NCBI GenBank assembly: GCA_022510615.1
Contig: JAFLTC010000003.1
Coordinates: 1 to 64,000 of the forward strand
Length of the DNA stretch: 64,000 bases
Reading direction: 5' to 3'
Source of the DNA: Lachnospiraceae bacterium
Lineage (GTDB): Bacteria; Bacillota; Clostridia; Lachnospirales; Lachnospiraceae
The position numbers were made by a program, and so were the translations under genes. The notes under the pieces are model-generated. The model saw only the letters and a program-made list of their open reading frames with translations. It ran no database searches and had not been told where the DNA came from. The first letter of the stretch is position 1. Each line of letters opens with the position of its first letter. This document shows, one piece after another, positions 1 through 64,000 of this stretch.

Positions 1-69
1 TGATCTTGATATGATCACCGCAAATTTTAACAGTTCATCCTCTACATCTTCGTAAAATTTTACTTCCAT
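1..69 (-). CDS. Nudix hydrolase, N-terminal fragment (cut by window edge)
   Basis: Twenty-three codons of a gene that begins at 69 and runs off the left edge. It starts with ATG behind AAGAGG about 7 bases upstream. The visible residues (MEVKFYEDVEDELLKF, then AVIIS) resemble the opening strand of MutT/Nudix proteins of Lachnospiraceae, where a short acidic leader precedes the first beta-strand. The Nudix box itself lies outside the window, so the family call rests on resemblance only. Confidence 0.5.
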   Translation of the reverse strand, partial: MEVKFYEDVEDELLKFAVIISRS

Positions 70-151
70 AATAAAACCTCTTAAATTTCAATTTTCCACA
101 GCGCTCATATCCAATTTCGCCCTATTATCGCCCGTCTCCCTTATAATCTTT

Positions 152-709
152 TTAAGTATTATATGGACATCGCTTTCCGATACACTGATCATTTTTCGAT
201 GAAAAATCACATTGGATGGGTAGCATGCCGAGTGTTATGCCGTAATGTTCTTTTATATATTCGACTGCCTGCTCCATAGATAAGAAAGCGTCACGCTTAC
301 AGCACCTGGGACCACCGGTTTTGGCAAGTCGCGCGAGAGCTGCGGAAGTATATTCCATATGACTTCCCCAGTCCTCGGTAGAGAGAGGACCGGTACTGTC
401 GATGATGGCAAGAGCCGCACCGATTGACGTGACCGCACCGCACACTCCCCACAATCCGCAGGCTGCTCCGGGCATTCTTAGTCCTTCCTGCATTATTTTC
501 TGCAAAGCAGCGTAGAGGTCAAGGTCTCCTCCTGCATTGTGAAACGCTGTAAGGATACAGGCACCGTCAAGAACATGATGCTCAGGACCGTGTATCCTTA
601 TAAAGTCCTTTTGAGCAATGGTGTGAAAGATTTCATAAGGGTTTGTGCCGCTGATTTTCATGCACTCGGCAATAATCAGTTCAGCCCCCCGCTGAAGGGA
701 ATAATCCAT
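152..709 (-). CDS. DUF5714 domain protein
   Basis: A 185-residue protein matching my recollection of the DUF5714 family, which is common in anaerobic Firmicutes and sometimes linked to methyltransferase genes. The visible signature is a Cys/Gly-rich stretch (PGAACGLWGVCGA, about residues 80-92), a GPRCCKRDAF patch near 133-142, and a C-terminal QCDFSS...CIGKRCPY segment. The many conserved cysteines suggest metal or cofactor binding, but no biochemical role is established to my knowledge. It starts at an ATG with AAAGGAGAG about 6 bases upstream. It stands alone, with the Nudix gene downstream on the same strand. Confidence 0.7.
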   Translation of the reverse strand: MDYSLQRGAELIIAECMKISGTNPYEIFHTIAQKDFIRIHGPEHHVLDGACILTAFHNAGGDLDLYAALQKIMQEGLRMPGAACGLWGVCGAVTSIGAALAIIDSTGPLSTEDWGSHMEYTSAALARLAKTGGPRCCKRDAFLSMEQAVEYIKEHYGITLGMLPIQCDFSSKNDQCIGKRCPYNT

Positions 710-861
710 ACTGTCTCTCCTTTTTATTCATTCTCTTTTTTTACAAAAGTGTCCTTACGATATATCAGAATTTACAACATGACCTTGCTTTCCGTCAATA
801 TAAGCCCCAAGAAAACCCTGTTAGGTTTACTTCGTTCAGAAGAGTGCTGGCATTTCCTCCA

Positions 862-1440
862 TTATGCAATTTGCTCTGTCACACATTTCTGACACAGGGG
901 ATATTCCTTAACGAAATCACTTACTGCTGCCAACATCTTCTCATAGCTTTGACCATAGAAATATAAAGCTGTATTTTCAGCACCTTCCCACCAACTATAC
1001 AAACGACCAATCCCTTCCATTCGTGATTCTGCCTGTTCAATTACATAGTTAATATCACAGGTTTGATAAATCTCCTTTGGCAGTTCTGTGCCGTTTAAAT
1101 AAAGCGCCATACCCTCCAAATTACCAACCGGACGCTCACTCTGCACCTCATTACCTTTTTTATTCCACAATAAAAGTTTAGAACCTTTCGCCACACCCAA
1201 TGTCTCAATAATAGACTCTAATGTTTTCAGAGTTTTTTCCGTATCATCTTTTAACATCAACTCGATATCACAAGACTTAATCTCACCGGAAGGAAACTGC
1301 ATAGTGCCGCCACCCTCCATATATCCCAGCTTGAGTTTGGATAATATCCCTTCCAGTGCATCTTCCAGTTCATGGCGATGCATCGGTTGGAACCGGGCAT
1401 TTAAATTTAAAGTGACATGAAAGGAGTATTTTTTTCTCAT
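862..1440 (-). CDS. Uncharacterised 192-residue protein
   Basis: I do not recognise the family. The protein is soluble, with no signal peptide or membrane segment. Visible features are a basic start (MRKKYSFHVTLNLNAR), a GGGTMQFPSGEIKSCDIEL stretch near residues 43-61 that looks like a beta hairpin, and a Trp-rich SWWEG at about 149-153. ATG at 1440 follows GGAGG at a good distance, and a convincing promoter lies just upstream, so it is very likely expressed as a single gene. Its neighbours (DUF5714 and YihY) give no functional hint. Confidence 0.6.
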   Translation of the reverse strand: MRKKYSFHVTLNLNARFQPMHRHELEDALEGILSKLKLGYMEGGGTMQFPSGEIKSCDIELMLKDDTEKTLKTLESIIETLGVAKGSKLLLWNKKGNEVQSERPVGNLEGMALYLNGTELPKEIYQTCDINYVIEQAESRMEGIGRLYSWWEGAENTALYFYGQSYEKMLAAVSDFVKEYPLCQKCVTEQIA

Positions 1441-1469
1441 ATTATCAATCCTCCATTAATCTTTTATAA

Positions 1470-1498
1470 AGTATACTTAAATACTTAAGACATAGCAA
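1470..1498 (-). promoter_or_regulatory. Predicted sigma-A promoter of the gene starting at 1440
   Basis: Minus strand -35 TTGCTA (1493-1498), a 17-base spacer and -10 TATACT (1470-1475), about 30 bases before the ATG. A small palindrome (CTTAAGTATTTAAG) fills the spacer and could bind a regulator. Confidence 0.55.
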
Positions 1499-1627
1499 CC
1501 TATTGCCTCTTGTAATTTCAGGGAAAATCTTATAAACTGATATAACAATAATAACATACTTAGAATAATTAGAAAATCAAATTTTTCATATACTAATACA
1601 TAGAATAATTATAAGAAGGATACTGCC

Positions 1628-2500
1628 ATGGACAATATTTTTATCTGGTTTATTACGAAATTTAATAAACACCGTGTTACCATCCACGCGGCACAGGTGG
1701 CGTTTTTTGTTATTGTATCTCTCTTTCCTTTTATGATGTTTCTGATTACCTTGCTGAGGTACACTCCCATCAGTGGGGAGGTGATTGATTCTGTCGTGGA
1801 ATCTGCCATTCCCGGCAATTTAAGTGACGTTGTCATGCAGTGGCTCAATGAGTCCTATGCTGCTGCCTCCGGTACGATTCTTTCCGTTACGGTCATAACT
1901 ACTCTCTGGGCAGGCTCCAAAGGGTTTTCCAGCATTGCCTTTGAATTGGATTGTATTTATGAGGTTCAAGGTCGCAGGGGACTCATTATTCGCCGGCTTT
2001 TGTCGCTACTGGACACTGTCGCATTTACCGTTATGATTATTGCCAGTCTGATTGTACTTGTCTACGGTAACCAGATTGTGCAGATGATTAATCAGTCTTT
2101 TCCGCTTCTTTCCAACCTTAGATTGATCATATTTATTCTGCGCTCCAGTGTGGCGTTTTTGGCCTTTGTCATTTATTTTCTATTTATGTACCGATATATT
2201 CCAAACCGGAAATCCAGCTTCCGTAATGAGCTTCCGGGTGCCGTCTTTTCTGCCTTTTTGTGGATTGTTTTTTCTTATCTCTATTCTCTTTATATTGACT
2301 ATCACAGCAGCTTTTCTTCTGTTTACGGAAGTCTTACCTATATGGTACTGCTGATGCTGTGGATTTATTTTTGCGTTATTATTATTTTTCTCGGTGCCAT
2401 GCTCAATCAATATCTGCGACAACATAGCCGTCTGCATCTGCTTTCCTCTCTCAAAGAGATTCGCGGGATTGTACGCTCGTACCTGGAAAATAAAATGTGA
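1628..2500 (+). CDS. YihY/virulence factor BrkB family inner-membrane protein
   Basis: A 290-residue polytopic membrane protein with about six hydrophobic segments and the typical YihY opening, in which an amphipathic helix is followed by AAQVAFFVIVSLFPFMMFL (about residues 20-38). The family (once called BrkB or RNase BN in error) is of uncertain function; some members are linked to lipid transport or membrane stability. The ATG follows AGAAGGAT. It is the only plus-strand gene in this part, and its last 50 bases overlap convergently with the end of the SpoIID-like gene. Confidence 0.85.
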   Translation: MDNIFIWFITKFNKHRVTIHAAQVAFFVIVSLFPFMMFLITLLRYTPISGEVIDSVVESAIPGNLSDVVMQWLNESYAAASGTILSVTVITTLWAGSKGFSSIAFELDCIYEVQGRRGLIIRRLLSLLDTVAFTVMIIASLIVLVYGNQIVQMINQSFPLLSNLRLIIFILRSSVAFLAFVIYFLFMYRYIPNRKSSFRNELPGAVFSAFLWIVFSYLYSLYIDYHSSFSSVYGSLTYMVLLMLWIYFCVIIIFLGAMLNQYLRQHSRLHLLSSLKEIRGIVRSYLENKM

Positions 2501-4223
2501 GAATTTCTTGATAATTCTTTTTTCTTGTCGCCAGTGTATTCGCGCCGTTCTGGCTCATACCGACACCATGTCCATAGCCGCCGCCATAAAGGGCATAGGA
2601 ATTCCCTTTTTTTTTCACGTAAAAGAAACCACTGGGCAAAATATTGAGTCCTGTCACTTTCTTTTTATCTTTCCTTGTAAAAACCGTACTTCTCCCTATC
2701 AGAAGCGTCCGGATATTATATTCCGTATAGACATGAAGTGTTTCTTTTGTCCCCTGAATTTCAATCATGGACACAACGCCTCCCGCCCCCCGACTTTTTA
2801 CTTCGATATTTTTTACATGTCCAATATCGGTAACCGGACGGCTCTTATAGGTTCCATCCTTTTCCTTTACCTGTATCTGGGTAGGATTCGCCTGATATCT
2901 TCTCTGAATGGAAGCGGAAATTGTTTTTTCGATTTCCTTTTGGGGAATTACTGTCTGCCATCGGTACCATGGTGAGGTACTGTCCACCGTATCCGGCGTT
3001 TTCCTAATATAGTCCTGAAATGCTTCCTCTGTCTTTAGATTACTTGTTGTGCGGGGAATGGTCTGAAGGGAGGACGGTAGATAAGGAACCTCTTTTTTCG
3101 TAAACCACACATCCTTTGTCCCCGCTGTCGAACCGCAGGAGGCAGAATAAAAATAAGTAGTGGCTATCTTGCCCTGATAGGCTACCACTTGATTTTTTGT
3201 GGTATTCACCGCAGCGATTGATCTGCCATCTTCTTTCAGATTATTATAGACCTGATAGGATACACTGTCATCTACATGGGCACCGTATTTTGCCATACGG
3301 TTTCCCCGCATATGCTCAGCGGCATAGCTTCTGGCACATACCGCCTGCGCCTTTAATGCCTCCGGTTCATATTCCGTTGGCATTTCACTGGGAACGACGC
3401 TGTACAAATACTCTTCCAATGGTAATTCATTGACAAGATTCAGATAATTTCCGTTTTTTTCAATTTCAATTGTCCCACGGTATTCCGGCACTCCATACTG
3501 TCTCTTCAGTGTCTCTATCCGGATTTTCCCCCTTCCACCTGTGGATACCAGGGCTCGTCCACTCAGAGAGCCCGGCTCAAAGGTTGCTTTTTGTCCCTTT
3601 TTGTACTGACTTACTTCCTTTCCGATTTTTACCGTATAATCTGTCGTTGCTGTCAACACTGTTTTTTCCATCTGATAAGAGGAGAAATCATTATTGCTTA
3701 AAAGAACCCGAATCGTTTCCATCTGGGTTTCCGGCATGACGGCAGCACACAGACGGCTTCCCGCTGCCACAAACCTCGTATCCGTATTTCCCACCGCAAT
3801 ATCGGTACGGCTTCCCGCACTGACCGTACCGTTTTTTGCCACCCGGTAAACAACAAATTCCGAATCCAGCTTTACATTTCCATATCCCTCCAGAGTAATA
3901 ACATCATCTGATATTTTTAATATCTTCCCCTGAACGGTTTCCGGTTTTTTTACTACTCTCACAATCTTTTTATCCTGAAGATACAAATCCGCCACTCCCG
4001 TCACAGCCTGACCGGTTATAGCTGACGCACTTTCCCACACCTGTTGTTTTCCATCCGAAACCACATTGACGGAGGAACCGCTAATTTCCGTTATGTAGCC
4101 ATTTCGAATCGTCTTCTTATCCGACAGATTTTTTGTATCCTTCCATGACTGAAATAACCAAAGACCTGCCATGCACCCCAGAATAATAAGAAAAATGAAT
4201 AATACTCTGCCTGTCCTTTTCAA
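2451..4223 (-). CDS. SpoIID/LytB domain protein (membrane-anchored)
   Basis: A 590-residue protein with an N-terminal signal anchor (about residues 7-24), a long linker of beta-rich sequence, and a SpoIID/LytB domain from about 265 to 575. The SVVPSEMP motif (Glu about 280) corresponds to the catalytic Glu of SpoIID-type lytic transglycosylases, which act on denuded glycan strands at the engulfing septum. GYGHGVGMSQNGA near 550 is also characteristic. It is longer than SpoIID itself (about 340 residues) and is not in a spoIID context, so it may be a vegetative or sporulation-associated paralogue. No ATG fits; the start is TTG at 4223 with GGGGG 8 bases upstream, and that codon sits inside the terminator of the upstream gene. 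Confidence 0.85.
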   Translation of the reverse strand: MKRTGRVLFIFLIILGCMAGLWLFQSWKDTKNLSDKKTIRNGYITEISGSSVNVVSDGKQQVWESASAITGQAVTGVADLYLQDKKIVRVVKKPETVQGKILKISDDVITLEGYGNVKLDSEFVVYRVAKNGTVSAGSRTDIAVGNTDTRFVAAGSRLCAAVMPETQMETIRVLLSNNDFSSYQMEKTVLTATTDYTVKIGKEVSQYKKGQKATFEPGSLSGRALVSTGGRGKIRIETLKRQYGVPEYRGTIEIEKNGNYLNLVNELPLEEYLYSVVPSEMPTEYEPEALKAQAVCARSYAAEHMRGNRMAKYGAHVDDSVSYQVYNNLKEDGRSIAAVNTTKNQVVAYQGKIATTYFYSASCGSTAGTKDVWFTKKEVPYLPSSLQTIPRTTSNLKTEEAFQDYIRKTPDTVDSTSPWYRWQTVIPQKEIEKTISASIQRRYQANPTQIQVKEKDGTYKSRPVTDIGHVKNIEVKSRGAGGVVSMIEIQGTKETLHVYTEYNIRTLLIGRSTVFTRKDKKKVTGLNILPSGFFYVKKKGNSYALYGGGYGHGVGMSQNGANTLATRKKNYQEILTFYFPGTSVQSRESL

Positions 4224-4263
4224 AAAAAATCCCCCTTTGCACTACATATTTATGCAAAGGGGG
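4222..4263 (-). terminator. Intrinsic terminator after the nucleosidase-like gene
   Basis: Perfect 11-bp stem, CCCCCTTTGCA against TGCAAAGGGGG (4231-4241 and 4253-4263), with an 11-base loop and eight U on the minus strand (4222-4229). The G-run of its distal arm is also the ribosome site, and the T-run contains the TTG start, of the next gene (ending 2451). Confidence 0.85.
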
Positions 4264-4278
4264 AAAAAATTATTCCAT

Positions 4279-4980
4279 TTATAAATAGTCATGGGTCACT
4301 TCCCACACGAAATGCTGTAAAAGCTCCGCAGACTCTGTATTAAATTCCTCATCTAAAAGCTCATTGTTGGAAATGATCCGAAGTCCTATGCAGGGAGTCT
4401 GAAATTTCTCACACACCTCATAAACTGCTGCCGTTTCCATATCCTCACAGATTGTCCGAAACTTTTCAGCGAGCCAGACGATGCGGTCATCCTCCCGGCT
4501 GTATATATCTCCCGTCGCCGCATTGCCCCGTACCATACGTCCCGTTGTATAGACTGGCTTTGAATACAAATCTAACAGGATTTCATCTGCCTGATAGTAA
4601 GTCGTATGAAATCCTTCCCAGTAAAAGGGGTCACTTCCTTCGCCCATTTTTTTCTTTGGCATGGACAGGGCATTGATATTCACTGCCTCCTGCACTAACA
4701 CCACATCGCCGGTACTCAGTTCCTTTGACTGGGCTCCCGCTGTTCCCTGATTCACTACAAGGGTCGGGTGAAACGCTGACAAGGCATAGGCTGTCGCCAT
4801 AGCCGCCTTTACCGTACCCATACCCGTCTGATTGACAATATAGGTTTTATTGCCATCGGTTCCGATATGAAAGACCATATCATTTTCCTGATGACACTGA
4901 TAATTTTCCATTTTCGTTACCTGTTCTGTCAGGTAATTTGTCTCTATGTCCATTGCCCCCTGAAGCAATACCTTTTTCAT
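4279..4980 (-). CDS. MTA/SAH nucleosidase-like protein with Asn at the catalytic Asp position
   Basis: A 233-residue member of the purine nucleosidase/phosphorylase (PNP_UDP) superfamily, closest in layout to MtnN, which cleaves methylthioadenosine and S-adenosylhomocysteine. Visible: GAMDIE at the start (equivalent of Glu12), NQGTAGA near the middle, and CEDMETAAV for the ribose-binding Met-Glu. In MtnN the general-acid Asp sits in R-x-ISD; here the text is RIISNNE (Asn about 205), so adenine specificity or catalysis may differ. The ATG at 4980 is preferred over the one at 4989 because AAAGGA lies 8 bases before it. It follows fabH by 15 bases, so the two are probably co-transcribed. Confidence 0.7.
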   Translation of the reverse strand: MKKVLLQGAMDIETNYLTEQVTKMENYQCHQENDMVFHIGTDGNKTYIVNQTGMGTVKAAMATAYALSAFHPTLVVNQGTAGAQSKELSTGDVVLVQEAVNINALSMPKKKMGEGSDPFYWEGFHTTYYQADEILLDLYSKPVYTTGRMVRGNAATGDIYSREDDRIVWLAEKFRTICEDMETAAVYEVCEKFQTPCIGLRIISNNELLDEEFNTESAELLQHFVWEVTHDYL

Positions 4981-4995
4981 CGTTATCATCCTTTT

Positions 4996-5967
4996 CTACC
5001 ATTCCAGTAACATTGCTCCCCAGGTTAAGCCGCCGCCAAAACCGGACAGAATCACTTTATCGCCTCTTTCCAGAAGATGATTCCGGTTCAATTCATCTAA
5101 AAGAATCGGTATACTGGCAGAAGAGGTATTTCCATACCGGTCCAGATTCATCGGGAATTTATCCATATCCACCTTCAGACGTTTGGCAATCAGTTCTAAA
5201 ATCCGCACATTTGCCTGATGCAGAATAAAGAACTTAATATCATCCGCATCTAACTCTGTCTTTTTTAAAATCTGTTTTACACAGCGTGGCACCATCGAGA
5301 CCGCAAAACGGAATACCGCCTGTCCTTCCATCTTCAGATAATCTTTCTTTCGTCTTGAATTATGGAACGGATTTTGTATTCCTCGTCCCCTACAGGTAAG
5401 AACATCCCCCTGACTTCCGTCAGATCCGGTAACACTGGCAATCAGACCGCCCTCGCCTTCCTCTTCGCGGATAATGGCTGCCCCGGCACCATCACCAAAG
5501 AGAATACAGGAATTTCTGTCAGACCAGTCCACTTCTCTGGAAAGAGTTTCTGAGCCGATAACCAGAACCGTTTTTGCCATTCCCATTTCAATATAGGCAT
5601 ATGCCGTATTCAGCGAGAATAAAAATCCGGAACAGGCAGCATTTAAATCAAAACAGGTGGCGCGAATGGCTCCAATGGCACCCTGCACAGAACAGGACGT
5701 ACTCGGCACATAGGTATCTGCCGATACCGTCGCCACAATAATCATATCCAACTCATCTGCGCCAATGCCCGCATTTTCCAATGCCGCTTCTGCCGCATGA
5801 GTCGCCATATAAGTAGTCCCTTCTTTTCCGTTGGACAAATGTCTTTCTTTAATTCCGGTACGCTGTCGAATCCATTCATCATCTGTATCAACAATTGTAG
5901 AGAGAAAGTGATTATCTGCTACCTTTTGGGGAAGATAGCTTCCGGTACCAATAATTCTCACTGCCAT
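4996..5967 (-). CDS. fabH: 3-oxoacyl-ACP synthase III (KAS III)
   Basis: A 323-residue FabH, which condenses an acyl-CoA primer with malonyl-ACP to begin fatty acid synthesis in the cytoplasm. The catalytic triad is visible: Cys112 in NAACSGF, His in FILHQANVRI, and Asn in GNTSSASIP. The start is placed at the ATG of MAVRIIGTGS (5967), preceded by GAAGGGG. A longer reading upstream would run into the promoter. No other fab genes are nearby, so this copy is separate from a fatty-acid operon. Its downstream partner is the nucleosidase-like gene. Confidence 0.93.
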   Translation of the reverse strand: MAVRIIGTGSYLPQKVADNHFLSTIVDTDDEWIRQRTGIKERHLSNGKEGTTYMATHAAEAALENAGIGADELDMIIVATVSADTYVPSTSCSVQGAIGAIRATCFDLNAACSGFLFSLNTAYAYIEMGMAKTVLVIGSETLSREVDWSDRNSCILFGDGAGAAIIREEEGEGGLIASVTGSDGSQGDVLTCRGRGIQNPFHNSRRKKDYLKMEGQAVFRFAVSMVPRCVKQILKKTELDADDIKFFILHQANVRILELIAKRLKVDMDKFPMNLDRYGNTSSASIPILLDELNRNHLLERGDKVILSGFGGGLTWGAMLLEW

Positions 5968-6003
5968 GTTTTTATACCCCTTCGAAATTATTCTCTGTTT
6001 CAA

Positions 6004-6033
6004 AGTATAATGCTTTTTCCTACAAATTGTCAA
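6004..6033 (-). promoter_or_regulatory. Predicted sigma-A promoter of fabH
   Basis: Minus strand TTGACA (6028-6033), an 18-base spacer and TATACT (6004-6009), roughly 40 bases upstream of the chosen fabH start. This also argues against a start at 6042. Confidence 0.7.
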
Positions 6034-6084
6034 TCGTAGCAATCAATACTACATCATCAATTATTTTTAACTACATTCTGGCAG

Positions 6085-6630
6085 CTATGAAAGCATTTTG
6101 CCAAACCTCTCATGTGAAATTTTTTTGACAATAAAATATGCCAGATCATATACAAGCCATGCAAAAATCCCAGCCGGAAGCATTACCATAACAATCCATC
6201 TCTTTGCCAATAACGAATCCGACAGAAATAATTGTGGAAAAAAGAAAACAAATGGCACATAGATTACCGCAAAAATAAGAAAACGGATCCCCCGGTGCAG
6301 CCATGCCTTTTTCCTGTCATCTGTCATCCGGTCAAGAAGCAAAAAACTTCCCTCCGATAAAAGTATGTAGCCTGCCAGCCCCAGATATAAAAGTACATGA
6401 AGCTTATTCGGATTGATAAAGAAATCTAACAAAAGACACACAAAGAAAAATATAGTACCATAGCCCATACCATAGAAACAGACGGCAACTCCCACAAGAA
6501 AGGCCGCAGCTGCCGTAAAAAATAACGTATTGACAGAAATGACAGTACCAAGCACGGTTAGTACCGTACTCAGTGCTGCCATCACTCCCAGGACTGCCAA
6601 TGCTTTTGTTTTATTTACATGCATCCGCAT
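6085..6630 (-). CDS. Small polytopic membrane protein (unknown)
   Basis: A 181-residue hydrophobic protein with five or six predicted membrane helices and a basic C-terminus (KKISHERFGK). I do not recognise a named family; the arrangement is reminiscent of ECF-transporter S-components or DUF2232-type proteins, but no diagnostic motif is seen. GGGAGGAG (6635-6642) precedes ATGs at 6630 and 6624; either could be used. It overlaps the end of the DnaJ-like gene by about 16 bases and is the last gene of a four-gene unit starting at 8525. Confidence 0.6.
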   Translation of the reverse strand: MRMHVNKTKALAVLGVMAALSTVLTVLGTVISVNTLFFTAAAAFLVGVAVCFYGMGYGTIFFFVCLLLDFFINPNKLHVLLYLGLAGYILLSEGSFLLLDRMTDDRKKAWLHRGIRFLIFAVIYVPFVFFFPQLFLSDSLLAKRWIVMVMLPAGIFAWLVYDLAYFIVKKISHERFGKMLS

Positions 6631-7286
6631 AAATCTCCTCCCATACATTCACACATCGTATCTGCACACCATAAATCGCAACAGAGATTTCCCGTTCCAC
6701 AGGAACCCATACCCGGACCGCCGTAGCCTCCATAACCGCCATAACCACCGCCAAAAGGGCTTCCTCCAAATGGACTGCCGCCAAAGGGCGAGGCAGTTCC
6801 TCCCCGCTGTAATTGCTGATAATACTGTACAAATTCCGGATTTCCCGGTTCCATCTCCACTGCCCGTTTGGCATAATCCATGGCTACGACATTATTTCCC
6901 AGCCCTAGATTTGCGTAGGAGCTGAAATAATACCATCTGGCACTTCTGTTTGGAATGGAGTTTAATACATTAATCGCCTCATTATAGCGGCGGGCACGGA
7001 TATAATTCATCGCCGCCATCAGATGCTGATCCTCCTCGGAATAATTCTGGGAGCTCTGGCCACCATAGCCACCGTAACTTTGGCTGCTTTTTCCCGAGCG
7101 TTCATCGACAATCTGATTGTAGGCCTCCTGAACCTGTCGGAATTTATCCTCCGCCCACTGCTTTTCACTATCCTCTGAATAGGAATCCGGATGATACTTC
7201 CGGCTCATGGTCCGGTATGCTTTTTTTATCTCACGGTCGGAAGCATCTCGGGATACTCCCAGTACCTGATATGGATCACTCATCAT
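6615..7286 (-). CDS. J-domain protein with Gly-rich linker and Cys-rich tail
   Basis: A 223-residue protein. The N-terminal J domain (about residues 4-65) carries the HPD motif (His32-Pro33-Asp34) needed to stimulate Hsp70 ATPase. A short helical TPR-like segment follows (about 95-155), then a low-complexity SPFGG/YGG repeat tract, and a final 28 residues with eight cysteines. It lacks the DnaJ zinc-finger region, so it is a class C J protein. The Cys-rich tail may bind metal. The start is at the ATG pair overlapping the stop of the upstream gene (translational coupling, AAAGGA upstream). It lies between DUF5685 and a membrane protein. Confidence 0.85.
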   Translation of the reverse strand: MMSDPYQVLGVSRDASDREIKKAYRTMSRKYHPDSYSEDSEKQWAEDKFRQVQEAYNQIVDERSGKSSQSYGGYGGQSSQNYSEEDQHLMAAMNYIRARRYNEAINVLNSIPNRSARWYYFSSYANLGLGNNVVAMDYAKRAVEMEPGNPEFVQYYQQLQRGGTASPFGGSPFGGSPFGGGYGGYGGYGGPGMGSCGTGNLCCDLWCADTMCECMGGDLCGCM

Positions 7287-8100
7287 TTTTATTTCGTTTC
7301 CTTTCGTATTTTGTCCATACCCCTTCATATAAAATATTTCGCAGAATCGCTAAATCCTGCTCACAGGGCAGCTTCTCAAACTCTGCGATTCCCATGCGGA
7401 GAGTCCCATCTAAAATCTGATGCACCCTCTCTTCAAATCCCGGCTGGGAAAAGGTTTTCATAAAGGGATTATAACATTCTTTTTTACTATCCTCTGCCAC
7501 ATCCATATAAGCATCCATAATATAGATAAACTTTCCCAGATAAAATCCTATCTGACGCAGAATATTCTGAAACGCATCCTCCCGCCAGACAAACAACTCT
7601 GCCATAAGAGTTCCAAAGGGTCTGGCTATCACATCGATATCCTGACAGTTTTCCTCTTCCAGTCGGGAAAGCTCCGCTAAGGACTTCGCAATCACCTCTG
7701 CCTGTCTGGGATACCTTTTTGCTATCTTTTTCTTCTTTCCGGCAAAAACCTTCATTCCCAGAAAGCCGGTTATTTTTCTCTCATCTTTCCAGTCATCCTC
7801 TAAATGGTCACAGGTCAGTAAAATATTCATATCCGCAGCATACTCTGTAATTTCGTTACAAAGCATATACTGTTTTTTCGCCGGATGAATCAGACATCTT
7901 TTTTTCATTTCCTCTGTGGCAGACTCATACAGAGAGGTCAGTAAAACAATCAAAAATGTCATGTCGTACGTTAAGGTCATCTGTCCCAATCTTCCATGAG
8001 CCTTATGAAGCCGCCTGCAAAGCCCACAGTAGAATCCTTTATATCTGGCAAATTCCCGTATTTTCATCTCCGGCTTATTTGCTGTTACATAACCAAACAT
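7276..8100 (-). CDS. DUF5685 family protein
   Basis: A 274-residue helical protein that I assign to DUF5685 from the opening MFGYV, the early FYCGLCRRL motif (CxxC, about residues 29-36) and the mid-protein ITGFLGMKVF and DIDVIARPFG segments. Function is unknown. Members of this family are often found beside J-domain proteins in Clostridia, as here, where its stop overlaps the J-protein start. This suggests the pair act together. The upstream neighbour is a zinc-ribbon membrane protein, 17 bases away. Confidence 0.75.
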   Translation of the reverse strand: MFGYVTANKPEMKIREFARYKGFYCGLCRRLHKAHGRLGQMTLTYDMTFLIVLLTSLYESATEEMKKRCLIHPAKKQYMLCNEITEYAADMNILLTCDHLEDDWKDERKITGFLGMKVFAGKKKKIAKRYPRQAEVIAKSLAELSRLEEENCQDIDVIARPFGTLMAELFVWREDAFQNILRQIGFYLGKFIYIMDAYMDVAEDSKKECYNPFMKTFSQPGFEERVHQILDGTLRMGIAEFEKLPCEQDLAILRNILYEGVWTKYERKRNKNDE

Positions 8101-8117
8101 TTTCCCGGTCCCCCATG

Positions 8118-8525
8118 TCAGGTTTTCTTAATAAATTCAAAACGGCATTTCGGGCAGGTAATGGCAATCTTCCCCCGCCCTCTCGGCACCCGGATAATCT
8201 GATGACATTTGGGACACCGATATAACTTTTTTACACCGTTTCTCTCCTGAAATTTCATCTTCAAATACTTAAAATAGTTTTTTACCGGATTCCACATCCG
8301 CAAAAATTTTTGGTTCTCCGCCTGTCTTCTATAAATATTTCTCGACAGGCAACGAAAAAAATACAAAAGAATAACCAGATAGCTAACTACCATCAGCATC
8401 GGTGCTACTACTGTATTTCTAAAAAAATTTTCTAACACAAATATTATAATAAATAAGGCAAACAAAAACATGGACAGCTGGTCGGTTCCATATCTGCCAT
8501 ACATAAATCTTCGCAGCCAATTCAT
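8118..8525 (-). CDS. Membrane protein with C-terminal zinc ribbon
   Basis: A 135-residue protein with two membrane helices (about residues 16-60), a basic amphipathic middle and a C-terminal zinc ribbon, RCPKCH...TCPKCRFEF (two CxxC knuckles about 20 residues apart). The ribbon faces the cytoplasm if the helix pair is a hairpin. The start is the ATG at 8525; the in-frame TTG one codon earlier is unlikely. It is first in the operon that also encodes DUF5685, the J protein and the membrane protein ending at 6085. Role unknown; a membrane platform for the J protein is possible. Confidence 0.65.
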   Translation of the reverse strand: MNWLRRFMYGRYGTDQLSMFLFALFIIIFVLENFFRNTVVAPMLMVVSYLVILLYFFRCLSRNIYRRQAENQKFLRMWNPVKNYFKYLKMKFQERNGVKKLYRCPKCHQIIRVPRGRGKIAITCPKCRFEFIKKT

Positions 8526-8594
8526 CAAAAATCACACCCTCTCCTATTCCCTGATACAGATAGTAACTTATGTTACACTATATTTGTGAATATC

Positions 8595-9497
8595 CTATGA
8601 AATTTCCGTATTCTCTTCATAGGGATTGACATGCACCATGCAGTGCTTTACCTGAAGAAAATTTCGCTCAATCTCATCGTGTACCGTTTCCGCAATCTGA
8701 TGCGCCTGCCATAATGTCATATCCCCGTCCACACTGATCTCCATATCCACATATATTTTATTACCGAAAACTCTGGTCTTTATATCATCCAGACGCAAAA
8801 CACCGGTCTGTCTTTTTGCCACGCCCACAATCGCCTCAGTGGTCCTGTCATCACAGGCCTCATCTGTCATTTTTCCCACGGCATCCCGGAAAATATCGAA
8901 AGCCGCCTTTAAAATGAAAACACAAATAACGACACTGGCAACCGGATCCAAAATGGGAAAACCCATTTTTGCTCCCAGTATACCGATAAAACTTCCCACC
9001 GATGACATAGCATCGGTGCGGTGATGCCAGGCATCCGCTCTCAAAACATCGGAACGAATCCGCCTTGCCGTGCGGATGGTATACCAGTACATCCCTTCTT
9101 TTACTGCAATCGAAACAATCGCGGCAATCAGTGGCAGTATGGTAGGCACTACCGGGTCCTCGCCCTCGGCTCCTGAAATGATAGCTTGAATACCGCTATA
9201 ACCAATACCAAGTCCAGTAACAGCAAGGATAATCGCAAGGAGTAATGCCGCCACACTCTCCAGTCGCTCATGCCCATAAGGATGATTTTTATCCGATTCC
9301 CGGTTGGAAATTTTTACCCCGATTATGACGACAACGGTGCTGAACACATCAGAAGCGGAATGTACCGCATCGGACACCATAGCACTGGATCTGCCGAAAA
9401 TACCCGCAGCCAGCTTGGTAAGAGATAACAAAATATTTACCAATATACTGTTACGGGACACCTTCATTGCCGCCTTTTCTTCATTTCCCTTACACAT
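8595..9497 (-). CDS. Cation diffusion facilitator (CDF) metal exporter
   Basis: A 300-residue CDF transporter with six membrane helices and a C-terminal ferredoxin-like cytoplasmic domain. Metal-site residues are visible: His46-xxx-Asp50 in TM2 (HSASD), HPYGHER in the 2-3 loop and His158-xxx-Asp162 in TM5 (HHRTD). An HxxxD pair in both helices is the pattern of Zn/Cd exporters rather than the DxxxD pattern of Mn exporters. The family uses the proton motive force to export divalent metals. The ATG at 9497 has GAGG rather far upstream; the ATG ten codons in (AAGGCGG upstream) is an alternative start. Confidence 0.9.
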   Translation of the reverse strand: MCKGNEEKAAMKVSRNSILVNILLSLTKLAAGIFGRSSAMVSDAVHSASDVFSTVVVIIGVKISNRESDKNHPYGHERLESVAALLLAIILAVTGLGIGYSGIQAIISGAEGEDPVVPTILPLIAAIVSIAVKEGMYWYTIRTARRIRSDVLRADAWHHRTDAMSSVGSFIGILGAKMGFPILDPVASVVICVFILKAAFDIFRDAVGKMTDEACDDRTTEAIVGVAKRQTGVLRLDDIKTRVFGNKIYVDMEISVDGDMTLWQAHQIAETVHDEIERNFLQVKHCMVHVNPYEENTEIS

Positions 9498-9536
9498 AAA
9501 TTTTTACTTGCCTCATCTTTCTCGTAGGTTGCTAAT

Positions 9537-9565
9537 ACCATAACATAAATGAAACCAGAATACAA
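9537..9565 (-). promoter_or_regulatory. Possible promoter of the CDF gene
   Basis: Minus strand TTGTAT (9560-9565), a 17-base spacer and TATGGT (9537-9542), about 40 bases before the start at 9497. The match is moderate. Confidence 0.4.
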
Positions 9566-9639
9566 TAAAAAAACTCTGCCATACTACTATTAGAAGCATA
9601 AAACACAGGAATTTTTGACGCTTCGGAATGGAGGAAAAA

Positions 9640-9939
9640 ATGCAGGAAGAACAGAAAAAAGCATTGAGAACAGAGCTACCAAAGCTGGCACTGGACGATA
9701 TCCCCACGCCGGACAGCGATGCCCTTACCATTACGGGACTGACAAAGCACCGGGGAAGAATCTCCGGCTATCAGCTGTCGGATAACCGCATCGTCTCAAG
9801 GCAGGAAGGTGTGAAGCTTGCCAAGGCCGGGAAAATACGCGGAGTAGGAATTGCCCATCGGAAGGATACCGAATATTTAAAATCGATTCCCGATGATACG
9901 GAGGGGAATAACCTCTCTTCTCTTCCTACGGTAAAGTAA
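9640..9939 (+). CDS. DUF3892 domain protein
   Basis: A 99-residue soluble protein. The central segment (ITGLTKHRGRISGYQLSDNR, then IVSRQEGVKLAKAGKI) is the DUF3892 pattern, a small beta-alpha domain of unknown function found in many Firmicutes. The start is the second ATG (9640), because GGAGG of the first codons at 9628 makes an ideal ribosome site for it. It has its own terminator and is transcribed alone. Confidence 0.75.
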   Translation: MQEEQKKALRTELPKLALDDIPTPDSDALTITGLTKHRGRISGYQLSDNRIVSRQEGVKLAKAGKIRGVGIAHRKDTEYLKSIPDDTEGNNLSSLPTVK

Positions 9940-9950
9940 GGAATAAAAAT

Positions 9951-9999
9951 AAAAGCCACCCCAAAACTTTGACCGAGTGAGGGGTGGAATTTCTTTTTA
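9951..9999 (+). terminator. Intrinsic terminator of the DUF3892 gene
   Basis: CCACCCC (9956-9962) pairs with GGGGTGG (9981-9987) across an 18-base loop, followed by a T-rich run ending near 9999. An A-run on the 5' side (9945-9954) would let it work in reverse too. Confidence 0.75.
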
Positions 10000-10052
10000 C
10001 TATTTACTAGGTCCCCGCCACAAAAACATATTCACTACTGGCAAAAGTTGGA

Positions 10053-10081
10053 TTGTAAAATTCCGAATTACATGATATAAT
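10053..10081 (+). promoter_or_regulatory. Predicted sigma-A promoter of the diguanylate cyclase gene
   Basis: TTGTAA (10053-10058), a 17-base spacer and consensus TATAAT (10076-10081), 32 bases upstream of the ATG at 10113. Confidence 0.7.
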
Positions 10082-10112
10082 TGAAATGTTGTGTGGACAG
10101 GAGGTAGAGGAT

Positions 10113-11168
10113 ATGACAAATGCTACATATACAAAGAACCGATATATTAAGACAGCATACAAAGGCATCGTCTTTCTCTGTCTGCTGTACCATATTTTAT
10201 TTTCCTGTCTGGTAATAATATTGCACGTTCCCGGACTTTTCATCTACCATCTGTGTGTATGTGCTTTTTACGTTTTTATGCTACGGCTGGTAACCATGGA
10301 CATCTACCGGATTACCACTGTGCTGATACATATAGAAATCATCACCTTTATACTTACCAATACCGTACTACTTGGGTGGAATGCCGGGTTCCACGCCTAT
10401 TTACTGGCGTTGGCTTCTCTGGTCTACTTTAACCCTTTTGACAATAAAAAAGTGATGTATATATTTTCCGGTATGGAGGCGGTTCTTTTCTTCTGCCTGA
10501 AGATATTCACCATATATTACTCACCGATACTCCATATGAGTTCCCAAATGCGGGACATATTTTATCTGATCAATTATGTAGGTTGTTTTATCGTGGTAGT
10601 GAGTGGCGCTGCATTATCGAAAGTTTCCGCGGAAACTACGGAAAAACGGTTGGTAAGAAAGACGCGGTCTCTTCAGAATCAGGCAGACCATGACACCCTT
10701 ACCCATCTGTGGACGCGCTCCTATTTAACGAAACAGTTTCAGAAGATAAGAGAAAAAGGAATGCCATTTTCAGTGACAATGTGCGATATCGATAATTTTA
10801 AGGGAATTAATGATACCTATGGGCATAATTGCGGAGATTATATATTAGAAAGCATCGCCGGTATTTTGAAAAAAAATTCTCCGGAGAATAGCATTGTCAC
10901 CCGCTGGGGTGGTGAGGAATTCATTGTGCTACTGGAGGATTGCGACATCACCAAAGGCAAACCGCTGATAGAAAAAATACGAAAAAAAGTGGCAGAGACG
11001 GAATTTGTATACAAGGAACAAGTCCTTCGTGTGACGATGACCTTTGGCATTAGTACCAGCATGGAACACACGGAATTAAACAACCTGATTGAACTTGCGG
11101 ATGACAGGATGTATGTAGGAAAACAGAATGGGAAGAACCGTGTGGTGGATGACTCCTATGTCATGTAA
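10113..11168 (+). CDS. Membrane diguanylate cyclase (GGDEF)
   Basis: A 351-residue protein with about six membrane helices (residues 15-175), a short linker and a GGDEF domain (about 190-345). The active site reads RWGGEEF, and the nucleotide-binding CDIDNFKGINDTYGH segment is intact, so it should make cyclic di-GMP from two GTP. The inhibitory I-site (RxxD upstream of GGEEF) is absent; the equivalent residues are PENS, so product inhibition through that site is not expected. The start is the ATG at 10113, with AGGAGGT 8 bases upstream; an ATG at 10086 lacks a site. It ends 45 bases before the dispersed palindromic element, copy 1. Confidence 0.9.
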   Translation: MTNATYTKNRYIKTAYKGIVFLCLLYHILFSCLVIILHVPGLFIYHLCVCAFYVFMLRLVTMDIYRITTVLIHIEIITFILTNTVLLGWNAGFHAYLLALASLVYFNPFDNKKVMYIFSGMEAVLFFCLKIFTIYYSPILHMSSQMRDIFYLINYVGCFIVVVSGAALSKVSAETTEKRLVRKTRSLQNQADHDTLTHLWTRSYLTKQFQKIREKGMPFSVTMCDIDNFKGINDTYGHNCGDYILESIAGILKKNSPENSIVTRWGGEEFIVLLEDCDITKGKPLIEKIRKKVAETEFVYKEQVLRVTMTFGISTSMEHTELNNLIELADDRMYVGKQNGKNRVVDDSYVM

Positions 11169-11212
11169 GATACTATTATATCATTGTAAAACATAGCTTG
11201 TAACTCAACAAA

Positions 11213-11324
11213 AAATACCATCCAATCAGCGAGAACCTCAAATGCGAAGCGTTTCCGGTGAGGTAAGCCTCAAAAGTCAGACTTTTGGGCATACCTCACT
11301 TTCGAGTTCGATTGGATGGTATTT
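11213..11324 (+). repeat. Dispersed palindromic element, copy 1
   Basis: Outer stem of 15 perfect pairs (11213-11227 with 11310-11324), an AGCGA bulge (11228-11232), GAAC/GTTC (11233-11236, 11306-11309), a hairpin AAATGC-GAA-GCGTTT (11240-11254), then a long hairpin starting GTGAGGTA (11258) and ending TACCTCAC (11292-11299). U-runs flank both sides, so it can terminate both the cyclase gene and convergent gpmI. It shares its core with 31426-31492 and 52461-52573. Confidence 0.8.
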
Positions 11325-11327
11325 ATT

Positions 11328-12857
11328 TTACTGCTTAATCAATAATGACTTTCCGGTCATTTCCGCCGGCTGCTCCATGTCCATCATCTCAATCAGTGTC
11401 GGGACAATGTCAGCCAGGCAGCCGCCCTCGCGAAGGCCATAGTTCTCATCATAATTTACAATGATAAATGGAACCGGATTGGTTGTATGTGCCGTAAATG
11501 GAGAACCATCCTCATCAATCAGCTTCTCTGCATTGCCATGATCGGCACAGATAAACATCTGTCCGTCCACTTCAAGAAGAGCATCTACTGCTCTGCCTAC
11601 GCACTCGTCAACGGCTTCGATTGCTTTTATGGCAGCCTCCAAGATTCCTGTATGACCAACCATATCCGGATTGGCAAAGTTTATGATAATGACATCGTAT
11701 TTATCGGACTTAATGGCATCAACCAGATTATCGCACACTTCATAGGCACTCATCTCCGGTTTCATATCAAAGGTCGCGATTTTTGGAGAATCAACCAGAA
11801 TACGATCCTCGCCATCAAACTGCTTTTCTTCACCGCCATTAAAGAAGAACGTTACATGAGCATATTTCTGGGTCTCCGCAAGGCGAAGCTGTGTCTTGCC
11901 ATTCTTTGACAGATATTCGCCAAAGGTCATCGTCAGTTCCTCTGGCGGATAGGCAACAAGGACGTTTGGCATCTCTGCGTCATACTGTGCCATACAGACA
12001 AATGTCACCGGAAAATAACCATTTTTTCTCTCAAAGCCTCCAAAATCCGGATCCACAAAAACTCTCGTCAGCTGTCTTGCACGGTCTGGGCGGAAATTAA
12101 AGAAAATGACACTGTCATTTTCCTTAATCATGCCATTTTTATCCACTACTGTCGGCAGCATGAACTCATCGGTTATATCATTGGCATAAGAATTGCGGAT
12201 TGCCTGTACCGGGTCCGTCTCCTCCACTCCTTCTCCGTAAACCAGTGCTGCATATGCTTTTTCCTCACGGTCCCAGGCATTGTCACGGTCCATCGCATAG
12301 AAACGTCCGGAAATGGTGGCAACAGATCCGACACCGATCTCTTTCATTTTGGCAACTGCCTCTTCCATATATTCAGCAGCAGAGGAAGGCGGTACATCAC
12401 GACCATCCAGATAAGCATGTACATATACCTTTTCGATTCCATTTCTCTTTGCCAGTTCTAAAAGACCATATAAATGCTCCATATGGCTGTGGACACCGCC
12501 CGGGGAGAGAAGTCCCATCAGGTGGAGTGCCGAATCATTTTTCTTACAGTTCTCTACCGCTTTTGCCAATGCTTCGTTTTCAAAAAATTTGCCATCCTCT
12601 ATATCCTTTGTAATTTTCACAAGCATCTGGTATACGATGCGTCCGGCACCCATATTGGTATGCCCTACCTCGGAGTTGCCCATCTGTCCGTCCGGCAGTC
12701 CCACTGCCATACCGCTGGCATCCCCTTTTGTATGAGGGTATTTAGCAAGAAGGTTATCCATTACCGGCGTCTTTGCCTGGGCGATGGCATTCCCCTCTGT
12801 CTTGTCGTTTAAGCCATATCCATCTAAAATCATTAAAACAGTTGGTTTCTTACTCAT
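11328..12857 (-). CDS. gpmI: 2,3-bisphosphoglycerate-independent phosphoglycerate mutase
   Basis: A 509-residue, two-domain alkaline-phosphatase-fold enzyme that interconverts 3- and 2-phosphoglycerate in glycolysis, normally with Mn. The nucleophile Ser lies in GNSEVGH (about residue 62), with metal ligands in MILDGYG near the start and CADHGNAEK and HTTNPVPF near the end. Length is normal for the family. The ATG at 12857 is chosen from three in-frame ATGs because GGAGG ends 5 bases before it. It is a single gene with its own promoter and a bidirectional terminator (element copy 1) directly after the stop. Confidence 0.96.
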   Translation of the reverse strand: MSKKPTVLMILDGYGLNDKTEGNAIAQAKTPVMDNLLAKYPHTKGDASGMAVGLPDGQMGNSEVGHTNMGAGRIVYQMLVKITKDIEDGKFFENEALAKAVENCKKNDSALHLMGLLSPGGVHSHMEHLYGLLELAKRNGIEKVYVHAYLDGRDVPPSSAAEYMEEAVAKMKEIGVGSVATISGRFYAMDRDNAWDREEKAYAALVYGEGVEETDPVQAIRNSYANDITDEFMLPTVVDKNGMIKENDSVIFFNFRPDRARQLTRVFVDPDFGGFERKNGYFPVTFVCMAQYDAEMPNVLVAYPPEELTMTFGEYLSKNGKTQLRLAETQKYAHVTFFFNGGEEKQFDGEDRILVDSPKIATFDMKPEMSAYEVCDNLVDAIKSDKYDVIIINFANPDMVGHTGILEAAIKAIEAVDECVGRAVDALLEVDGQMFICADHGNAEKLIDEDGSPFTAHTTNPVPFIIVNYDENYGLREGGCLADIVPTLIEMMDMEQPAEMTGKSLLIKQ

Positions 12858-12897
12858 CATTTCCTCCATTCCGGAGCATTGCTCCTTGCTTTATGAC

Positions 12898-12923
12898 GAA
12901 TTGCCCGGTTTGTTCGGCAATTT
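12898..12923 (-). promoter_or_regulatory. Inverted repeat in the gpmI leader
   Basis: GAATTGCC-CGgtttgttCG-GGCAATTT-type arms, imperfectly paired with a short loop, lie between the gpmI -10 and its ribosome site; a second small hairpin (GGAGCAATGCTCC) lies closer to the start. They may form a leader structure or a weak terminator of the anti-sigma gene. No T-run follows. Confidence 0.35.
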
Positions 12924-12938
12924 CTCTGCTAATGACTT

Positions 12939-12967
12939 ATTATAATGGAGTCTTTGACAAAAATCAA
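12939..12967 (-). promoter_or_regulatory. Predicted sigma-A promoter of gpmI
   Basis: Minus strand TTGATT (12962-12967), a 17-base spacer and consensus TATAAT (12939-12944). The -35 overlaps the last codons of the anti-sigma gene. Confidence 0.6.
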
Positions 12968-13728
12968 TGGGAATATTGAAATTGAATCTTGCGAAAATTA
13001 TTTACTTCCTCCTGCCTTTCTTTTGTCCACTCAATAAAGCTTGCCTGAATGTCCTTCTTTTTCGCCACCTCAACTAAAGATGAGCCCTGAGCAATTTTTT
13101 TAACTTCCTTTAACGGCATATTGGAACCATCTATATAAACCATATAATTAGAGTCCTTGAATACCAGTATGGCAAAATAGCTCTTTCCTTCACCCTTTTC
13201 TTTTCCACCGTAATATCCCTGTCCCAGACTGCTTTTAAATTTTTTCAATTTCTCTGCGGCACGAACTGTCTGGTATTTTGTCTTCAAATGGTATAGGATA
13301 ACACTGAAAAATTTGTTTTCCTTTGTATGACGGTAGAGAAACAAATCCTCTTTATCCTGCCGGTAGCCCTCCGGAACATAGGACAGCTTTACATCATAAA
13401 AGGCTGACTTCCCGTTGTCCTTCGTTGTATCTTCCTTTGCCTTTGGCTCTGTTGTGTTTATAACAATGTCGGCAATGTCGTTTTCCACTCTGCCATTCAC
13501 TCTTGAATCATCTTTGCTATTCATTCTTGAATAATGTACGGCTGCTCCTGCTGCCGAACTTCCCAATACTAATATAACAAGAAAACAGGCTGCTGCCTTG
13601 AACACCTTGCTCCCACCATACACTCTTTTTCTTTCACGGCGAAGCTGCTCTCCCTTTTTCTCTATTTCTTTCACTGCTTTTTCGGACAAGTGAACATCAT
13701 CCAATAATTCTCTGTATTGTTCTTTCAT
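12964..13728 (-). CDS. Anti-sigma-like membrane protein (DUF4367-type)
   Basis: A 254-residue, single-pass membrane protein: a cytoplasmic N-terminal helix-rich part (1-42), a membrane helix (about 43-65) and an extracytoplasmic domain whose YVPEGYRQDK motif (about 116-125) is typical of DUF4367 domains found on anti-sigma factors. It starts one base after the sigma factor stop, with AGGAGG inside the end of that gene, so translation is coupled. The arrangement implies it holds the sigma factor inactive until a cell-envelope signal arrives. No zinc-binding HxxxCxxC is present. Confidence 0.75.
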   Translation of the reverse strand: MKEQYRELLDDVHLSEKAVKEIEKKGEQLRRERKRVYGGSKVFKAAACFLVILVLGSSAAGAAVHYSRMNSKDDSRVNGRVENDIADIVINTTEPKAKEDTTKDNGKSAFYDVKLSYVPEGYRQDKEDLFLYRHTKENKFFSVILYHLKTKYQTVRAAEKLKKFKSSLGQGYYGGKEKGEGKSYFAILVFKDSNYMVYIDGSNMPLKEVKKIAQGSSLVEVAKKKDIQASFIEWTKERQEEVNNFRKIQFQYSH

Positions 13729-13729
13729 A

Positions 13730-14206
13730 CTACTCGCCTCCTAAAATATCTCTTAATAATTCCCTGCCTCTTTGCAGGCGTTTTTTTACCGTCGCCTCTG
13801 TGGCTCCCACAATAGCTCCTATTTCCCTGCATGTATAACCTTCATAGTAATGCAAATGGACGGCTGTCTTAATCTTATGTGGCAGCTTCATAATTTCCGT
13901 CAACATCTCCTGCTTTTCTTCTCCGGCAATGACTTCCTTTATATCATCCAGATTCACATAGCTGTGTCTGCGACGGCTACGCAAAAGATTTTTTGATTTA
14001 TTGATTGCCACCCGGAGCAGCCATGCCTTTCTGTGTTCATCATCCCGGAAATCCTTTTCGGATACCATATAGGCAAGAAAGGTTTCCTGAACAACCTCCT
14101 CTGCATCGTAGCGGTTACCTAGACAGGCAAAACAGGTTTTCATTAGCACATCGCCATAGCGGTTGACGACCTGATTCACATGTTCCTTTGATTTGAATCG
14201 TTCCAC
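13730..14206 (-). CDS. ECF-type RNA polymerase sigma factor
   Basis: A 158-residue sigma-70 family member with region 2 (about residues 10-75, with AEEVVQETFLAYM) and region 4 (about 105-155, with LHYYEGYTCREIGAIVGAT as the helix-turn-helix). Region 3 is absent, as in group IV sigma factors. The start is GTG at 14206, with GGAGG 7 bases upstream; the longer reading from 14233 would include that ribosome site. It is co-transcribed with the anti-sigma gene. Its regulon cannot be read from this window. Confidence 0.88.
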   Translation of the reverse strand: MERFKSKEHVNQVVNRYGDVLMKTCFACLGNRYDAEEVVQETFLAYMVSEKDFRDDEHRKAWLLRVAINKSKNLLRSRRRHSYVNLDDIKEVIAGEEKQEMLTEIMKLPHKIKTAVHLHYYEGYTCREIGAIVGATEATVKKRLQRGRELLRDILGGE

Positions 14207-14249
14207 CTTTGTTCCTCCTCTCACCTTATACACACCTCAAATAGAAAAA

Positions 14250-14294
14250 AAGTGAAAAAAGAAAGGGAAAAGTTTTCTCTGCTTTCCCCTTTCC
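14250..14294 (-). terminator. Intrinsic terminator of the acyl-CoA ligase gene
   Basis: A GAAAGGG-type arm at 14261-14272 pairs imperfectly with its complement at 14282-14293; on the minus strand this is followed by six U and another U-run. Confidence 0.65.
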
Positions 14295-14321
14295 ATTTCT
14301 CCATATGGCCAAAGACGATAA

Positions 14322-15956
14322 TTAACCCCTGTTCTGGGCATCCACCAGATTTTCACTCTGATACATTTTTCTCAGCTTTGGTTTTTCTATTTTACCGGTA
14401 GGATTTCGAGGTACATCGGCAAAAAATATCTTGCGTGGTCTTTTATAACGCGGCAGCGCTTTGCAGAATTTCTCAATGTCCTCTTCGCTGCAAACCATAT
14501 CCGGCTTTAACTCAATAATGGCCGCTGCAATCTCTCCCAGTCTGTCATCCTGTAATCCTATTACCGCTACGTCCTTAATCGACTCATGGCGGCTTAAAAA
14601 GTTTTCAATCTGAACCGGATAAATATTTTCTCCGCCGCTGATAATAACATCCTTTTTGCGGTCAACGAGATAGACAAATCCATCCTCATCCATTTCTGCC
14701 ATATCTCCGGTATACAGCCAGCCGTCATGGAGCACTTCTGCGGTGGCTTCCTCATCATTATAATAACATTTCATAACGCCGGGACCCTTTACTGCCAGCT
14801 CACCGACACTGCCCTGCGGCACCTCATTACCCTGCTCATCGATAATTTTGATTTCCCATCCATATCCCGGAATGCCAATGGCCCCTACTTTATGTATATT
14901 TTCCACACCGAGGTGAACGCAGCCCGGTCCGATGGATTCACTGAGACCGTAATTCGTGTCATACTGATGCTCCGGAAAATATTCTTTCCAGCGCCGAATC
15001 AAACTCTGTGGTACCGGCTGGGCACCAATATGCATCAGACGCCATTGCTCCAGATTATAATTCTCTTGTTTCAGCCTGCCGCTATCTATTTCCAGTAAAA
15101 GATCCTGTGCCCACGGAACTAACAGCCACACTATCGTACATTTTTCATCGGAAACGGTTTCCAGAATCGCCTTTGGGCTGACTCCCTTTAACAAAACCGC
15201 CTTGCTGGCACTAATGAGACTGCCAAACCAGTGCATCTTTGCCCCTGTGTGATACAGTGGCGGAATGCATAGGAACACATCATCACGGGTCTGACCATGG
15301 TGATTCTGCTCCACCTCACAGGAGTGCATCAGGCTTCGGTGGGAATGAAGAATCGCTTTGGGAAAGCCTGTTGTGCCGGAGGAAAAATAAATAGCGGCAT
15401 CATCCTCATCTGTCAAAGGAATTCCCGGTGCCAGACTGGCACAGTTTGCCGTCAATTTATCATAGTCCTCGGCAAAGGAAGGACAATCTCCTCCTACATA
15501 AAACAACAACCGGTTCTGGCTGATGGCATCTGCGATTTCCTCCACCCGTCCGATAAACTCCGGACCGAAAACAAGGACATCCACCTCGGCCAGATTCAGG
15601 CAATACTCAATTTCATCCGGTGCATACCGGAAATTTAACGGAACCGCAAGAGCTCCGGTTTTTAATATACCAAAATAAATAGGAAGCCATTCCAGACAGT
15701 TCATCAGAAGAATTGCCACCTTGTCTCCCTTTCCGATTCCCCGGCTTATAAGAAGCTGGGCAAACCGGTTTGCCTTCTCATCAAATACATGCCAGGTAAT
15801 TTCCCGGCGGTAATGACACATCGGACTGGATTCAATCAATTCATAATCCCGCCATGTCACCCTTCTTTTTTCCTGAATATCAGGATTAATTTCCACCAGA
15901 CTTACTTCGTTTGGATACTGTCTGGCATTTCGTTCCAGTAATTCTGTTATTGGCAT
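14322..15956 (-). CDS. Class I adenylate-forming acyl-CoA ligase
   Basis: A 544-residue ANL-superfamily enzyme that activates a carboxylic acid as acyl-AMP and transfers it to CoA. Motifs in order: the P-loop-like SSGTTGFPKA (about 190), YGLSES (about 335), GWLYTGD (about 415), DRKKDVIISGGENIYP (about 430-445) and the C-terminal catalytic Lys in NPTGKIEK. The substrate is not evident; medium- or long-chain fatty acids or aromatic acids are possible. The ATG at 15956 is favoured over that at 15965, which directly abuts GGAGG. It forms a short run with the HAD and SGNH genes and ends in a terminator. Confidence 0.88.
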   Translation of the reverse strand: MPITELLERNARQYPNEVSLVEINPDIQEKRRVTWRDYELIESSPMCHYRREITWHVFDEKANRFAQLLISRGIGKGDKVAILLMNCLEWLPIYFGILKTGALAVPLNFRYAPDEIEYCLNLAEVDVLVFGPEFIGRVEEIADAISQNRLLFYVGGDCPSFAEDYDKLTANCASLAPGIPLTDEDDAAIYFSSGTTGFPKAILHSHRSLMHSCEVEQNHHGQTRDDVFLCIPPLYHTGAKMHWFGSLISASKAVLLKGVSPKAILETVSDEKCTIVWLLVPWAQDLLLEIDSGRLKQENYNLEQWRLMHIGAQPVPQSLIRRWKEYFPEHQYDTNYGLSESIGPGCVHLGVENIHKVGAIGIPGYGWEIKIIDEQGNEVPQGSVGELAVKGPGVMKCYYNDEEATAEVLHDGWLYTGDMAEMDEDGFVYLVDRKKDVIISGGENIYPVQIENFLSRHESIKDVAVIGLQDDRLGEIAAAIIELKPDMVCSEEDIEKFCKALPRYKRPRKIFFADVPRNPTGKIEKPKLRKMYQSENLVDAQNRG

Positions 15957-15997
15957 TCCTCTCATCCTCCATTGTCGATTTCCGTCGATTTGTATTA

Positions 15998-16663
15998 TTA
16001 TGCTCCCGCTAACTGCTCCAAAAGAGAAATCGCTTCTTCTATCTCCGCTATCTGATAATCACAGCTTTCCTTCATGATTCCTGCTCCATAGCACCAAGCA
16101 TTTTCCTGTACCCCCACTGTGACAAAACCACCCTGTTTTGCACTTTTTAACGCCGGGATGATATCCTCAAACACAAGACATTCCCCCGGAAGACACCCTA
16201 ACTTTTCCGCTTCCTTTATGTAAATATCCGGGAACTCCTTTCCCCGGCTTACCTCACGGATTTCCGTGAAGGAGTGAAAATATTGATACACGCCGTTATT
16301 AATTAAACAAGGTTCAAATAATGAGGCATTATTTGAGGTGGCAACTCCCGCAGGAATCCCCTTATTTTTTAACCACTGAAGCACTTCCTTTGTTCCGGTT
16401 CTCAGTCTTACCTGCTTCGAATAGGCTTCCATGGCCATCTCATTCCACTCTGCCATAACTTCTTCCGGAGAAGCTTTTAGTCGAAAACGCTCAATGGTAT
16501 ACCGGGCTGCCTCCCCAAATCCCATGGGAGTAATTTTCTCCACGTAATCATCCGGCACTGAAAATCCATATTTGCCAAGAAAATCAATATCAATCTGATG
16601 CCATACCCAGGTGGAATCCAATATCGTTCCATCCAAATCAAAAATAACACCCTTTAACCTCAT
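15998..16663 (-). CDS. HAD-superfamily hydrolase (beta-phosphoglucomutase-like)
   Basis: A 221-residue HAD protein with the complete motif set: DLDGT near residue 10 (nucleophile and acid Asp), ATSN (motif II), and VFEDIIPALKSAK (motif IV). The helical cap of subfamily I sits after DLDGT, as in phosphoglycolate phosphatase and beta-phosphoglucomutase. Substrate unknown. The start is the ATG at 16663 (RLKGVIFDLDG follows); the upstream extension falls in the SGNH gene's tail. It is four bases from that gene. Confidence 0.85.
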   Translation of the reverse strand: MRLKGVIFDLDGTILDSTWVWHQIDIDFLGKYGFSVPDDYVEKITPMGFGEAARYTIERFRLKASPEEVMAEWNEMAMEAYSKQVRLRTGTKEVLQWLKNKGIPAGVATSNNASLFEPCLINNGVYQYFHSFTEIREVSRGKEFPDIYIKEAEKLGCLPGECLVFEDIIPALKSAKQGGFVTVGVQENAWCYGAGIMKESCDYQIAEIEEAISLLEQLAGA

Positions 16664-16667
16664 CGCA

Positions 16668-17453
16668 TTAAAATCCTTTCGCCTGAATCGCCTTGATGAC
16701 CAGCTGTCCAATCAGCAAATGACCTTTCTTGTTCGGATGCGGATCAAACTCCCGCCCCTTAAATGCCATATTGACTAACTTTTCTTCACTGTTTTCAAAG
16801 CCGGACTTAATATCCACAAGAGTATAGCCGCTACCTTTTATAAAGGTTTGATTCAGCATATCGATATAATACTCTGCCTTCTCATATAAATTTTCATACT
16901 TTCCCAAACCATGGCAGGGGTTGTACACATTGTCCGCATAAATTTTTGCCGCCGGTGCCACTCTTTTTATCGCTTCGATGATTTTCGGAAAATTTTCATC
17001 AAAGGTCTGGCAGGCATCACGAAACATGACATCTCCTCTGGCGATGTATTCCTGAATGTCAATATCTAACCGCAACAGACGGAGCAAATCATTGGACCCC
17101 ACAGATACTGTCACAATATCTGCGTATTTCAAAGTGGCAGCATACTTGTTATGGAATTCATTTTCCGGATTTATTAAAATATCTAACAACTCACCGCTTC
17201 GTAAACCGTCTGTCCCAAAATTCGCTGTTATGACATAATCATAGTAGTTTTCCAGATAGTTTTCAACCTGCCCCACATAGGAATCCTCCCTTGGATTTGT
17301 CAGACCATATCCGTGGGCAATACTGTCTCCCAGAGCAACATATCGAATCGTAGTAGATACGGTATCCCCTGAACTAATTTTCAACTCCGGTACCGCCCAT
17401 AATCCCACGACTATACCAAGTAATACTACTCCTGTTCGCACCAGCCATTTCAC
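16668..17453 (-). CDS. Secreted or anchored SGNH/GDSL hydrolase
   Basis: A 261-residue protein with an N-terminal signal anchor (about 5-22) and an SGNH hydrolase domain. The four family blocks are visible: GDSIAHG (Ser nucleophile), Gly in block II, VGSNDLL (Asn) and DPHPNKKGH (Asp-His). Such enzymes hydrolyse esters of lipids or deacetylate wall polymers outside the cell. The start is GTG at 17453, with AGGAGG 9 bases upstream; no in-frame ATG is better placed. Confidence 0.85.
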   Translation of the reverse strand: MKWLVRTGVVLLGIVVGLWAVPELKISSGDTVSTTIRYVALGDSIAHGYGLTNPREDSYVGQVENYLENYYDYVITANFGTDGLRSGELLDILINPENEFHNKYAATLKYADIVTVSVGSNDLLRLLRLDIDIQEYIARGDVMFRDACQTFDENFPKIIEAIKRVAPAAKIYADNVYNPCHGLGKYENLYEKAEYYIDMLNQTFIKGSGYTLVDIKSGFENSEEKLVNMAFKGREFDPHPNKKGHLLIGQLVIKAIQAKGF

Positions 17454-17540
17454 ACAACAAAGCCTCCTGACACATTATTTTACCGGATCGCACGGCCCGG
17501 CTCTATGTGTTAGTATGCCCCGTCAAAGTAAAATCATGCT

Positions 17541-18269
17541 TTATTCCTCTACATTGTGGTAAACATTCTGCACATCATCATCCTCGTCTAAAAGATCCAT
17601 AATTCGTGCAAACATCTTTTTATCATTGTCATCGGTGAGTTCCACATAGGTTTGCGGAATCATCGTTACCTCTGCCTGTACCATCGGGACTCCTTCGCCT
17701 TCCAGTGCCTCTCTTACCGCACTGAAATCCTCCGGTGATGTTAGAATTTCATAGCAGTCTTCTTCCTCGGAAAAATCCTCGGCACCAGCTTCCAGCGCTA
17801 TCATCATAAATTCATCCGCATCGGTAGAATAGGCTTCCTTATCAACAATAATCTGTCCCTTCTGGTCAAACATGTAGGATACACAACCGGTAGTTCCCAC
17901 ATTACCGTTTCCTTTCGTAAAGGCATTTCTTACATTCGAAGCGGTACGGTTTTTATTATCCGTCAATGCCTCTACGATAATCGCTGTACCGTTCGGACCA
18001 TATCCCTCGTAGGTGCATGCCACATAATTTACGGCATCCACATCTCCTGCCGCTTTCTTTATACCACGCTCAATGGTATCGTTCGGCATATTGTTAGCCT
18101 TTGCCTTCGCAATGACATCACGAAGCTTACTGTTATTATTTGGGTCCGCACCGCCCTCTTTTACGGCAACCGCAATTTCACGGCCGATAACGGTAAAAAT
18201 CTTTCCCCTCTTCGCATCATTTTTTTCCTTTTTGTGTTTAATGTTTGCAAATTTTGAATGTCCTGACAT
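17541..18269 (-). CDS. yebC: YebC/PmpR (TACO1) family protein
   Basis: A 242-residue member of the YebC family, recognised from the nearly invariant start [14 protein letters not shown] and the [16 protein letters not shown] segment. Family members bind DNA or ribosomes; TACO1 and some YebC proteins help translate difficult proline stretches, while others act as regulators. The ATG has AGGAG 8 bases upstream. It lies 12 bases from argR, in the place where many Firmicutes carry recN or spo0A after argR. Confidence 0.95.
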
Positions 18270-18281
18270 GTTCTTCTCTCC

Positions 18282-18737
18282 TTATTGATTCATTCTTATT
18301 TTTTCGATCACTTCCGGCACTAACTCAGCTGTTTTTACCGCACACATAATCGTATCATCTCCGGCAATAGAGCCGGCAATTTCCTCAATGCCGAGAGCAT
18401 CCACTGCCGCTGCAACAGCCATTGCCATACCGCTTACCGTTCGGATTACTACCAGATTATCTGCCTGGGTAATGGACACCATGCCATCCTGCAGCACTCT
18501 GGCATACCGTTCCGAATAAGCCTGAGAGCTACCACCCCCATAATCCATTGCTGCATATTTGGGTCTGCCATTGCTTCCTGCCACCTTAGTCAGAGCCAAC
18601 TCCCTTATGTCACGACTGATCGTGGCCTGTGTCACACGAAAGCCTGCCTGTAAAAGCCGCTGTCCCAAATCCTCCTGGGTCTCTATTTCATACTGGTCAA
18701 TCAGTTCCAGTATTTTACTTTGTCGTATCCGTTTCAC
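18282..18737 (-). CDS. argR: Arginine repressor
   Basis: A 151-residue ArgR/AhrC: an N-terminal winged helix (residues 1-70, with VTQATISRDIRELAL) and a C-terminal hexamerisation and arginine-binding domain with the SIAGDDTIMCAV signature (about 120-131). It represses arginine biosynthesis and activates catabolism in the presence of arginine. The start is GTG at 18737, with AAAGGAG 7 bases upstream. The position in a nadK-tlyA-dxs-ispA-xse cluster is conserved in Firmicutes. Confidence 0.95.
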   Translation of the reverse strand: MKRIRQSKILELIDQYEIETQEDLGQRLLQAGFRVTQATISRDIRELALTKVAGSNGRPKYAAMDYGGGSSQAYSERYARVLQDGMVSITQADNLVVIRTVSGMAMAVAAAVDALGIEEIAGSIAGDDTIMCAVKTAELVPEVIEKIRMNQ

Positions 18738-18749
18738 AAAACCGCTCCT

Positions 18750-19580
18750 TTACTGCCGATTCAGTTTGCTTCTCATTTTATCAAAAAAGCTTACATCTCC
18801 CAGTCTTACCATATCAAAGGTTTCCTCTGCTTTTTCAATCTGAATAATATCGCCGGTGGACACACTCCATAACATCTTCCCATCCCCCCGGACTGTCGCC
18901 TCATCCTTATAGTTTTCCTTTGTTTTTCCCAGTTCTATCTGAAGCTTGGAACCGGAGGAAACTACGACACTCCGTTTATTCAGTGAATGGGGACATATCG
19001 GGGTAATAATCAATGCCTCCATTCCCGGTGCCAGCACCGGACCTGCCGCAGACAAATTATATGCGGTAGAGCCTGTTGGCGTGGAAACTAAAATCCCGTC
19101 TGCCACATACGTATCTAAAAGACAACCGTCCACATATACACGGGCCGTTACCATATGTCCAAAATCCTGTTTGCTGATAATAAATTCATTGATGGCCAGA
19201 CAGGTATCCTCTCTCACAGATTTTTTCTGCAGATGTCCGGTCAGAGCCATTCTCCGCTCCATCTCATATTGCCCATCTAAAATAGCTTTCAGTGCCTTTT
19301 CGATTTTAGGCCGTTCCACTTCCGTGAGAAATCCCAGTGTTCCAAAATTCACACCAAGCACCGGAACGTTTTTTCCGGCAAACTGCTTGGCCGCCTGTAT
19401 CACAGAACCGTCTCCTCCTAATACAATCGCCATGTCCGCCTGAAAATCCTCTTTAATCTGGGAGGAATGCCCTATTATTTTAGCACATTTTTTATACTTT
19501 TCCAAATATCTTTTTATTTCCGTCGCTACCTCGTGGTTGACATCCTTTTCACCGTCGGAAATGATATAAAATTTTTCCAT
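18750..19580 (-). CDS. nadK: NAD kinase
   Basis: A 276-residue ATP-dependent NAD(+) kinase making NADP. Motifs: GGDGSVIQAA (catalytic Asp and nucleotide binding), LGVNFGTLGFLTE and STPTGSTAYNLSAAGP. The ATG at 19580 is chosen because AAAGGCGG is 7 bases upstream; the TTG at 19598 overlaps tlyA. Operon member between tlyA and argR. Confidence 0.95.
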   Translation of the reverse strand: MEKFYIISDGEKDVNHEVATEIKRYLEKYKKCAKIIGHSSQIKEDFQADMAIVLGGDGSVIQAAKQFAGKNVPVLGVNFGTLGFLTEVERPKIEKALKAILDGQYEMERRMALTGHLQKKSVREDTCLAINEFIISKQDFGHMVTARVYVDGCLLDTYVADGILVSTPTGSTAYNLSAAGPVLAPGMEALIITPICPHSLNKRSVVVSSGSKLQIELGKTKENYKDEATVRGDGKMLWSVSTGDIIQIEKAEETFDMVRLGDVSFFDKMRSKLNRQ

Positions 19581-19594
19581 GCTTTTACCGCCTT

Positions 19595-20410
19595 TCAATG
19601 CTGTAGCACCTCATGGGCATTTTCAACTAACGCCTCTATCCTTTCTTTTTCTTCATCGGAAATCTCTGAAGGCTCCCGCTCATCATTTTCCATATATAAT
19701 AAATATTCAATATTTCCCTCCGGTCCCCGTATGGGAGAATAGTCAAGACCCAGAATATGAAAACCAAGTCCCAGGGCATAATTCATTATCATTTCAATTA
19801 CTTCATGATGCACCTTTTTATCCCGGACAACACCTTTTTTTCCTACTTTTTCCCGTCCTGCCTCAAACTGCGGTTTGATGAGGCAGACAATCTGTCCCCC
19901 CGCTTTCATCAGCGCCTTAACAGGAGCTAACACTTTCGTCAGGGAAATGAAAGCTACGTCGATGGACACAAAATCCACTGCCTCCCCAATATCCTCCGGT
20001 ACAACATAACGGATATTTGTCTTTTCCATTGATTTTACCCGTTCTTCCTGCCGCAGTTTCCAGGCAAGCTGATTTGTACCGACATCAATGGCATAAATAA
20101 AACCCGCACCGTTTTGCAGCATGCAGTCCGTAAATCCCCCTGTCGAAGAACCCACATCCATACACACCTTAGCAGTCAGGTCAATGGGAAAAACCTCTAA
20201 TGCCTTTTCCAACTTATATCCGCCCCGGCTGACGTATTTCATCTTTTTTCCCCGGACTTCAATATTAACCGTTTCCGGGAAGGTCTGTCCTGCCTTGTCC
20301 TCGCGCTGGTTATCTACAAAGACCTCGCCGGCCATAATAACCGCCTTTGCCTTTTCCCTTGACTCTGCCAGCCCGCGCTTTACTAACAAGACATCCAATC
20401 GCTCTTTCAC
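19595..20410 (-). CDS. tlyA: TlyA-family RNA 2'-O-methyltransferase
   Basis: A 271-residue protein with an N-terminal S4 RNA-binding domain (about 1-60) and an FtsJ-type Rossmann methyltransferase domain with VGSSTGGFTDCML as the SAM-binding loop. Mycobacterial TlyA makes 2'-O-methylcytidine in both rRNAs; Firmicute members are usually annotated by homology as hemolysin A. The start is GTG at 20410, which shares GTGA with the dxs stop, giving coupled translation. Confidence 0.92.
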   Translation of the reverse strand: MKERLDVLLVKRGLAESREKAKAVIMAGEVFVDNQREDKAGQTFPETVNIEVRGKKMKYVSRGGYKLEKALEVFPIDLTAKVCMDVGSSTGGFTDCMLQNGAGFIYAIDVGTNQLAWKLRQEERVKSMEKTNIRYVVPEDIGEAVDFVSIDVAFISLTKVLAPVKALMKAGGQIVCLIKPQFEAGREKVGKKGVVRDKKVHHEVIEMIMNYALGLGFHILGLDYSPIRGPEGNIEYLLYMENDEREPSEISDEEKERIEALVENAHEVLQH

Positions 20411-22281
20411 CTTACTGCAACCTCACTTATTTTTTCTGCCACACTCTCAGCATCCATGCCGTATTTTTCATACAACTCTTCAGGGGAACCGTGTTCCACA
20501 AAAACATCCGGCAGACATATTGCCAGACATTTGACCCGTCTGATACGTTCCTTCTGTAAAAATGCCTGCAGCTTTTCGGAAAATCCACCACTATATATAT
20601 TGTCCTCCATCGTTACGACAATCCGGTGTTTTTTCGCCAGACTGCGAACTAAATCCTCATCAAAAGGTTTTACAAACCGCATATTGACTACGGTAGGAGA
20701 AATTCTATTTTTCTCCAACAGCTTCGCCGCTGCCAGTGCCTTTGCTACCATATTTCCCACTGCCAGTATGAGCACCTCTCTGCCCTCTGCCAGCACCTCT
20801 GCCTTGCCATACTCAAAGGCAGGGCGTTTTTCCATTTCAATCCGATATGCCTTTCCCCGCGGATAGCGGATTGCTGCCGGTGTATTCATGGTATCCAGCA
20901 CAAAGTTTAAGGCCGACACAAGTTCTTCTCCATCCATTGGAGATAAAATCGTCATGTTCGGCATGGAGGACAGGTAGGAAATATCAAAAATACCCTGATG
21001 GGTCTCCCCGTCTCTTCCCACAATACCGCTTCTGTCTACCGTAAAGATAACCGGCATTTCGTTAATACAAACATCATGAAGTATCTGGTCATAGGCCCTC
21101 TGTAAAAAAGTCGAGTACAAAGATACCACCGGCCGCAAACCTCCTGCCGCCAGTCCCGCTGCAAAAGTAACGGCATGCTCCTCCGCAATTCCAACATCAA
21201 AAGAGCGTTCCGGATATTTTTCTGAAAAGGCCTGAACTCCGGTTCCATCTGGCATTGCCGCACAAACAGACACAATCTCTTCTCGCGTCCCCCCCACCGC
21301 TAACAGCCACTGCTCAAAAATTTTCGTATAGGTTATCTGCTCACCGGAAAGAGTTTCCCCGGTCCCTATATCAAATTGTTCCACACCGTGAAACACCGAC
21401 GGGTGTTTTCTGGCGGGTTTATAGCCTTTTCCCTTTTTCGTCAAAACATGTACCAGGGTTGGCTGGTCCTCCACGGATGCCGCCGTCTCAAAGGCGGTTT
21501 TCATCTCATTTATGTTATGTCCGTCTACCGGTCCGATATAGATCAATCCCATATCTTCAAAGAGCATCCCCGGAATAAATAAATGCTTGATGGAGTCCTT
21601 CGCCCGTTTTATATGACTGGCGATGGGCTGCCCGAAATTTGGTATTTTATCCAAAGTTTGCTCTACATTCGCCTTTAAATTCCGGTATTTCTGATTGGCA
21701 CGGATTTTTCCCAGATAATTTGACATGCCTCCTACATTCGGAGCAATGGACATTTTATTATCATTCAGGACAATAACCATATTGGATTTCAGTGCCGCTG
21801 CATTATTTAATGCCTCAAATGCCATACCGCCGGACAGGGCACCGTCTCCGATTACGGCAAATACCTTTTCATCTGTCCCCTTTAAGTCCCTTGCCTTAGC
21901 CAGTCCCAGAGCCACCGAAAGAGAAGTGGAACTGTGTCCGGTATCAAAGGTATCACTTGGATTCTCCTTTACTTTCGGAAAGCCGCTGATTCCCCCAATC
22001 TGGCGCAGGGTCCCAAAAACCTCCGCTCTGCCAGTGAGCAGCTTATGTACATAGGACTGATGTCCCACATCCCAGACAAGTTTGTCCTTGGGAAAATCCA
22101 GGCATAAATGCAGTGCCATGGTCAACTCCACAGCACCCAGATTAGACGCCAGATGCCCCCCGGTATGACTGACACTGCGTACTAACTTAATCCGTATTTC
22201 TTTTGCCAGTTCACGGTAATCTTCCGGTGCAATATTTTTAATATCATTTTCCTTCACAATCTGCTTTAATAACCTGCCCAC
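20407..22281 (-). CDS. dxs: 1-deoxy-D-xylulose-5-phosphate synthase
   Basis: A 624-residue thiamine-diphosphate enzyme that joins pyruvate and glyceraldehyde 3-phosphate, the first step of the MEP isoprenoid pathway. Visible: VIGDGALSGGMAFEALNNA (TPP/Mg motif, about 150-168), the central pyrimidine-binding domain with FDVGIAEEHAVTFAAGLA (about 365) and a transketolase C-terminal domain. The start is GTG at 22281, with GAGG 10 bases upstream. It is linked to ispA, the next step of prenyl chain synthesis. Confidence 0.96.
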   Translation of the reverse strand: MGRLLKQIVKENDIKNIAPEDYRELAKEIRIKLVRSVSHTGGHLASNLGAVELTMALHLCLDFPKDKLVWDVGHQSYVHKLLTGRAEVFGTLRQIGGISGFPKVKENPSDTFDTGHSSTSLSVALGLAKARDLKGTDEKVFAVIGDGALSGGMAFEALNNAAALKSNMVIVLNDNKMSIAPNVGGMSNYLGKIRANQKYRNLKANVEQTLDKIPNFGQPIASHIKRAKDSIKHLFIPGMLFEDMGLIYIGPVDGHNINEMKTAFETAASVEDQPTLVHVLTKKGKGYKPARKHPSVFHGVEQFDIGTGETLSGEQITYTKIFEQWLLAVGGTREEIVSVCAAMPDGTGVQAFSEKYPERSFDVGIAEEHAVTFAAGLAAGGLRPVVSLYSTFLQRAYDQILHDVCINEMPVIFTVDRSGIVGRDGETHQGIFDISYLSSMPNMTILSPMDGEELVSALNFVLDTMNTPAAIRYPRGKAYRIEMEKRPAFEYGKAEVLAEGREVLILAVGNMVAKALAAAKLLEKNRISPTVVNMRFVKPFDEDLVRSLAKKHRIVVTMEDNIYSGGFSEKLQAFLQKERIRRVKCLAICLPDVFVEHGSPEELYEKYGMDAESVAEKISEVAVR

Positions 22282-22296
22282 AAAACTGTACCTCTT

Positions 22297-23196
22297 TTAC
22301 TTTTCTCTTCCCACCAGTGAGAGAAACAAATCCCGAATAAACTCTTTTGTCTCCTCATCACTGCCTTTTATCGTATCAAATAATTCCAGACCCTGATTCG
22401 TGTACTCTTTAACCATCTGCCTGCTCTTTTCAACACCGTGCATTGACACATAGGTAGATTTATCATTTTTTTCATCGCTGTGAAGAGGCTTACCAATCAT
22501 CTCTTCCTCTCCCGTCACATCCAGTATATCATCCTGTATCTGAAAAGCAATGCCGATATTTGTCCCTATTTTCTCCATACAGGCTACCGTCGTTGCATCG
22601 GCACCTGCCAGTACCGCTCCTATCATCAGACTTGCCTCAATCAGGGCTGCGGTCTTAGTTTTATATACATAATACAATGTTTCCTCATCGACAAAACTTC
22701 CATTCTTTTCCACATCCACGGTCTGACCGCCTACCATGCCCCGGATTCCCGATTTTTCTCCCAGAATTTGCAGTGCCTTTCCGATTTTTTTAGCATCTTT
22801 TTCACTATCAAAGGCAAGAAAAGCCGTCTCAAAGGCCGCATTCAAAAGAGCATCTCCGGTGAGAATTCCCATGGCCTCGCCATATTTTTTATGTGTCGTC
22901 AGCTTACCTCTGCGGTAATCATCATTGTCCATGGCCGGCAAATCATCATGCACGAGAGAATAGGTATGAATCATCTCTATCGCCATCATGAAAGGCCGAA
23001 TCACCTCTTCCCTGCAACCTCCCAGATAACGGTATGTTTCATACATAAAAACAGGCCGCAGCCTTTTTCCCCCCGCCAACAGACTGTAGTTCATAGCTTC
23101 CAGTACTGTCGACGGATACCCGGATATTTCCGGCAGATAGGCAGCAAAGCCCTGCTCTACATCTTTTATCTTCTCTGCCATCTGTTCACGATTCAT
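22297..23196 (-). CDS. ispA: Farnesyl/geranylgeranyl diphosphate synthase
   Basis: A 299-residue all-helical trans-prenyltransferase. The two Asp-rich motifs that bind Mg-diphosphate are present: DDLPAMDND (about residue 85) and DDILDVTG (about 220), with GGKRLRP near 45. It elongates IPP/DMAPP to C15 or so. The ATG at 23196 is favoured; those at 23199 and 23211 are closer to or before the GGGAG site. It overlaps the end of xseB by 11 bases. Confidence 0.93.
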   Translation of the reverse strand: MNREQMAEKIKDVEQGFAAYLPEISGYPSTVLEAMNYSLLAGGKRLRPVFMYETYRYLGGCREEVIRPFMMAIEMIHTYSLVHDDLPAMDNDDYRRGKLTTHKKYGEAMGILTGDALLNAAFETAFLAFDSEKDAKKIGKALQILGEKSGIRGMVGGQTVDVEKNGSFVDEETLYYVYKTKTAALIEASLMIGAVLAGADATTVACMEKIGTNIGIAFQIQDDILDVTGEEEMIGKPLHSDEKNDKSTYVSMHGVEKSRQMVKEYTNQGLELFDTIKGSDEETKEFIRDLFLSLVGREK

Positions 23197-23383
23197 CATC
23201 TTCTCCCTCATCTTCCATCAAAACCCGTATTTTCTTATCCACCCGGTCAATGGCCTTATTTCCAGCCTGAACCAGTTTCATACCCTCGGAAAAATATTGA
23301 TAAGATTGCTCCAGAGTCAGCTTCTCTTCCTCCATCTGTCTGACTGTCTCCTCCAGCTTTTCCATAATTTCTTCTAATTCCAT
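23186..23383 (-). CDS. xseB: Exodeoxyribonuclease VII small subunit
   Basis: A 65-residue coiled-coil protein with the family pattern ELEEIMEKLEETVRQMEEEK, then SYQYFSEGMKLV. It binds the large subunit, XseA, to form exonuclease VII, which degrades single-stranded DNA. The start is the ATG at 23383, with GGAGG 7 bases upstream; the longer reading adds a sequence absent from the family. It lies between xseA and ispA. Confidence 0.93.
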   Translation of the reverse strand: MELEEIMEKLEETVRQMEEEKLTLEQSYQYFSEGMKLVQAGNKAIDRVDKKIRVLMEDEGEDDES

Positions 23384-23424
23384 ATTGTAACCTCCAGTCC
23401 GAAATGTCAGCATGCTGTTTCACG

Positions 23425-24642
23425 CTATTCCTCTCTGCTATAACGTGTCACTTCCTGCGCCCTTGCCGTTACTGCTCCGTCAGCCATTGTAATCTGAATG
23501 ATATCATCTTTTTTTATGTTGCTGACAGAATATAACATTTTGTTTTCGTTATCGGATATATAGGCATATCCGCTTTGCAGCCGCTTTAACGGGCTGAGAC
23601 TGTCGAGCCGCCCCGCCAAAAGGGCAAAAGCATGTCTCTTGTCTTTTATGTTCTGTTTGATCAGATTGGTTAATTTTTCTTCCATATCCGTTAGAAACTG
23701 CCTTTTCTGAAGGAGTTGGTTTTCCGGATTATAAAAAAGGAGACGCTCTGCCATAAAGGCAATTTTTTCACTGATATTGTCTATTTTCTGCAACATCTGA
23801 CGTGCCAGCCAATCCTTATAATCATACAGCTCCGAAAGAGCCTGTCTGACATCATATACCGCCAGCTCTGCTGCCGCTGATGGCGTCGGCGCCCGTAAAT
23901 CTGCCACAAAATCTGCAATGGTAACATCCGTTTCATGCCCCACGGCAGATATGACCGGTATCCGGCAGTAAAAAATGGCATCTGCCACCATTTCTTCATT
24001 AAATGCCCATAAATCTTCCATGGAACCACCGCCCCGGCCGACTATGATAACATCTACGTTTTCTTCCTCTAATCTCTGAATTCCCCGGACAATTGTCTCT
24101 GCTGCCCCTTCGCCCTGTACTTTCGCCGGATACAAAACCAGCTGCACATAGGGGTTTCTTCTGCCGGCAATCTGAATCATATCCTGAATCGCAGCCCCGG
24201 TTTTGGCTGTCACAATTCCCACTCTCTTTACATACTTCGGTATCGGAAGCTTGCGGTCTTCATCAAAATATCCTGCCCTCTCAAGTTTCTTTTTCAGCTG
24301 CTCATAGCGCTCCGCCAAATCCCCGTCTCCTGCCAGCACAATCTTTTTGGCATAGAGCTGATACCTGCCGCCCGGCTCATATACATTAATGGAGCCGCCA
24401 ATTACAACTTCCTGTCCATTTTCCAGCTGAAAGTCCAGACCTCCCCGGTCCCCCCGAAACATCACACAGGCAAGCTGGGAAGAGGAATCTTTCACGGTAA
24501 AATAAATATGCCCGGAGCTATGATATTTGCAATTCGAGATTTCTCCCTTTACAAAAACAACGGACAGGACATATTCATGCGAAAACATATTTTTAATAAA
24601 TTGATTAATTGATGTAACTGAGTATACTTTTCCTCTATTCAT
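23425..24642 (-). CDS. xseA: Exodeoxyribonuclease VII large subunit
   Basis: A 405-residue XseA: an N-terminal OB-fold (about 1-100, with CVMFRGDRGGLDF) and a catalytic domain with the conserved GRGGGSMEDLWAFNEE segment and VGHETDVTIADFVADLRAPTP. The C-terminal coiled coil that wraps XseB follows. It begins 8 bases inside the end of nusB, with AGGAAAGG upstream. Confidence 0.96.
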   Translation of the reverse strand: MNRGKVYSVTSINQFIKNMFSHEYVLSVVFVKGEISNCKYHSSGHIYFTVKDSSSQLACVMFRGDRGGLDFQLENGQEVVIGGSINVYEPGGRYQLYAKKIVLAGDGDLAERYEQLKKKLERAGYFDEDRKLPIPKYVKRVGIVTAKTGAAIQDMIQIAGRRNPYVQLVLYPAKVQGEGAAETIVRGIQRLEEENVDVIIVGRGGGSMEDLWAFNEEMVADAIFYCRIPVISAVGHETDVTIADFVADLRAPTPSAAAELAVYDVRQALSELYDYKDWLARQMLQKIDNISEKIAFMAERLLFYNPENQLLQKRQFLTDMEEKLTNLIKQNIKDKRHAFALLAGRLDSLSPLKRLQSGYAYISDNENKMLYSVSNIKKDDIIQITMADGAVTARAQEVTRYSREE

Positions 24643-25033
24643 TTACAACCTTTCCTAAAATTCCATTTACAAAGGAAGCACCGTTTTCATCTCCATACTG
24701 CTTTGCCAGTTCTACTGCCTCATTGATGGCCACGCCTACCGGAATCGTGTCATCATACAGTGCTTCATAAAGAGCAAGCCTCAGTATCGCCAACTCTGCC
24801 TTGGCAATCCGGTCGATCTGCCAGCCCTTCGCATTGGCTGCAATCTTCTCATCAATGGCCGGCAATTTTTCTATCAGCCCTTTCAGCTTATCTAAAATTT
24901 CCTCTTCGTTTTTCTCTGATAATGACTTTTCCTTCAGAAAATTATCCCTTTGCTCCTCAAATTCCTCTGCTTTATAAAACTCATTCTGAAACAGTAAACA
25001 GAAAATACATTCTCTCATCTCATGCCTTGTCAT
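24635..25033 (-). CDS. nusB: Transcription antitermination factor NusB
   Basis: A 132-residue all-helical NusB, which joins NusE/S10 on boxA RNA during rRNA antitermination. The signature is EALYDDTIPVGVAINEAVELAKQYG, seen in two parts near 85-115, followed by FVNGILGKV. The start is the ATG at 25033 (TRHEMRECIF follows), with GGAG 6 bases upstream; the longer reading from 25063 would run into the terminator. Confidence 0.95.
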   Translation of the reverse strand: MTRHEMRECIFCLLFQNEFYKAEEFEEQRDNFLKEKSLSEKNEEEILDKLKGLIEKLPAIDEKIAANAKGWQIDRIAKAELAILRLALYEALYDDTIPVGVAINEAVELAKQYGDENGASFVNGILGKVVNE

Positions 25034-25048
25034 AATAATCTCCATTCT

Positions 25049-25086
25049 AACAACACGAAACAACCCTCATACAATGACAAGGGTTG
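25049..25086 (-). terminator. Hairpin terminator between asp23 and nusB
   Basis: CAACCCT (25061-25067) pairs with AGGGTTG (25080-25086); on the minus strand it is followed by UUUCGUGUUGUU. The U-run is interrupted, so termination may be partial, and the xse/nusB genes may still receive read-through. Confidence 0.55.
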
Positions 25087-25099
25087 CCCGTTATGTTTC

Positions 25100-25474
25100 T
25101 TATTCCTGTTCCAAAATCACGCCGGCAATGCGTACATTTACCTTTGTTACTACAAGACCGGTCATGGAATTAATCGCCTGTGCCACTTTTTCCTGCACCT
25201 GTGCACATGTCTCTGGAATATTGTAGCCGTATCTCATATTAAGAGCTAGTTCCACTGTGGCGGAATCATCCTCTACCTCTACCTTTACACCTTTGGAAAG
25301 ATTTTTTACACCAAACTTACCGGCTAACTCATTCGTAAAGCCTCCTGCCATGGAATCTACACCCTCCACTTCAGCGGCAGAAATCCCGGCAATCGTAGAC
25401 ACCACTTCATTCGCAATCTGAACTTCCCCAATATCGGAATGATTCTCAAATGTATCACGATTCATCTCTGTCAT
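25100..25474 (-). CDS. Asp23/Gls24 family envelope stress protein
   Basis: A 124-residue Asp23-family protein with the typical GEVQIANEVVSTIAGISAAEVEG segment (cut here as two motifs: ANEVVSTIA and AEVEGV) and a C-terminal VTKVNVRIAGVI. Asp23 in Staphylococcus coats the membrane and reports envelope stress; clostridial copies next to spoIIIA and nusB are common but unstudied. The ATG at 25474 has AGGAGG 10 bases upstream. It has its own promoter downstream of spoIIIAH. Confidence 0.9.
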   Translation of the reverse strand: MTEMNRDTFENHSDIGEVQIANEVVSTIAGISAAEVEGVDSMAGGFTNELAGKFGVKNLSKGVKVEVEDDSATVELALNMRYGYNIPETCAQVQEKVAQAINSMTGLVVTKVNVRIAGVILEQE

Positions 25475-25492
25475 AACTTTGGTACCTCCTGT

Positions 25493-25522
25493 CCGTATGC
25501 TATATATCAATTTGTCATACGG
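25493..25522 (-). promoter_or_regulatory. Inverted repeat in the asp23 leader
   Basis: CCGTATG (25493-25499) and CATACGG (25516-25522) are exact complements, 16 bases apart, just downstream of the asp23 -10 and next to its ribosome site. It could be an operator or a leader hairpin. Confidence 0.4.
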
Positions 25523-25535
25523 TTATTATTTTCTC

Positions 25536-25564
25536 ATTATATCAGATTTATTTGTTTTTGCCAA
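25536..25564 (-). promoter_or_regulatory. Predicted sigma-A promoter of asp23
   Basis: Minus strand TTGGCA (25559-25564), a 17-base spacer and consensus TATAAT (25536-25541). The -35 lies in the last codons of spoIIIAH, so asp23 can be made independently of the sporulation operon. Confidence 0.65.
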
Positions 25565-26183
25565 CAGGAGAAATCACAATTTTATCGGCACTGCATTCTG
25601 TCTTTCTCTTGACGACATCCTCAATCTGGGCAATCTGCGGTTCGGTTAAGTTTTCTGCATTCACAATGACGTCTACACTGTCCTCCACAATGGTGACAAC
25701 CGCTTCATGAAAGCCTTTTGCCGCCAGGAGATTTTCGGTTGCCGTTTCCTTCTCGCTGATGGCAGTCATTTTCATAATTTCATTCATTGCCTTATTCTTC
25801 TGTGCATTTGTAGCATTCTGATTATTGACGAGATTCGTAAGTGTCTCTTTGTTTTTTGCCCGGGTTTGTTCTCTTGACAGTTTGGCCTCCTCAAAATAGC
25901 TGTTTGTTACGGAATTACTTACTAATACCGCTTCTCCTGCGTTTTCTTTTGATGCCGTGCTCTGGGAATCAACAGCCGACACAGAGGCAGTACTGACTGA
26001 TTCATCCTCATCTAACACGATATCCTCATCAGAAATATCCGCAACTTCGTTATCTGTTACCGAATCGTTGCTGGTGGTAATACTCAGTTCATCCCTTCCT
26101 GTCATACTCAGGTATCCTGCTACCGCCACCATGACAACCAGTGCCGTAATAATAATCTGATTTTTTCGCAAAAGCTTCTTCAC
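25548..26183 (-). CDS. spoIIIAH: Stage III sporulation protein AH
   Basis: A 211-residue bitopic protein: an N-terminal membrane helix (about 8-26), an acidic Ser/Asp-rich linker, and an extracytoplasmic YscJ/FliF-like domain (about 90-205). In Bacillus it crosses the intermembrane space to bind SpoIIQ of the forespore, forming the feeding-tube channel. The start is GTG at 26183, with GGAGG upstream and overlapping the spoIIIAG stop. Confidence 0.93.
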   Translation of the reverse strand: MKKLLRKNQIIITALVVMVAVAGYLSMTGRDELSITTSNDSVTDNEVADISDEDIVLDEDESVSTASVSAVDSQSTASKENAGEAVLVSNSVTNSYFEEAKLSREQTRAKNKETLTNLVNNQNATNAQKNKAMNEIMKMTAISEKETATENLLAAKGFHEAVVTIVEDSVDVIVNAENLTEPQIAQIEDVVKRKTECSADKIVISPVGKNK

Positions 26184-26719
26184 TCCTTTGCCTCCTTGCT
26201 TTTCATTATTTTTATTTTATGACTCTCAATTTGAAATAATGCACTGACAGCCCCAGTAATTTCTCTTTTCATCACGGGATCCTCCCCGCCATCACATACA
26301 ATGACCACGCCTTCGATTTCCGGCTCCTTTTCCTGAATAACATAGGGAGAAGAATTTCTGTCGCTGTCTTCGATTAGTACGGTTTCCTCTTCACTATCAC
26401 TTCCTTTACTGATGTTATCCTTCAGAGTTACCTTCTCATTGGAGGCCTTCAGCGTCAACATAACCTGCACTTGCCCCACCCCCTCTACCTTCTGCAAAAG
26501 TTCCGACAGCTCCTGTTCCATTTTCCCCTTATAACGTTCTAACGAATCTGTCGTTTCTGACTGCTGTAATGTCTCCTGTATGCTTTCCGCTTCTGTTGTA
26601 TCTGACTCACCAAAAAGTGAACCCCCGCAGGATAATAGAAGCAAAAAAATACCACACATCACCACTATGGCAATCCGGAAGGGTCCTGCCTTTTGCACCA
26701 GTTTTTTTATTTCTTCCAT
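26180..26719 (-). CDS. spoIIIAG: Stage III sporulation protein AG
   Basis: A 179-residue single-pass protein with a membrane helix near residues 15-33 and an extracytoplasmic ring-building domain (LLQKVEGVGQVQVMLTL, about 70-88, and VIVCDGGEDP about 140). It forms a secretin-like ring in the mother-cell membrane of the A-Q channel. It overlaps spoIIIAF by 13 bases. Confidence 0.92.
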   Translation of the reverse strand: MEEIKKLVQKAGPFRIAIVVMCGIFLLLLSCGGSLFGESDTTEAESIQETLQQSETTDSLERYKGKMEQELSELLQKVEGVGQVQVMLTLKASNEKVTLKDNISKGSDSEEETVLIEDSDRNSSPYVIQEKEPEIEGVVIVCDGGEDPVMKREITGAVSALFQIESHKIKIMKSKEAKE

Positions 26720-27207
26720 TCCCTTTTTCCCTCCTGTATCAAAATATTATTCTCATCCACCCCATACCGGATAGCAAGCTGTCTGATACAGGCCGTTACA
26801 TTTTCAGGCATCCGGTCTACCCAGACCCTGATCCACTCAATCCGATTATTCGCAATCTTTACCTCACAGTTTTCTTCCTCTGTACCACATTCTGCTGCCA
26901 CATCTTTTCGGATTTGTCGTTCATACTGTTCGCTCACAGACTTCTCATATTCTTTTCCCAACATCCGGATATGTTCCTCCATCTCCTTTGTTTTCTCATC
27001 AAAGACACCTTTTTTAACCCAGCTTCCCAGGTCATTTTCCTCCCCCGACAGTGCCAGCAGAGGAGTTGCCACCAAGGCAATAATAATCAGCCCTGTCGCA
27101 TACTGAAAATATTTTTTATACTCGGTTTCCGCAAACAGATTCGTAACCAACGATGCCGCCAGAATAAAAATACTGACCCTCTGAAGCATGGATAAAACAG
27201 TTCCCAT
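26707..27207 (-). CDS. spoIIIAF: Stage III sporulation protein AF
   Basis: A 166-residue protein with two N-terminal membrane helices (about 8-50) and a soluble extracytoplasmic RBM-like domain with charged helices. It is a component of the SpoIIIA channel. GGGAGG lies 7 bases before the ATG at 27207; it follows spoIIIAE by 16 bases. Confidence 0.9.
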   Translation of the reverse strand: MGTVLSMLQRVSIFILAASLVTNLFAETEYKKYFQYATGLIIIALVATPLLALSGEENDLGSWVKKGVFDEKTKEMEEHIRMLGKEYEKSVSEQYERQIRKDVAAECGTEEENCEVKIANNRIEWIRVWVDRMPENVTACIRQLAIRYGVDENNILIQEGKREWKK

Positions 27208-27222
27208 GGCAGATTCCTCCCA

Positions 27223-28365
27223 TTATACAAGATTGGTGCATACTAAAATAATAATAATGGATATTAAAAACATCAGAGCCCCGGCAAGCAAATATCCCAT
27301 TAAAAGCTTCCCGCTCTCAGCGGCCGCATAAATTGCCGATACGACACGTTTCTCACTGACCGGCTGTAACAGGGCACTGCCGATACAGTAAAGGGCCGTA
27401 AATACAAAAATCTTTACGAAGGGCAGAAGGCACAGGATGATAATACAAATCAATCCTCCCACCCCCACTGCACTTTTAATCAGCATACCGCTGCCAAATA
27501 ACGTATCTGCCAGACTCCCCATGGTATTCCCCACCCCCGGCAGCCCCTTCGCTGCCTGCAGCACGGAATTATTTTTCACCTTATCCATAACCGGAATCAG
27601 CATCCCCTGGATTCCCTGATAACCAATCAGTACACCGAATAATACTTTAAGGCTGAAACGAAGAAAACTGCGGATTAGCTCTGCCATTTTAGAAAAGCGG
27701 TTATTGGACAACTGATTTATCATACTGACGAGAAAATAAACCTGTACACCGGGCAAAAACACATGGGTCATAAGCATTTCAATCAGACTCAGAATAATTA
27801 ACATAGTTTCGTAATAGGCGGCAGAAGTCACTGTCCCGCCGGTAAAACAAAGAGTAAGGGAAAAGGATGGTATCAGTGCCCGCATAAAGGTCAGAAGATT
27901 TTCCAAAGCCTCTGCCGCCACCTCATAGGTGGCATAAAAGCCGGTGGATATGGTGGCAAAAAGCAGCAAAAAGGTAATAAAAAACCCGGTTTCTCCTAAA
28001 TCCTTATCTCCCACTGTTCCGGCAAAATTCATAAAGATACCGGCGATAAGTCCCAGAGCCAGGATACGAAATATTTCTTTTTTCTGTCCGGCAAACTGCT
28101 CCGTTACCTGTTTCATAAGTAACTGCCACAGATTATGTACGGAAAACTCTGTTTTGCCCTCCATAACCTCCTTTACATACTGACCAGGAGAAAAACCGCT
28201 TTCTCCCCCCTGCAGATGCTCAAACACACTCTCTACTTCCTCTAATGAAATACTATCCCGCCAGTTTTCTGGCAGTCCATTTTCTGTTCCCTGCTCTTTG
28301 GCATAACAAATTCCCGGAAAAAACAGACAAACCAGAATACATACTCCGATGACCCGCCCCTTCAT
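27223..28365 (-). CDS. spoIIIAE: Stage III sporulation protein AE
   Basis: A 380-residue polytopic protein with a signal peptide (about 1-22), a soluble segment and about eight membrane helices. It resembles an integral export-apparatus component of the channel. The ATG at 28365 shares ATGA with the stop of spoIIIAD; the extra 41 codons of the longer reading lie inside spoIIIAD and are not part of the protein. Confidence 0.93.
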   Translation of the reverse strand: MKGRVIGVCILVCLFFPGICYAKEQGTENGLPENWRDSISLEEVESVFEHLQGGESGFSPGQYVKEVMEGKTEFSVHNLWQLLMKQVTEQFAGQKKEIFRILALGLIAGIFMNFAGTVGDKDLGETGFFITFLLLFATISTGFYATYEVAAEALENLLTFMRALIPSFSLTLCFTGGTVTSAAYYETMLIILSLIEMLMTHVFLPGVQVYFLVSMINQLSNNRFSKMAELIRSFLRFSLKVLFGVLIGYQGIQGMLIPVMDKVKNNSVLQAAKGLPGVGNTMGSLADTLFGSGMLIKSAVGVGGLICIIILCLLPFVKIFVFTALYCIGSALLQPVSEKRVVSAIYAAAESGKLLMGYLLAGALMFLISIIIILVCTNLV

Positions 28366-28742
28366 CCGAATAATTCTCCGATTGTCCTGACCAATGCTTT
28401 CAACACCGGAATACTGACAATGAGCATACTGATTTTTCCGGCAAAACCAATCTGGCTGGCAATGGCACCATGGCCGGCATCCCGGCAAAGGCTGACCGCA
28501 AACTGTGTCATGTAGGCAATCCCCACCATTTTTAACAGGATTGCTATATATTCTCCGTCTAATCCGATGCTTTTTTCAAAAGAATTTACTTCTTCCACTA
28601 TGACGGATATTTTTGTAATGCCATAGGAAAATATAATCAGGGCACCACAGGCCGCTATGATAAAACCATATTCTTTTTTTATATTTCCGGCTAGAAGCGC
28701 CAGAAATACCGCTGTAAATCCTATTAATACTACTTTCAGCAT
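28362..28742 (-). CDS. spoIIIAD: Stage III sporulation protein AD
   Basis: A 126-residue protein with about four membrane helices; KIAIGFT-like opening (MLKVVLIGFTAVFLALLAG) and conserved YIAILLKMVGIAYMTQF. Part of the integral membrane core of the SpoIIIA complex. The start is the ATG at 28742, with AGGAG 5 bases upstream. Confidence 0.92.
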   Translation of the reverse strand: MLKVVLIGFTAVFLALLAGNIKKEYGFIIAACGALIIFSYGITKISVIVEEVNSFEKSIGLDGEYIAILLKMVGIAYMTQFAVSLCRDAGHGAIASQIGFAGKISMLIVSIPVLKALVRTIGELFG

Positions 28743-28758
28743 AGAAGCTCCTTTTCTT

Positions 28759-28953
28759 TTAAAATGAAAATAAATCTTCCACTGTTTCAAATAATTCTGA
28801 TATATAAGGGATAACCCAGAACAAAACTAAAATCAGTCCGGCAAGGCTCACAAGAAATGCCTGCTCCTCCCTTCCCGACTGTTTTAATATCTGGTTCAGA
28901 ATCGTAACCAGAATGCCTACCAGAGCTATCCGAAAAATTATTGTAATTTCCAT
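28759..28953 (-). CDS. spoIIIAC: Stage III sporulation protein AC
   Basis: A 64-residue protein with two membrane helices and the conserved loop LNQILKQSGREEQAF. Length matches the family (64-68). The ATG at 28953 is chosen, since GGAG lies 6 bases before it and only 1 base before the ATG at 28965. Confidence 0.92.
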   Translation of the reverse strand: MEITIIFRIALVGILVTILNQILKQSGREEQAFLVSLAGLILVLFWVIPYISELFETVEDLFSF

Positions 28954-28990
28954 TCCATACTCCAATCTTAAGCGTCACACTATACTCCAA

Positions 28991-29503
28991 TCAAATCAAG
29001 ATAATGCAGATCAGGGCACCACACATTGTCCCTAGTATGGGATAGAGCCGGATGCGACTGCTTTTTTCCCGTTCCAGTTCCCTGATACTTCCCTCCAGCC
29101 TTTCCAGATACAGCTGGATTGTCTGTAGCTGCATTTCCACATCGAGATACCCCAGTGTTTCCCCCAGCTCTTTTAACTCCATGCACTCCTCCCGCCCCAT
29201 TTCCCAGCTGCCAATCTGCTCCTCCAGTGCAGTCTGCCAGATCGAATCCAGTCTGGCACCGCCCTGCTCCATCTTTTCACAGACATCCTCTAAAAATGTC
29301 CGTATGCTTCCGCTCACCCGCCCCGACGCCTGAAGCAGGGCCTGTGGCAGGGGAGAACGTCCATAGCTGATTTCTCCCCGTATAATTAATATCGCTTTTT
29401 TACATGCCAGCAGATTTTTTATCCGTCTGGCATACATCAGACTATACCAGACTCCAATAGAAAAACAGCCTACTAATACCATGCACATCCCCAACCACTT
29501 CAT
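28991..29503 (-). CDS. spoIIIAB: Stage III sporulation protein AB
   Basis: A 170-residue protein with an N-terminal membrane helix, a helical cytoplasmic or periplasmic body (resembling a type II secretion GspF half) and a C-terminal hydrophobic segment (YPILGTMCGALICIILI). It partners with the ATPase SpoIIIAA. ATG shares ATGA with the spoIIIAA stop. Confidence 0.92.
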   Translation of the reverse strand: MKWLGMCMVLVGCFSIGVWYSLMYARRIKNLLACKKAILIIRGEISYGRSPLPQALLQASGRVSGSIRTFLEDVCEKMEQGGARLDSIWQTALEEQIGSWEMGREECMELKELGETLGYLDVEMQLQTIQLYLERLEGSIRELEREKSSRIRLYPILGTMCGALICIILI

Positions 29504-30417
29504 TCCGCTATCACCTGTCCCTTCCCGTCATAAACAGCCCTTATCATACCGGGAGCGTTTCCTATTTGCAAAAAAACGATGCGCCTAAACATTTGCTCCG
29601 TCAGAATCTGTCCCCAAAGCGGTTTTTCCCTTATGTGCTGCAGAGAATTTCCATGCACTGTGGCAAGCAGGGCACAGCCACTTGTCAGAGCATAGGTCAT
29701 GGCCTCATAATCCTGTCTTGTCCCTATCTCATCCACGGCAATTACCTCTGGTGCCATGGAGCGTATCATCATCCGGATTCCTTCTGATTTAGGACAGGCA
29801 TCCAACACATCACAATACTTTCCCACATCTTTTTGGGGAACACCCAGATAGCAGCCTGCTATTTCCGAACGCTCGTCTACCACAGACACATTTCTGGCAG
29901 AGAAAAAACTTCCACCGGAAGCTACATTTCTCACAATATCCCGTAAAAGTGTCGTTTTTCCTGCCCCTGGCGGAGATACAAGCAGAGTAGATAAAAAACG
30001 GTCCTGCTCAAACAAATACGGCAGCACTTCTTTGGCGCAGCCCTTTATCTCATGGGAGATACGAATGTTTAAAAAGGAAATATGTCGCAAAGTTCTTACC
30101 TTTCCCTGCTCCAAAACTACCTTTCCCGCCACACCGATACGGTGCCCGCCCGGAATTGTCAGATAACCCTTCCGAATTTCCTCCTCAAAAGCATACAGGG
30201 AGTAATTACTGATGTATTCCAGTGTTTCCCGAAATTCCTTCCGGCTCACAACCTGTCCATTTTGTTCCGGCACTATCTTCTTTCCCCGCAGGGTAAGAGT
30301 TATCATTTTTCCACACCGAATATGTATTTCCTGTAGAACTTCCCAGTCCGGCACTGCTCCTTCAATCAGATTTTGCAATCGCTCCGGCAGCACCTGTAGA
30401 ATTTCTTCCTTCTTCAT
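29500..30417 (-). CDS. spoIIIAA: Stage III sporulation protein AA (secretion-type ATPase)
   Basis: A 305-residue AAA-type ATPase of the type II/IV secretion family. Walker A is SPPGAGKTTLLRD (about 140-152) and Walker B EVIAVDEIG (about 220). ATP hydrolysis by this protein is needed for late forespore gene expression in Bacillus. The ATG at 30417 is chosen, with GGGAGG 6 bases upstream; 54 further codons upstream extend through the promoter region into aroE's leader. First gene of the eight-gene spoIIIA operon. Confidence 0.94.
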   Translation of the reverse strand: MKKEEILQVLPERLQNLIEGAVPDWEVLQEIHIRCGKMITLTLRGKKIVPEQNGQVVSRKEFRETLEYISNYSLYAFEEEIRKGYLTIPGGHRIGVAGKVVLEQGKVRTLRHISFLNIRISHEIKGCAKEVLPYLFEQDRFLSTLLVSPPGAGKTTLLRDIVRNVASGGSFFSARNVSVVDERSEIAGCYLGVPQKDVGKYCDVLDACPKSEGIRMMIRSMAPEVIAVDEIGTRQDYEAMTYALTSGCALLATVHGNSLQHIREKPLWGQILTEQMFRRIVFLQIGNAPGMIRAVYDGKGQVIAE

Positions 30418-30457
30418 TTTCTTCCTCCCTACTGCTCCTGATTTTGTGATTGATACA

Positions 30458-30486
30458 TGTATATGCCTGTCCCCTTTTAATATTCC
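30458..30486 (-). promoter_or_regulatory. Possible sigma-E promoter of spoIIIA
   Basis: Minus strand -35-like GGAATATT (30479-30486), a 13-base spacer and CATATACA (30458-30465). Bacillus sigma-E promoters have KMATATT and CATACAnT; two of eight -10 positions differ. Placement 40 bases before spoIIIAA fits mother-cell expression. Confidence 0.45.
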
Positions 30487-30515
30487 TTGAAGCGGACAAC
30501 TTTTTATGATAAAAT
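30487..30515 (+). promoter_or_regulatory. Predicted sigma-A promoter of aroE
   Basis: TTGAAG (30487-30492), a 17-base spacer and TAAAAT (30510-30515). Its -35 directly abuts that of the divergent sigma-E-like promoter. Confidence 0.5.
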
Positions 30516-30580
30516 TCCCATAGCTGTTTTGTCTGGCGGCGCAGATACGGATGGCAAAAGAAAGAATGGAGGCAGACACT

Positions 30581-31345
30581 ATGGAATACGGACTAATCGG
30601 GGAGAAACTGGGACATAGCTATTCGAAACAGATCCATGAGCTTTTGACGGACTATACCTATGAGCCCCATCCTTTGACAAGAGAAGAATTTAAAGATTTT
30701 ATGGAAAAAAGAGAGTTTCGCGCCATCAATGTTACCATTCCCTATAAATGTGATGTAATTCCCTACCTGGAATCCATGGATGAGGGAGCGAAAGCCATTG
30801 GTGCTGTCAATACCATTGTGAACCGGAACGGGAAACTGTATGGCTACAACACCGATATGCCTGGATTTATTTACATGGTAAAAAATAATGGTATTGATTT
30901 ATCCGGTAAAAAGGTCGTAGTACTTGGCAACGGGGGAGCTTCCCAGGCAGTTCAGGCTGCCGTCCGCAAACTAGACGCTGCTAACCTTATTGTCGTGGGA
31001 CACCGTGTTATGAAGGAAGGTGTGATTACCTATGAGGAATGTTTTGAAAAACATAGCGATGCAGACATCGTTATTAATACCAGCCCGGTGGGTATGTACC
31101 CAAAGGTAGACGCCTCTCCGGTGGATTTAAGACACTTTCCGAAATGTCAGGCGGTATTTGATATTATTGCCAATCCTTTAGTCACGAAACTGACTGCCCA
31201 GGCAAAGGAACTTGGCATGCTCGGAGTGACCGGACTGGAAATGTTAGTGGCACAGGCAAAATATGCCGTTGAAATTTTTCTGGATACGAAAATCCCGGAA
31301 GAAAAAATTGCTGAGATCTGCAGCATACTGAGGCAGTCACTTTAG
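30581..31345 (+). CDS. aroE: Shikimate dehydrogenase
   Basis: A 254-residue AroE reducing 3-dehydroshikimate with NADPH. The substrate-binding domain has GHSYSKQIH, NVTIPYK (catalytic Lys about 59) and NTDMPGF (Asp about 95); the Rossmann domain has VVVLGNGGASQAVQAA. At 254 residues it is a little short. The start is the ATG at 30581 with GGAGG 8 bases upstream. It stands alone, while aroD-aroK (53236) and aroA (61434) lie elsewhere in the window. Confidence 0.93.
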   Translation: MEYGLIGEKLGHSYSKQIHELLTDYTYEPHPLTREEFKDFMEKREFRAINVTIPYKCDVIPYLESMDEGAKAIGAVNTIVNRNGKLYGYNTDMPGFIYMVKNNGIDLSGKKVVVLGNGGASQAVQAAVRKLDAANLIVVGHRVMKEGVITYEECFEKHSDADIVINTSPVGMYPKVDASPVDLRHFPKCQAVFDIIANPLVTKLTAQAKELGMLGVTGLEMLVAQAKYAVEIFLDTKIPEEKIAEICSILRQSL

Positions 31346-31425
31346 ATAGCACTACCAAAGTGCCCCTCCACCGATATATGTTGCAAAACATTTCATCGTG
31401 TTGCAGGAAACAGTAGAAACTAAAA

Positions 31426-31492
31426 GATGGCACCCCATCAGCGAAAACCTTTAACGCGTAGCGTTACCGGTTTGAGTCGATTGGGTGCCATC
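31426..31492 (+). repeat. Dispersed palindromic element, copy 2 (short form)
   Basis: Outer stem GATGGCACCC/GGGTGCCATC (31426-31435 with 31483-31492), then ATC-AGCGA (bulge at 31440-31444), AAACC/GGTTT (31445-31449, 31469-31473) and the hairpin TAACGC-GTA-GCGTTA (31452-31466). The long second hairpin of copies 1 and 3 is missing. It sits between convergent aroE and the gene ending at 31507. Confidence 0.75.
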
Positions 31493-31506
31493 GTTTAATT
31501 TTAAGC

Positions 31507-32286
31507 TTACATAAAAAATCCTCCGCTGCCCATCATTAATAAATCCAGCAGCAGTCCCGTCTCATAGGACATGGATAGAGATTCCATGTGACGGCCCGGA
31601 TTCCACATGTCTACTCCACGAATCCTCGCTCTTTCTGCTAAGCTCCGGTTGTATAATTCCGTTTCAAACATCCGGTTTTCCATTTCACTGAGCTGCCGCT
31701 TTCTGGCATCACTTTTTTCCTGTAACGCCTTCAGCAATTTTTTCCGTCTCGCCCGTCTCTCCCAAAAACTGTCTTCGGCCTTTTTATCAAAAAGACTCTC
31801 TCCTTTTCCATTTTGATATCCCTTATACCAGCCGTGTCCGTGATATTCCTCCTTGGTCGCACCAAAATAATGAATGCTGTAGGAACCACCACACATATTT
31901 GCCCATGGGTCATGAAAAGAAAAATTTGCCTTTAGCGTATCCAGTACCCATTTTTCATATTCGGGATCATTTTTCATCGCCTCAAAGCCCTCGTCGGAAA
32001 TATGAATGGATATGGAATTCTGCATCTGAGAGGGATGCAGTGGTATCTGGGAAATCTTATCATGGATATACTGTTTGTATTGTTCTAACGTCATATCCTT
32101 AGGAGAAATCACCACGGGAAAGGCCACAGTAGATACTCCATTCGTTCTTGCATTCCGACTCTCCAACTGTCTGTTTACCGCTCCGACAAAACTATTATCC
32201 TCGTCCACCTCTGTCCTTGCCTCATAGCTCTTGAGAAAATTCTGATATGTTCTTGTCATATAATCTACATAAATTGCATTATTCAT
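31507..32286 (-). CDS. Uncharacterised protein, paralogue of its upstream neighbour
   Basis: A 259-residue soluble protein I cannot name. Visible: an SISIHISDEGFEAMKNDPEY segment (in two motifs, SIHISDEG and MKNDPEY, about 96-113), a GATKEEYHGHGW patch (about 142-153), a basic coiled-coil stretch (about 175-205) and a hydrophobic Gly/Met-rich tail (GLLLDLLMMGSGGFFM). The first motif and the EEY..H patch recur in the neighbour at 32279. The start overlaps that gene by 8 bases, with GGAGG upstream. The pair follows a two-component system. Confidence 0.65.
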   Translation of the reverse strand: MNNAIYVDYMTRTYQNFLKSYEARTEVDEDNSFVGAVNRQLESRNARTNGVSTVAFPVVISPKDMTLEQYKQYIHDKISQIPLHPSQMQNSISIHISDEGFEAMKNDPEYEKWVLDTLKANFSFHDPWANMCGGSYSIHYFGATKEEYHGHGWYKGYQNGKGESLFDKKAEDSFWERRARRKKLLKALQEKSDARKRQLSEMENRMFETELYNRSLAERARIRGVDMWNPGRHMESLSMSYETGLLLDLLMMGSGGFFM

Positions 32287-32830
32287 AAAAACCTCCTATT
32301 CTGGATACTTTCATTTCCAGCTCCTGCCATTTCTTTTTTTCAAACAACCGTTTTTCTCTCATTTTTTCGAAAATTTCCTGCATATAGCGTTTTCTTTTTT
32401 CTTTTCTCTCTATATAGCTGTTCTCATTCATATGTCTGTTAAAATTACTGTATAGGCTACCCTGACTATGGGCCAGATATTCTTCGGCAGTACCACCAAT
32501 GGTAATCACAGAATCTACCTGCCGGCAGAAGTGTCCCATCGTATCCCGGCGAATCAGAGCCATCATTTTTTCCCGGTACTCCGGTTCCTCCTGCATCCGT
32601 TTCCAGCCCTCCTCGGTAACATTGATTACCAGATTATCAATGGTGGGGGTCTTAGGAATGGACGCGACCTCTGCCCAGAATTCCTTTTTAAACTGTGCCA
32701 TTTTCTGTTCTTCCGTTATCCGGGTATCCGCAGCCTCCATTTCTTTTTGAAAAGTATTCTCTACCACTACACTACCCGGATAGGAAAAGCGGGTCGGCAT
32801 TCCAAAAAGATTATTCGTTATTTCTGTCAT
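32279..32830 (-). CDS. Uncharacterised protein, paralogue of the gene at 31507
   Basis: A 183-residue soluble protein. It carries LVINVTEEGWKRM and EEPEY (about 73-91), then IGGTAEEYLAHSQG (about 117-130) and a basic C-terminal coiled coil (RKEKRKRYMQEIFEKM, about 145-160), the same order as its neighbour. No membrane segment or catalytic motif is seen. The ATG at 32830 is chosen (AGAGGA upstream); it overlaps the end of the histidine kinase gene by 20 bases, so it is coupled to it. Confidence 0.65.
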   Translation of the reverse strand: MTEITNNLFGMPTRFSYPGSVVVENTFQKEMEAADTRITEEQKMAQFKKEFWAEVASIPKTPTIDNLVINVTEEGWKRMQEEPEYREKMMALIRRDTMGHFCRQVDSVITIGGTAEEYLAHSQGSLYSNFNRHMNENSYIERKEKRKRYMQEIFEKMREKRLFEKKKWQELEMKVSRIGGFYE

Positions 32831-34304
32831 ATTCACACGTCCTCTCACTTTTTAACATAACTGTCAACGTAAACACGTTTACCTTTTTATCTTTATTCTG
32901 GGATGTACTCCAGTCCACTGCCCCTTCATATTTTTCCGCTGCATTTTTTATATTCATAAGACCGATGCCGTGTAACTCTTTGTCTTTCTTATCGGTCTTT
33001 GGAAATTCTCCCGAACGCCCGAGAATGAGAGAGCCATCAAAACTGTTTTCGATTTCAATAAAAAACAACCTTCCCTGCCAAAAGGAAAAAATCCGAACAA
33101 AGGCATGTTCATTGTTCTGTTTCAATTTTTCACAAGCCTCTATCGCATTATCCAGTGCATTACATAAAATAATACCGATGTCATAACTTTGAATTTCCAA
33201 TCCTTCCGGGAAAATCAGTTTCTCTGCTTCCATCTTTAATCCGGGAATCTTTTGAATGGCTTCATGGTATTTCATACTAAGTATTGTATCTACAATTGGA
33301 TTGCCGGTCTGAAACGGAAACTCCAACTGACTTACCGTATGGCTCATTTCTGCCAGATAACCGGCCAATTCATCACCGGCGCCCATATGCTTTCCCTCTA
33401 CCAGTTCCATGACAACCGACAACTGGTTTTTCATGTCGTGTCGCATACTTTTTAGTCCGGCATAAACCCGGTTCATTTCATCCATATTTTCCTGAATGCT
33501 TTTGATCTGTTTTTCCAGTATAATCCGGCTGCTTTTTTCCCGTTGCCATAAAATCATATTTTGAAATAGTCTGACCCCATACACAATGGAAAGCAGGCAC
33601 AGTACCAAAATGGCAGGGATTAATATTAACAGCCAGGGATACCTTGCATACAAAGTTCTTGGCATTTCATTTTCCACAGTTATCATTAACATCCGTACAA
33701 GGATACTGATTAACAGCCCGACTAATCCCGGAGTGAGAATAAAAAATAACTCTGCTCTTCGGATTTCATATTCCTTATCCAGGTAATGCCGGACAATCGC
33801 CTTCAACGCAAAATGTAGAAGAAGGATAAATACAATAAGCATCAGCACATGCAGGCTGGAGGCGGTGATATAAATCAGTGCCAGATAGGTGTCCGGTGAT
33901 GTAATCACTCGTTCCTCAAAGCACCAATTCCATAGGGAAAAAACAGAACCTCCTATTTCCAATACCGTATAGGCAATTATCAGGCAAATTTCATTGACTG
34001 CCAAAAAGGTAACAGCCAAAAACAGTTTTTTCTCTCTGCTTGTATCATACAGCCACATGGTAGCGACTATGAGCAATGCAATGACAACAAATAATTTCCC
34101 CTGTGTTTTTATGCTATTGTAATCCGCCACCCACAAAACAGACAGGACGGTTTTTATCGTCACCCATATCCCCATAATGAGAAAACGACTGCCTCTACAC
34201 TTTTCCAGTTTTGTTTTCATAAAATGCCCGTAAAATCTCTGAAGACAATAGCCCTGGAAAAGAATCAGTATCACTTCCGTCAGATTGCTGACCAGGTTAT
34301 ACAC
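32811..34304 (-). CDS. GHKL sensor histidine kinase (AgrC/LytS-like)
   Basis: A 497-residue kinase. About six to seven membrane helices fill residues 1-260; a coiled coil leads to the phosphoacceptor MRHDMKNQ (His about 300), and the ATPase domain has the N box NALDNAIEAC and the G box HGIGLMNIKNAAEKYEG. This is the HPK10-type layout used in peptide-pheromone and cell-wall sensing. The start is GTG at 34304, with GGAGG 8 bases upstream, overlapping the regulator gene by 8 bases. No signal-peptide precursor gene is seen beside it. Confidence 0.88.
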   Translation of the reverse strand: MYNLVSNLTEVILILFQGYCLQRFYGHFMKTKLEKCRGSRFLIMGIWVTIKTVLSVLWVADYNSIKTQGKLFVVIALLIVATMWLYDTSREKKLFLAVTFLAVNEICLIIAYTVLEIGGSVFSLWNWCFEERVITSPDTYLALIYITASSLHVLMLIVFILLLHFALKAIVRHYLDKEYEIRRAELFFILTPGLVGLLISILVRMLMITVENEMPRTLYARYPWLLILIPAILVLCLLSIVYGVRLFQNMILWQREKSSRIILEKQIKSIQENMDEMNRVYAGLKSMRHDMKNQLSVVMELVEGKHMGAGDELAGYLAEMSHTVSQLEFPFQTGNPIVDTILSMKYHEAIQKIPGLKMEAEKLIFPEGLEIQSYDIGIILCNALDNAIEACEKLKQNNEHAFVRIFSFWQGRLFFIEIENSFDGSLILGRSGEFPKTDKKDKELHGIGLMNIKNAAEKYEGAVDWSTSQNKDKKVNVFTLTVMLKSERTCEYDRNNE

Positions 34305-35007
34305 CGGATACGCCTCCTCTTCTCAGATAACGCAGGTATGCTTTGACAAACCCCTGGTATTTATCCTTTGCCATATATATTTCTTCCCTCGTGTTAATCT
34401 GTATGGAATCGGCACTGTATTCCGTAATATATGCCATATTCACAAGATATCCCCTGTGGCAGCGATAAAATCCCTCTCCCAGCTGTTTTTCCATCTCATT
34501 CATTGTTCCATATATTTCCAATATTTCTTGTCTGGTATGGATTATCACTTTTCTTTTCTGGCTTTCAATATAGTAAATATCCTGAGCCGGTATAGTAACA
34601 TGGCGATTTCTTGTTTTTATAAAAATCCGTCTTTCCCTCTGTTCTTCCTGTTTCTCAATCTCTTTTACAGCCCGGTCAAATACCTCTGCAAATTTTTCCT
34701 TTCTGACAGGTTTTAGCAGATAGTGAAAGGCCGATACATCAAAGGCCTCATATACATATTCTTTTAATGCCGTAATAAATATCAGCACAGTATCCGTACA
34801 CCTGCTTCGCAGTGCTCTTGCCGTTTCCAACCCATTTATTTCTTTCATCTGGATATCCAGAAGAATAATATCAAAACTTTCCTCTGCCTCCAAAAGTTGT
34901 TTTCCGGAGGCAAACAGACAGATTTCACTATCGGGCTTTTGCCGGATAACCATCTGTTGAAGCTGCTCTCGTATTACCGATTCATCGTCACAAATCGCAA
35001 TTTTCAT
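34297..35007 (-). CDS. LytTR-family response regulator
   Basis: A 236-residue regulator with an N-terminal receiver domain (phosphoacceptor Asp in LLDIQM, about 53; Lys in LLKPVRKEKF, about 100) and a C-terminal LytTR DNA-binding domain (about 130-230; YIESQKRKV, FYRCHRGYLVN). Partner of the kinase encoded directly downstream. LytTR proteins bind direct repeats upstream of target promoters; a long palindrome sits 113-158 bases upstream of its own start. Confidence 0.92.
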   Translation of the reverse strand: MKIAICDDESVIREQLQQMVIRQKPDSEICLFASGKQLLEAEESFDIILLDIQMKEINGLETARALRSRCTDTVLIFITALKEYVYEAFDVSAFHYLLKPVRKEKFAEVFDRAVKEIEKQEEQRERRIFIKTRNRHVTIPAQDIYYIESQKRKVIIHTRQEILEIYGTMNEMEKQLGEGFYRCHRGYLVNMAYITEYSADSIQINTREEIYMAKDKYQGFVKAYLRYLRRGGVSGV

Positions 35008-35119
35008 ACATCTGTCTCTCTTTCACGTCGAAACTTAAATCTATTATCCTCTGTTCTTTATATCGGATAATAATTTTATTTTCATGGGAAAATGGTACGA
35101 AAACCTATCTGAAATGGAA

Positions 35120-35165
35120 CCAAGTGTCGTTTTACGACTTAAAAAAGTCGCAAAACGACACTTGG
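35120..35165. repeat. Long near-perfect palindrome
   Basis: CCAAGTGTCGTTTT (35120-35133), A, CGACTT, an AAAA loop, AAGTCG, C, and the complementary arm (35152-35165): 20 base pairs with a single A/C mismatch in a 46-base span. Each half also contains its own small palindrome. It lies 15 bases after the mnmM stop and has no clean U-run, so it may be a terminator, an operator or a repeat element. Confidence 0.75.
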
Positions 35166-35180
35166 CATTACACATAATTA

Positions 35181-35753
35181 CTAATAAAGCTTTTTCACCA
35201 GTACCGGTAAAGGTGGATGGTTGGGGCGGTTATAATATTCCATCGTCACAACCAGATACCTTTTACTATCCAGATTTTTTAACCGGGAAAGAATTGCCTC
35301 CCGTTCGGCGAATCCACTGTCTTTCCCACTATAAATGCATAGGCACAATGCCCCGTCTTTTTTTAACAGCTTCAGTCCTTCCTCTATGGCACGAACACTG
35401 CTTTCCGGCCTTGTTGCCAAATCATGGCTTCCACCGGGCAAATAGCCGAAATTGAATACAATGCAGGATATTTTCCCACACTCTTTGACATAGTCTGCCA
35501 TCCTATCATGACTATCGAGAATCAGTTCTGCCTGCCACCCCTTTTTATCCAGTCTTTCCTTTGTATGCCGAAGAGCTTCCTCCTGAATATCAAACGCATA
35601 TACTTTTCCCTCCTGTCCGGCAAGCTGACATAAATATTCCGTATCATTTCCATTCCCTGCGGTAGCATCAATGCAAATATCACCGGCTTTTACCTGCTGC
35701 TCCATTAAATAATGACAAATATCGGTTATCTGGTAGGATGAATGCTGATTCAT
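35181..35753 (-). CDS. mnmM: tRNA (mnm5s2U34)-methyltransferase-type protein (YtqB family)
   Basis: A 190-residue class I SAM methyltransferase. The SAM loop is DATAGNGNDTEYL (about 24-36) and the family signature is FNFGYLPGGSHDLATRPESS. YtqB/MnmM of Bacillus adds the final methyl of mnm5s2U at the wobble position of tRNAs. The assignment is by family signature. ATG at 35753 has AGGAG upstream. Confidence 0.85.
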   Translation of the reverse strand: MNQHSSYQITDICHYLMEQQVKAGDICIDATAGNGNDTEYLCQLAGQEGKVYAFDIQEEALRHTKERLDKKGWQAELILDSHDRMADYVKECGKISCIVFNFGYLPGGSHDLATRPESSVRAIEEGLKLLKKDGALCLCIYSGKDSGFAEREAILSRLKNLDSKRYLVVTMEYYNRPNHPPLPVLVKKLY

Positions 35754-35780
35754 TACTCTTCTTTCTCCTCTTTTTCATTT

Positions 35781-36251
35781 TTACAGTATTTTCTCCATCC
35801 CGATTTTCTGAACTGCCAGACCACATTTCTCATAAAAATGTTTGGCAGTCTCATTGCACTCCCACACATTCAGCGTCACATTGTAGCAGCCACTTTCTTT
35901 GGCAAAGCGAAGCACCGCCTCATACAGTTCCCGGCCAATAGCCTTTCCCCTATGTGCTTCGTCCACACACAAATCATCTATATATAATGTTTTAATATCC
36001 GTCAGAATATTATCTCCCTTTTTCTGGTGAAACTGACAAAAGGCATAACCAAGTACCTCCTCCGTTTCACTTACTGCAACCAAAATCGGAGTCTGCGGAT
36101 TATGAATCAGGTCGCTCAGTTCCTTATCTGTATATTTTGTACAATTTCCTTTAAATAAATCAGGACGCCCCAGGTGATGAACCATCAACACCTGGCTCAG
36201 TAAATTCATAATTTGCCCCTTATCCTTTTCCTCTGCCTTTCGAATATTCAC
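35781..36251 (-). CDS. GNAT-family N-acetyltransferase
   Basis: A 156-residue acetyltransferase fold with the acetyl-CoA motif VDEAHRGKAIGRELYEAVL (R-G-K-A-I-G-R, about 98-115) and a C-terminal LNVWECNETAKHFYEKCGL. The substrate is unknown. The start is GTG at 36251 with GGGGGAT upstream. It has its own promoter, divergent from asnB. Confidence 0.85.
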   Translation of the reverse strand: MNIRKAEEKDKGQIMNLLSQVLMVHHLGRPDLFKGNCTKYTDKELSDLIHNPQTPILVAVSETEEVLGYAFCQFHQKKGDNILTDIKTLYIDDLCVDEAHRGKAIGRELYEAVLRFAKESGCYNVTLNVWECNETAKHFYEKCGLAVQKIGMEKIL

Positions 36252-36281
36252 GATATCATCCCCCTTCTATTGTGCAAATCC

Positions 36282-36311
36282 ATTATACACAATACCATAA
36301 GTAATAGACAA
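36282..36311 (-). promoter_or_regulatory. Predicted sigma-A promoter of the GNAT gene
   Basis: Minus strand TTGTCT (36306-36311), an 18-base spacer and TATAAT (36282-36287), 31 bases before the GTG start. Confidence 0.5.
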
Positions 36312-36378
36312 GTAATAATTTCTCTATACTACACATAAACTATAGCATAGTACAAGAAATTTATTTACAGGAGGTTAT

Positions 36379-38232
36379 ATGTGCAGCATTTCCGGATTTT
36401 TTAACCCCTCCGCTTCGTTTACCGGGCAAAGGGATTATTTTTTGCATATTTTGGACGAAATGAAACAAACACTGGCACACCGCGGTCCGGATGAAAATGA
36501 CAGAATACTGACAAAACACTGTGGACTGGCACACACCCGTCTGTCTATTATTGACTTACAAAACGGCCACCAGCCCATGACAAAAACGGTAGACGGATTT
36601 TCCTATCATATGGTATATAACGGTGAAATTTACAATCTGGATACGTTAAAGAAACGGCTTCTTGGTCTCGGCTATGATTTTGAAACCACTTCAGATACCG
36701 AGGTTCTTCTTTTATCTTTTCTTGCCTTTGGTGCCGATTTTGTAAAAGATGTAGACGGCATTTTTGCTTTTGCTGTCTATGATGAGCGGCACAAAACTCT
36801 TTCGTTGTTCCGGGATGCCTTTGGAGTAAAACCGTTATTTTATACCATATATGAGGGAACCTTAATTTTTTCCTCCGAACCGAAGGGATGCTTTTGTTTT
36901 CCGGGAGTGACGGCAGCACTGGATAAAAACGGATTAAACGAAATTCTTTCTCTGGGACCGGCACGGACACCGGGTTCCGGCATATTCAAAGATTTCCATG
37001 AGCTTTTACCCGGTAATTATATGATAGCCAACCAGTACGGTCGTTCCACCACAAGCTATTTTCATCTGGAGAGCCATCCTCATTTTGATTCCTATGAGGA
37101 AACGGTGGAAAAGACTTCCTTTCTTGTTCAGGACGCTGTCCGCCGTCAGATGGTTTCCGATGTACCCGTCTGTACTTTTTTGTCCGGCGGTATCGATTCC
37201 AGTGTAGTATCTGCTATTTGTGCCGCCCAGTTAAAAAAGGAAAATAAAGTCTTAACAACCTATTCCTTTGACTTTACGGAAAATGACAAATATTTTAAGG
37301 CAAATAAATTCCAGCCCTCTCAGGATAGACCTTATGTGGAAAAAATGGTGGAATTTTTACAGTCTGAGCATCATTTTCTGGAATGCAGCAATACAAGACA
37401 GGCAGATCTTTTAACAAGCTCGGTGGATGCCCATGATTTTCCCTGCATGGTGGATATTGATTCCTCCTTATTGTATTTCTGCGGAGAAGTCAGTAAAACC
37501 CATAAGGTAGTTCTGACCGGGGAATGTGCCGATGAAGTTTTTGGGGGATATCCGTGGTTTCACAGGGAAGATATGCTCTCTTCCGGCACCTTTCCATGGA
37601 CACCATCCCTGGAGCCGAGAAAGGCGCTGTTATCTGCTGAGCTAACCTCGGCACTGGACATGGATGACTATGTAAAAAACACCTATGATAAGGCAGTCAG
37701 CGAAATTAATATTTTACCGGGAGAAAATGAGACGGAAACAAACCGCCGCCGGATTGGCTACTTGAATATCCGCTTTTTCATGCAGACCCTTCTGAACCGG
37801 ATGGATCGTACCAGCATGCACTCGGGACTGGAAGCGAGAGTCCCTTTTGCCGATAAAGCCTTAGTGGATTATGTTTTTAATATTCCGTGGGAAATGAAGG
37901 CAAAGGACGGACTTGTAAAAAATATGTTACGCCAGGCGACGAAGGGGCTTTTACCGGATGAAATTTTATTCCGCCGGAAAAGCCCCTATCCAAAATCCTA
38001 TAATCCGTATTATGAAACACTGCTTGCGAGCCGGCTGAGGGAGGTTCTGGCAGACTCTGAGAGTCCTCTGCTTCCTCTGCTGAATATGCCGGCATTAAAC
38101 CAATTTTTAGATAATCCGAAGGATTATGGGGCTCCCTGGTATGGACAGCTGATGGCAGGTCCGCAGATGATAGCATATCTTTTGCAGATTGATTATTTTT
38201 TGAAAAAATATAAAGTAAGCATTCATTTATAA
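36379..38232 (+). CDS. asnB: Asparagine synthase (glutamine-hydrolysing)
   Basis: A 617-residue AsnB. The N-terminal class II amidotransferase domain begins MCSISGF (Cys2 nucleophile) and the C-terminal domain carries the PP-loop LSGGIDSS (about 270) that makes beta-aspartyl-AMP. Length fits the Bacillus AsnB/AsnO group (about 610-630). AGGAGG lies 7 bases before the ATG. Single gene ended by a bidirectional terminator shared with dpaB. Confidence 0.95.
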   Translation: MCSISGFFNPSASFTGQRDYFLHILDEMKQTLAHRGPDENDRILTKHCGLAHTRLSIIDLQNGHQPMTKTVDGFSYHMVYNGEIYNLDTLKKRLLGLGYDFETTSDTEVLLLSFLAFGADFVKDVDGIFAFAVYDERHKTLSLFRDAFGVKPLFYTIYEGTLIFSSEPKGCFCFPGVTAALDKNGLNEILSLGPARTPGSGIFKDFHELLPGNYMIANQYGRSTTSYFHLESHPHFDSYEETVEKTSFLVQDAVRRQMVSDVPVCTFLSGGIDSSVVSAICAAQLKKENKVLTTYSFDFTENDKYFKANKFQPSQDRPYVEKMVEFLQSEHHFLECSNTRQADLLTSSVDAHDFPCMVDIDSSLLYFCGEVSKTHKVVLTGECADEVFGGYPWFHREDMLSSGTFPWTPSLEPRKALLSAELTSALDMDDYVKNTYDKAVSEINILPGENETETNRRRIGYLNIRFFMQTLLNRMDRTSMHSGLEARVPFADKALVDYVFNIPWEMKAKDGLVKNMLRQATKGLLPDEILFRRKSPYPKSYNPYYETLLASRLREVLADSESPLLPLLNMPALNQFLDNPKDYGAPWYGQLMAGPQMIAYLLQIDYFLKKYKVSIHL

Positions 38233-38238
38233 CCCCCC

Positions 38239-38255
38239 TGCGTTAGCATAACGCA
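38239..38255 (+). repeat. Small hairpin after asnB
   Basis: TGCGTTA (38239-38245) pairs with TAACGCA (38249-38255) over a 3-base loop, 6 bases after the asnB stop and just before the main terminator. It shares the 10-mer TAGCATAACG with a hairpin at 47301. Confidence 0.5.
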
Positions 38256-38256
38256 A

Positions 38257-38306
38257 AAAGAGCGACGGATATTAATTCACATCATAATCGTCGCTCTTTG
38301 TTTTTT
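38257..38306. terminator. Bidirectional terminator between asnB and dpaB
   Basis: AAAGAGCGACG (38257-38267) pairs with CGTCGCTCTTT (38289-38299) across a 21-base loop; a T-run follows at 38301 and an A-run precedes, so it can serve both convergent genes. Confidence 0.8.
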
Positions 38307-38348
38307 GAGAAATTACATTACAATACACATATACATCCGGATATAATC

Positions 38349-38939
38349 TCAGAAAGGAGACTGGATGACCGGTTGAATCTGTTTTCCCTGTAAAGCTTTC
38401 TCCATCGTATCTGATATCCGGGAAACATGGGCTATCATAGATTTTGGTTTTTTCTCATAATCATCCTGCCCAAAAGGAACAAAATAAATATTTTTTGTAT
38501 TCATAAGCTCTCCGATATTTTTTAAATTTGCTCCCAGCGCATCATTTGTCGATACCGATATAACCACCGGCTTTTCATTTCTCATATGGGCCTTCGCCGC
38601 CATTAGCACTGGGGAATCGGTTATCCCTGCGCACAATTTAGCCATCGTATTTCCCGTGCAGGGAGCAATCACTAATATGTCAAGAAAATTCTTCGGACCA
38701 ATGGGTTCTGCCTCCTGAATCGTAAATATACCATGCTCCCCGGTTATCTCCTGTATTTCTATGATAAAATCTCTTGCATTGCCAAACCGGCAATTTATTG
38801 TCTGCGCCTGATTGGAGAAAATCGGAATTACCCTGTTATCCTCTTCTACCAGCCGCCTGACCACACCTTTGATTTTCTCATATGTGCAAAAAGAACCGGT
38901 TATGGCAAAGCCAACCGTCCGCTGCTTTTTCCTGCTCAT
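38349..38939 (-). CDS. dpaB: Dipicolinate synthase subunit B
   Basis: A 196-residue flavoprotein-fold protein (SpoVFB). Visible: AITGSFCTYEKI (about 12-23), APCTGNTMAKLCAGITDSP (about 91-109) and AKAHMRNEKPVVI. With DpaA it makes dipicolinic acid in the mother cell, which is then loaded into the spore core. ATG at 38939, 4 bases after dpaA; GGGAG upstream. Confidence 0.93.
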   Translation of the reverse strand: MSRKKQRTVGFAITGSFCTYEKIKGVVRRLVEEDNRVIPIFSNQAQTINCRFGNARDFIIEIQEITGEHGIFTIQEAEPIGPKNFLDILVIAPCTGNTMAKLCAGITDSPVLMAAKAHMRNEKPVVISVSTNDALGANLKNIGELMNTKNIYFVPFGQDDYEKKPKSMIAHVSRISDTMEKALQGKQIQPVIQSPF

Positions 38940-38943
38940 TCCG

Positions 38944-39723
38944 CTAATCTCCCAGAATTGTTTTTTCTATTACTTCCAATAATATTTTCGCGGCGGATTT
39001 TGGTGCATATTTTCCGGGAAGTCCCAGACACAATTTTGCATTTATTTCATTCCTTCGACAGAATTCATAGTCCACACCTCCGGGTCTTGAGGCTATATCA
39101 ATAATCGTAACATCCTGTTTTACATTCCTTAACAGTTCTTCCGTCAGTACCAGTGCCGGCACGGTATTAAAAATAAAATCATACTCACCTACTTTTTCCG
39201 AAACTTTGTCAAAAGAAATTGCCTGACAACCGTAAGCACAGGCACGGGCGCGTTTTTCACTTTTCCTCTCTAACACGGTCACATGTCCCTTTAAAGAAAT
39301 CAGCTTTTCAACAAGTACCTCTCCACATCTGCCATAACCTGCCACTAAAATATGACTGCCGTGGATACTGATATGTCCCTCCTGTAAGGCCTCGGCAATG
39401 GCTCCTTCTGCCGTGGCAATAGCATTCCGGCTGGCAACTCCCTCCTCCTTCATATAGTCTACAAACCGGATTCCCCGGCTTTTACATTCTTCTACCAGTT
39501 CCTTCGGAAAATTGCAGCCATACACAATTTGTCCCTTTTGCAATCCCGCCGCATTTTCCGCCAGATACCTTGCGGTTTGCGGCACCGGAAGAAGCACCGC
39601 ATCATGATATCCCGGCTGGTACTCATCAGCCGTCATCACTTCATGTCCTTCTTCCTGTAAAAGTTCAGCCAGGTACTTTTGTCTGGGTTCCGTTCCCAAA
39701 ACAAGAAAATGATAATGGTTCAT
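38944..39723 (-). CDS. dpaA: Dipicolinate synthase subunit A
   Basis: A 259-residue DpaA (SpoVFA). It has a Rossmann NAD(P) loop, VAGYGRCGEVL (about 127-137), and the family's IDIASRPGGVDYEF (about 205-218). It is shorter than Bacillus DpaA (about 297) through a reduced N-terminal region. ATG at 39723 follows GGGGG at 8 bases. Its presence indicates an endospore former that uses the dpa pathway. Confidence 0.9.
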   Translation of the reverse strand: MNHYHFLVLGTEPRQKYLAELLQEEGHEVMTADEYQPGYHDAVLLPVPQTARYLAENAAGLQKGQIVYGCNFPKELVEECKSRGIRFVDYMKEEGVASRNAIATAEGAIAEALQEGHISIHGSHILVAGYGRCGEVLVEKLISLKGHVTVLERKSEKRARACAYGCQAISFDKVSEKVGEYDFIFNTVPALVLTEELLRNVKQDVTIIDIASRPGGVDYEFCRRNEINAKLCLGLPGKYAPKSAAKILLEVIEKTILGD

Positions 39724-39821
39724 GGCAAAGTCCCCCTTATACTATCATCATATCCCCGGCTTTCTCTTTCGTTACTACCGATACGGGTGGCACGATGGTG
39801 CCAACACGACGGCATCAATTT

Positions 39822-40577
39822 TTACAGGGAAATCTCCAGTTCTACCGGGCAATGGTCGGAGCCGTACACATCTGCGTGAATATGGGCACCTGTCATTTTA
39901 TCCTTTATGTTATCGGATACTAAAAAATAATCAATCCGCCATCCGGCGTTTTTCTCTCTTGCATGAAAACGGTATGACCACCAGCTGTAGGCACCTTCTC
40001 TATCCGGATAAAAGACCCGGTAGCTGTCCACAAAGCCACTGTCTAAAAGTGCTGTCATTTTCTCTCTTTCCTCATCCGTAAAGCCTGCGTTCTTCCGGTT
40101 TGTTTTAGGATTCTTTAAATCAATCTCCTGATGTGCCACGTTCATATCGCCGCAGACGATAACTCCCTTTTTCTCTGCCAGTTTATTCAGATACTGACGG
40201 AAAGCATCTTCCCATTCCATCCGGTAGGAAAGACGTCTCAATTCATTCTGGGAATTCGGAGTATAAACTGTTACAAGATAGCTCTCCGGATACTCCAGGG
40301 TAATGACTCTTCCCTCCGTATCATGCTCGGGAATGCCAATTCCGTAAGCGACAGAAAGAGGTTCTTTTTTTGCAAAAACCGCCGTGCCGGAATACCCCTT
40401 TTTCTCTGCATAATTCCAGTACTGATAATATCCGGGCAAATCTAACGCAATCTGCCCCTCTTGTAATTTCGTCTCCTGCACACAAAATATATCTGCGTCT
40501 GCTTCCTTAAAAAAATCCATAAAATTTTTGCCCACACAGGCACGAAGCCCATTGACATTCCAAGATATCAGTTTCAT
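39822..40577 (-). CDS. exoA: Exodeoxyribonuclease III (AP endonuclease)
   Basis: A 251-residue ExoIII/Xth-type enzyme that incises abasic sites and has 3'-exonuclease activity. Motifs in order: SWNVNGLRA, QETKLQ (Glu for metal), CGDMNVAH, DYFLVSD and GSDHCPV (catalytic Asp-His). ATG follows AGGAGG. Single gene between dpaA and the sulfur-transfer cluster. Confidence 0.94.
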   Translation of the reverse strand: MKLISWNVNGLRACVGKNFMDFFKEADADIFCVQETKLQEGQIALDLPGYYQYWNYAEKKGYSGTAVFAKKEPLSVAYGIGIPEHDTEGRVITLEYPESYLVTVYTPNSQNELRRLSYRMEWEDAFRQYLNKLAEKKGVIVCGDMNVAHQEIDLKNPKTNRKNAGFTDEEREKMTALLDSGFVDSYRVFYPDREGAYSWWSYRFHAREKNAGWRIDYFLVSDNIKDKMTGAHIHADVYGSDHCPVELEISL

Positions 40578-40634
40578 TTACAACCTCCTGATGATTTCGA
40601 TTCTATACAATAACTCTGCTGTCGCCGAAAAAGG

Positions 40635-41789
40635 TCAACTTTCCTTCTTATCATAGGTCTCCAAAAAATGATGCTTTACCCCATCTTCTTTGTAGGCAAT
40701 CACCGTACTCAGATTGACATTTTCCACACTGCGGAAAATATTTTTTTCAATATAGGGGCTTTTTTTTCGTAGTTCACGGATAAGCTCCTTTATCTCCGCC
40801 CGCTTGGAGCCCTTTTCCTCTCCGCCGCAGGTAGCACAATGCTCCGTAAACCGGCAGGCACACTGAATAAAATGAAGCTCATTATAATTCATCCAGTGGA
40901 TAATATCCTCCTCACGAATCAGATACAGCGGCCGAATCAGCTCCATTCCCTCAAAGTTTGTGCTGTGTAATTTTGGCATCATCGTCTGTATCTGTGCCCC
41001 ATACAGCATTCCCATCAGAATCGTTTCTATCACGTCATCAAAGTGATGACCGAGGGCAATTTTATTACACCCTAATTCCTTTGCCTTATTATAGAGATGG
41101 CCTCTGCGCATCCTCGCACAGAGATAACAAGGGGACTCCACATCACTTGCCACAATATCAAAAATCTGGGATTCAAATACGGTAATCGGCACTCCTAACA
41201 GTTTGGCATTGGTCTGAATCGTCTGGAAATTGATTTCATTATATCCCGGATTCATCACAAGAAATACCGCCTCAAAATTTTTCTGTCCATGGCGCCACAA
41301 TTCCTGAAACAGCTTTGCCATCAGCATGGAATCCTTCCCGCCGGAAATGCAGACGGCAATCTTATCCCCATCCTGAATCAGCTCGTATTCATTGACCGCC
41401 TTCGTAAATTTCCGCCAGATTTCCTTCCGGAATTTCTTTACAATGCTACGCTCCACATCCTTCTGACGCCTCTCCCTGTTATCCTCTTCCTCCATAAACT
41501 GTAAAAGCTTTAACCGCCGATAGGAAACAAAGCCTCCCTCCAGACTATATAGCTCATACCCTTTATCATTCCATTTCACTGTGAGCTCATCGCTTCTCGC
41601 TCCGGTATAACAGATTAAGTATACAGGACGTCCCTTTGGTATCTCCTGTATACGCTCATCAAATTCCTCCCAGAAAATATTCAGAGCCCCCGGATAGGTT
41701 TCCCTTTCATATTCTTCCTTCGTCCGGATATCAATAACCAGCTTTTCGCCCTGAATTGCCTCCATCTCTTCTATCGTGATTCGCTCCAT
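40635..41789 (-). CDS. Rhodanese-TtcA-like fusion (PP-loop ATPase)
   Basis: A 384-residue, two-domain protein. Residues 1-95 form a rhodanese domain with active-site Cys60 (LICYTGARS). Residues 125-375 form a TtcA/TtuA-type thiolase: PP-loop SGGKDS (149-154), CYLC (Cys221, Cys224), and further cysteines at 310, 312, 318 and 321. TtcA makes 2-thiocytidine at tRNA position 32 with an iron-sulfur cluster; fusion to a rhodanese would supply the sulfur in cis. It is the last gene of the unit starting at 47202. ATG follows AGGAGAG at 11 bases. Confidence 0.85.
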   Translation of the reverse strand: MERITIEEMEAIQGEKLVIDIRTKEEYERETYPGALNIFWEEFDERIQEIPKGRPVYLICYTGARSDELTVKWNDKGYELYSLEGGFVSYRRLKLLQFMEEEDNRERRQKDVERSIVKKFRKEIWRKFTKAVNEYELIQDGDKIAVCISGGKDSMLMAKLFQELWRHGQKNFEAVFLVMNPGYNEINFQTIQTNAKLLGVPITVFESQIFDIVASDVESPCYLCARMRRGHLYNKAKELGCNKIALGHHFDDVIETILMGMLYGAQIQTMMPKLHSTNFEGMELIRPLYLIREEDIIHWMNYNELHFIQCACRFTEHCATCGGEEKGSKRAEIKELIRELRKKSPYIEKNIFRSVENVNLSTVIAYKEDGVKHHFLETYDKKES

Positions 41790-41819
41790 ATCGTTATATA
41801 CTCTCCTTATCCGCCGCCG

Positions 41820-42569
41820 CTAAGCCAAATCCTTGATGACCTCCGAGGCAATAATCAGTCCTGCCACAGAGGGAACAAAGGCCGTCGATCCGGGAATATC
41901 CCGACGCTCGGTGCAGGTATGCTTCGCTCCCGGCGGACAGATACAGTTGGTCCGGCAGCTGATGGACATAGCCTCAAGGGGGCGGATTGGCTTTTCTTTC
42001 GAGTATACCACCTTCAGTTTTTTTACGCCACGTTTTTTTAGTTCCCGCCGCATTACCTTGGCAAGAGGACACATAGAGGTCTTGTAAATATCTGCCACCT
42101 CAAACTCTGCCGGATTGCATTTATTGCCGGCCCCCATACTGCTGATAATCGGCGTACCGGCTTCCTTTGCCTGCATGACCAGTTCCAGCTTTGCTGTCAC
42201 CGTATCGACCGCATCTACCACATAGGAATAGTCGGTAAAGTCAAATTCATCTCTCGTCTCCGGAAGATAAAAGCATTTGTGAACCTTTACCTCACAATCC
42301 GGGTTAATATCTAAAATCCGCTCTCGCATCACATCAACCTTATATTTCCCCACCGTACTCCGAAGGGCAATCAACTGGCGATTGAGATTCGTAAGACAAA
42401 TTTTATCATCATCGATAAGGTCAATGGCACCCACTCCGCTTCGCACCAGTGCCTCCACGGTATAGCCACCGACACCGCCAATGCCAAAGACGGCGACCCT
42501 TGCATTGGCCAGTCGCTCCATGGCCTCTTTTCCGAGTAAAAGCTGTGTTCTTGAAAATTGATTTAGCAT
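41820..42569 (-). CDS. tcdA: tRNA threonylcarbamoyladenosine dehydratase
   Basis: A 249-residue E1-like protein (TcdA/CsdL) that activates the carboxylate of t6A37 with ATP to form cyclic t6A. It has FGIGGVGGYTVEALVRSGVG (split: GIGGVGGY at about 31-38; NLNRQLIAL about 64-72), the DAVDTVTAKLEL segment and a Cys-rich SCRTNCICPPGAKHTCTER region near 205-222. It shares a fold with the neighbouring ThiF-like protein but lacks that protein's paired CxxC zinc knuckles. It lies between two rhodanese genes. Confidence 0.9.
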   Translation of the reverse strand: MLNQFSRTQLLLGKEAMERLANARVAVFGIGGVGGYTVEALVRSGVGAIDLIDDDKICLTNLNRQLIALRSTVGKYKVDVMRERILDINPDCEVKVHKCFYLPETRDEFDFTDYSYVVDAVDTVTAKLELVMQAKEAGTPIISSMGAGNKCNPAEFEVADIYKTSMCPLAKVMRRELKKRGVKKLKVVYSKEKPIRPLEAMSISCRTNCICPPGAKHTCTERRDIPGSTAFVPSVAGLIIASEVIKDLA

Positions 42570-42587
42570 AATAAAAAACCTGCTTTC

Positions 42588-42878
42588 CTATATTGTAGCC
42601 AGATATGCCAGATATCCGCCCTCCAGATGATAGGCGTCATATCCTGCATCCAAAAGTACCTCTACGATTTCCGCACTGATTTCTCCCTTCTGACAAAAAA
42701 CATAAATTTTTTTATCTTTGGGAAGCTGATACAATTCCTGCATACGGCTGGCAGGTATATGTTTCGCCTCAGCAATCGTTCCAAAGCGGACATGCTCTTC
42801 TTCCCGAATATCTACATAAATTGTTTCCTCCCTGTTACCCTCCAGAAATTCACGAACGGACAAGGTTCTGTCTGCCAT
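42588..42878 (-). CDS. Stand-alone rhodanese-like protein
   Basis: A 96-residue single rhodanese domain. The active-site loop is FCQKGEIS (Cys62), followed by AYHLEGGYLAYL. Likely a sulfur carrier or transferase in the cytoplasm. It sits directly between the ThiF-like gene (13 bases upstream) and tcdA. In many organisms a rhodanese domain is fused to the C-terminus of MoeB; here it is a separate gene. AGGAG upstream of the ATG. Confidence 0.85.
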   Translation of the reverse strand: MADRTLSVREFLEGNREETIYVDIREEEHVRFGTIAEAKHIPASRMQELYQLPKDKKIYVFCQKGEISAEIVEVLLDAGYDAYHLEGGYLAYLATI

Positions 42879-42890
42879 ATCCTCAATCTC

Positions 42891-43709
42891 CTATCTCTTC
42901 CATTCACAGGATGTTCTTTCCTCATATTCCTCCGGCCTTAGCCGACGGATATCCGCCTTACTCCCACAGACACGGCATCCTGCGGAGGCCTCGGGAACCG
43001 GGACGGTACGAGGCTTCATGGAAAGCCCGTCAAAAGTTAGTATTTTCCCTGTCAGAAGGTCTCCTGTCCCTAACAGATATTTCTGTGCCTCCAATGCCTG
43101 AATGCTTCCAAGAATGCCCGGCATCGTTCCTAACACCCCGGCCTGTGAGCAACTGTCCATGTCTCCCTCCGGTGGTATTTCCTCAAAAACACAGCGGTAG
43201 CAGGGACCCTCTCCCGGCACATAAGTCATAGCCTGTCCGTAAAACCCACGCACACCGGCATGGCAAAATGGCTTTTTTTCCAGTACACAGGCATCATTAA
43301 TTAAAAACTTTGAGGCAAAGTTATCGACACCATCTACAATAAAGTCATAGTCACGAATGATTTCTGCGATGTTCTCTGCCGTCACTCTCTCTTTATATAA
43401 AACCGTTTTTACATCCGGATTTATTTTACCAATCATCTCTGCAGCCGATTCGGCCTTCCATTGTCCCACACGGGGGGTATCATGGATAACCTGCCTTTGC
43501 AGATTCGATAACTCCACCCGGTCTCCGTCCGCAATCCCAATGGTTCCTACACCGGAGGCTGCCAGATACAATAACGCCGGAGCTCCCAGACCACCGGCAC
43601 CAATCACAAGAACCCTTCCTGCCAGAAGTTTTTTCTGTCCGGACAAACCTACCCCTTTTAAGATAATATGCCGGGAGTACCGTTCTAATTGCTCTTCTGT
43701 AAATGCCAT
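42891..43709 (-). CDS. ThiF/MoeB-type adenylyltransferase (E1-like)
   Basis: A 272-residue E1-like enzyme with the nucleotide loop GAGGLGAP (about 38-45), NLQRQ, the DGVDNFASKFLINDAC segment, and two zinc knuckles, CYRC (about 174) and CRVC (about 250). SCSQAGVLG holds a candidate acceptor Cys. ThiF/MoeB proteins adenylate the C-terminal Gly-Gly of a ubiquitin-like sulfur carrier, but no ThiS or MoaD gene is seen in this window. The ATG at 43709 is chosen (AGAGGG upstream). 37 bases after the gene at 43746. Confidence 0.88.
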   Translation of the reverse strand: MAFTEEQLERYSRHIILKGVGLSGQKKLLAGRVLVIGAGGLGAPALLYLAASGVGTIGIADGDRVELSNLQRQVIHDTPRVGQWKAESAAEMIGKINPDVKTVLYKERVTAENIAEIIRDYDFIVDGVDNFASKFLINDACVLEKKPFCHAGVRGFYGQAMTYVPGEGPCYRCVFEEIPPEGDMDSCSQAGVLGTMPGILGSIQALEAQKYLLGTGDLLTGKILTFDGLSMKPRTVPVPEASAGCRVCGSKADIRRLRPEEYEERTSCEWKR

Positions 43710-43745
43710 AGTTCCCTCTCTTTCCATCCCGTGTCGTTTCTTCTT

Positions 43746-45128
43746 CTACAATTCACTATATTTCTGTATCATTTCCTCGATGGCTATCCCTTTTTCCTTC
43801 GCTGCCAGTATCTCTCTCGCCGGGTTTGTCCTCTTTTGTATCCGTTTATACAAAGGTTCCAAGTAGATTTCCTCACCAAAGCTCCGCTTCATCAGTCCAT
43901 CCTTTGCCAAATCCACAATCCGATGGAGCAGGTCATACAAATTTTCTTCTGAAACAAAGGAAGGATATTTCACATAAGTAAACATCCGGCGAAGCTCTGC
44001 CGCCGTATACCCATGATGGTAAAGAGCGGTATCCTTCTTTAAAAGTTCTGTCAGCTGTTCCAGATTTTCCTGCAGACCAAGGTGAAACGCCGCCACCGTC
44101 ATGCAGTCTCCAATGGGCTGACAGCACACACTGCGAAACTCAATGGTCCCCCGGAAAGTCAGATCCTCAAATTTAAATGTCCGTAAATATTCCAAATCGC
44201 AGGGCTCCGGCGCAAATTCAATCTTCTGATACCCATTGCCATCAAAATACTCCCCTGTCATCGTCCTCTTCTTAAAATATTCCTGTAGCGGTATCGGTGG
44301 AAAATTAATATATTTCCCGTCCTTTTCCACACAGTACATGCTAAAGGTTTCCAGATAAGACAATAAGTCCTCCACACTCTCAAAATCACAGTCAAACATA
44401 CCTACATTGTGGGGATTAATGCCGTGGGTACTGTCCTCCCAGAACATATCCCGGCAGCATTGCAGCTGTTCCTCTTCCTCTAACAGGATCGAATTGGAAA
44501 ACAAAACTGCTTTGATTGGTTCCAGTCTGGAAAAGGTCTCAATCGTCGTCAGCAATTTTTCATATTCTACATCCAGCTGCACCTGCGAGGCACTGGAAAA
44601 AAGTCCATATTCCGGATAGGAATGAAAATATTTCGGTATGTTATAGTTTGAATAGCTGTTCAGATGATGAAACAGCATACGATACCGCCCATTGGGAATC
44701 GGTATATTGTGATTATACTTCCTGTACGGATTAATTCCCATGCCGGTCAGTGTATGATGATAGGTTTCAAATTCCTTTTTTAAAAAGGTGTAATAGCAAC
44801 AAAAACGCTGATAGATGGCATGCAATTTTTTCTCTCTGCCCAGAGATAATTCCAGATTGTTATAGGAACAGTCATAGGATAATATATCTCCGGTTTCCGT
44901 ATTTATAGCCGCGTAAATATTCCCCTCATCATCACAGCCCTCGACTTCAAAAGAAAATTTCTCCATAAAAACTTTCGTGACTTTATGCACAACAGAAAAA
45001 TCCACTGCCTCTTTTTTTAAGTTCAGCAGCGGCATTTCAATTTCTATTCCAATATAGCCCTTTTTCTTTCGCTTTGTAGGCGCAATATATTTTTCATATA
45101 AAAGCTTACGTATTACGCTGTTTTCCAT
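43746..45128 (-). CDS. Glutamate-cysteine ligase-like protein (GCS2-type)
   Basis: A 460-residue member of the carboxylate-amine ligase superfamily. GYIGIEIEMPLL (about 24-35) has the acidic metal-binding strand typical of this fold, followed by an SYDCSYNNLELS segment and LTFRGTIEFRSVCCQPIGD (about 335-353). It resembles the plant/GCS2 type rather than the GshA type, so the operon holds two divergent ligases. The substrate is not known; gamma-glutamyl addition to a thiol or amine is the family chemistry. ATG follows AGGAGG. 12 bases after the amidotransferase. Confidence 0.75.
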   Translation of the reverse strand: MENSVIRKLLYEKYIAPTKRKKKGYIGIEIEMPLLNLKKEAVDFSVVHKVTKVFMEKFSFEVEGCDDEGNIYAAINTETGDILSYDCSYNNLELSLGREKKLHAIYQRFCCYYTFLKKEFETYHHTLTGMGINPYRKYNHNIPIPNGRYRMLFHHLNSYSNYNIPKYFHSYPEYGLFSSASQVQLDVEYEKLLTTIETFSRLEPIKAVLFSNSILLEEEEQLQCCRDMFWEDSTHGINPHNVGMFDCDFESVEDLLSYLETFSMYCVEKDGKYINFPPIPLQEYFKKRTMTGEYFDGNGYQKIEFAPEPCDLEYLRTFKFEDLTFRGTIEFRSVCCQPIGDCMTVAAFHLGLQENLEQLTELLKKDTALYHHGYTAAELRRMFTYVKYPSFVSEENLYDLLHRIVDLAKDGLMKRSFGEEIYLEPLYKRIQKRTNPAREILAAKEKGIAIEEMIQKYSEL

Positions 45129-45140
45129 CGTTTCCTCCTC

Positions 45141-45914
45141 TTACAAATTGGAAAATATCTGGAAGATATACTTCATGTTTTCCTCGTTCTCAAAATACTC
45201 ATTATGATGATTTGTGCCAGTCCGGATCCGTTTTCCCTCCTGATAGGCCAGAAGTGTCGTAAAGGGTACCGATTTCCATTCTTCCTCGCTCAAAGGCTGG
45301 GTAGAAAATATTACCGTTCCTCCCCTATCCAGATAATACAACGAATTTGCATAATTTGTGTGTACATACATAAATTCTCCGTCATATAGCAAAAAATTCA
45401 GTTTATTATCCTTGGACATTCCGGTTACAATTTCATCCAGAAACGCAAACCTCTCCTGCCCATTCATCGGTGTGTCCCGCTTCTCTTCTCTTTTATTTAT
45501 TTCTTCCACCAGATACAAAAGAATTCTCTCACTGTCCGTATCACCGGACTGGCTCTGAACATACTTAGATAACGGTGCATATTCAAAAATAGTTCCATTG
45601 TGAATCAATGTCCAGCGCCTTCCGTATCTGTCCTTTTTACTAAATGGGTGACAGTTCTGGTATTCCACATTCCCGATTGTCGCATACCGGATATGGGCAA
45701 ACATTGTTTTTTCCTCAATCGGCAATGTCAGCCTGCGTTTCAGATAAATACTCTTTGATGCATCCATTGGTTCCTTTTCAATCGATGCCTCATTGTCCTC
45801 CATGCACACGATGCCCCAGCCATGAGGATGCTTATCACTGTGACTAAAAAATTCCTTGAGATAGGAATTGGCATAAATGGTTTCCTTAGAAGTAATGCCA
45901 AATAATTCACACAT
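45141..45914 (-). CDS. Class II glutamine amidotransferase (YafJ/EgtC-like)
   Basis: A 257-residue stand-alone class II amidotransferase (Ntn hydrolase). It begins MCELFGIT, with Cys2 as the N-terminal nucleophile after Met removal, and has HGWGIV, AHIRYATIG, LIHNGTIF and GDTDSERILL, the glutamine-pocket set. Closest in order to YafJ; the related EgtC removes a gamma-glutamyl group in ergothioneine synthesis. Placed between two glutamate-cysteine ligase genes, a gamma-glutamyl hydrolase role is attractive. Its ATG overlaps the gshA stop by 8 bases. Confidence 0.85.
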   Translation of the reverse strand: MCELFGITSKETIYANSYLKEFFSHSDKHPHGWGIVCMEDNEASIEKEPMDASKSIYLKRRLTLPIEEKTMFAHIRYATIGNVEYQNCHPFSKKDRYGRRWTLIHNGTIFEYAPLSKYVQSQSGDTDSERILLYLVEEINKREEKRDTPMNGQERFAFLDEIVTGMSKDNKLNFLLYDGEFMYVHTNYANSLYYLDRGGTVIFSTQPLSEEEWKSVPFTTLLAYQEGKRIRTGTNHHNEYFENEENMKYIFQIFSNL

Positions 45915-47202
45915 GATCCCCCACCTCCTCGCTCAATTCCTTACTATACTGTTTTGCCAGCCGGATACCCCGCTTTACAAAATCGCTTCCATAGAACTTA
46001 TGAACACGCACGGCATATCTCATGGCCGGATCCAAAATCTTCTTTTTCTGGTACTTAATAAGCTGCAGAGCCTCCTCACTATATTCGGCAAAATATTGCT
46101 CCATATCTGTCAGTATACGAAGGGTCAGCTCCCGTATGGGAACAGATGTGTTTTCTCCGGTCTCCATCCATATATCCCTATCCTCATAGCCTGCTGCCCT
46201 TTTCGCGTTTTCAATTTCCCGTTTTTGCTCTTTCTCTGCGCCGGATGAATCTTCCAGCGCTAAAAGATACAAAAGAAACATCTGTATAAACTTCATATCC
46301 TCGATACAGATGCCGATTGGGGATAACGGATTTATATCCAGCATACGCAGCTCAATATGGGTGACACCATATACTTCTAGGTTTTCCGGTAAATTTTCCC
46401 CTCTGGATTTTAAACGGACGGGATAATATAATTCGCCCGCATTCTGCAAGCTTCCCCGCTGAATATATCCTCGTATACTCTCTATGTAGGCATCCAGATT
46501 TTCATAATCGAAAACCGGGACAAATTCATTCCAATACCCAATTTCACTGCACCGGTAAGAGGCATACCGGGGAGGCACCTCCTGCCCCAGCTTTTCCGGT
46601 TCCCAAAAAGAGCCATCCATAACCGGACTGGCAGCCATCAAATAGACAATCAGCCAGTCAAACCGGACAACCTGTTTTACCAGCTTCAGGTAAACATTGT
46701 TTTTATAGGTTTCATAAGAGGATGAGTTTTTCTGCTCCTGATACATTTTTTGAAGCAGTTCTTCCGGCAGGGTATAATTATAATGTATGCCGGAGTACAG
46801 CATCTTTTTCTTTCCGTATTTCTCCGCCAGATATTCCCGGTATCTTGTTTTTTCCTCTTTTGCCCCAACATACCTTGCAATCGGTATCTCGCTTTCATCA
46901 CGGACATAGGGTGGATTGGAAAAAGGCCAGAGCAGTTCCCCTTCTTGATTCAAAATTCCGATAACCTGCTGATGTAATTCTTTTAGCTGGTCCCATGCTT
47001 CTTCTGCACTGTCCCACACATCGGTAATGATCTCCACCTGATTTTCACAAAAATCCCGTTCTATATTGGGATTGTCCCCAAAGGGATTTGCTGTCTGTGC
47101 CAGAAAACCATCCGGCTGCACCCGCAGACTTTCTTTTTCCAGTCCAAAAGTACCTTTTCCAATATATTGAATTAAAAGTGCAGGAGTTATACTGTTCTGC
47201 AT
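45907..47202 (-). CDS. gshA: Glutamate-cysteine ligase (GshA type)
   Basis: A 431-residue GshA-type enzyme like the N-terminal half of the bifunctional GshF. FGLEKESLRV (about 20-29), NIERDFCENQVEIIT (about 47-61) and IELRMLDINPLSPIGI (about 283-298) are diagnostic. It makes gamma-glutamylcysteine from Glu, Cys and ATP. The ATP-grasp glutathione synthetase domain of GshF is absent, and no separate gshB is seen. ATGs at 47208 and 47202 are both possible; the latter has AAGGTG at a better distance. First gene of the operon. Confidence 0.9.
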   Translation of the reverse strand: MQNSITPALLIQYIGKGTFGLEKESLRVQPDGFLAQTANPFGDNPNIERDFCENQVEIITDVWDSAEEAWDQLKELHQQVIGILNQEGELLWPFSNPPYVRDESEIPIARYVGAKEEKTRYREYLAEKYGKKKMLYSGIHYNYTLPEELLQKMYQEQKNSSSYETYKNNVYLKLVKQVVRFDWLIVYLMAASPVMDGSFWEPEKLGQEVPPRYASYRCSEIGYWNEFVPVFDYENLDAYIESIRGYIQRGSLQNAGELYYPVRLKSRGENLPENLEVYGVTHIELRMLDINPLSPIGICIEDMKFIQMFLLYLLALEDSSGAEKEQKREIENAKRAAGYEDRDIWMETGENTSVPIRELTLRILTDMEQYFAEYSEEALQLIKYQKKKILDPAMRYAVRVHKFYGSDFVKRGIRLAKQYSKELSEEVGDHV

Positions 47203-47245
47203 GACCATCTCACCTTTTTCATTATTCCTATATGTTTACTATGAA

Positions 47246-47274
47246 ATTCTACTAAAAAATAGTCCTCTTGTCAA
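47246..47274 (-). promoter_or_regulatory. Predicted sigma-A promoter of the gshA operon
   Basis: Minus strand consensus TTGACA (47269-47274), a 17-base spacer and TAGAAT (47246-47251), 44 bases upstream of the start. It is among the strongest promoters in the window and is the only one I see for the seven genes down to 40635. Confidence 0.75.
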
Positions 47275-47300
47275 TGCCATGCAAATTGTTTCGGTTACTT

Positions 47301-47324
47301 TAGCATAACGACGCCGTTATGCTA
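47301..47324. repeat. Perfect palindrome over the end of the S66 peptidase gene
   Basis: TAGCATAACG (47301-47310) pairs perfectly with CGTTATGCTA (47315-47324), with a 4-base loop. The peptidase stop codon lies inside it. There is no U-run after it, so it is not a standard terminator; it may protect the transcript end or serve the gshA promoter. Confidence 0.65.
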
Positions 47325-48198
47325 GATGCACATCACTTCCTAAAATCAGACAACGGGAACCTGCACCATGTCCAATCTCCTTTGTCACTGCCACCGGTAG
47401 CGGATCCGGAATCATTTCCTTTAGAATCTCAAAGGCAGACGGTAACAGCTTCTTTTTTTCCATCTCCGTAAATGTCCCAAGCAAAATGCCCCCCACCTGC
47501 TCAAAAACTCCCTGGATTCGTAATTGACTAAAAAAGGACACCAGTGGTCCTACGCCACCGGAAAGTCCTTCTAAAAATAAAATCTTTCCTGTCATATCCG
47601 GGAAAAAGTCAGATCCCGCCAGCTTTAACAGACATCTGGCATTGCCGCCGACAAGGGTTCCCTGCATCCCCTCCCCTTGAAGATATTCATAGGAAAAGGT
47701 GCAGAGATTATTACCACCCTGCAGATAATCCAGAAACCTCTCTTTTTGTTCCGCACCCCTGGAACGGACAAGATTGCGTAACTGGTACAGACAGGAAACC
47801 TTTCCCGTCTTTGCATAAATGGCATTGATAATCGTAGTCAAATCACTGTAGCCCCAGAAGGTTATCGCAGAGTCGGCGATGACATCAAAGTCCAGATAGG
47901 GTAATATCTCCACTGCCACATCACCGCCGGAAATATCAAAGACAGCTTTCACTTCTTTGTCCCGGTAAAATCCCATGAGCACCTCTGCCCGTTCTTTCGC
48001 CGAAGCACTGCGAACATCATCGCCCCTGGCATAGAGATATGGACTAAGAACAGGGGTAAGTCCTAATTCCGGCAATGTTATAAGCAGTTCTTCCACCTGC
48101 TGTTTCTTTTCCGGTTCTAACCCGTTCGAACAACAAACAATACCTATCTTGTCCCCTTTTTTCAGCCTCTGACTGACCTCTGGATGAAATTGATTCAT
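47317..48198 (-). CDS. S66 family LD-carboxypeptidase
   Basis: A 293-residue S66 peptidase (LdcA/MccF group). The catalytic triad is visible: Ser in WGYSDLT (about 113), Glu in LFLEGL (about 209) and His in EIGHG (about 276). Such enzymes trim the terminal D-Ala of tetrapeptide stems in cell-wall recycling, and some confer resistance to microcin C. The ATG at 48198 is chosen, with GGGGAGG 8 bases upstream. It follows copA by 32 bases. Confidence 0.85.
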   Translation of the reverse strand: MNQFHPEVSQRLKKGDKIGIVCCSNGLEPEKKQQVEELLITLPELGLTPVLSPYLYARGDDVRSASAKERAEVLMGFYRDKEVKAVFDISGGDVAVEILPYLDFDVIADSAITFWGYSDLTTIINAIYAKTGKVSCLYQLRNLVRSRGAEQKERFLDYLQGGNNLCTFSYEYLQGEGMQGTLVGGNARCLLKLAGSDFFPDMTGKILFLEGLSGGVGPLVSFFSQLRIQGVFEQVGGILLGTFTEMEKKKLLPSAFEILKEMIPDPLPVAVTKEIGHGAGSRCLILGSDVHLA

Positions 48199-48229
48199 CT
48201 GTGTTTCCTCCCCTTTTGTCATTTCCTGT

Positions 48230-48439
48230 TTACTGAATGGAAACTACCTTATACTCCTGATCCTCTACTGCTTTCGTAAGCGTAGCATCCTCTACTTCGT
48301 CAGTCATGGTAACCACTGCTGTTCCCTCCTTATGGCTGACAACAGCCTCGGAGATTTCCGGAAGTGCCTCTAAGCATTTCTTTACGGTTGCCTCACAGTG
48401 TTCACACATCATTCCCTCAATTTTCATTGTTTTTTTCAT
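48230..48439 (-). other. Possible internal translation start giving a free CopZ-like chaperone
   Basis: The ATG at 48439 (residue 773 of CopA) has GAGGAA six bases upstream (48446-48451), as good as the sites of real genes here. Initiation would yield a 69-residue protein with the full GMMCEHC copper-binding loop, the size of CopZ. Some E. coli make a free domain from copA by frameshifting; here the route would be an in-frame start. This is inference. Confidence 0.45.
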
Positions 48440-50755
48440 CGTTGTTTCCTCACTTTCTTTGTTTTCTATTTTTCTAAAGGCCGCTTTTTTGTCCCGTTTT
48501 GTCCCATACATGGAAAACAGGTTCAGCCGCAGCGCATTAGTCACGACACAAAAGCTGGACAAACTCATGGCAGCGGCGCCAAACATCGGGTTTAGCTGCC
48601 ATCCAAGAAGCGGTATCCACACTCCCGCTGCCAACGGAATTCCAATAACATTATAGATGAATGCCCAGAATAAATTTTCATGGATGTTTTTCAGAGTGGC
48701 ACGACTTAACCGGATAGCCGCTGGAACATCACTTAGCCTACTTTTCATCAGTACGACATCTGCCGCATCAATGGCAATATCCGTGCCCGCCCCAATGGCA
48801 ATTCCCATATCGGCTCTTGTCAGTGCCGGGGCATCGTTAATACCGTCTCCCACCATTGCCACTTTGCCTTTTTCCTTCAGCTTCCGGATAACAGCTTCCT
48901 TTCCTTCCGGCAGCACATCGGCAATCACCTCATCTACTCCTGCCTGAGCACCGATGGTCTTTGCTGTTTTCTCATTGTCCCCCGTCAGCATCACTACATA
49001 AATACCCATGTTCTGCAGCTGCCTTATGGCCTCCGGACTTTCCTCTTTCATAATGTCTGCCACGGCGATGACGCCAAGGAGCGTACTCTCTCTGGCAAAA
49101 AACAGCGGTGTCTTTCCCGACTCCGCAAGCTTCCTTGCCTGCTCTTTGATGGTCCCGGAAACATCCACCTTTGTGCTCATAAAGGCAAAGTTACCGCCAT
49201 ACAGTTTATCTCCCTGTAAAGTGGCAGACAGCCCGTTTCCCGGCAAGGCTTGAAAATCCATGACCTCTTCCGTGGCAATCCGGTTTTCCTCCGCATACTG
49301 GAGCACCGCCTTTGCCAACGGATGCTCACTTTTTTTCTCCAGAGAGGCAGCAATACGGATAAATTCCTGTTCCTCAACTCCTTCTGCCGGGAAAATATCG
49401 GTCACTTCCGGTGTCCCATTTGTTATCGTTCCGGTTTTATCCAGTGCCACCACCTGCACCTTCCCGGCTTCCTCAAGGGCCTCTGCCGTCTTAAACATTA
49501 TACCATGTCTGGCTCCCCTGCCGTTTCCTACCATAATGGCAACCGGCGTCGCCAGCCCCAGGGCACAGGGACAGCTGATAACGAGAACGGAAATTCCCCT
49601 TGCCAGGGCATAACCGATTCCCTCCCCGACAAAGAACCAAACAGCTGTCGTTATCAGAGCAAGAACAATAACCACCGGGACAAACACCCCGGATACCCGG
49701 TCTGCCACCTTGGCAATCGGTGCCTTTGTCGCCGCCGCATCACTGACCATCTGGATAATCTGGGACAGGGTTGTATCCTCGCCGACTCTCGTCGCTTCAC
49801 AACGGATGTAGCCGGACTGATTTACGGTAGCCGCTGAAACCACATCTCCGGTTTCCTTATCCACCGGAATGCTCTCTCCTGTCAGCGCCGCCTCATTGAC
49901 AGCACTGCTTCCCTCTATGACAATACCGTCTACCGGGATACTCTCCCCCGGACGGACAACAAATATATCTCCTTTTTTTACCTGACTGATGGAAACCTCC
50001 GTTTCCTCTCCCTCTTTCAAGACAACTGCGGTTTTTGGCGAAAGCCTCATCAGACCCTTCAGGGCATCTGTCGTTCTTCCCTTTGACCTCGCTTCCAGCA
50101 TTTTTCCCACCGTAATCAGTGCAAGAATCGTAGCCGCCGATTCAAAGTAAAATTCATGCATATATTCCATGACTCCGGCCATATCCCCCCGCATCTGCGC
50201 ATCGGTCATGGCAAAAAGGGCATAGGTGCTGTAAACAAAGGCCGCCGTAGCACCCAAGGCCACCAGAGTATCCATATTGGGGGATTTATGCCAGAGACTT
50301 TGAAAACCGCTGACAAAAAATTTCTGGTTAATAACCATAATGGCAATGGTGAGAAGCATCTGAATCAGCCCCATCGCCACATGATTTCCCTCTAAAAAAG
50401 AAGGAATCGGCCAGTTCCACATCATATGGCCCATGGACAAATACATAAGAAGAATCAAAAACCCCAAAGACGCAAACAACCTCCGCTTTAAAACCGGAGT
50501 TTCTCTGTCTCTCAATATTTCCTCATCCTCGTTTTTTTCTCCGGCTTCCACTATGGCTCCCCTTGGGGAGGCCCCATACCCTGCTTTTTCCACCGCCTGA
50601 ATGATTTCTGCCCGGGAAGCACTTCCCTCCACTCCCATAGAATTTGTCAATAAACTGACTGAACATGAAGTTACGCCCGGCACCTTATTCACCGCTTTTT
50701 CCACCCGGGCACTGCATGCCGCACAGCTCATGCCGGTCACCGTATACTGTTCCAT
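48230..50755 (-). CDS. copA: Copper-exporting P1B-type ATPase with C-terminal CopZ-like domain
   Basis: An 841-residue P1B ATPase. The N-terminal heavy-metal domain has GMSCAAC (Cys11, Cys14). Membrane helices surround CPC at 395-397, the Cu(I) signature; the phosphorylated Asp is 439 in DKTGT, and SEHPLAKAV and VGDGINDAP are present. After the last helices comes a second metal domain fused in frame (about 773-841, GMMCEHC, Cys784 and Cys787). It exports Cu(I). A good internal ribosome site precedes residue 773. Downstream of csoR without its own operator, so probably csoR-copA co-transcribed. Confidence 0.95.
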
Positions 50756-50822
50756 ATTGATACATACCCCTTTTCTGAAATGTTTTCCTTTTTTAAATAG
50801 AACAATAGAATGAGAATATCAT

Positions 50823-51128
50823 CTATTTCATCAATTTTTGCAATGTGACAAGTAGCTCATCCACCGTTTCTTCCCTTCCCTCTTTAATGTCATTTGTCAC
50901 ACATGTCTTTATATGATTGGCAAGTAAAACCTTATTAAAACTATTTAACGCTGCATTAATCGCTGTCACCTGCACAAGAATATCCGTACAGTAGGCATCC
51001 TTTTCTATCATTCCCTTAATGCCCCGAATCTGCCCTTCAATCCGGTTCAGCCTATGAATTAAATCTTTATACTCTTTTTCGGAGCGCTCCTTCGTCTTAT
51101 AGCAACAGCACTTTTTTTCTTCTGCCAT
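50823..51128 (-). CDS. csoR: Copper-sensing repressor
   Basis: A 101-residue CsoR/DUF156 all-helical repressor. The Cu(I) ligands are present with the exact family spacing: Cys47, His72 and Cys76. A CCC cluster near the N-terminus (7-9) is unusual and may bind metal. Cu(I) binding releases the operator and derepresses itself and copA downstream. ATG has GAGGTG 5-6 bases upstream. Confidence 0.95.
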   Translation of the reverse strand: MAEEKKCCCYKTKERSEKEYKDLIHRLNRIEGQIRGIKGMIEKDAYCTDILVQVTAINAALNSFNKVLLANHIKTCVTNDIKEGREETVDELLVTLQKLMK

Positions 51129-51152
51129 AGATGCACCTCACTTTCCGAACTC

Positions 51153-51181
51153 ATTATATACCCCCATGGGGTATATTGCAA
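51153..51181 (-). promoter_or_regulatory. csoR-copA promoter with CsoR operator
   Basis: Minus strand TTGCAA (51176-51181), a 17-base spacer and TATAAT (51153-51158). Filling the spacer and overlapping the -10 is ATATACCCC-CAT-GGGGTATAT (51156-51176), 9-bp arms of the G-rich CsoR operator type. Binding would block RNA polymerase. Confidence 0.85.
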
Positions 51182-51240
51182 GACAAATTTTACTACGACC
51201 GCGGATTCCCCCCTGTCCGGATAGTTTATTGCCCGGACTT

Positions 51241-52362
51241 TCAGTCGTAGTATTCCCGTTCCTTTCGTTTTATATTGATAATAGTGTACTCCGAATGTTT
51301 CTGGGTCCGGATTGGATACCCCCATCCGGCCAGACCGGCAGATACTACCGCATCCATAGAGTCCACCGTGGTATGTCCATACCATAAATCAAAGGTGTGG
51401 AAAAATTTCATCACATAACCGGATGGAAAAATCTGTCCGGCATGGGTATGCCCGGATAAAATCAAATCCACTCCCGCTTTTTTATTTTCCGCATACTCGA
51501 TCGGCTGGTGGTCCGCCATGATAATATAATCCTCGGGCTTTACTCCCTGTAAAATGTCCGTGACGGATTTTCTGGCAGGACTGGCATCCTCTCTTCCGGC
51601 AAGAACCAGCCCCGGTGCAATGGAAACATAATTGTCCTCCAGAACAGTAATACCGCTTTGCCTTATCGTATCCTCCAACTCCTGCGGGGTATAATAAGAA
51701 GAGGAAGCATATCTCTGACGGTCGTGGTTTCCATAAATATAATAAACACCATACTTTGCCTTTATTTGTCCAAAGGTCCGAAATATCTCCTGCATCTCAT
51801 CCTTTGTGGTACTCTCATCCACAATGTCGCCTCCCAGCAAGGCGATGTCCGCTTCCACCGCATCCATACGTGTTTTCAGCTTTTTTAATGTTTCCGTTTC
51901 AAAAATAGTGCCGTAATGTGAATCGGTAACCAGTAACACCCGGTAGTCCTGCCGGATATTTTTCTCCGTCTCCACTGTATATTCTTTTTCTACCACATGT
52001 CGTATATTAAAATATCCATAGGTAAAAATAACTGCGGTAATCAAAACCGGAATCAGACAGCTTTTATAGATCCGGTTCCACTTTGGTTTTTCTGACTGTT
52101 TCCCCGCTCTCTTTACAATGAGATTTACCACTTCCATAACCAGTGCCGCGGCTGCAATATGTACCAGAATCACTCCGATGGTACTAAATAAATCTCCGCT
52201 TAAAAGTCCCAGAATAAGAGCCAAAAGAGCAATAACTATCTTCCATGGGATTTTTATTTGTTTTACAAAGAGGGAAAGTATCCGATTTATCAAAATATAA
52301 TAATAGACTCCTGCCACCACCGTACAGACAACCATGGCAACTGACATAATCTTCCACAACAT
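51241..52362 (-). CDS. Membrane-anchored metallophosphoesterase
   Basis: A 373-residue protein with four or so N-terminal membrane helices (about 5-125) and a calcineurin-like phosphoesterase domain (about 140-370). All metal motifs are visible: DSHYGT, GGDIVDE, GNHDR, MADHQP and GHTHAGQ. It resembles YkuE/YaeI-type phosphodiesterases, some of which act on lipid A or UDP-lipids; the substrate here is unknown. ATG follows AGGAGG. Confidence 0.88.
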   Translation of the reverse strand: MLWKIMSVAMVVCTVVAGVYYYILINRILSLFVKQIKIPWKIVIALLALILGLLSGDLFSTIGVILVHIAAAALVMEVVNLIVKRAGKQSEKPKWNRIYKSCLIPVLITAVIFTYGYFNIRHVVEKEYTVETEKNIRQDYRVLLVTDSHYGTIFETETLKKLKTRMDAVEADIALLGGDIVDESTTKDEMQEIFRTFGQIKAKYGVYYIYGNHDRQRYASSSYYTPQELEDTIRQSGITVLEDNYVSIAPGLVLAGREDASPARKSVTDILQGVKPEDYIIMADHQPIEYAENKKAGVDLILSGHTHAGQIFPSGYVMKFFHTFDLWYGHTTVDSMDAVVSAGLAGWGYPIRTQKHSEYTIINIKRKEREYYD

Positions 52363-52397
52363 AGTTTTACCTCCTGTCCTGTTTTTCTTTGTATTGT

Positions 52398-52427
52398 ACT
52401 ATACTATAAAAGCCCCGTTGTTTTCAA
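52398..52427 (-). promoter_or_regulatory. Possible promoter of the metallophosphoesterase gene
   Basis: Minus strand TTGAAA (52422-52427), an 18-base spacer and TATAGT (52398-52403). A small hairpin, TTTCGC-AGT-GCGAAA (52442-52456), lies just upstream. Confidence 0.45.
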
Positions 52428-52460
52428 CAATAAAGCTCCTTTTTCGCAGTGCGAAACAAA

Positions 52461-52573
52461 GAAAAATCCACAAATCAGCGAGAGCATTTAATGCGAAGCA
52501 TTACCTGTGAGGTGCCCCAAAAAGTTTGTCTTTTGGAGTGCCTCACATCTCGAGCTCGATTTGTGGATTTTTC
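52461..52573 (+). repeat. Dispersed palindromic element, copy 3
   Basis: Outer stem of 16 perfect pairs (52461-52476 with 52558-52573), AGCGA bulge (52477-52481), GAGC/GCTC (52482-52485, 52554-52557), the hairpin TAATGC-GAA-GCATTA (52489-52503) and a long hairpin from GTGAGG (about 52507) to CCTCAC (52541-52546). It is downstream of efp and upstream of the metallophosphoesterase; U-runs occur on both strands. Confidence 0.8.
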
Positions 52574-52617
52574 TATCATTTAATACTACCGAAAACGATA
52601 GCTTTCTACTATTCTTT

Positions 52618-53175
52618 TTACAGTCGCTTAAGATACTCCCCGGTTCGGGTGTCAATCTGAATTTTATCCCCCTGATTTACAAAAATCGGAACACTGACCT
52701 GTGCGCCTGTCTCAACGATAGCCGGTTTCGTTACATTCGTAGCGGTATCGCCTTTCACACCAGGCTCTGTCTCCGTAACTTCCAGTTCCGCAAACATGGG
52801 AGGCTCAATGGCAAAGATATTTCCCTTATAGGAAACCATCTTTACATTATCATTTTCTTTTACAAATTTCATGGTGTCACCTACTGCATCCTGAGTCAGG
52901 GCAATCTGCTCATAGGTTTCATTGTCCATAAAGTTATACATCTCGCCGTCATTATATAAGTACTGCATCTCTTTTTTATCAATATGTGCCTGAGGATATT
53001 TCTCTGTCGGGCGGAATGTTTTTTCTACTACACCGCCATCTACTACATTTCTTAATTTCGTACGCACAAAAGCCGCTCCCTTACCTGGCTTTACATGCTG
53101 AAACTCTACAATCTGATAAACGATTCCGTCAATTTCCACTGTTAAACCGTTTCTGAAATCTCCTGCTGATACCAT
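52618..53175 (-). CDS. efp: Elongation factor P
   Basis: A 185-residue EF-P with its three OB-like domains. The conserved lysine loop is [15 protein letters not shown] (about 27-41), and the C-terminal GEYLKRL ends the protein as in most EF-P. It rescues ribosomes stalled at polyproline. No EpmAB-type modification genes are nearby. ATG follows AGGAGG. Single gene with a terminator-like element downstream. Confidence 0.96.
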
Positions 53176-53229
53176 TTCCTGTTCCTCCTTAAATTCCCTT
53201 CTTTCAAAGGTTCGTACATATCTTTTTTT

Positions 53230-53258
53230 ATTCTATTATATTTTACCGCATTTTTCAA
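53230..53258 (-). promoter_or_regulatory. Predicted sigma-A promoter of efp
   Basis: Minus strand TTGAAA (53253-53258), a 17-base spacer and TAGAAT (53230-53235). The -35 lies in the final codons of the aroD-aroK gene. Confidence 0.65.
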
Positions 53259-54456
53259 GTATTTCTTTCGCAATGTCCTCCGGTGTCCGTCCGTCTGTCC
53301 TTACGGCAAAATCTGCCGCCTTCTCATAATACGGCCTGCGTTTTTCCATGAGCTCATGAATGTACTCCGGACTCATATTGCCATTGAGAATCGGACGGCT
53401 TTTACTGTAACGCACCCGTTCAAAAATCGTCTCCGGCTCCGCCGTCAGAAGAACAACATCCCCGATTACCTGCAGCTTGCGCACGTTAATTTCCCGCAGT
53501 GCCATGCCGCCTCCGCAGGAAACAATAGATGGAGAAAGGCTTCCCAGCTCATCAATCATATCGGTTTCCAATCCTCGGAAATATTCCTCTCCCTCTGTTT
53601 CAAAAATCTCCGGAATACTTCGCCCTTCCTGCTCGGTGATCCATCGGTCAGTATCAAGTTCTTCTCTTCCCGATAAATTTGCCAAGGCACCTGAAATCGT
53701 AGATTTACCGACTCCCATAAAACCGATGAGAACAATATGCTTCTTCCCGGCATAGAGCTTATCAAATATTGCTATCATTTTTTCATAGGCAATCTGTCCC
53801 GGCGCAGATTCCTTTCCTGCCGTTCCAAAGGAAACTTCGGAACCATACAGACCGCCATACAGTCTGGATATCTCCCCCAGCTTTCCCATGGACATTGTAA
53901 TGACTGGGAAGTCAGGGAATTTTTTCTTCATTTCTGCCGTGGCGGAAAGTATACGGTAAGTATCTTCTTTTATTGCCGGCATACAGGCCACTTTTCCCAC
54001 GTCACAGCCAAGATTTTTCGCCTTTTTAAGTTTTCCCAAAATGAATTCATCTGCAGGTGTGGAATGAAAATCATGGTAGGAGCCGATAATTTTTGTGGAG
54101 CGAGAGGCATGTTCCTGACAAATCCGGGTAATCTTTTCCTCTCCCCTCTCACTCTCCACGTCTACATAATCCGCAACTCCCTGTTCAAGCACCTCAGTGA
54201 TGAGCGAGAAATAATCAAAGCGACTGCCATTCGGCTCTCCCCCCTCGTTTTCAGTGCGAAGTGTCACAATCAGTTCTTTTCCACCAAGCCGCTTTTTTAA
54301 CTCCGCTATAACGCTAAGAATCTCTCTCTCATATCCGGCATAAAAATCTACGCGCCATTCCGCCATCTGTACCGGCAGTCCGGCTATTTTAGCGGCCTCT
54401 GCCATAATCATATCCCGTATGGGAGCTATAATTGGTATGCAAATTTTCGGTCTCAC
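53236..54456 (-). CDS. Fused type I 3-dehydroquinate dehydratase-shikimate kinase
   Basis: A 406-residue fusion of two shikimate-pathway enzymes that bracket AroE. Residues 1-235 are a type I AroD: EWRVDFY (about 33-39), His128 in YHDF and Schiff-base Lys155 in DVGKVAC. Residues 240-406 are shikimate kinase: Walker A GFMGVGKS (245-252), the LDTD motif and CGGG. The start is GTG at 54456 and shares GTGA with the hemerythrin stop. Product of the first half is the substrate of AroE (30581); product of AroE is the substrate of the second half. Confidence 0.93.
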   Translation of the reverse strand: MRPKICIPIIAPIRDMIMAEAAKIAGLPVQMAEWRVDFYAGYEREILSVIAELKKRLGGKELIVTLRTENEGGEPNGSRFDYFSLITEVLEQGVADYVDVESERGEEKITRICQEHASRSTKIIGSYHDFHSTPADEFILGKLKKAKNLGCDVGKVACMPAIKEDTYRILSATAEMKKKFPDFPVITMSMGKLGEISRLYGGLYGSEVSFGTAGKESAPGQIAYEKMIAIFDKLYAGKKHIVLIGFMGVGKSTISGALANLSGREELDTDRWITEQEGRSIPEIFETEGEEYFRGLETDMIDELGSLSPSIVSCGGGMALREINVRKLQVIGDVVLLTAEPETIFERVRYSKSRPILNGNMSPEYIHELMEKRRPYYEKAADFAVRTDGRTPEDIAKEILEKCGKI

Positions 54457-55280
54457 TTAACTCCTCCCGGAATCTTTTTATCTGCCTGCAAAATATGGTG
54501 AATGAGCCAACCCAGCAAAAATTCTACCAGACTTTCTAAATGCTCTCTGGAATTGGCCTCTATATCTTCTTTGTTGATTGCATCTAATTGGTGAATAAAG
54601 GCTTCATGGGCCCGTTTCTGTGCCTCCAGTCCCTCATAACCGATGTTTGTCATATATTCCTCTTCATCCGTAAAATGATACTTCGTATACTGTTTTAATT
54701 CCTTAAGGATTTTCATAGCTTCATCGGGATTTGCCTCCGCCTCACCGGAACGTACCAGATTATGCATCCGTTCCACAAGTTCAAAAAGCAGTTGATGCTC
54801 GTTGTCAATCAGTTCAAGTCCGGTCATATATTCCTCTGTAAATTCACATGGATTTTCCCGTACCATCCATTCCTCCAGCGGTGGCAGCTTTCCAATCATA
54901 ATATCACTGCCAAGAATATGATGATACAGCCATTTTGCCAGAAAATGCATCAATTCCTCCAGCAGCATCTGCTGACTCTCATCGTCATCAATATTTTGCA
55001 CCATATATTCCATCACACTCTCCCGGAAAAACATATGCTGGGGACGCTGTATAATCAGCTCCGGGTCACATATCTCTTCCATATAAGCTTCCTCATGGGC
55101 AAAATGCATGTCAGCATATTCTTCCAATTCATCCAACAATTCCTTTATATCGGAATACTGGTCACCCTTATACTCACTCTGTACCATGCCCATTACCTGA
55201 TTAATCAGATCAAACAAATGTCTGTGCTCGTTGTCAATCTCCTCCATACCTAAAATACAATCCTCTGTGAAATGAAACAT
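54453..55280 (-). CDS. Tandem bacteriohemerythrin
   Basis: A 275-residue protein with two hemerythrin domains (about 1-130 and 140-270). Each has DNEH (first His), an HFxxEE or HFTDEE acidic pair and a final HHILxxD. In both domains the usual HxxxH pair reads QxxxH (Gln78/His82 and Gln221/His225), so one diiron ligand appears missing twice. Hemerythrins bind oxygen and often protect anaerobes. The ATG at 55280 (AGGAGAG upstream) is preferred to 55298. It is coupled to aroD-aroK. Confidence 0.85.
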   Translation of the reverse strand: MFHFTEDCILGMEEIDNEHRHLFDLINQVMGMVQSEYKGDQYSDIKELLDELEEYADMHFAHEEAYMEEICDPELIIQRPQHMFFRESVMEYMVQNIDDDESQQMLLEELMHFLAKWLYHHILGSDIMIGKLPPLEEWMVRENPCEFTEEYMTGLELIDNEHQLLFELVERMHNLVRSGEAEANPDEAMKILKELKQYTKYHFTDEEEYMTNIGYEGLEAQKRAHEAFIHQLDAINKEDIEANSREHLESLVEFLLGWLIHHILQADKKIPGGVK

Positions 55281-55318
55281 AATCTCTCTCCTTTCCATCT
55301 ATTATTTTTAGTCATCCA

Positions 55319-56401
55319 TTACTTATTTATTTCTATCAGATTCTTTGGCGAATGAGTAATATTTTCACAACCCTCCTCTGTAATCACTACTACATCCTCA
55401 ATCCGTACACCGCCATAATTTTCTATATAAATCCCCGGCTCCACCGTGATTACCATGCCGGGACAAATCATTCCCTTTTCTTTCGTCGTAAACCCCGGCT
55501 TTTCATGAATATCCAATCCCACGGAGTGCCCCAGAGAGTGTCCAAAGTTTTCCCCAAAGCCTGCCTTCTCTATCACATCTCTTGCCAGAGCATCCACTTC
55601 TTTTCCCGTCAGACCCGGACGAATACCGGCAAGAGCTGTTTTTTGTGCCGTCAGCACGGTTTCATAAATTTTCTTTTGTCGGTCAGATGCCTCTCCTATC
55701 ACAACCGTGCGAGTCATATCGGAGCAATACCCCCGATACCGGCAGCCAAAATCCATCGTCAGAAAATCTCCTCTTTCCAATACCTTGTCAGTAGGTACTG
55801 CGTGGGGCATCGCCGAGTGAATTCCTGAGGCAGCAATCGTATCAAAACTAATCCCTTCTGCTCCCTCTTCTTTCATAAAAAATTCGATAAGAGCCGCCAC
55901 CTGCTTTTCGGTTATTCCCGTTTTCAGCTCAGACAGCACTCTCTTATAAGCCTGATCTCCGATTTTTTCTGCCTGGCGGATAGCTGCAATCTCTTCTTCA
56001 CTTTTTATGGCACGATGCTCCGTGACCTTATCCGCTAACATTTCAATCTTTATTTCGGATAATTTTGCCTCATTCAATCGTTTTATTAAATTCTGATAAT
56101 CCGACACTGTCATTTCCTTATCTTCAATCCCCAGTGTCACTACCCGGTCTTTTTGAAGCATTTCGAACAGTGGTGTGTAATACCCTATTTTATCCCACTC
56201 TGCCACATAGAATCCCGGACATTCTTCCTTAGCCGCTATCGTATAGCGGGAATCCGTCACTACCATACTGATATTATCGGAAATATAGACATAGCCCTCT
56301 CCGGTAAATCCTGCCACAAAACGCATATTAGCGGCATTTGTCAGGAATAGGGCATCTACCGGCGCAGAGTGAAGTATCTCTTTTCCTTTTTCTTTTCCCA
56401 T
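55319..56401 (-). CDS. M24 family Xaa-Pro aminopeptidase
   Basis: A 360-residue metallopeptidase with a creatinase-like N-terminal domain (about 1-120) and a pita-bread catalytic domain. Metal ligands: TMDFGCRYRGYCSDMTRTV (two Asp), GHSLGHSVGLDIHE (His), ITVEPGIY (Glu) and GVRIEDVV (Glu). It removes N-terminal residues before proline. The ATG at 56401 is chosen (GAGGA upstream); it overlaps yqeG by 46 bases. A related gene precedes efp in Bacillus too. Confidence 0.92.
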   Translation of the reverse strand: MGKEKGKEILHSAPVDALFLTNAANMRFVAGFTGEGYVYISDNISMVVTDSRYTIAAKEECPGFYVAEWDKIGYYTPLFEMLQKDRVVTLGIEDKEMTVSDYQNLIKRLNEAKLSEIKIEMLADKVTEHRAIKSEEEIAAIRQAEKIGDQAYKRVLSELKTGITEKQVAALIEFFMKEEGAEGISFDTIAASGIHSAMPHAVPTDKVLERGDFLTMDFGCRYRGYCSDMTRTVVIGEASDRQKKIYETVLTAQKTALAGIRPGLTGKEVDALARDVIEKAGFGENFGHSLGHSVGLDIHEKPGFTTKEKGMICPGMVITVEPGIYIENYGGVRIEDVVVITEEGCENITHSPKNLIEINK

Positions 56402-56916
56402 CTTCTTTTCCTCTTTTCTCCCCATTTTTTCATGCGGTATTCCCTGAGAACAATCCGCTCCAGCTTCCGTTTGAGGACAATCTGGATTTCTTCCTTCTCA
56501 TTAATGGGCTTTACAAGAAAATTTTTCAGCCCGATCCGCTTGGCGCCAAAAATATCCGTAAAGAGCTGGTCTCCCACAAAAACCGTATTTTCCGGTCTCG
56601 TGTTCATTAACTCCATGGCATAATAATATCCCTTTTTCGCCGGCTTATGTGCATTAAATACAGTATGGACACCGATTTGTTCATTAAAGCTATGTACTCT
56701 CTTTTTCTTATTGTTGGAAATCAGACAACACTCAAAGCCAATTTCCTTCAGACGGGTAAAAAGCTGTTTCGCACGCTCACTTGCCTCTCGGCCATGCTCC
56801 ACTAACGTATTATCAATATCAAATAATACGCCCCGGTATCCTTCTTCGTAAAGCTTTTCATAGTCAATAGCATAGGTGGACGTCACCGTATTCTCTGGGA
56901 AAAATCGTTCAAACAT
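56356..56916 (-). CDS. yqeG: YqeG family HAD-IIIA phosphatase
   Basis: A 186-residue HAD protein. Motifs: VLFDIDNTLVEHG (nucleophile Asp about 32), LISNNKKKR (motif II) and VFVGDQLFTDIFGAKR (motif IV). Relatives of mitochondrial PGP phosphatase GEP4; bacterial members are usually annotated as YqeG. The start is the ATG at 56916 with GGAAGG upstream; the 33 codons before it lie in the upstream gene's tail. Very basic C-terminus, read through the start of the peptidase gene. Confidence 0.9.
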   Translation of the reverse strand: MFERFFPENTVTSTYAIDYEKLYEEGYRGVLFDIDNTLVEHGREASERAKQLFTRLKEIGFECCLISNNKKKRVHSFNEQIGVHTVFNAHKPAKKGYYYAMELMNTRPENTVFVGDQLFTDIFGAKRIGLKNFLVKPINEKEEIQIVLKRKLERIVLREYRMKKWGEKRKRRWEKKKEKRYFTLRR

Positions 56917-56936
56917 AGGTTGCCTTCCTTTCTGAC

Positions 56937-58250
56937 TCAGCGGGTTATTGATTTTAGGTGAATGATAAACTGCTCGGCAACACGTCCCGAATATCCACCG
57001 TTTCGGATACTCCATGCATTTGCCTGCATCAAAAGTTCTTCTTTTGTCAGTTTAATATCCGGATTTTTTTCTGCCAGCGAAAGAACAATCTCCTCAAACT
57101 CCTTTTTCATTGGGCGGCTGAAATTAATGGTAACACCAAATCTTGCCACCAACGAAAGCTTCTCCTGCATCGTATCGGAGTGGTGCAACTCATCTTTCGA
57201 CATATCGGAGCGGTCACTCCATGTCTCCCGAATCAGATGCCTCCGGTTAGAGGTGGCATATATCAGCACGTTATCCGGTTTTACCTCCATGCCACCTTCA
57301 ATCACTGCCTTCAAATATTTATATTCAATCTCAAATTCCTCAAAGGACAAATCATCCATATAAATAATAAACTTATAATTCCGGTTTTTTATCTGCTCGA
57401 TAATAGACGACAAATCCTGAAACTGATGCTTATACACCTCTATGAGCCGGAGTCCCTTGTCATAATACCGGTTTAAAATCGCTTTGATACAGGTGGATTT
57501 TCCGGTGCCACTGTCGCCAAAGAGCAGACAGTTATTTGCTCTTCTCCCCTCCACAAAGGCCTCTGTATTATCAATCAATTGTTTTTTCTGCAGCTCATAC
57601 CCAATTAAATCCTCCAACACCACATCACTTGTATGTGTGATAGGGGACAATATCATTTCCTCTCCCCGGTGTACCACGCGGAAGGCTTTATTTAAGCCAA
57701 ATTTACCGACACCATACTGCTTATAAAAGGAGGTCACAAGATTGAACATATCCTCCGCATCCTTTGCCCCCCTTAAATTTTCAGCCAAAGCGCGGACCTT
57801 TTCGCTGACACTTTTATTATAGGTGTTTTCCGCCTTTGCCATAGAATGGTAATGGGTCAGAATATCAAAACACTGTACACCCAGTTTTTCCTCGATAGCA
57901 GAAAAGTTATAATGAAACAGGTGATAAAAGCACTCCATATCCTGTTTGACTATCGTATTGGCAGAACCCTCTCCGGAAGCCCCCACCGTTTCACAAATAA
58001 TGCTGAAAGGGTTTTCATTGGTTGCCAGCACATAGGCAATATAACACTGCCACAAATTTTCGTCAAAGCCGTAGGTGGTGGATAAATCCAGCAGCCGGTA
58101 GATTTCATCATAAATGGCACGGACCAGTTCTTCCTTTGTGACACCATCCGCACCTCTGTCGACTTTTTCAAAAATCCCCCCCAGCCTCATTAAAATACTG
58201 TCTTTCCCCAGATTTCCATACATAATCAGTCGGGCCGTCTCTCGATACAT
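56937..58250 (-). CDS. DUF815 family AAA ATPase
   Basis: A 437-residue ATPase. The C-terminal half (about 195-430) is the DUF815 module: Walker A LLFGDSGTGKST (about 240-251), Walker B FIIYMDDLSF (about 293-302) and a sensor-like ATSNRRHLIRETWSDR. The N-terminal half is helical and unfamiliar. DUF815 proteins of Proteobacteria resemble clamp-loader-type AAA proteins, with no firm role. It lies 12 bases after the next ATPase gene, so the pair are probably co-expressed. Confidence 0.82.
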   Translation of the reverse strand: MYRETARLIMYGNLGKDSILMRLGGIFEKVDRGADGVTKEELVRAIYDEIYRLLDLSTTYGFDENLWQCYIAYVLATNENPFSIICETVGASGEGSANTIVKQDMECFYHLFHYNFSAIEEKLGVQCFDILTHYHSMAKAENTYNKSVSEKVRALAENLRGAKDAEDMFNLVTSFYKQYGVGKFGLNKAFRVVHRGEEMILSPITHTSDVVLEDLIGYELQKKQLIDNTEAFVEGRRANNCLLFGDSGTGKSTCIKAILNRYYDKGLRLIEVYKHQFQDLSSIIEQIKNRNYKFIIYMDDLSFEEFEIEYKYLKAVIEGGMEVKPDNVLIYATSNRRHLIRETWSDRSDMSKDELHHSDTMQEKLSLVARFGVTINFSRPMKKEFEEIVLSLAEKNPDIKLTKEELLMQANAWSIRNGGYSGRVAEQFIIHLKSITR

Positions 58251-58262
58251 CTGTCCCCTCCC

Positions 58263-59576
58263 TTACATCTGCTCTAAGTCAATACACTGAATGTTATCCA
58301 TATTCTTTGCCATTGCCGCAAAGTCAGTAGTAAAACCTTCCTTGGAAAACAGATAGTAATAATCTGCTTCCTTTCCTATCTGCTCAATATTTTTTAACAG
58401 TTCTTCAAAATCCGGCATGCCCATCGGTTTATTACTCCATTTGCATTCTCCCACCAAGAGTTTCCCCTGCCCGTTTCCGGCAACTAAAGGAATAAAGCCC
58501 CGTTTGCCGTACAGGCTTCCAAAATTTTCAAACTTTGCCGGCAGTCTGTTATACTGGTTCATCAGCTCCATAAATTCCCGGCAGACCTTCATATAGGACT
58601 TTTTTACTACCTCATCCAACTGACTGCGGATGTATTTATCGTAAAATTCCTCCGGCGTAAGCAAACTCAGATCCGAAAGATTCGGATATATCAGCTTATA
58701 CCAAAAGTGGATAAAGGCATCGGTAATCCCATAGAGACCTTTCTGAATATTTGCCTTTTTCTCCGGCTCATAGGAAAAAATCTTTGCCGCCACGTCAAGC
58801 TGAATGAGATTTTTAATATACACGGATATTTTCGCCCGGCTAAAGTGAGTCCGGTTATAGAGATAATTCAACTTCGGTTCATCCTCTGCCAGTACGGACA
58901 ATATCGTACTGTAATATGGCAACTCGCGCAATGTCGTTTTTAAAAAGCGCTGGGCTTCCCGATGCAAAACACCCTTATCATCCAGTATAATCCGTAAAAT
59001 ATTTCTCCGTACGGTTTCTTTCGGATTCCACAAATTTAAATATGCCGGTATTCCACCTAAAATCCCGTAAATCACTACGCATTCCCTTGTGGTGCTGTCC
59101 GGAAAGCGGTCCACCATTTCCATAAAGGTGAATTCCTTTAATTTAATAAAGGAGCTAATTTTCATTGCCAGCGTCCCCATATCCGATACCATAGAGTTTT
59201 CTACCCATTGCACGGAGGAGCTGAGTAAAAGTGTCAATACCTTTCCTTCCGGCAGAGTTTCCATAAATTCCGCAAAATCAGTAAAAAATGTTTTATATCC
59301 TTTCTGAATCAAATCAAATTCATCCAGAATAAAGCAGACCTTTTCCTTTTCTGCCTTTTTTATAAGCTCTTCTTTTTTTTCTGATAAATAATAGTTCTGT
59401 TCCTCTTCGGACAATTCCCTCGCCTGATAGTAAACCACTGTCTTATTTTCAATAAATTGCTTTACCAGACTGGTCTTTCCGATTCCCTCTCTGCCATACA
59501 AAATAATCATTTCATTGTCCGGTGACTGATATGACCGGGCAAGCATCTGAAGTTCTCTTTCACGACCAACAAACAC
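58263..59576 (-). CDS. DUF234-type P-loop ATPase (archaeal ATPase family)
   Basis: A 437-residue protein of the STAND-like archaeal ATPase family: FVGRERELQ near the N-terminus, Walker A LYGREGIGKTSL (about 26-37), Walker B CFILDEFD (about 80-87), a winged-helix middle (LYNRTHFSRAKISVYIKNLIQLD) and a C-terminal DUF234 nuclease-like fold (LLVGECKW, with acidic residue and Lys about 372-380). Function unknown. The start is GTG at 59576 with AAAGGTGG 7 bases upstream; the alternative GTG at 59624 abuts the argS stop. Confidence 0.8.
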   Translation of the reverse strand: MFVGRERELQMLARSYQSPDNEMIILYGREGIGKTSLVKQFIENKTVVYYQARELSEEEQNYYLSEKKEELIKKAEKEKVCFILDEFDLIQKGYKTFFTDFAEFMETLPEGKVLTLLLSSSVQWVENSMVSDMGTLAMKISSFIKLKEFTFMEMVDRFPDSTTRECVVIYGILGGIPAYLNLWNPKETVRRNILRIILDDKGVLHREAQRFLKTTLRELPYYSTILSVLAEDEPKLNYLYNRTHFSRAKISVYIKNLIQLDVAAKIFSYEPEKKANIQKGLYGITDAFIHFWYKLIYPNLSDLSLLTPEEFYDKYIRSQLDEVVKKSYMKVCREFMELMNQYNRLPAKFENFGSLYGKRGFIPLVAGNGQGKLLVGECKWSNKPMGMPDFEELLKNIEQIGKEADYYYLFSKEGFTTDFAAMAKNMDNIQCIDLEQM

Positions 59577-59624
59577 AGGCGCACCACCTTTCCAAACAAA
59601 ATAAACAAATTTCTTCTCAGTCAC

Positions 59625-61394
59625 CTACATCTTTTCCGGCGCCTCAAAACCTAACAGTTCAATACACTGCTCCAACACCCTCTGTACCAGTCCGATTAGC
59701 TTCAGATAAGAAGCCTTTCTATCCTCATCCGTCTGTGCCAGAATTTTCGTCTCATGATAAAAATGGTTAAAGGCCTCGGACAATTCAAAAATATACTGGC
59801 AAATTTTATGAGGTGCCAAATCCTCATAGGCACTTTCCACCGCGTCAGAAAACTTATTTAATGTGAGATAAACCTCAGTCTCGCTTTCACTAATCGGTGA
59901 CAAAAGCACTGTATTTTCGTCTATTTCTCCGCCATTTTCTTTGAATTTATTTAATAAGGATTTAATTCTTACTATCGTATACAAAATATATGGCCCCGTG
60001 TTTCCCTCAAAGGAGGCAAACCGCTCAATATCAAAAATGTAATCCTTCGCTGCCTGATTGGACAAATCTCCATACTTTAACGCCGCCAGTCCAACCTTTT
60101 CCGAAATCTCCTTTGCCTCCGCCTCGGAATAATCACGGTTTTCTTTCATTTTACGGTATACCTCTGCGTTAATTTCTTCCCGAAGTGCCTGCAAACGGAG
60201 CACACCACCATCTCTTGTCTTAAAGGGTTTTCCGTCCTTTCCGTTCATGGTTCCAAGACCAATAAAAGTCAGTTTCGTCTCCGGTCTGGCGATTCCGGAT
60301 TTTTTCGCCGCACGGAATACCTGGGTGAAATGCATATTCTGGCGTTTATCCGTCACATAAATCAGCTCATCCGGCTGGAATAATTTTTCCCTCTCCACAA
60401 TCGTCGCCAAATCCGTCGTGGCATACAGGGTGGCACCGTTGGACTTTACAATGATGCAAGGTGGTAGTTCCTTTTTATCTCCTTCTTCTGTAACATCTAC
60501 TACTAAAGCCCCTTCGCTTATATAGGCATAGCCGTCTTCTTTCAACCGAGAAACCATACCCGGAACATATTCCTGCACATCGCTTTCCTTTTTCCACAGG
60601 TCAAATTCCACATTCAGCTTGTTATAATTCTTTTTTAAATCCGTAATGGATACATCTAAAATATGTTCCCACAGAGCCCGGTAACCTCTGTGTCCATCCT
60701 GAAACAGGGCAGTGACCTGCTGCGCTTCCTTTAAATAATCCTCATGCTCCTTGGAGTAGGCACTGGCATAGGGATAAATCTCCTCCAAATCACGAATGGA
60801 AAACGGTGCTTCCTCCGGATATTCCCCGTCAAAGGCATCATCGAAATACGGAAGCTCCGGCTGACGCTTCTTTACCTCGGTAATAATCAGTCCAATCTGA
60901 AGCCCCCAGTCTCCCAGATGCACATCGCCGAAAATCTTATCTCCCATAAACCGGCAGATTCGTTTCACACTCTCTCCGACCACAGCAGGACGCAGATGCC
61001 CGACATGAAGCGATTTTGCCACATTAGGACCGCCATAATCGATGATAATAGTCTTTGGCTGACCTTTCTTTTCAATACCAAATAACTCTTCCTTACTCAT
61101 CTTCTCTGCCTGCTCAGCTAAAAAGGCACCACTGACCGTAATATTGATAAATCCCGGATTCACTGCTTCAATTTTTTCAAACACACTATCGTCCTGCAGA
61201 TTGGCGACTACATCACCGGCAATCTGTATCGGCGCTTTTTTATATTCCTTTGCCGCCGCCATAGCACCGTTACACTGGTATTGACACAAGTCAGGGCGGT
61301 TTGATATGGAAACAAAGCCATATTTGGCATCATATCCGGCTTTTTCAAAGCCCTCCTCCATTTTTCCCTTCAGGATTTCTATTATTTTTTTCAT
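59625..61394 (-). CDS. argS: Arginyl-tRNA synthetase
   Basis: A 589-residue class I synthetase. The N-terminal Add1 domain (about 1-110) is followed by NVAKSLHVGHLRPAVVGE (HIGH motif), the Rossmann core, and a DALR anticodon domain with GNTGPYILYTIVRIKSLL near 460. Normal length. The ATG has AAAGGTG 6 bases upstream. Own promoter. Confidence 0.96.
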   Translation of the reverse strand: MKKIIEILKGKMEEGFEKAGYDAKYGFVSISNRPDLCQYQCNGAMAAAKEYKKAPIQIAGDVVANLQDDSVFEKIEAVNPGFINITVSGAFLAEQAEKMSKEELFGIEKKGQPKTIIIDYGGPNVAKSLHVGHLRPAVVGESVKRICRFMGDKIFGDVHLGDWGLQIGLIITEVKKRQPELPYFDDAFDGEYPEEAPFSIRDLEEIYPYASAYSKEHEDYLKEAQQVTALFQDGHRGYRALWEHILDVSITDLKKNYNKLNVEFDLWKKESDVQEYVPGMVSRLKEDGYAYISEGALVVDVTEEGDKKELPPCIIVKSNGATLYATTDLATIVEREKLFQPDELIYVTDKRQNMHFTQVFRAAKKSGIARPETKLTFIGLGTMNGKDGKPFKTRDGGVLRLQALREEINAEVYRKMKENRDYSEAEAKEISEKVGLAALKYGDLSNQAAKDYIFDIERFASFEGNTGPYILYTIVRIKSLLNKFKENGGEIDENTVLLSPISESETEVYLTLNKFSDAVESAYEDLAPHKICQYIFELSEAFNHFYHETKILAQTDEDRKASYLKLIGLVQRVLEQCIELLGFEAPEKM

Positions 61395-61433
61395 TTTTTA
61401 CACCTTTCCTCTTACTCACTATGCTGCTACTTA

Positions 61434-62732
61434 CTATTCTAAACTTAAATCTAGATTTGTCAATATATTAAAATAATTCTCAAAAGTTTTTCGGCAACAT
61501 AACGGATTATCAATGATAATTCCGGGTACTTTCGTGCCGATAACAGAAAAAGCCATGGCCATGCGATGATCCTCATAGGTCCGCATTACTCCCGGCGTCA
61601 GGTGACCGGGCCGAATTAAAATGCTGCCCCCCTCTGCCTCACAGGAAATTCCTCTCCCCCTTAATTCCCGGACAATGCCCTCCATTCGGTCAGACTCCTG
61701 TCTCCTAATATGTTCCACACCGCTAATTTCTGTAGTTGTGTCCGCAAAGACCGCCACTGCTGCCAGTGTCATAGTCTGGTCGGAAAAATCACTCATATTT
61801 ACCTTTATTCCGTGAAGGTTTCCTTCCTTTGGACCGGTAACACAAATCCCCTCTTTTTCCTCCGCCACTCTGCAGCCCATCTGCTCTAACACCCTGAGAA
61901 ACTGAATATCTCCCTGGGTGGAATCAAAATGCACATGGTTTACTACCGCCGTTCCGCCGTTTATCGCGGCCATGGCGTAAAAATAGCATGCTGCCGATAC
62001 ATCCGGCTCTATCCGGTACTCTCTCCCCTGATATTTATATTCCGGCAAAAGCTTATATTCGTTTTCTCCCAGCTGTCGCATCTGCCCCCCAAACTCCTCC
62101 ATCATTTTCATAGATATACGGACATAGGCTTTTGCATCCCGCTTCCCCGTCAGTAAAATGCTCCTCTCACTCTTACAAAGCACACCGGTAAGCAAAAGCG
62201 CACTTAAAAACTGACTGCTTTCATCTATATTTAAAAGAACCTTTTCCTCCGATGCCGTCTCCTTTTTTCCACAAATCCGAAAAGGAAAGGCATAGGATTC
62301 TTCCTTGTATTCAAAGTTTACTCCCATTTGCTCCAATGCTTCCAGAAGCGGACGCATCGGTCTTTTCTTCATCTGTTCTGAGGCCTCTACCTCATAGCAT
62401 CCCCCGGACAGGGCAAGCATAGCCGTCAGAAATCTTGCTGCAGTTCCGGCACTTCCCACGTAAACGGACACATTGTCCCTTGGTATTTTCCCACCACAAC
62501 CGGTTATCGCAACCTCTTTCTTATCTTCCTTTACTTCTATTTCATAGCCCAGGGTTTCCAGTGCTTCCATAAACACCCGGGAATCATCACTGAATAAAAC
62601 CCCTTTGAGTACACTCTTTCCCTCTGCCAGTGCCGCTAACATCAGTGCACGGTTTGTGATGCTTTTTGAGCCGGGTACACTGACCCGGATATGCGGTGGT
62701 TCCCGAAATGGCTTCATGGCAAACTGTTTCAT
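61434..62732 (-). CDS. aroA: 3-phosphoshikimate 1-carboxyvinyltransferase (EPSP synthase)
   Basis: A 432-residue AroA. Visible: VPGSKSITNRALMLAALAEG (K-S-I-T-N-R, about 20-34), GSAGTAARFLTA (PEP loop, about 88-99), DESSQFLSALLL and EDHRMAMAFSVIG near the C-terminus. It condenses shikimate 3-phosphate with PEP. ATG at 62732 with GGAGG 6 bases upstream. It follows the transketolase pair, whose terminator separates them. Confidence 0.95.
   Translation of the reverse strand: MKQFAMKPFREPPHIRVSVPGSKSITNRALMLAALAEGKSVLKGVLFSDDSRVFMEALETLGYEIEVKEDKKEVAITGCGGKIPRDNVSVYVGSAGTAARFLTAMLALSGGCYEVEASEQMKKRPMRPLLEALEQMGVNFEYKEESYAFPFRICGKKETASEEKVLLNIDESSQFLSALLLTGVLCKSERSILLTGKRDAKAYVRISMKMMEEFGGQMRQLGENEYKLLPEYKYQGREYRIEPDVSAACYFYAMAAINGGTAVVNHVHFDSTQGDIQFLRVLEQMGCRVAEEKEGICVTGPKEGNLHGIKVNMSDFSDQTMTLAAVAVFADTTTEISGVEHIRRQESDRMEGIVRELRGRGISCEAEGGSILIRPGHLTPGVMRTYEDHRMAMAFSVIGTKVPGIIIDNPLCCRKTFENYFNILTNLDLSLE
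61436..61463 (-). promoter_or_regulatory. Predicted sigma-A promoter of argS
   Basis: Minus strand consensus TTGACA (61458-61463), a 16-base spacer and TAGAAT (61436-61441). It overlaps the last codons of aroA. Confidence 0.65.
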
Positions 62733-62754
62733 AAAAATCCTCCATTCCGAAATT

Positions 62755-62787
62755 AAAAAACTTCGCCCCCGCATTCCTACGGGGGCG
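62755..62787 (-). terminator. Intrinsic terminator of the split transketolase genes
   Basis: CGCCCCCG (62764-62771) pairs with CGGGGGCG (62780-62787) with an 8-base loop; on the minus strand six U follow (62755-62760). Confidence 0.85.
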
Positions 62788-62819
62788 TATCAAATTTCCT
62801 CTTGGCATTTCTTCTACGA

Positions 62820-63761
62820 TTACTTGCAGAATGCCTTTACTTTCTCATAGATGCTGTCCGCATCCAGACCGTATTTCTTCACTAATTCTACGGCAGGACC
62901 GGATTCACCAAATACGTCATTCACGCCAATCCGGCATACCTTTGTCGGGCATTTCTCAGATAATACATCACATACGGCACTGCCAAGACCGCCAATGATA
63001 GAATGTTCCTCTACGGTAACCACTTTGCCGGTTTCCTTCGCAGAAGCCACAATCAAATCCTCATCCAGAGGTTTAATCGTATGGATATTAATTACTTTGG
63101 CATCAATACCGTCTGCTGCCAACTTCTCGGCTGCCTCCAAACAGTTGGATACCGGAAGTCCGGAAGCAACAATGGTCACATCCTTACCTTCACGGAGAAC
63201 GACACCCTTACCTAACTCAAATTTATAATCCGGCTTATCATTGATAACCGGAACAGCCAGTCTTCCAAAGCGGAGGTAGCATGGTCCTTCATGCTCATAA
63301 GCGGCACGAACGGCAGCCTTTGCCTCCACATCGTCGGAAGGAACAATTACTGTCATGCCAGGAATCGTACGCATCAGAGCAACATCCTCGTTACACTGAT
63401 GGGTCGCACCATCCTCACCAACGGAGATACCCGCATGGGTCGCACCGATTTTAACATTTAATTTCGGATAACCGATGGAGTTACGAACCTGCTCAAAGGC
63501 ACGTCCGGCTGCGAACATGGCAAAGGAACTGGCAAACGGAACTTTGCCGGTAGTGGCAATTCCTGCCGCAATTCCCATCATATTACACTCTGCAATACCA
63601 CAGTCAATGTGACGTTCCGGGAACGCCTTCTTAAATACACCGGTCTTTGTGGCAGCAGCAAGGTCGGCATCCAGTACAACAAGGTTATCAAATTCAGCAC
63701 CCAGTTCTGCAAGAGCATTACCGTAGCTTTCACGGGTCGCTATCTTTTTTACTTCTGACAT
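62820..63761 (-). CDS. Transketolase, C-terminal subunit
   Basis: A 313-residue half-transketolase: pyrimidine-binding domain (about 5-165; DCGIAECNMMGIAAGIA) and C-terminal domain (about 185-305; VEEHSIIGGLGSAV). With the N-terminal subunit upstream it forms the thiamine-diphosphate enzyme of the non-oxidative pentose phosphate pathway. Splitting is common in Clostridia. It overlaps the N-subunit gene by 13 bases. Confidence 0.94.
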   Translation of the reverse strand: MSEVKKIATRESYGNALAELGAEFDNLVVLDADLAAATKTGVFKKAFPERHIDCGIAECNMMGIAAGIATTGKVPFASSFAMFAAGRAFEQVRNSIGYPKLNVKIGATHAGISVGEDGATHQCNEDVALMRTIPGMTVIVPSDDVEAKAAVRAAYEHEGPCYLRFGRLAVPVINDKPDYKFELGKGVVLREGKDVTIVASGLPVSNCLEAAEKLAADGIDAKVINIHTIKPLDEDLIVASAKETGKVVTVEEHSIIGGLGSAVCDVLSEKCPTKVCRIGVNDVFGESGPAVELVKKYGLDADSIYEKVKAFCK

Positions 63762-64000
63762 AAAGACTCACCTGCTTTCTCTAATTCTTCCATTGCCTGT
63801 GCATACTGCTCATCATTTGGAGCGGTTCCATGCCAGCCAACCTGATTTTCCATAAAGGAAACGCCCTTTCCTTTTACTGTTTTTGCGATAATGGCAGTCG
63901 GCATACCCTTCGTAGCCTTTGCCTCATCAAAAGCAGCCTTCAGAGCATCAAAGTCATGCCCGTCCACATTAATAACATGGAAACCAAAGGCCTTAAATTT
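63749..64000 (-). CDS. Transketolase, N-terminal subunit (cut by window edge)
   Basis: The last 83 residues of the N-terminal (TPP pyrophosphate-binding) half: FGFHVINVDGHDFDALKAAF, then PTAIIAKTVKGKGVSFMENQ and WHGTAPN. The frame is open to the right edge at 64000. The first listed start at 63967 is an internal GTG, not the gene start. Operon with the C-terminal subunit. Confidence 0.92.
   Translation of the reverse strand, partial: KFKAFGFHVINVDGHDFDALKAAFDEAKATKGMPTAIIAKTVKGKGVSFMENQVGWHGTAPNDEQYAQAMEELEKAGESLCQK

Follow-up and report, generated by a model that had tools for sequence, protein, structure and literature searches.

The stretch of DNA analysed, called the window here, comprises 64,000 nucleotides (positions 1 to 64,000 of contig JAFLTC010000003.1, assembly GCA_022510615.1) from a Lachnospiraceae bacterium, and a folded repeat element lies at three places in it. 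The limits of the whole elements given below are those of a covariance model, R1, which was built from an alignment (A1) of 25 copies of the 45-50-nt form from the genome that holds the window (the own genome). A window search with R1 at E up to 1 matched just these three places. The copies and their neighbours, the latter named from Pfam matches, are as follows.

11207..11330, plus strand: copy 1, whole hairpin element of form 2 with an extra internal hairpin (R1, 47.7 bits), between a GGDEF gene (10086-11168, plus strand) and gpmI (11328-12869, minus strand)
11228..11232, plus strand: AGCGA, the 5' strand of the conserved internal loop of copy 1, read from the sequence; its C covaries with a partner G
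11240..11254, plus strand: small hairpin AAATGC-GAA-GCGTTT of copy 1 (sequence and folding)
11258..11299, plus strand: extra hairpin GTGAGGT...ACCTCAC of form 2 in copy 1 (sequence)
11310..11322, plus strand: 3' outer arm of copy 1, GATTGGATGGTAT (sequence and folding)
31419..31499, plus strand: copy 2, whole element of form 1 (R1, 88.7 bits), between a shikimate-dehydrogenase-like gene (30551-31345, plus strand) and an ORF without a Pfam match (31507-32286, minus strand)
31440..31444, plus strand: AGCGA loop strand of copy 2
31452..31466, plus strand: small hairpin TAACGC-GTA-GCGTTA of copy 2 (sequence and folding)
52456..52578, plus strand: copy 3, whole element of form 2 (R1, 50.4 bits), 40 bp downstream of the stop codon of efp (52618-53175, minus strand) and antisense to efp
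52477..52481, plus strand: AGCGA loop strand of copy 3

The element is about 62-135 bp long and consists, from the outside inwards, of A/T-rich imperfect arms, an outer stem, an internal loop, a short stem and a small hairpin. The outer stem has 14-17 pairs and occurs in two main sequence subtypes, A (..ACCATCCAATC) and B (..ATCCACAAATC). It encloses the internal loop AGYGA/GARTC, followed by a stem of 4-5 pairs and then by the small hairpin, whose loop is mostly of 3-4 nt. Three forms were distinguished by the number of nucleotides between the outer arms: form 3 with 26, which is without the small hairpin, form 1 with 45-50, and form 2 with 87-88, to which copies 1 and 3 belong and which adds the longer internal hairpin that copy 2 does not have.

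A reading of the window made from the sequence alone had described a dispersed, co-varying structured element occurring three times. The three copies are indeed present and the arms it quoted are right (AAATGC/GCGTTT, TAACGC/GCGTTA and TAATGC/GCATTA for the small hairpin, GAAC/GTTC and GAGC/GCTC for the stem beside the loop), although its limits were somewhat narrow and the window holds a small part of the family. The genome search for further copies, set beforehand as the refuting test, returned many: using R1 at E up to 0.001, 48 places were found in the 2.1-Mb draft genome (78 rows, which merged into these places and 30 opposite-strand shadows), including two on contig C73. The flanks of the C73 copies (L065, L068) are 95-99.7% identical to contig C81 of a relative, G011, far above the other orthologous flanks at about 69-80%, and this short contig therefore probably contaminates the draft. 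The own set analysed consisted of 47 of the 48 places, the two C73 copies included, and the relatives' set of 73 elements fetched from many more matches. BLAST of copy 1 against the own genome gave 32 matches, and the pattern ATCAGCGA...TCGAT gave 17, of which two look chance-like by sequence, against 0 with the reversed control. All three window copies fold far more stably than shuffled sequences (forward-strand z of -8.04, -8.11 and -9.18 for copies 1 to 3; 0 of 200 shuffles as stable), and in each of them the forward strand is slightly more stable than its complement. Comparison with Rfam yielded no family, with 0 window matches at the gathering score; the best sub-threshold match near the copies was mir-454, at 25.9 bits against 60.

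Within the genus, 11 of 39 genomes were positive, the own genome included, with row counts from 2 to 97 (shadows counted), so that the distribution is patchy. In a sample of the family, 2 of 397 genomes were positive at E up to 1e-5, both of the same genus; the other 395 gave no match in this less sensitive search, which scored 11 candidates per genome. An exact-pattern search found carriers in the MAGs Lachnospiraceae bacterium HAN042 (G011) and Eubacterium sp. SUG160 (G012). Of the 22 pattern matches in HAN042, 12 are no more than 60 bases away from a contig end (L220, L224-L226, L228-L233, L235, L236). This crowding suggests that the elements break the assembly and that true copy numbers are probably higher. 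Phage and plasmid collections searched by blastn, and viral contigs searched with one exact pattern, gave no match. A literature search by titles and the beginnings of abstracts returned no description of this repeat family.

The setting of the copies was analysed in 821 kb of own contigs, which were chosen because they hold elements and in which genes were called by longest-ORF heuristics. Convergent intergenic regions hold 19 of the 28 elements there, such regions being 62 of 442 intergenic regions in all. Seven of the remaining elements are at tandem sites and two at divergent ones (none was divergent in an earlier count on 453 kb). The gene nearer to the element is the one to which it is antisense in 16 of the 19 convergent cases, and 5 of the 7 tandem elements lie behind a gene in whose transcript they would appear as the reverse complement of the forward strand. 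Forty own copies have flanks long enough to be judged; in 36 of them the neighbour to the right is encoded on the opposite strand (by heuristic gene calls), and 32 of these neighbours end within 55 bp of the element. A replication-strand bias was rejected, orientation being unrelated to the direction of replication as judged by GC skew (15/28).

The elements occupy positions at which intrinsic terminators are expected, mostly no more than about 50 bp from a stop codon. A stable hairpin soon after the stop codon is present, the 5' ends of the elements are A-rich and the 3' ends T-rich, and the flanks are rich in T without a pure T tract. In a simple terminator scan the three outer stems of the window went unflagged, their loops exceeding its 8-nt limit; its one flag within the copies was a 5-pair hairpin inside an arm of copy 2. 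The outer stem is a putative transcription terminator, frequently a bidirectional one.

At the loci of gpmI and efp in other genomes, R1 finds no element at 24 of 24 gpmI loci and 28 of 29 efp loci read. These element-free loci include those of G011, whose proteins are 96% and 95% identical, and by eye many of them show ordinary, unrelated terminators. The exception, in the 3' flank of efp in G034 (L207, 628-675), is a hairpin without the core, with the tip AATC-AGCAGG-GATT, which scores 33.5 bits with R1 and 32.8 bits on the other strand. It may be a bare terminator or bare form of the element, or else its remnant. Since R1 scores it weakly, there is no sharp boundary between the element and an ordinary terminator.

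The covariation of the stems is strong and not due to chance. In A1, 24 of 30 pairs have changed on both sides and 0 of 500 shuffles attain the covariation score, so the arms of the further copies co-vary as those in the window do. When the partner was slid by 1-3 columns, the paired fraction dropped from 95.9% to 30-41%. For a wider view we used 105 distinct copies, left from 134 matches at 89 chosen loci once duplicates and exact opposite-strand copies had been dropped. Among these aligned copies the third base of AGCGA and its partner on the GAGTC strand form C-G in 68 copies and T-A in 20; the preceding G faces U in 96 of 105, a conserved G.U. Tandem G.A pairs could in addition form from GA/GA beside the stem. 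The AGCGA, which had been described as unpaired, is therefore not plainly so. The remark that the core is conserved beyond what a simple terminator needs is borne out both by its conservation and by the spread of the family.

The two parts of the hairpin differ in their mismatches. Over the 17 pairs of the outer stem in the 105 copies we counted 22 G-U and 33 A-C mismatches (p 0.18), which gives no clear strand preference and agrees with what a palindrome in DNA, or a terminator working in both directions, should show. The inner pairs show 41 G-U against 12 A-C when the conserved G.U and one often-unpaired helix-end pair are left out, and 41 against 22 when that poorly paired helix-end position is counted. 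The contrast between inner and outer pairs, in the 41:12 version, has a Fisher p of 0.0001; these p-values treat related copies and species as independent. The preference of the inner pairs for G-U and the symmetric mismatches of the outer stem suggest that the core is kept as a folded forward strand and the outer stem as a symmetric palindrome. The hint of strandedness taken earlier from a single U-G pair thus holds for the inner pairs but not for the outer stem. It fits folding of the forward strand, either as RNA or as single-stranded DNA. The further step, from covariation and one U-G pair to a functional plus-strand RNA, is unsupported, the forward strand being mostly antisense to the nearer gene.

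The outer stem also changes faster than the core. In the 7 closest pairs of own 45-50-nt cores, the cores differ on average at 1.6 positions and the stems at 5.0 of 13, of which 4.3 are two-sided; core pairs 12.9 positions apart differ at merely 6.8 stem positions. In orthologous copies of the own genome and G011, with flanks about 70-79% identical, 6, 7 and 3 of 16 stem pairs differ. In 14 of the 16 cases both arms differ and the bases form Watson-Crick pairs in either species; this comparison rests on three cleanly anchored pairs, two further pairs with mis-anchored arms (2 of 12 and 3 of 14 as counted there) having been excluded.

Several footprints at the DNA level accompany these stem changes. 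Inverted repeats specific to the locus extend past the hairpin in 13 of 47 own copies, 13 of 29 in G011 and 0 of 20 in G038, counting those above the 99th percentile of mismatched pairings; in G038 shared arms raise the threshold at skip 0, and the count is 0/20 at each setting. The repeats reach beyond 28 bp in 5/47, 0/29 and 0/20 copies respectively. In each of these five own copies (L039, L047, L056, L061, L002) one of the arms runs about 18-33 bp into the end of the called ORF next to it. The idea that gene ends are generally copied in inverted form was rejected on the same counts. In L103, one of 18 recent copies of G038, the inner part is inverted between CCAACC and GGTTGG, and its stem mismatch and outer arm are on the opposite side compared with the other 17 recent G038 copies fetched. 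In L056 of the own genome the loop reads TTC where the nearest own cores have GAA (5 of 45 positions differ, three of them being this loop), which we read as a loop inversion.

Multiple two-sided changes, stem extension and loop inversion are described as marks of template switching in PMC8794818, where its part in keeping short stems paired is treated as less clear, and arm homogenisation and spacer inversion are described for yeast in PMC8604942. Two-sided stem changes, stem extension and loop inversion are all found here, the inversions as single cases (one of 18 recent G038 copies and one own loop). The recent G038 copies retain an uncorrected stem mismatch, so correction is not fast there. 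The outer stem is nearly all Watson-Crick, is symmetric between strands, outpaces the core, and is accompanied by continuing inverted repeats and two inversion footprints; its covariation is therefore better fitted by DNA template switching, by selection for a bidirectional terminator, or by both, than by a functional RNA. Watson-Crick, strand-symmetric stems are no proof of template switching, because bidirectional-terminator selection alone predicts the same pattern. The template-switch mutation of quasipalindromes predicts what is seen here (PMC8794818, PMC8604942), but it is a mutation mechanism and not an element, and these papers describe it in yeast genes and in hairpins of microRNA and rRNA, the latter also from bacteria.

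The unit of spread can be seen in G038, where 18 of the 20 fetched copies are near-identical and lie at different genes. Seventeen of these 18 agree in the order of the outer arms and in a stem whose uncorrected mismatch is the same or similar, which indicates that the whole hairpin with its arms is what spreads. Insertion of a core into pre-existing local terminators is rejected at least for G038, as recent copies there share stem and arms. The G038 outer arm GGGCTGTCGCACTAAGAC, with up to 3 mismatches, has 51 matches in that genome, and those inspected are elements, terminator-like hairpins and repeat arrays, without a transposon. Intergenic arrays of several other hairpin repeats also occur in G038 (L138-L144), among them terminator-like GGGGCTGTCGCACTAACAATT hairpins in bare form and AATTGTCTTACGACCG... 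and GGGGCATGCC... units in tandem. Inspection by eye of the flanks of the 20 G038 copies, whose ends vary, showed no target-site duplication, and no mobilising enzyme was found near copies. A reverse transcriptase was considered as mobiliser and rejected: RVT_1 occurs in 4 of 11 element-bearing and 13 of 28 other genomes of the genus, and not in the own genome.

We consider it probable that these copies are a family of palindromic repeats which has spread as whole hairpins in some species of one Lachnospiraceae genus and persists where an intrinsic terminator is needed. The label that fits best is a mobile palindromic terminator repeat, REP/MITE-like. Whole hairpins would have spread to sites within about 50 bp of stop codons, mostly between convergent genes, where the outer stem would terminate transcription, frequently from both sides. 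The near-perfect, fast-changing palindrome may be maintained by template switches in replication that copy one arm onto its partner, by selection for a hairpin in each of the two transcripts, or by the two together. The slow-changing core, that is the AGYGA/GARTC loop and the small hairpin, might be recognised as a folded forward strand by a protein that spreads the element.

A bolder form of this interpretation, which we put forward tentatively and think fairly unlikely, is that of a self-spreading terminator hairpin whose covariation, a pattern usually accepted as proving an RNA functional, is mainly written by DNA template switching. Such an element would settle after stop codons, its orientation set by transcription, and take over termination; its flank, sometimes with the last codons, would be copied into the inverted repeat, and it would be moved by an agent recognising the folded core. 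If this is true, many genes of a bacterium receive their end signals from a dispersed repeat, which displaces native terminators within a genus. It would also mean that covariation in dozens of copies can stem from the copying of DNA palindromes, a point that concerns any search for structured RNAs based on covariation. The family is a natural data set in which to part the two causes, by comparing outer stem with core, convergent with tandem sites, and orthologues with recent bursts.

Among the other explanations, movement by a Y1 (HUH) transposase acting on a folded single strand, as for a REP-like or IS200/IS605-derived non-autonomous element, would account for the palindrome, the high copy number, the position at gene ends and the strand-specific fold of the core. 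Y1_Tnp is found in 6 of 11 element-bearing and 4 of 28 element-free genomes of the genus (Fisher p 0.017), where the species are not independent and some of the matches are contig-end fragments. We nevertheless regard this origin as unlikely. The own genome, which is 88% complete, has no Y1_Tnp, and no R1 match was found in 6 Y1 loci or in 8 further stretches of G038, G011 and G017, most of them around Y1 matches (the loci searched cover part of the 18 Y1 matches in 10 of 39 genomes). Orientation is not tied to replication direction, as given above. The tag of REP elements is an unpaired GTAG or CGTC at one end of the palindrome (PMC3733652). No such tag is conserved at the ends here: GTAG occurs in 8/47 own and 5/73 relatives' elements and CGTC in 1/47 and 32/73, and the occurrences seen lie inside paired arms or the core.

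The comparison with REP, REPIN and BIME repeats and their RAYT transposases is still a close one, these being short, high-copy intergenic palindromes that are often placed directly behind genes and arranged as inverted pairs (PMC3733652). The main text of that paper contains neither the word Firmicutes nor Clostridi. Unlike those repeats, the element here is longer, occurs in three modular forms with a conserved internal loop and apical hairpin, has no conserved terminal GTAG/CGTC tag, and has no Y1 transposase in its own genome or beside its copies.

A functional structured RNA family, either a 3'-UTR regulator or a trans-acting small RNA under selection for folding of the forward-strand RNA, was the reading closest to the original one. 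It would explain the strong covariation, the conserved loop and G.U (96/105), the preference of the inner pairs for G-U over A-C (41:12 or 41:22) and the slightly more stable forward strand of the three window copies. It is at odds with a forward strand that is mostly antisense to the nearer gene, with an outer stem showing no G-U preference, and with a patchy, high-copy, lineage-specific spread at unrelated genes, which is unlike a usual cis-regulator, and we hold it to be improbable.

Equally doubtful is a composite mobile unit bounded by a subtype A hairpin on one side and a subtype B hairpin on the other, of which single copies would be remnants. Among the own (G000) and G011 elements examined, 15 pairs lie within 400 bp of each other; 14 of these have -/+ order and 14 combine an A stem with a B stem, the A/B labels of C13:7832 and G011 C118:3067 being our own reading, against or beyond the script's rule. 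At most 14 of the pairs are independent, as the C73 pair is probably the C81 pair of G011. The ends of 13 A-to-B spacers are similar, with 9 of 78 comparisons above the 99th percentile of shuffles against 0 of 78 in the opposite orientation, and one pair is common to both species at one locus. The spacer interiors, however, are not evidently conserved, most copies are single, and in G038 it is single hairpins that multiply. Identical inverted neighbours are unstable, and their loss alone could leave only A+B pairs.

That these are ordinary intrinsic terminators, alike through gene conversion or selection and without mobility, is very improbable: position after stop codons in convergent regions, the A-rich 5' and T-rich 3' ends and the core-less G034 efp hairpin speak for it, but a 45-nt core with a specific loop is common to dozens of loci and was not found in 28 of 39 genomes of the genus, and near-identical G038 copies lie at different genes.

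The mobile terminator repeat that we favour also resembles several other known systems. Bacterial MITEs and stem-loop families (BOX/RUP, Correia, bcr) are likewise non-coding, folded, dispersed and lineage-specific. The stems here, by contrast, co-vary from copy to copy instead of forming one fixed terminal repeat, and neither an insertion sequence sharing their ends nor, by eye, a duplicated target site was found. A systematic set of such families is given in PMC2267715. The terminators formed by DNA uptake signals (PMC1852404) are likewise a dispersed repeat co-opted as a gene-end hairpin, but they are made of two closely spaced inverted signals of about 9-11 nt, whereas here one long hairpin with a conserved core spreads. 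Selfish palindromes of organelles, in Volvox (PMC2670323) and in sponges (RHE, PMC2800124), are intergenic hairpins that multiply without a known mobiliser. They differ in that the element here is in a bacterial chromosome and has strong two-sided stem changes, whereas the sponge stems are conserved and their loops variable (PMC2800124).

Two further hairpins were noted. On the minus strand of the window at 35120-35165 lies a 20-pair hairpin (G-T allowed), consisting of the terminator-like GTCGTTTTGCGAC and TTTTTT followed by a near-exact inverted copy; it is another mirrored terminator, without the core of the element. In the 3' flank of efp in G012 (L206), where the element is absent, an ordinary terminator-like hairpin is followed, by eye, by an inverted copy of the last efp codons.
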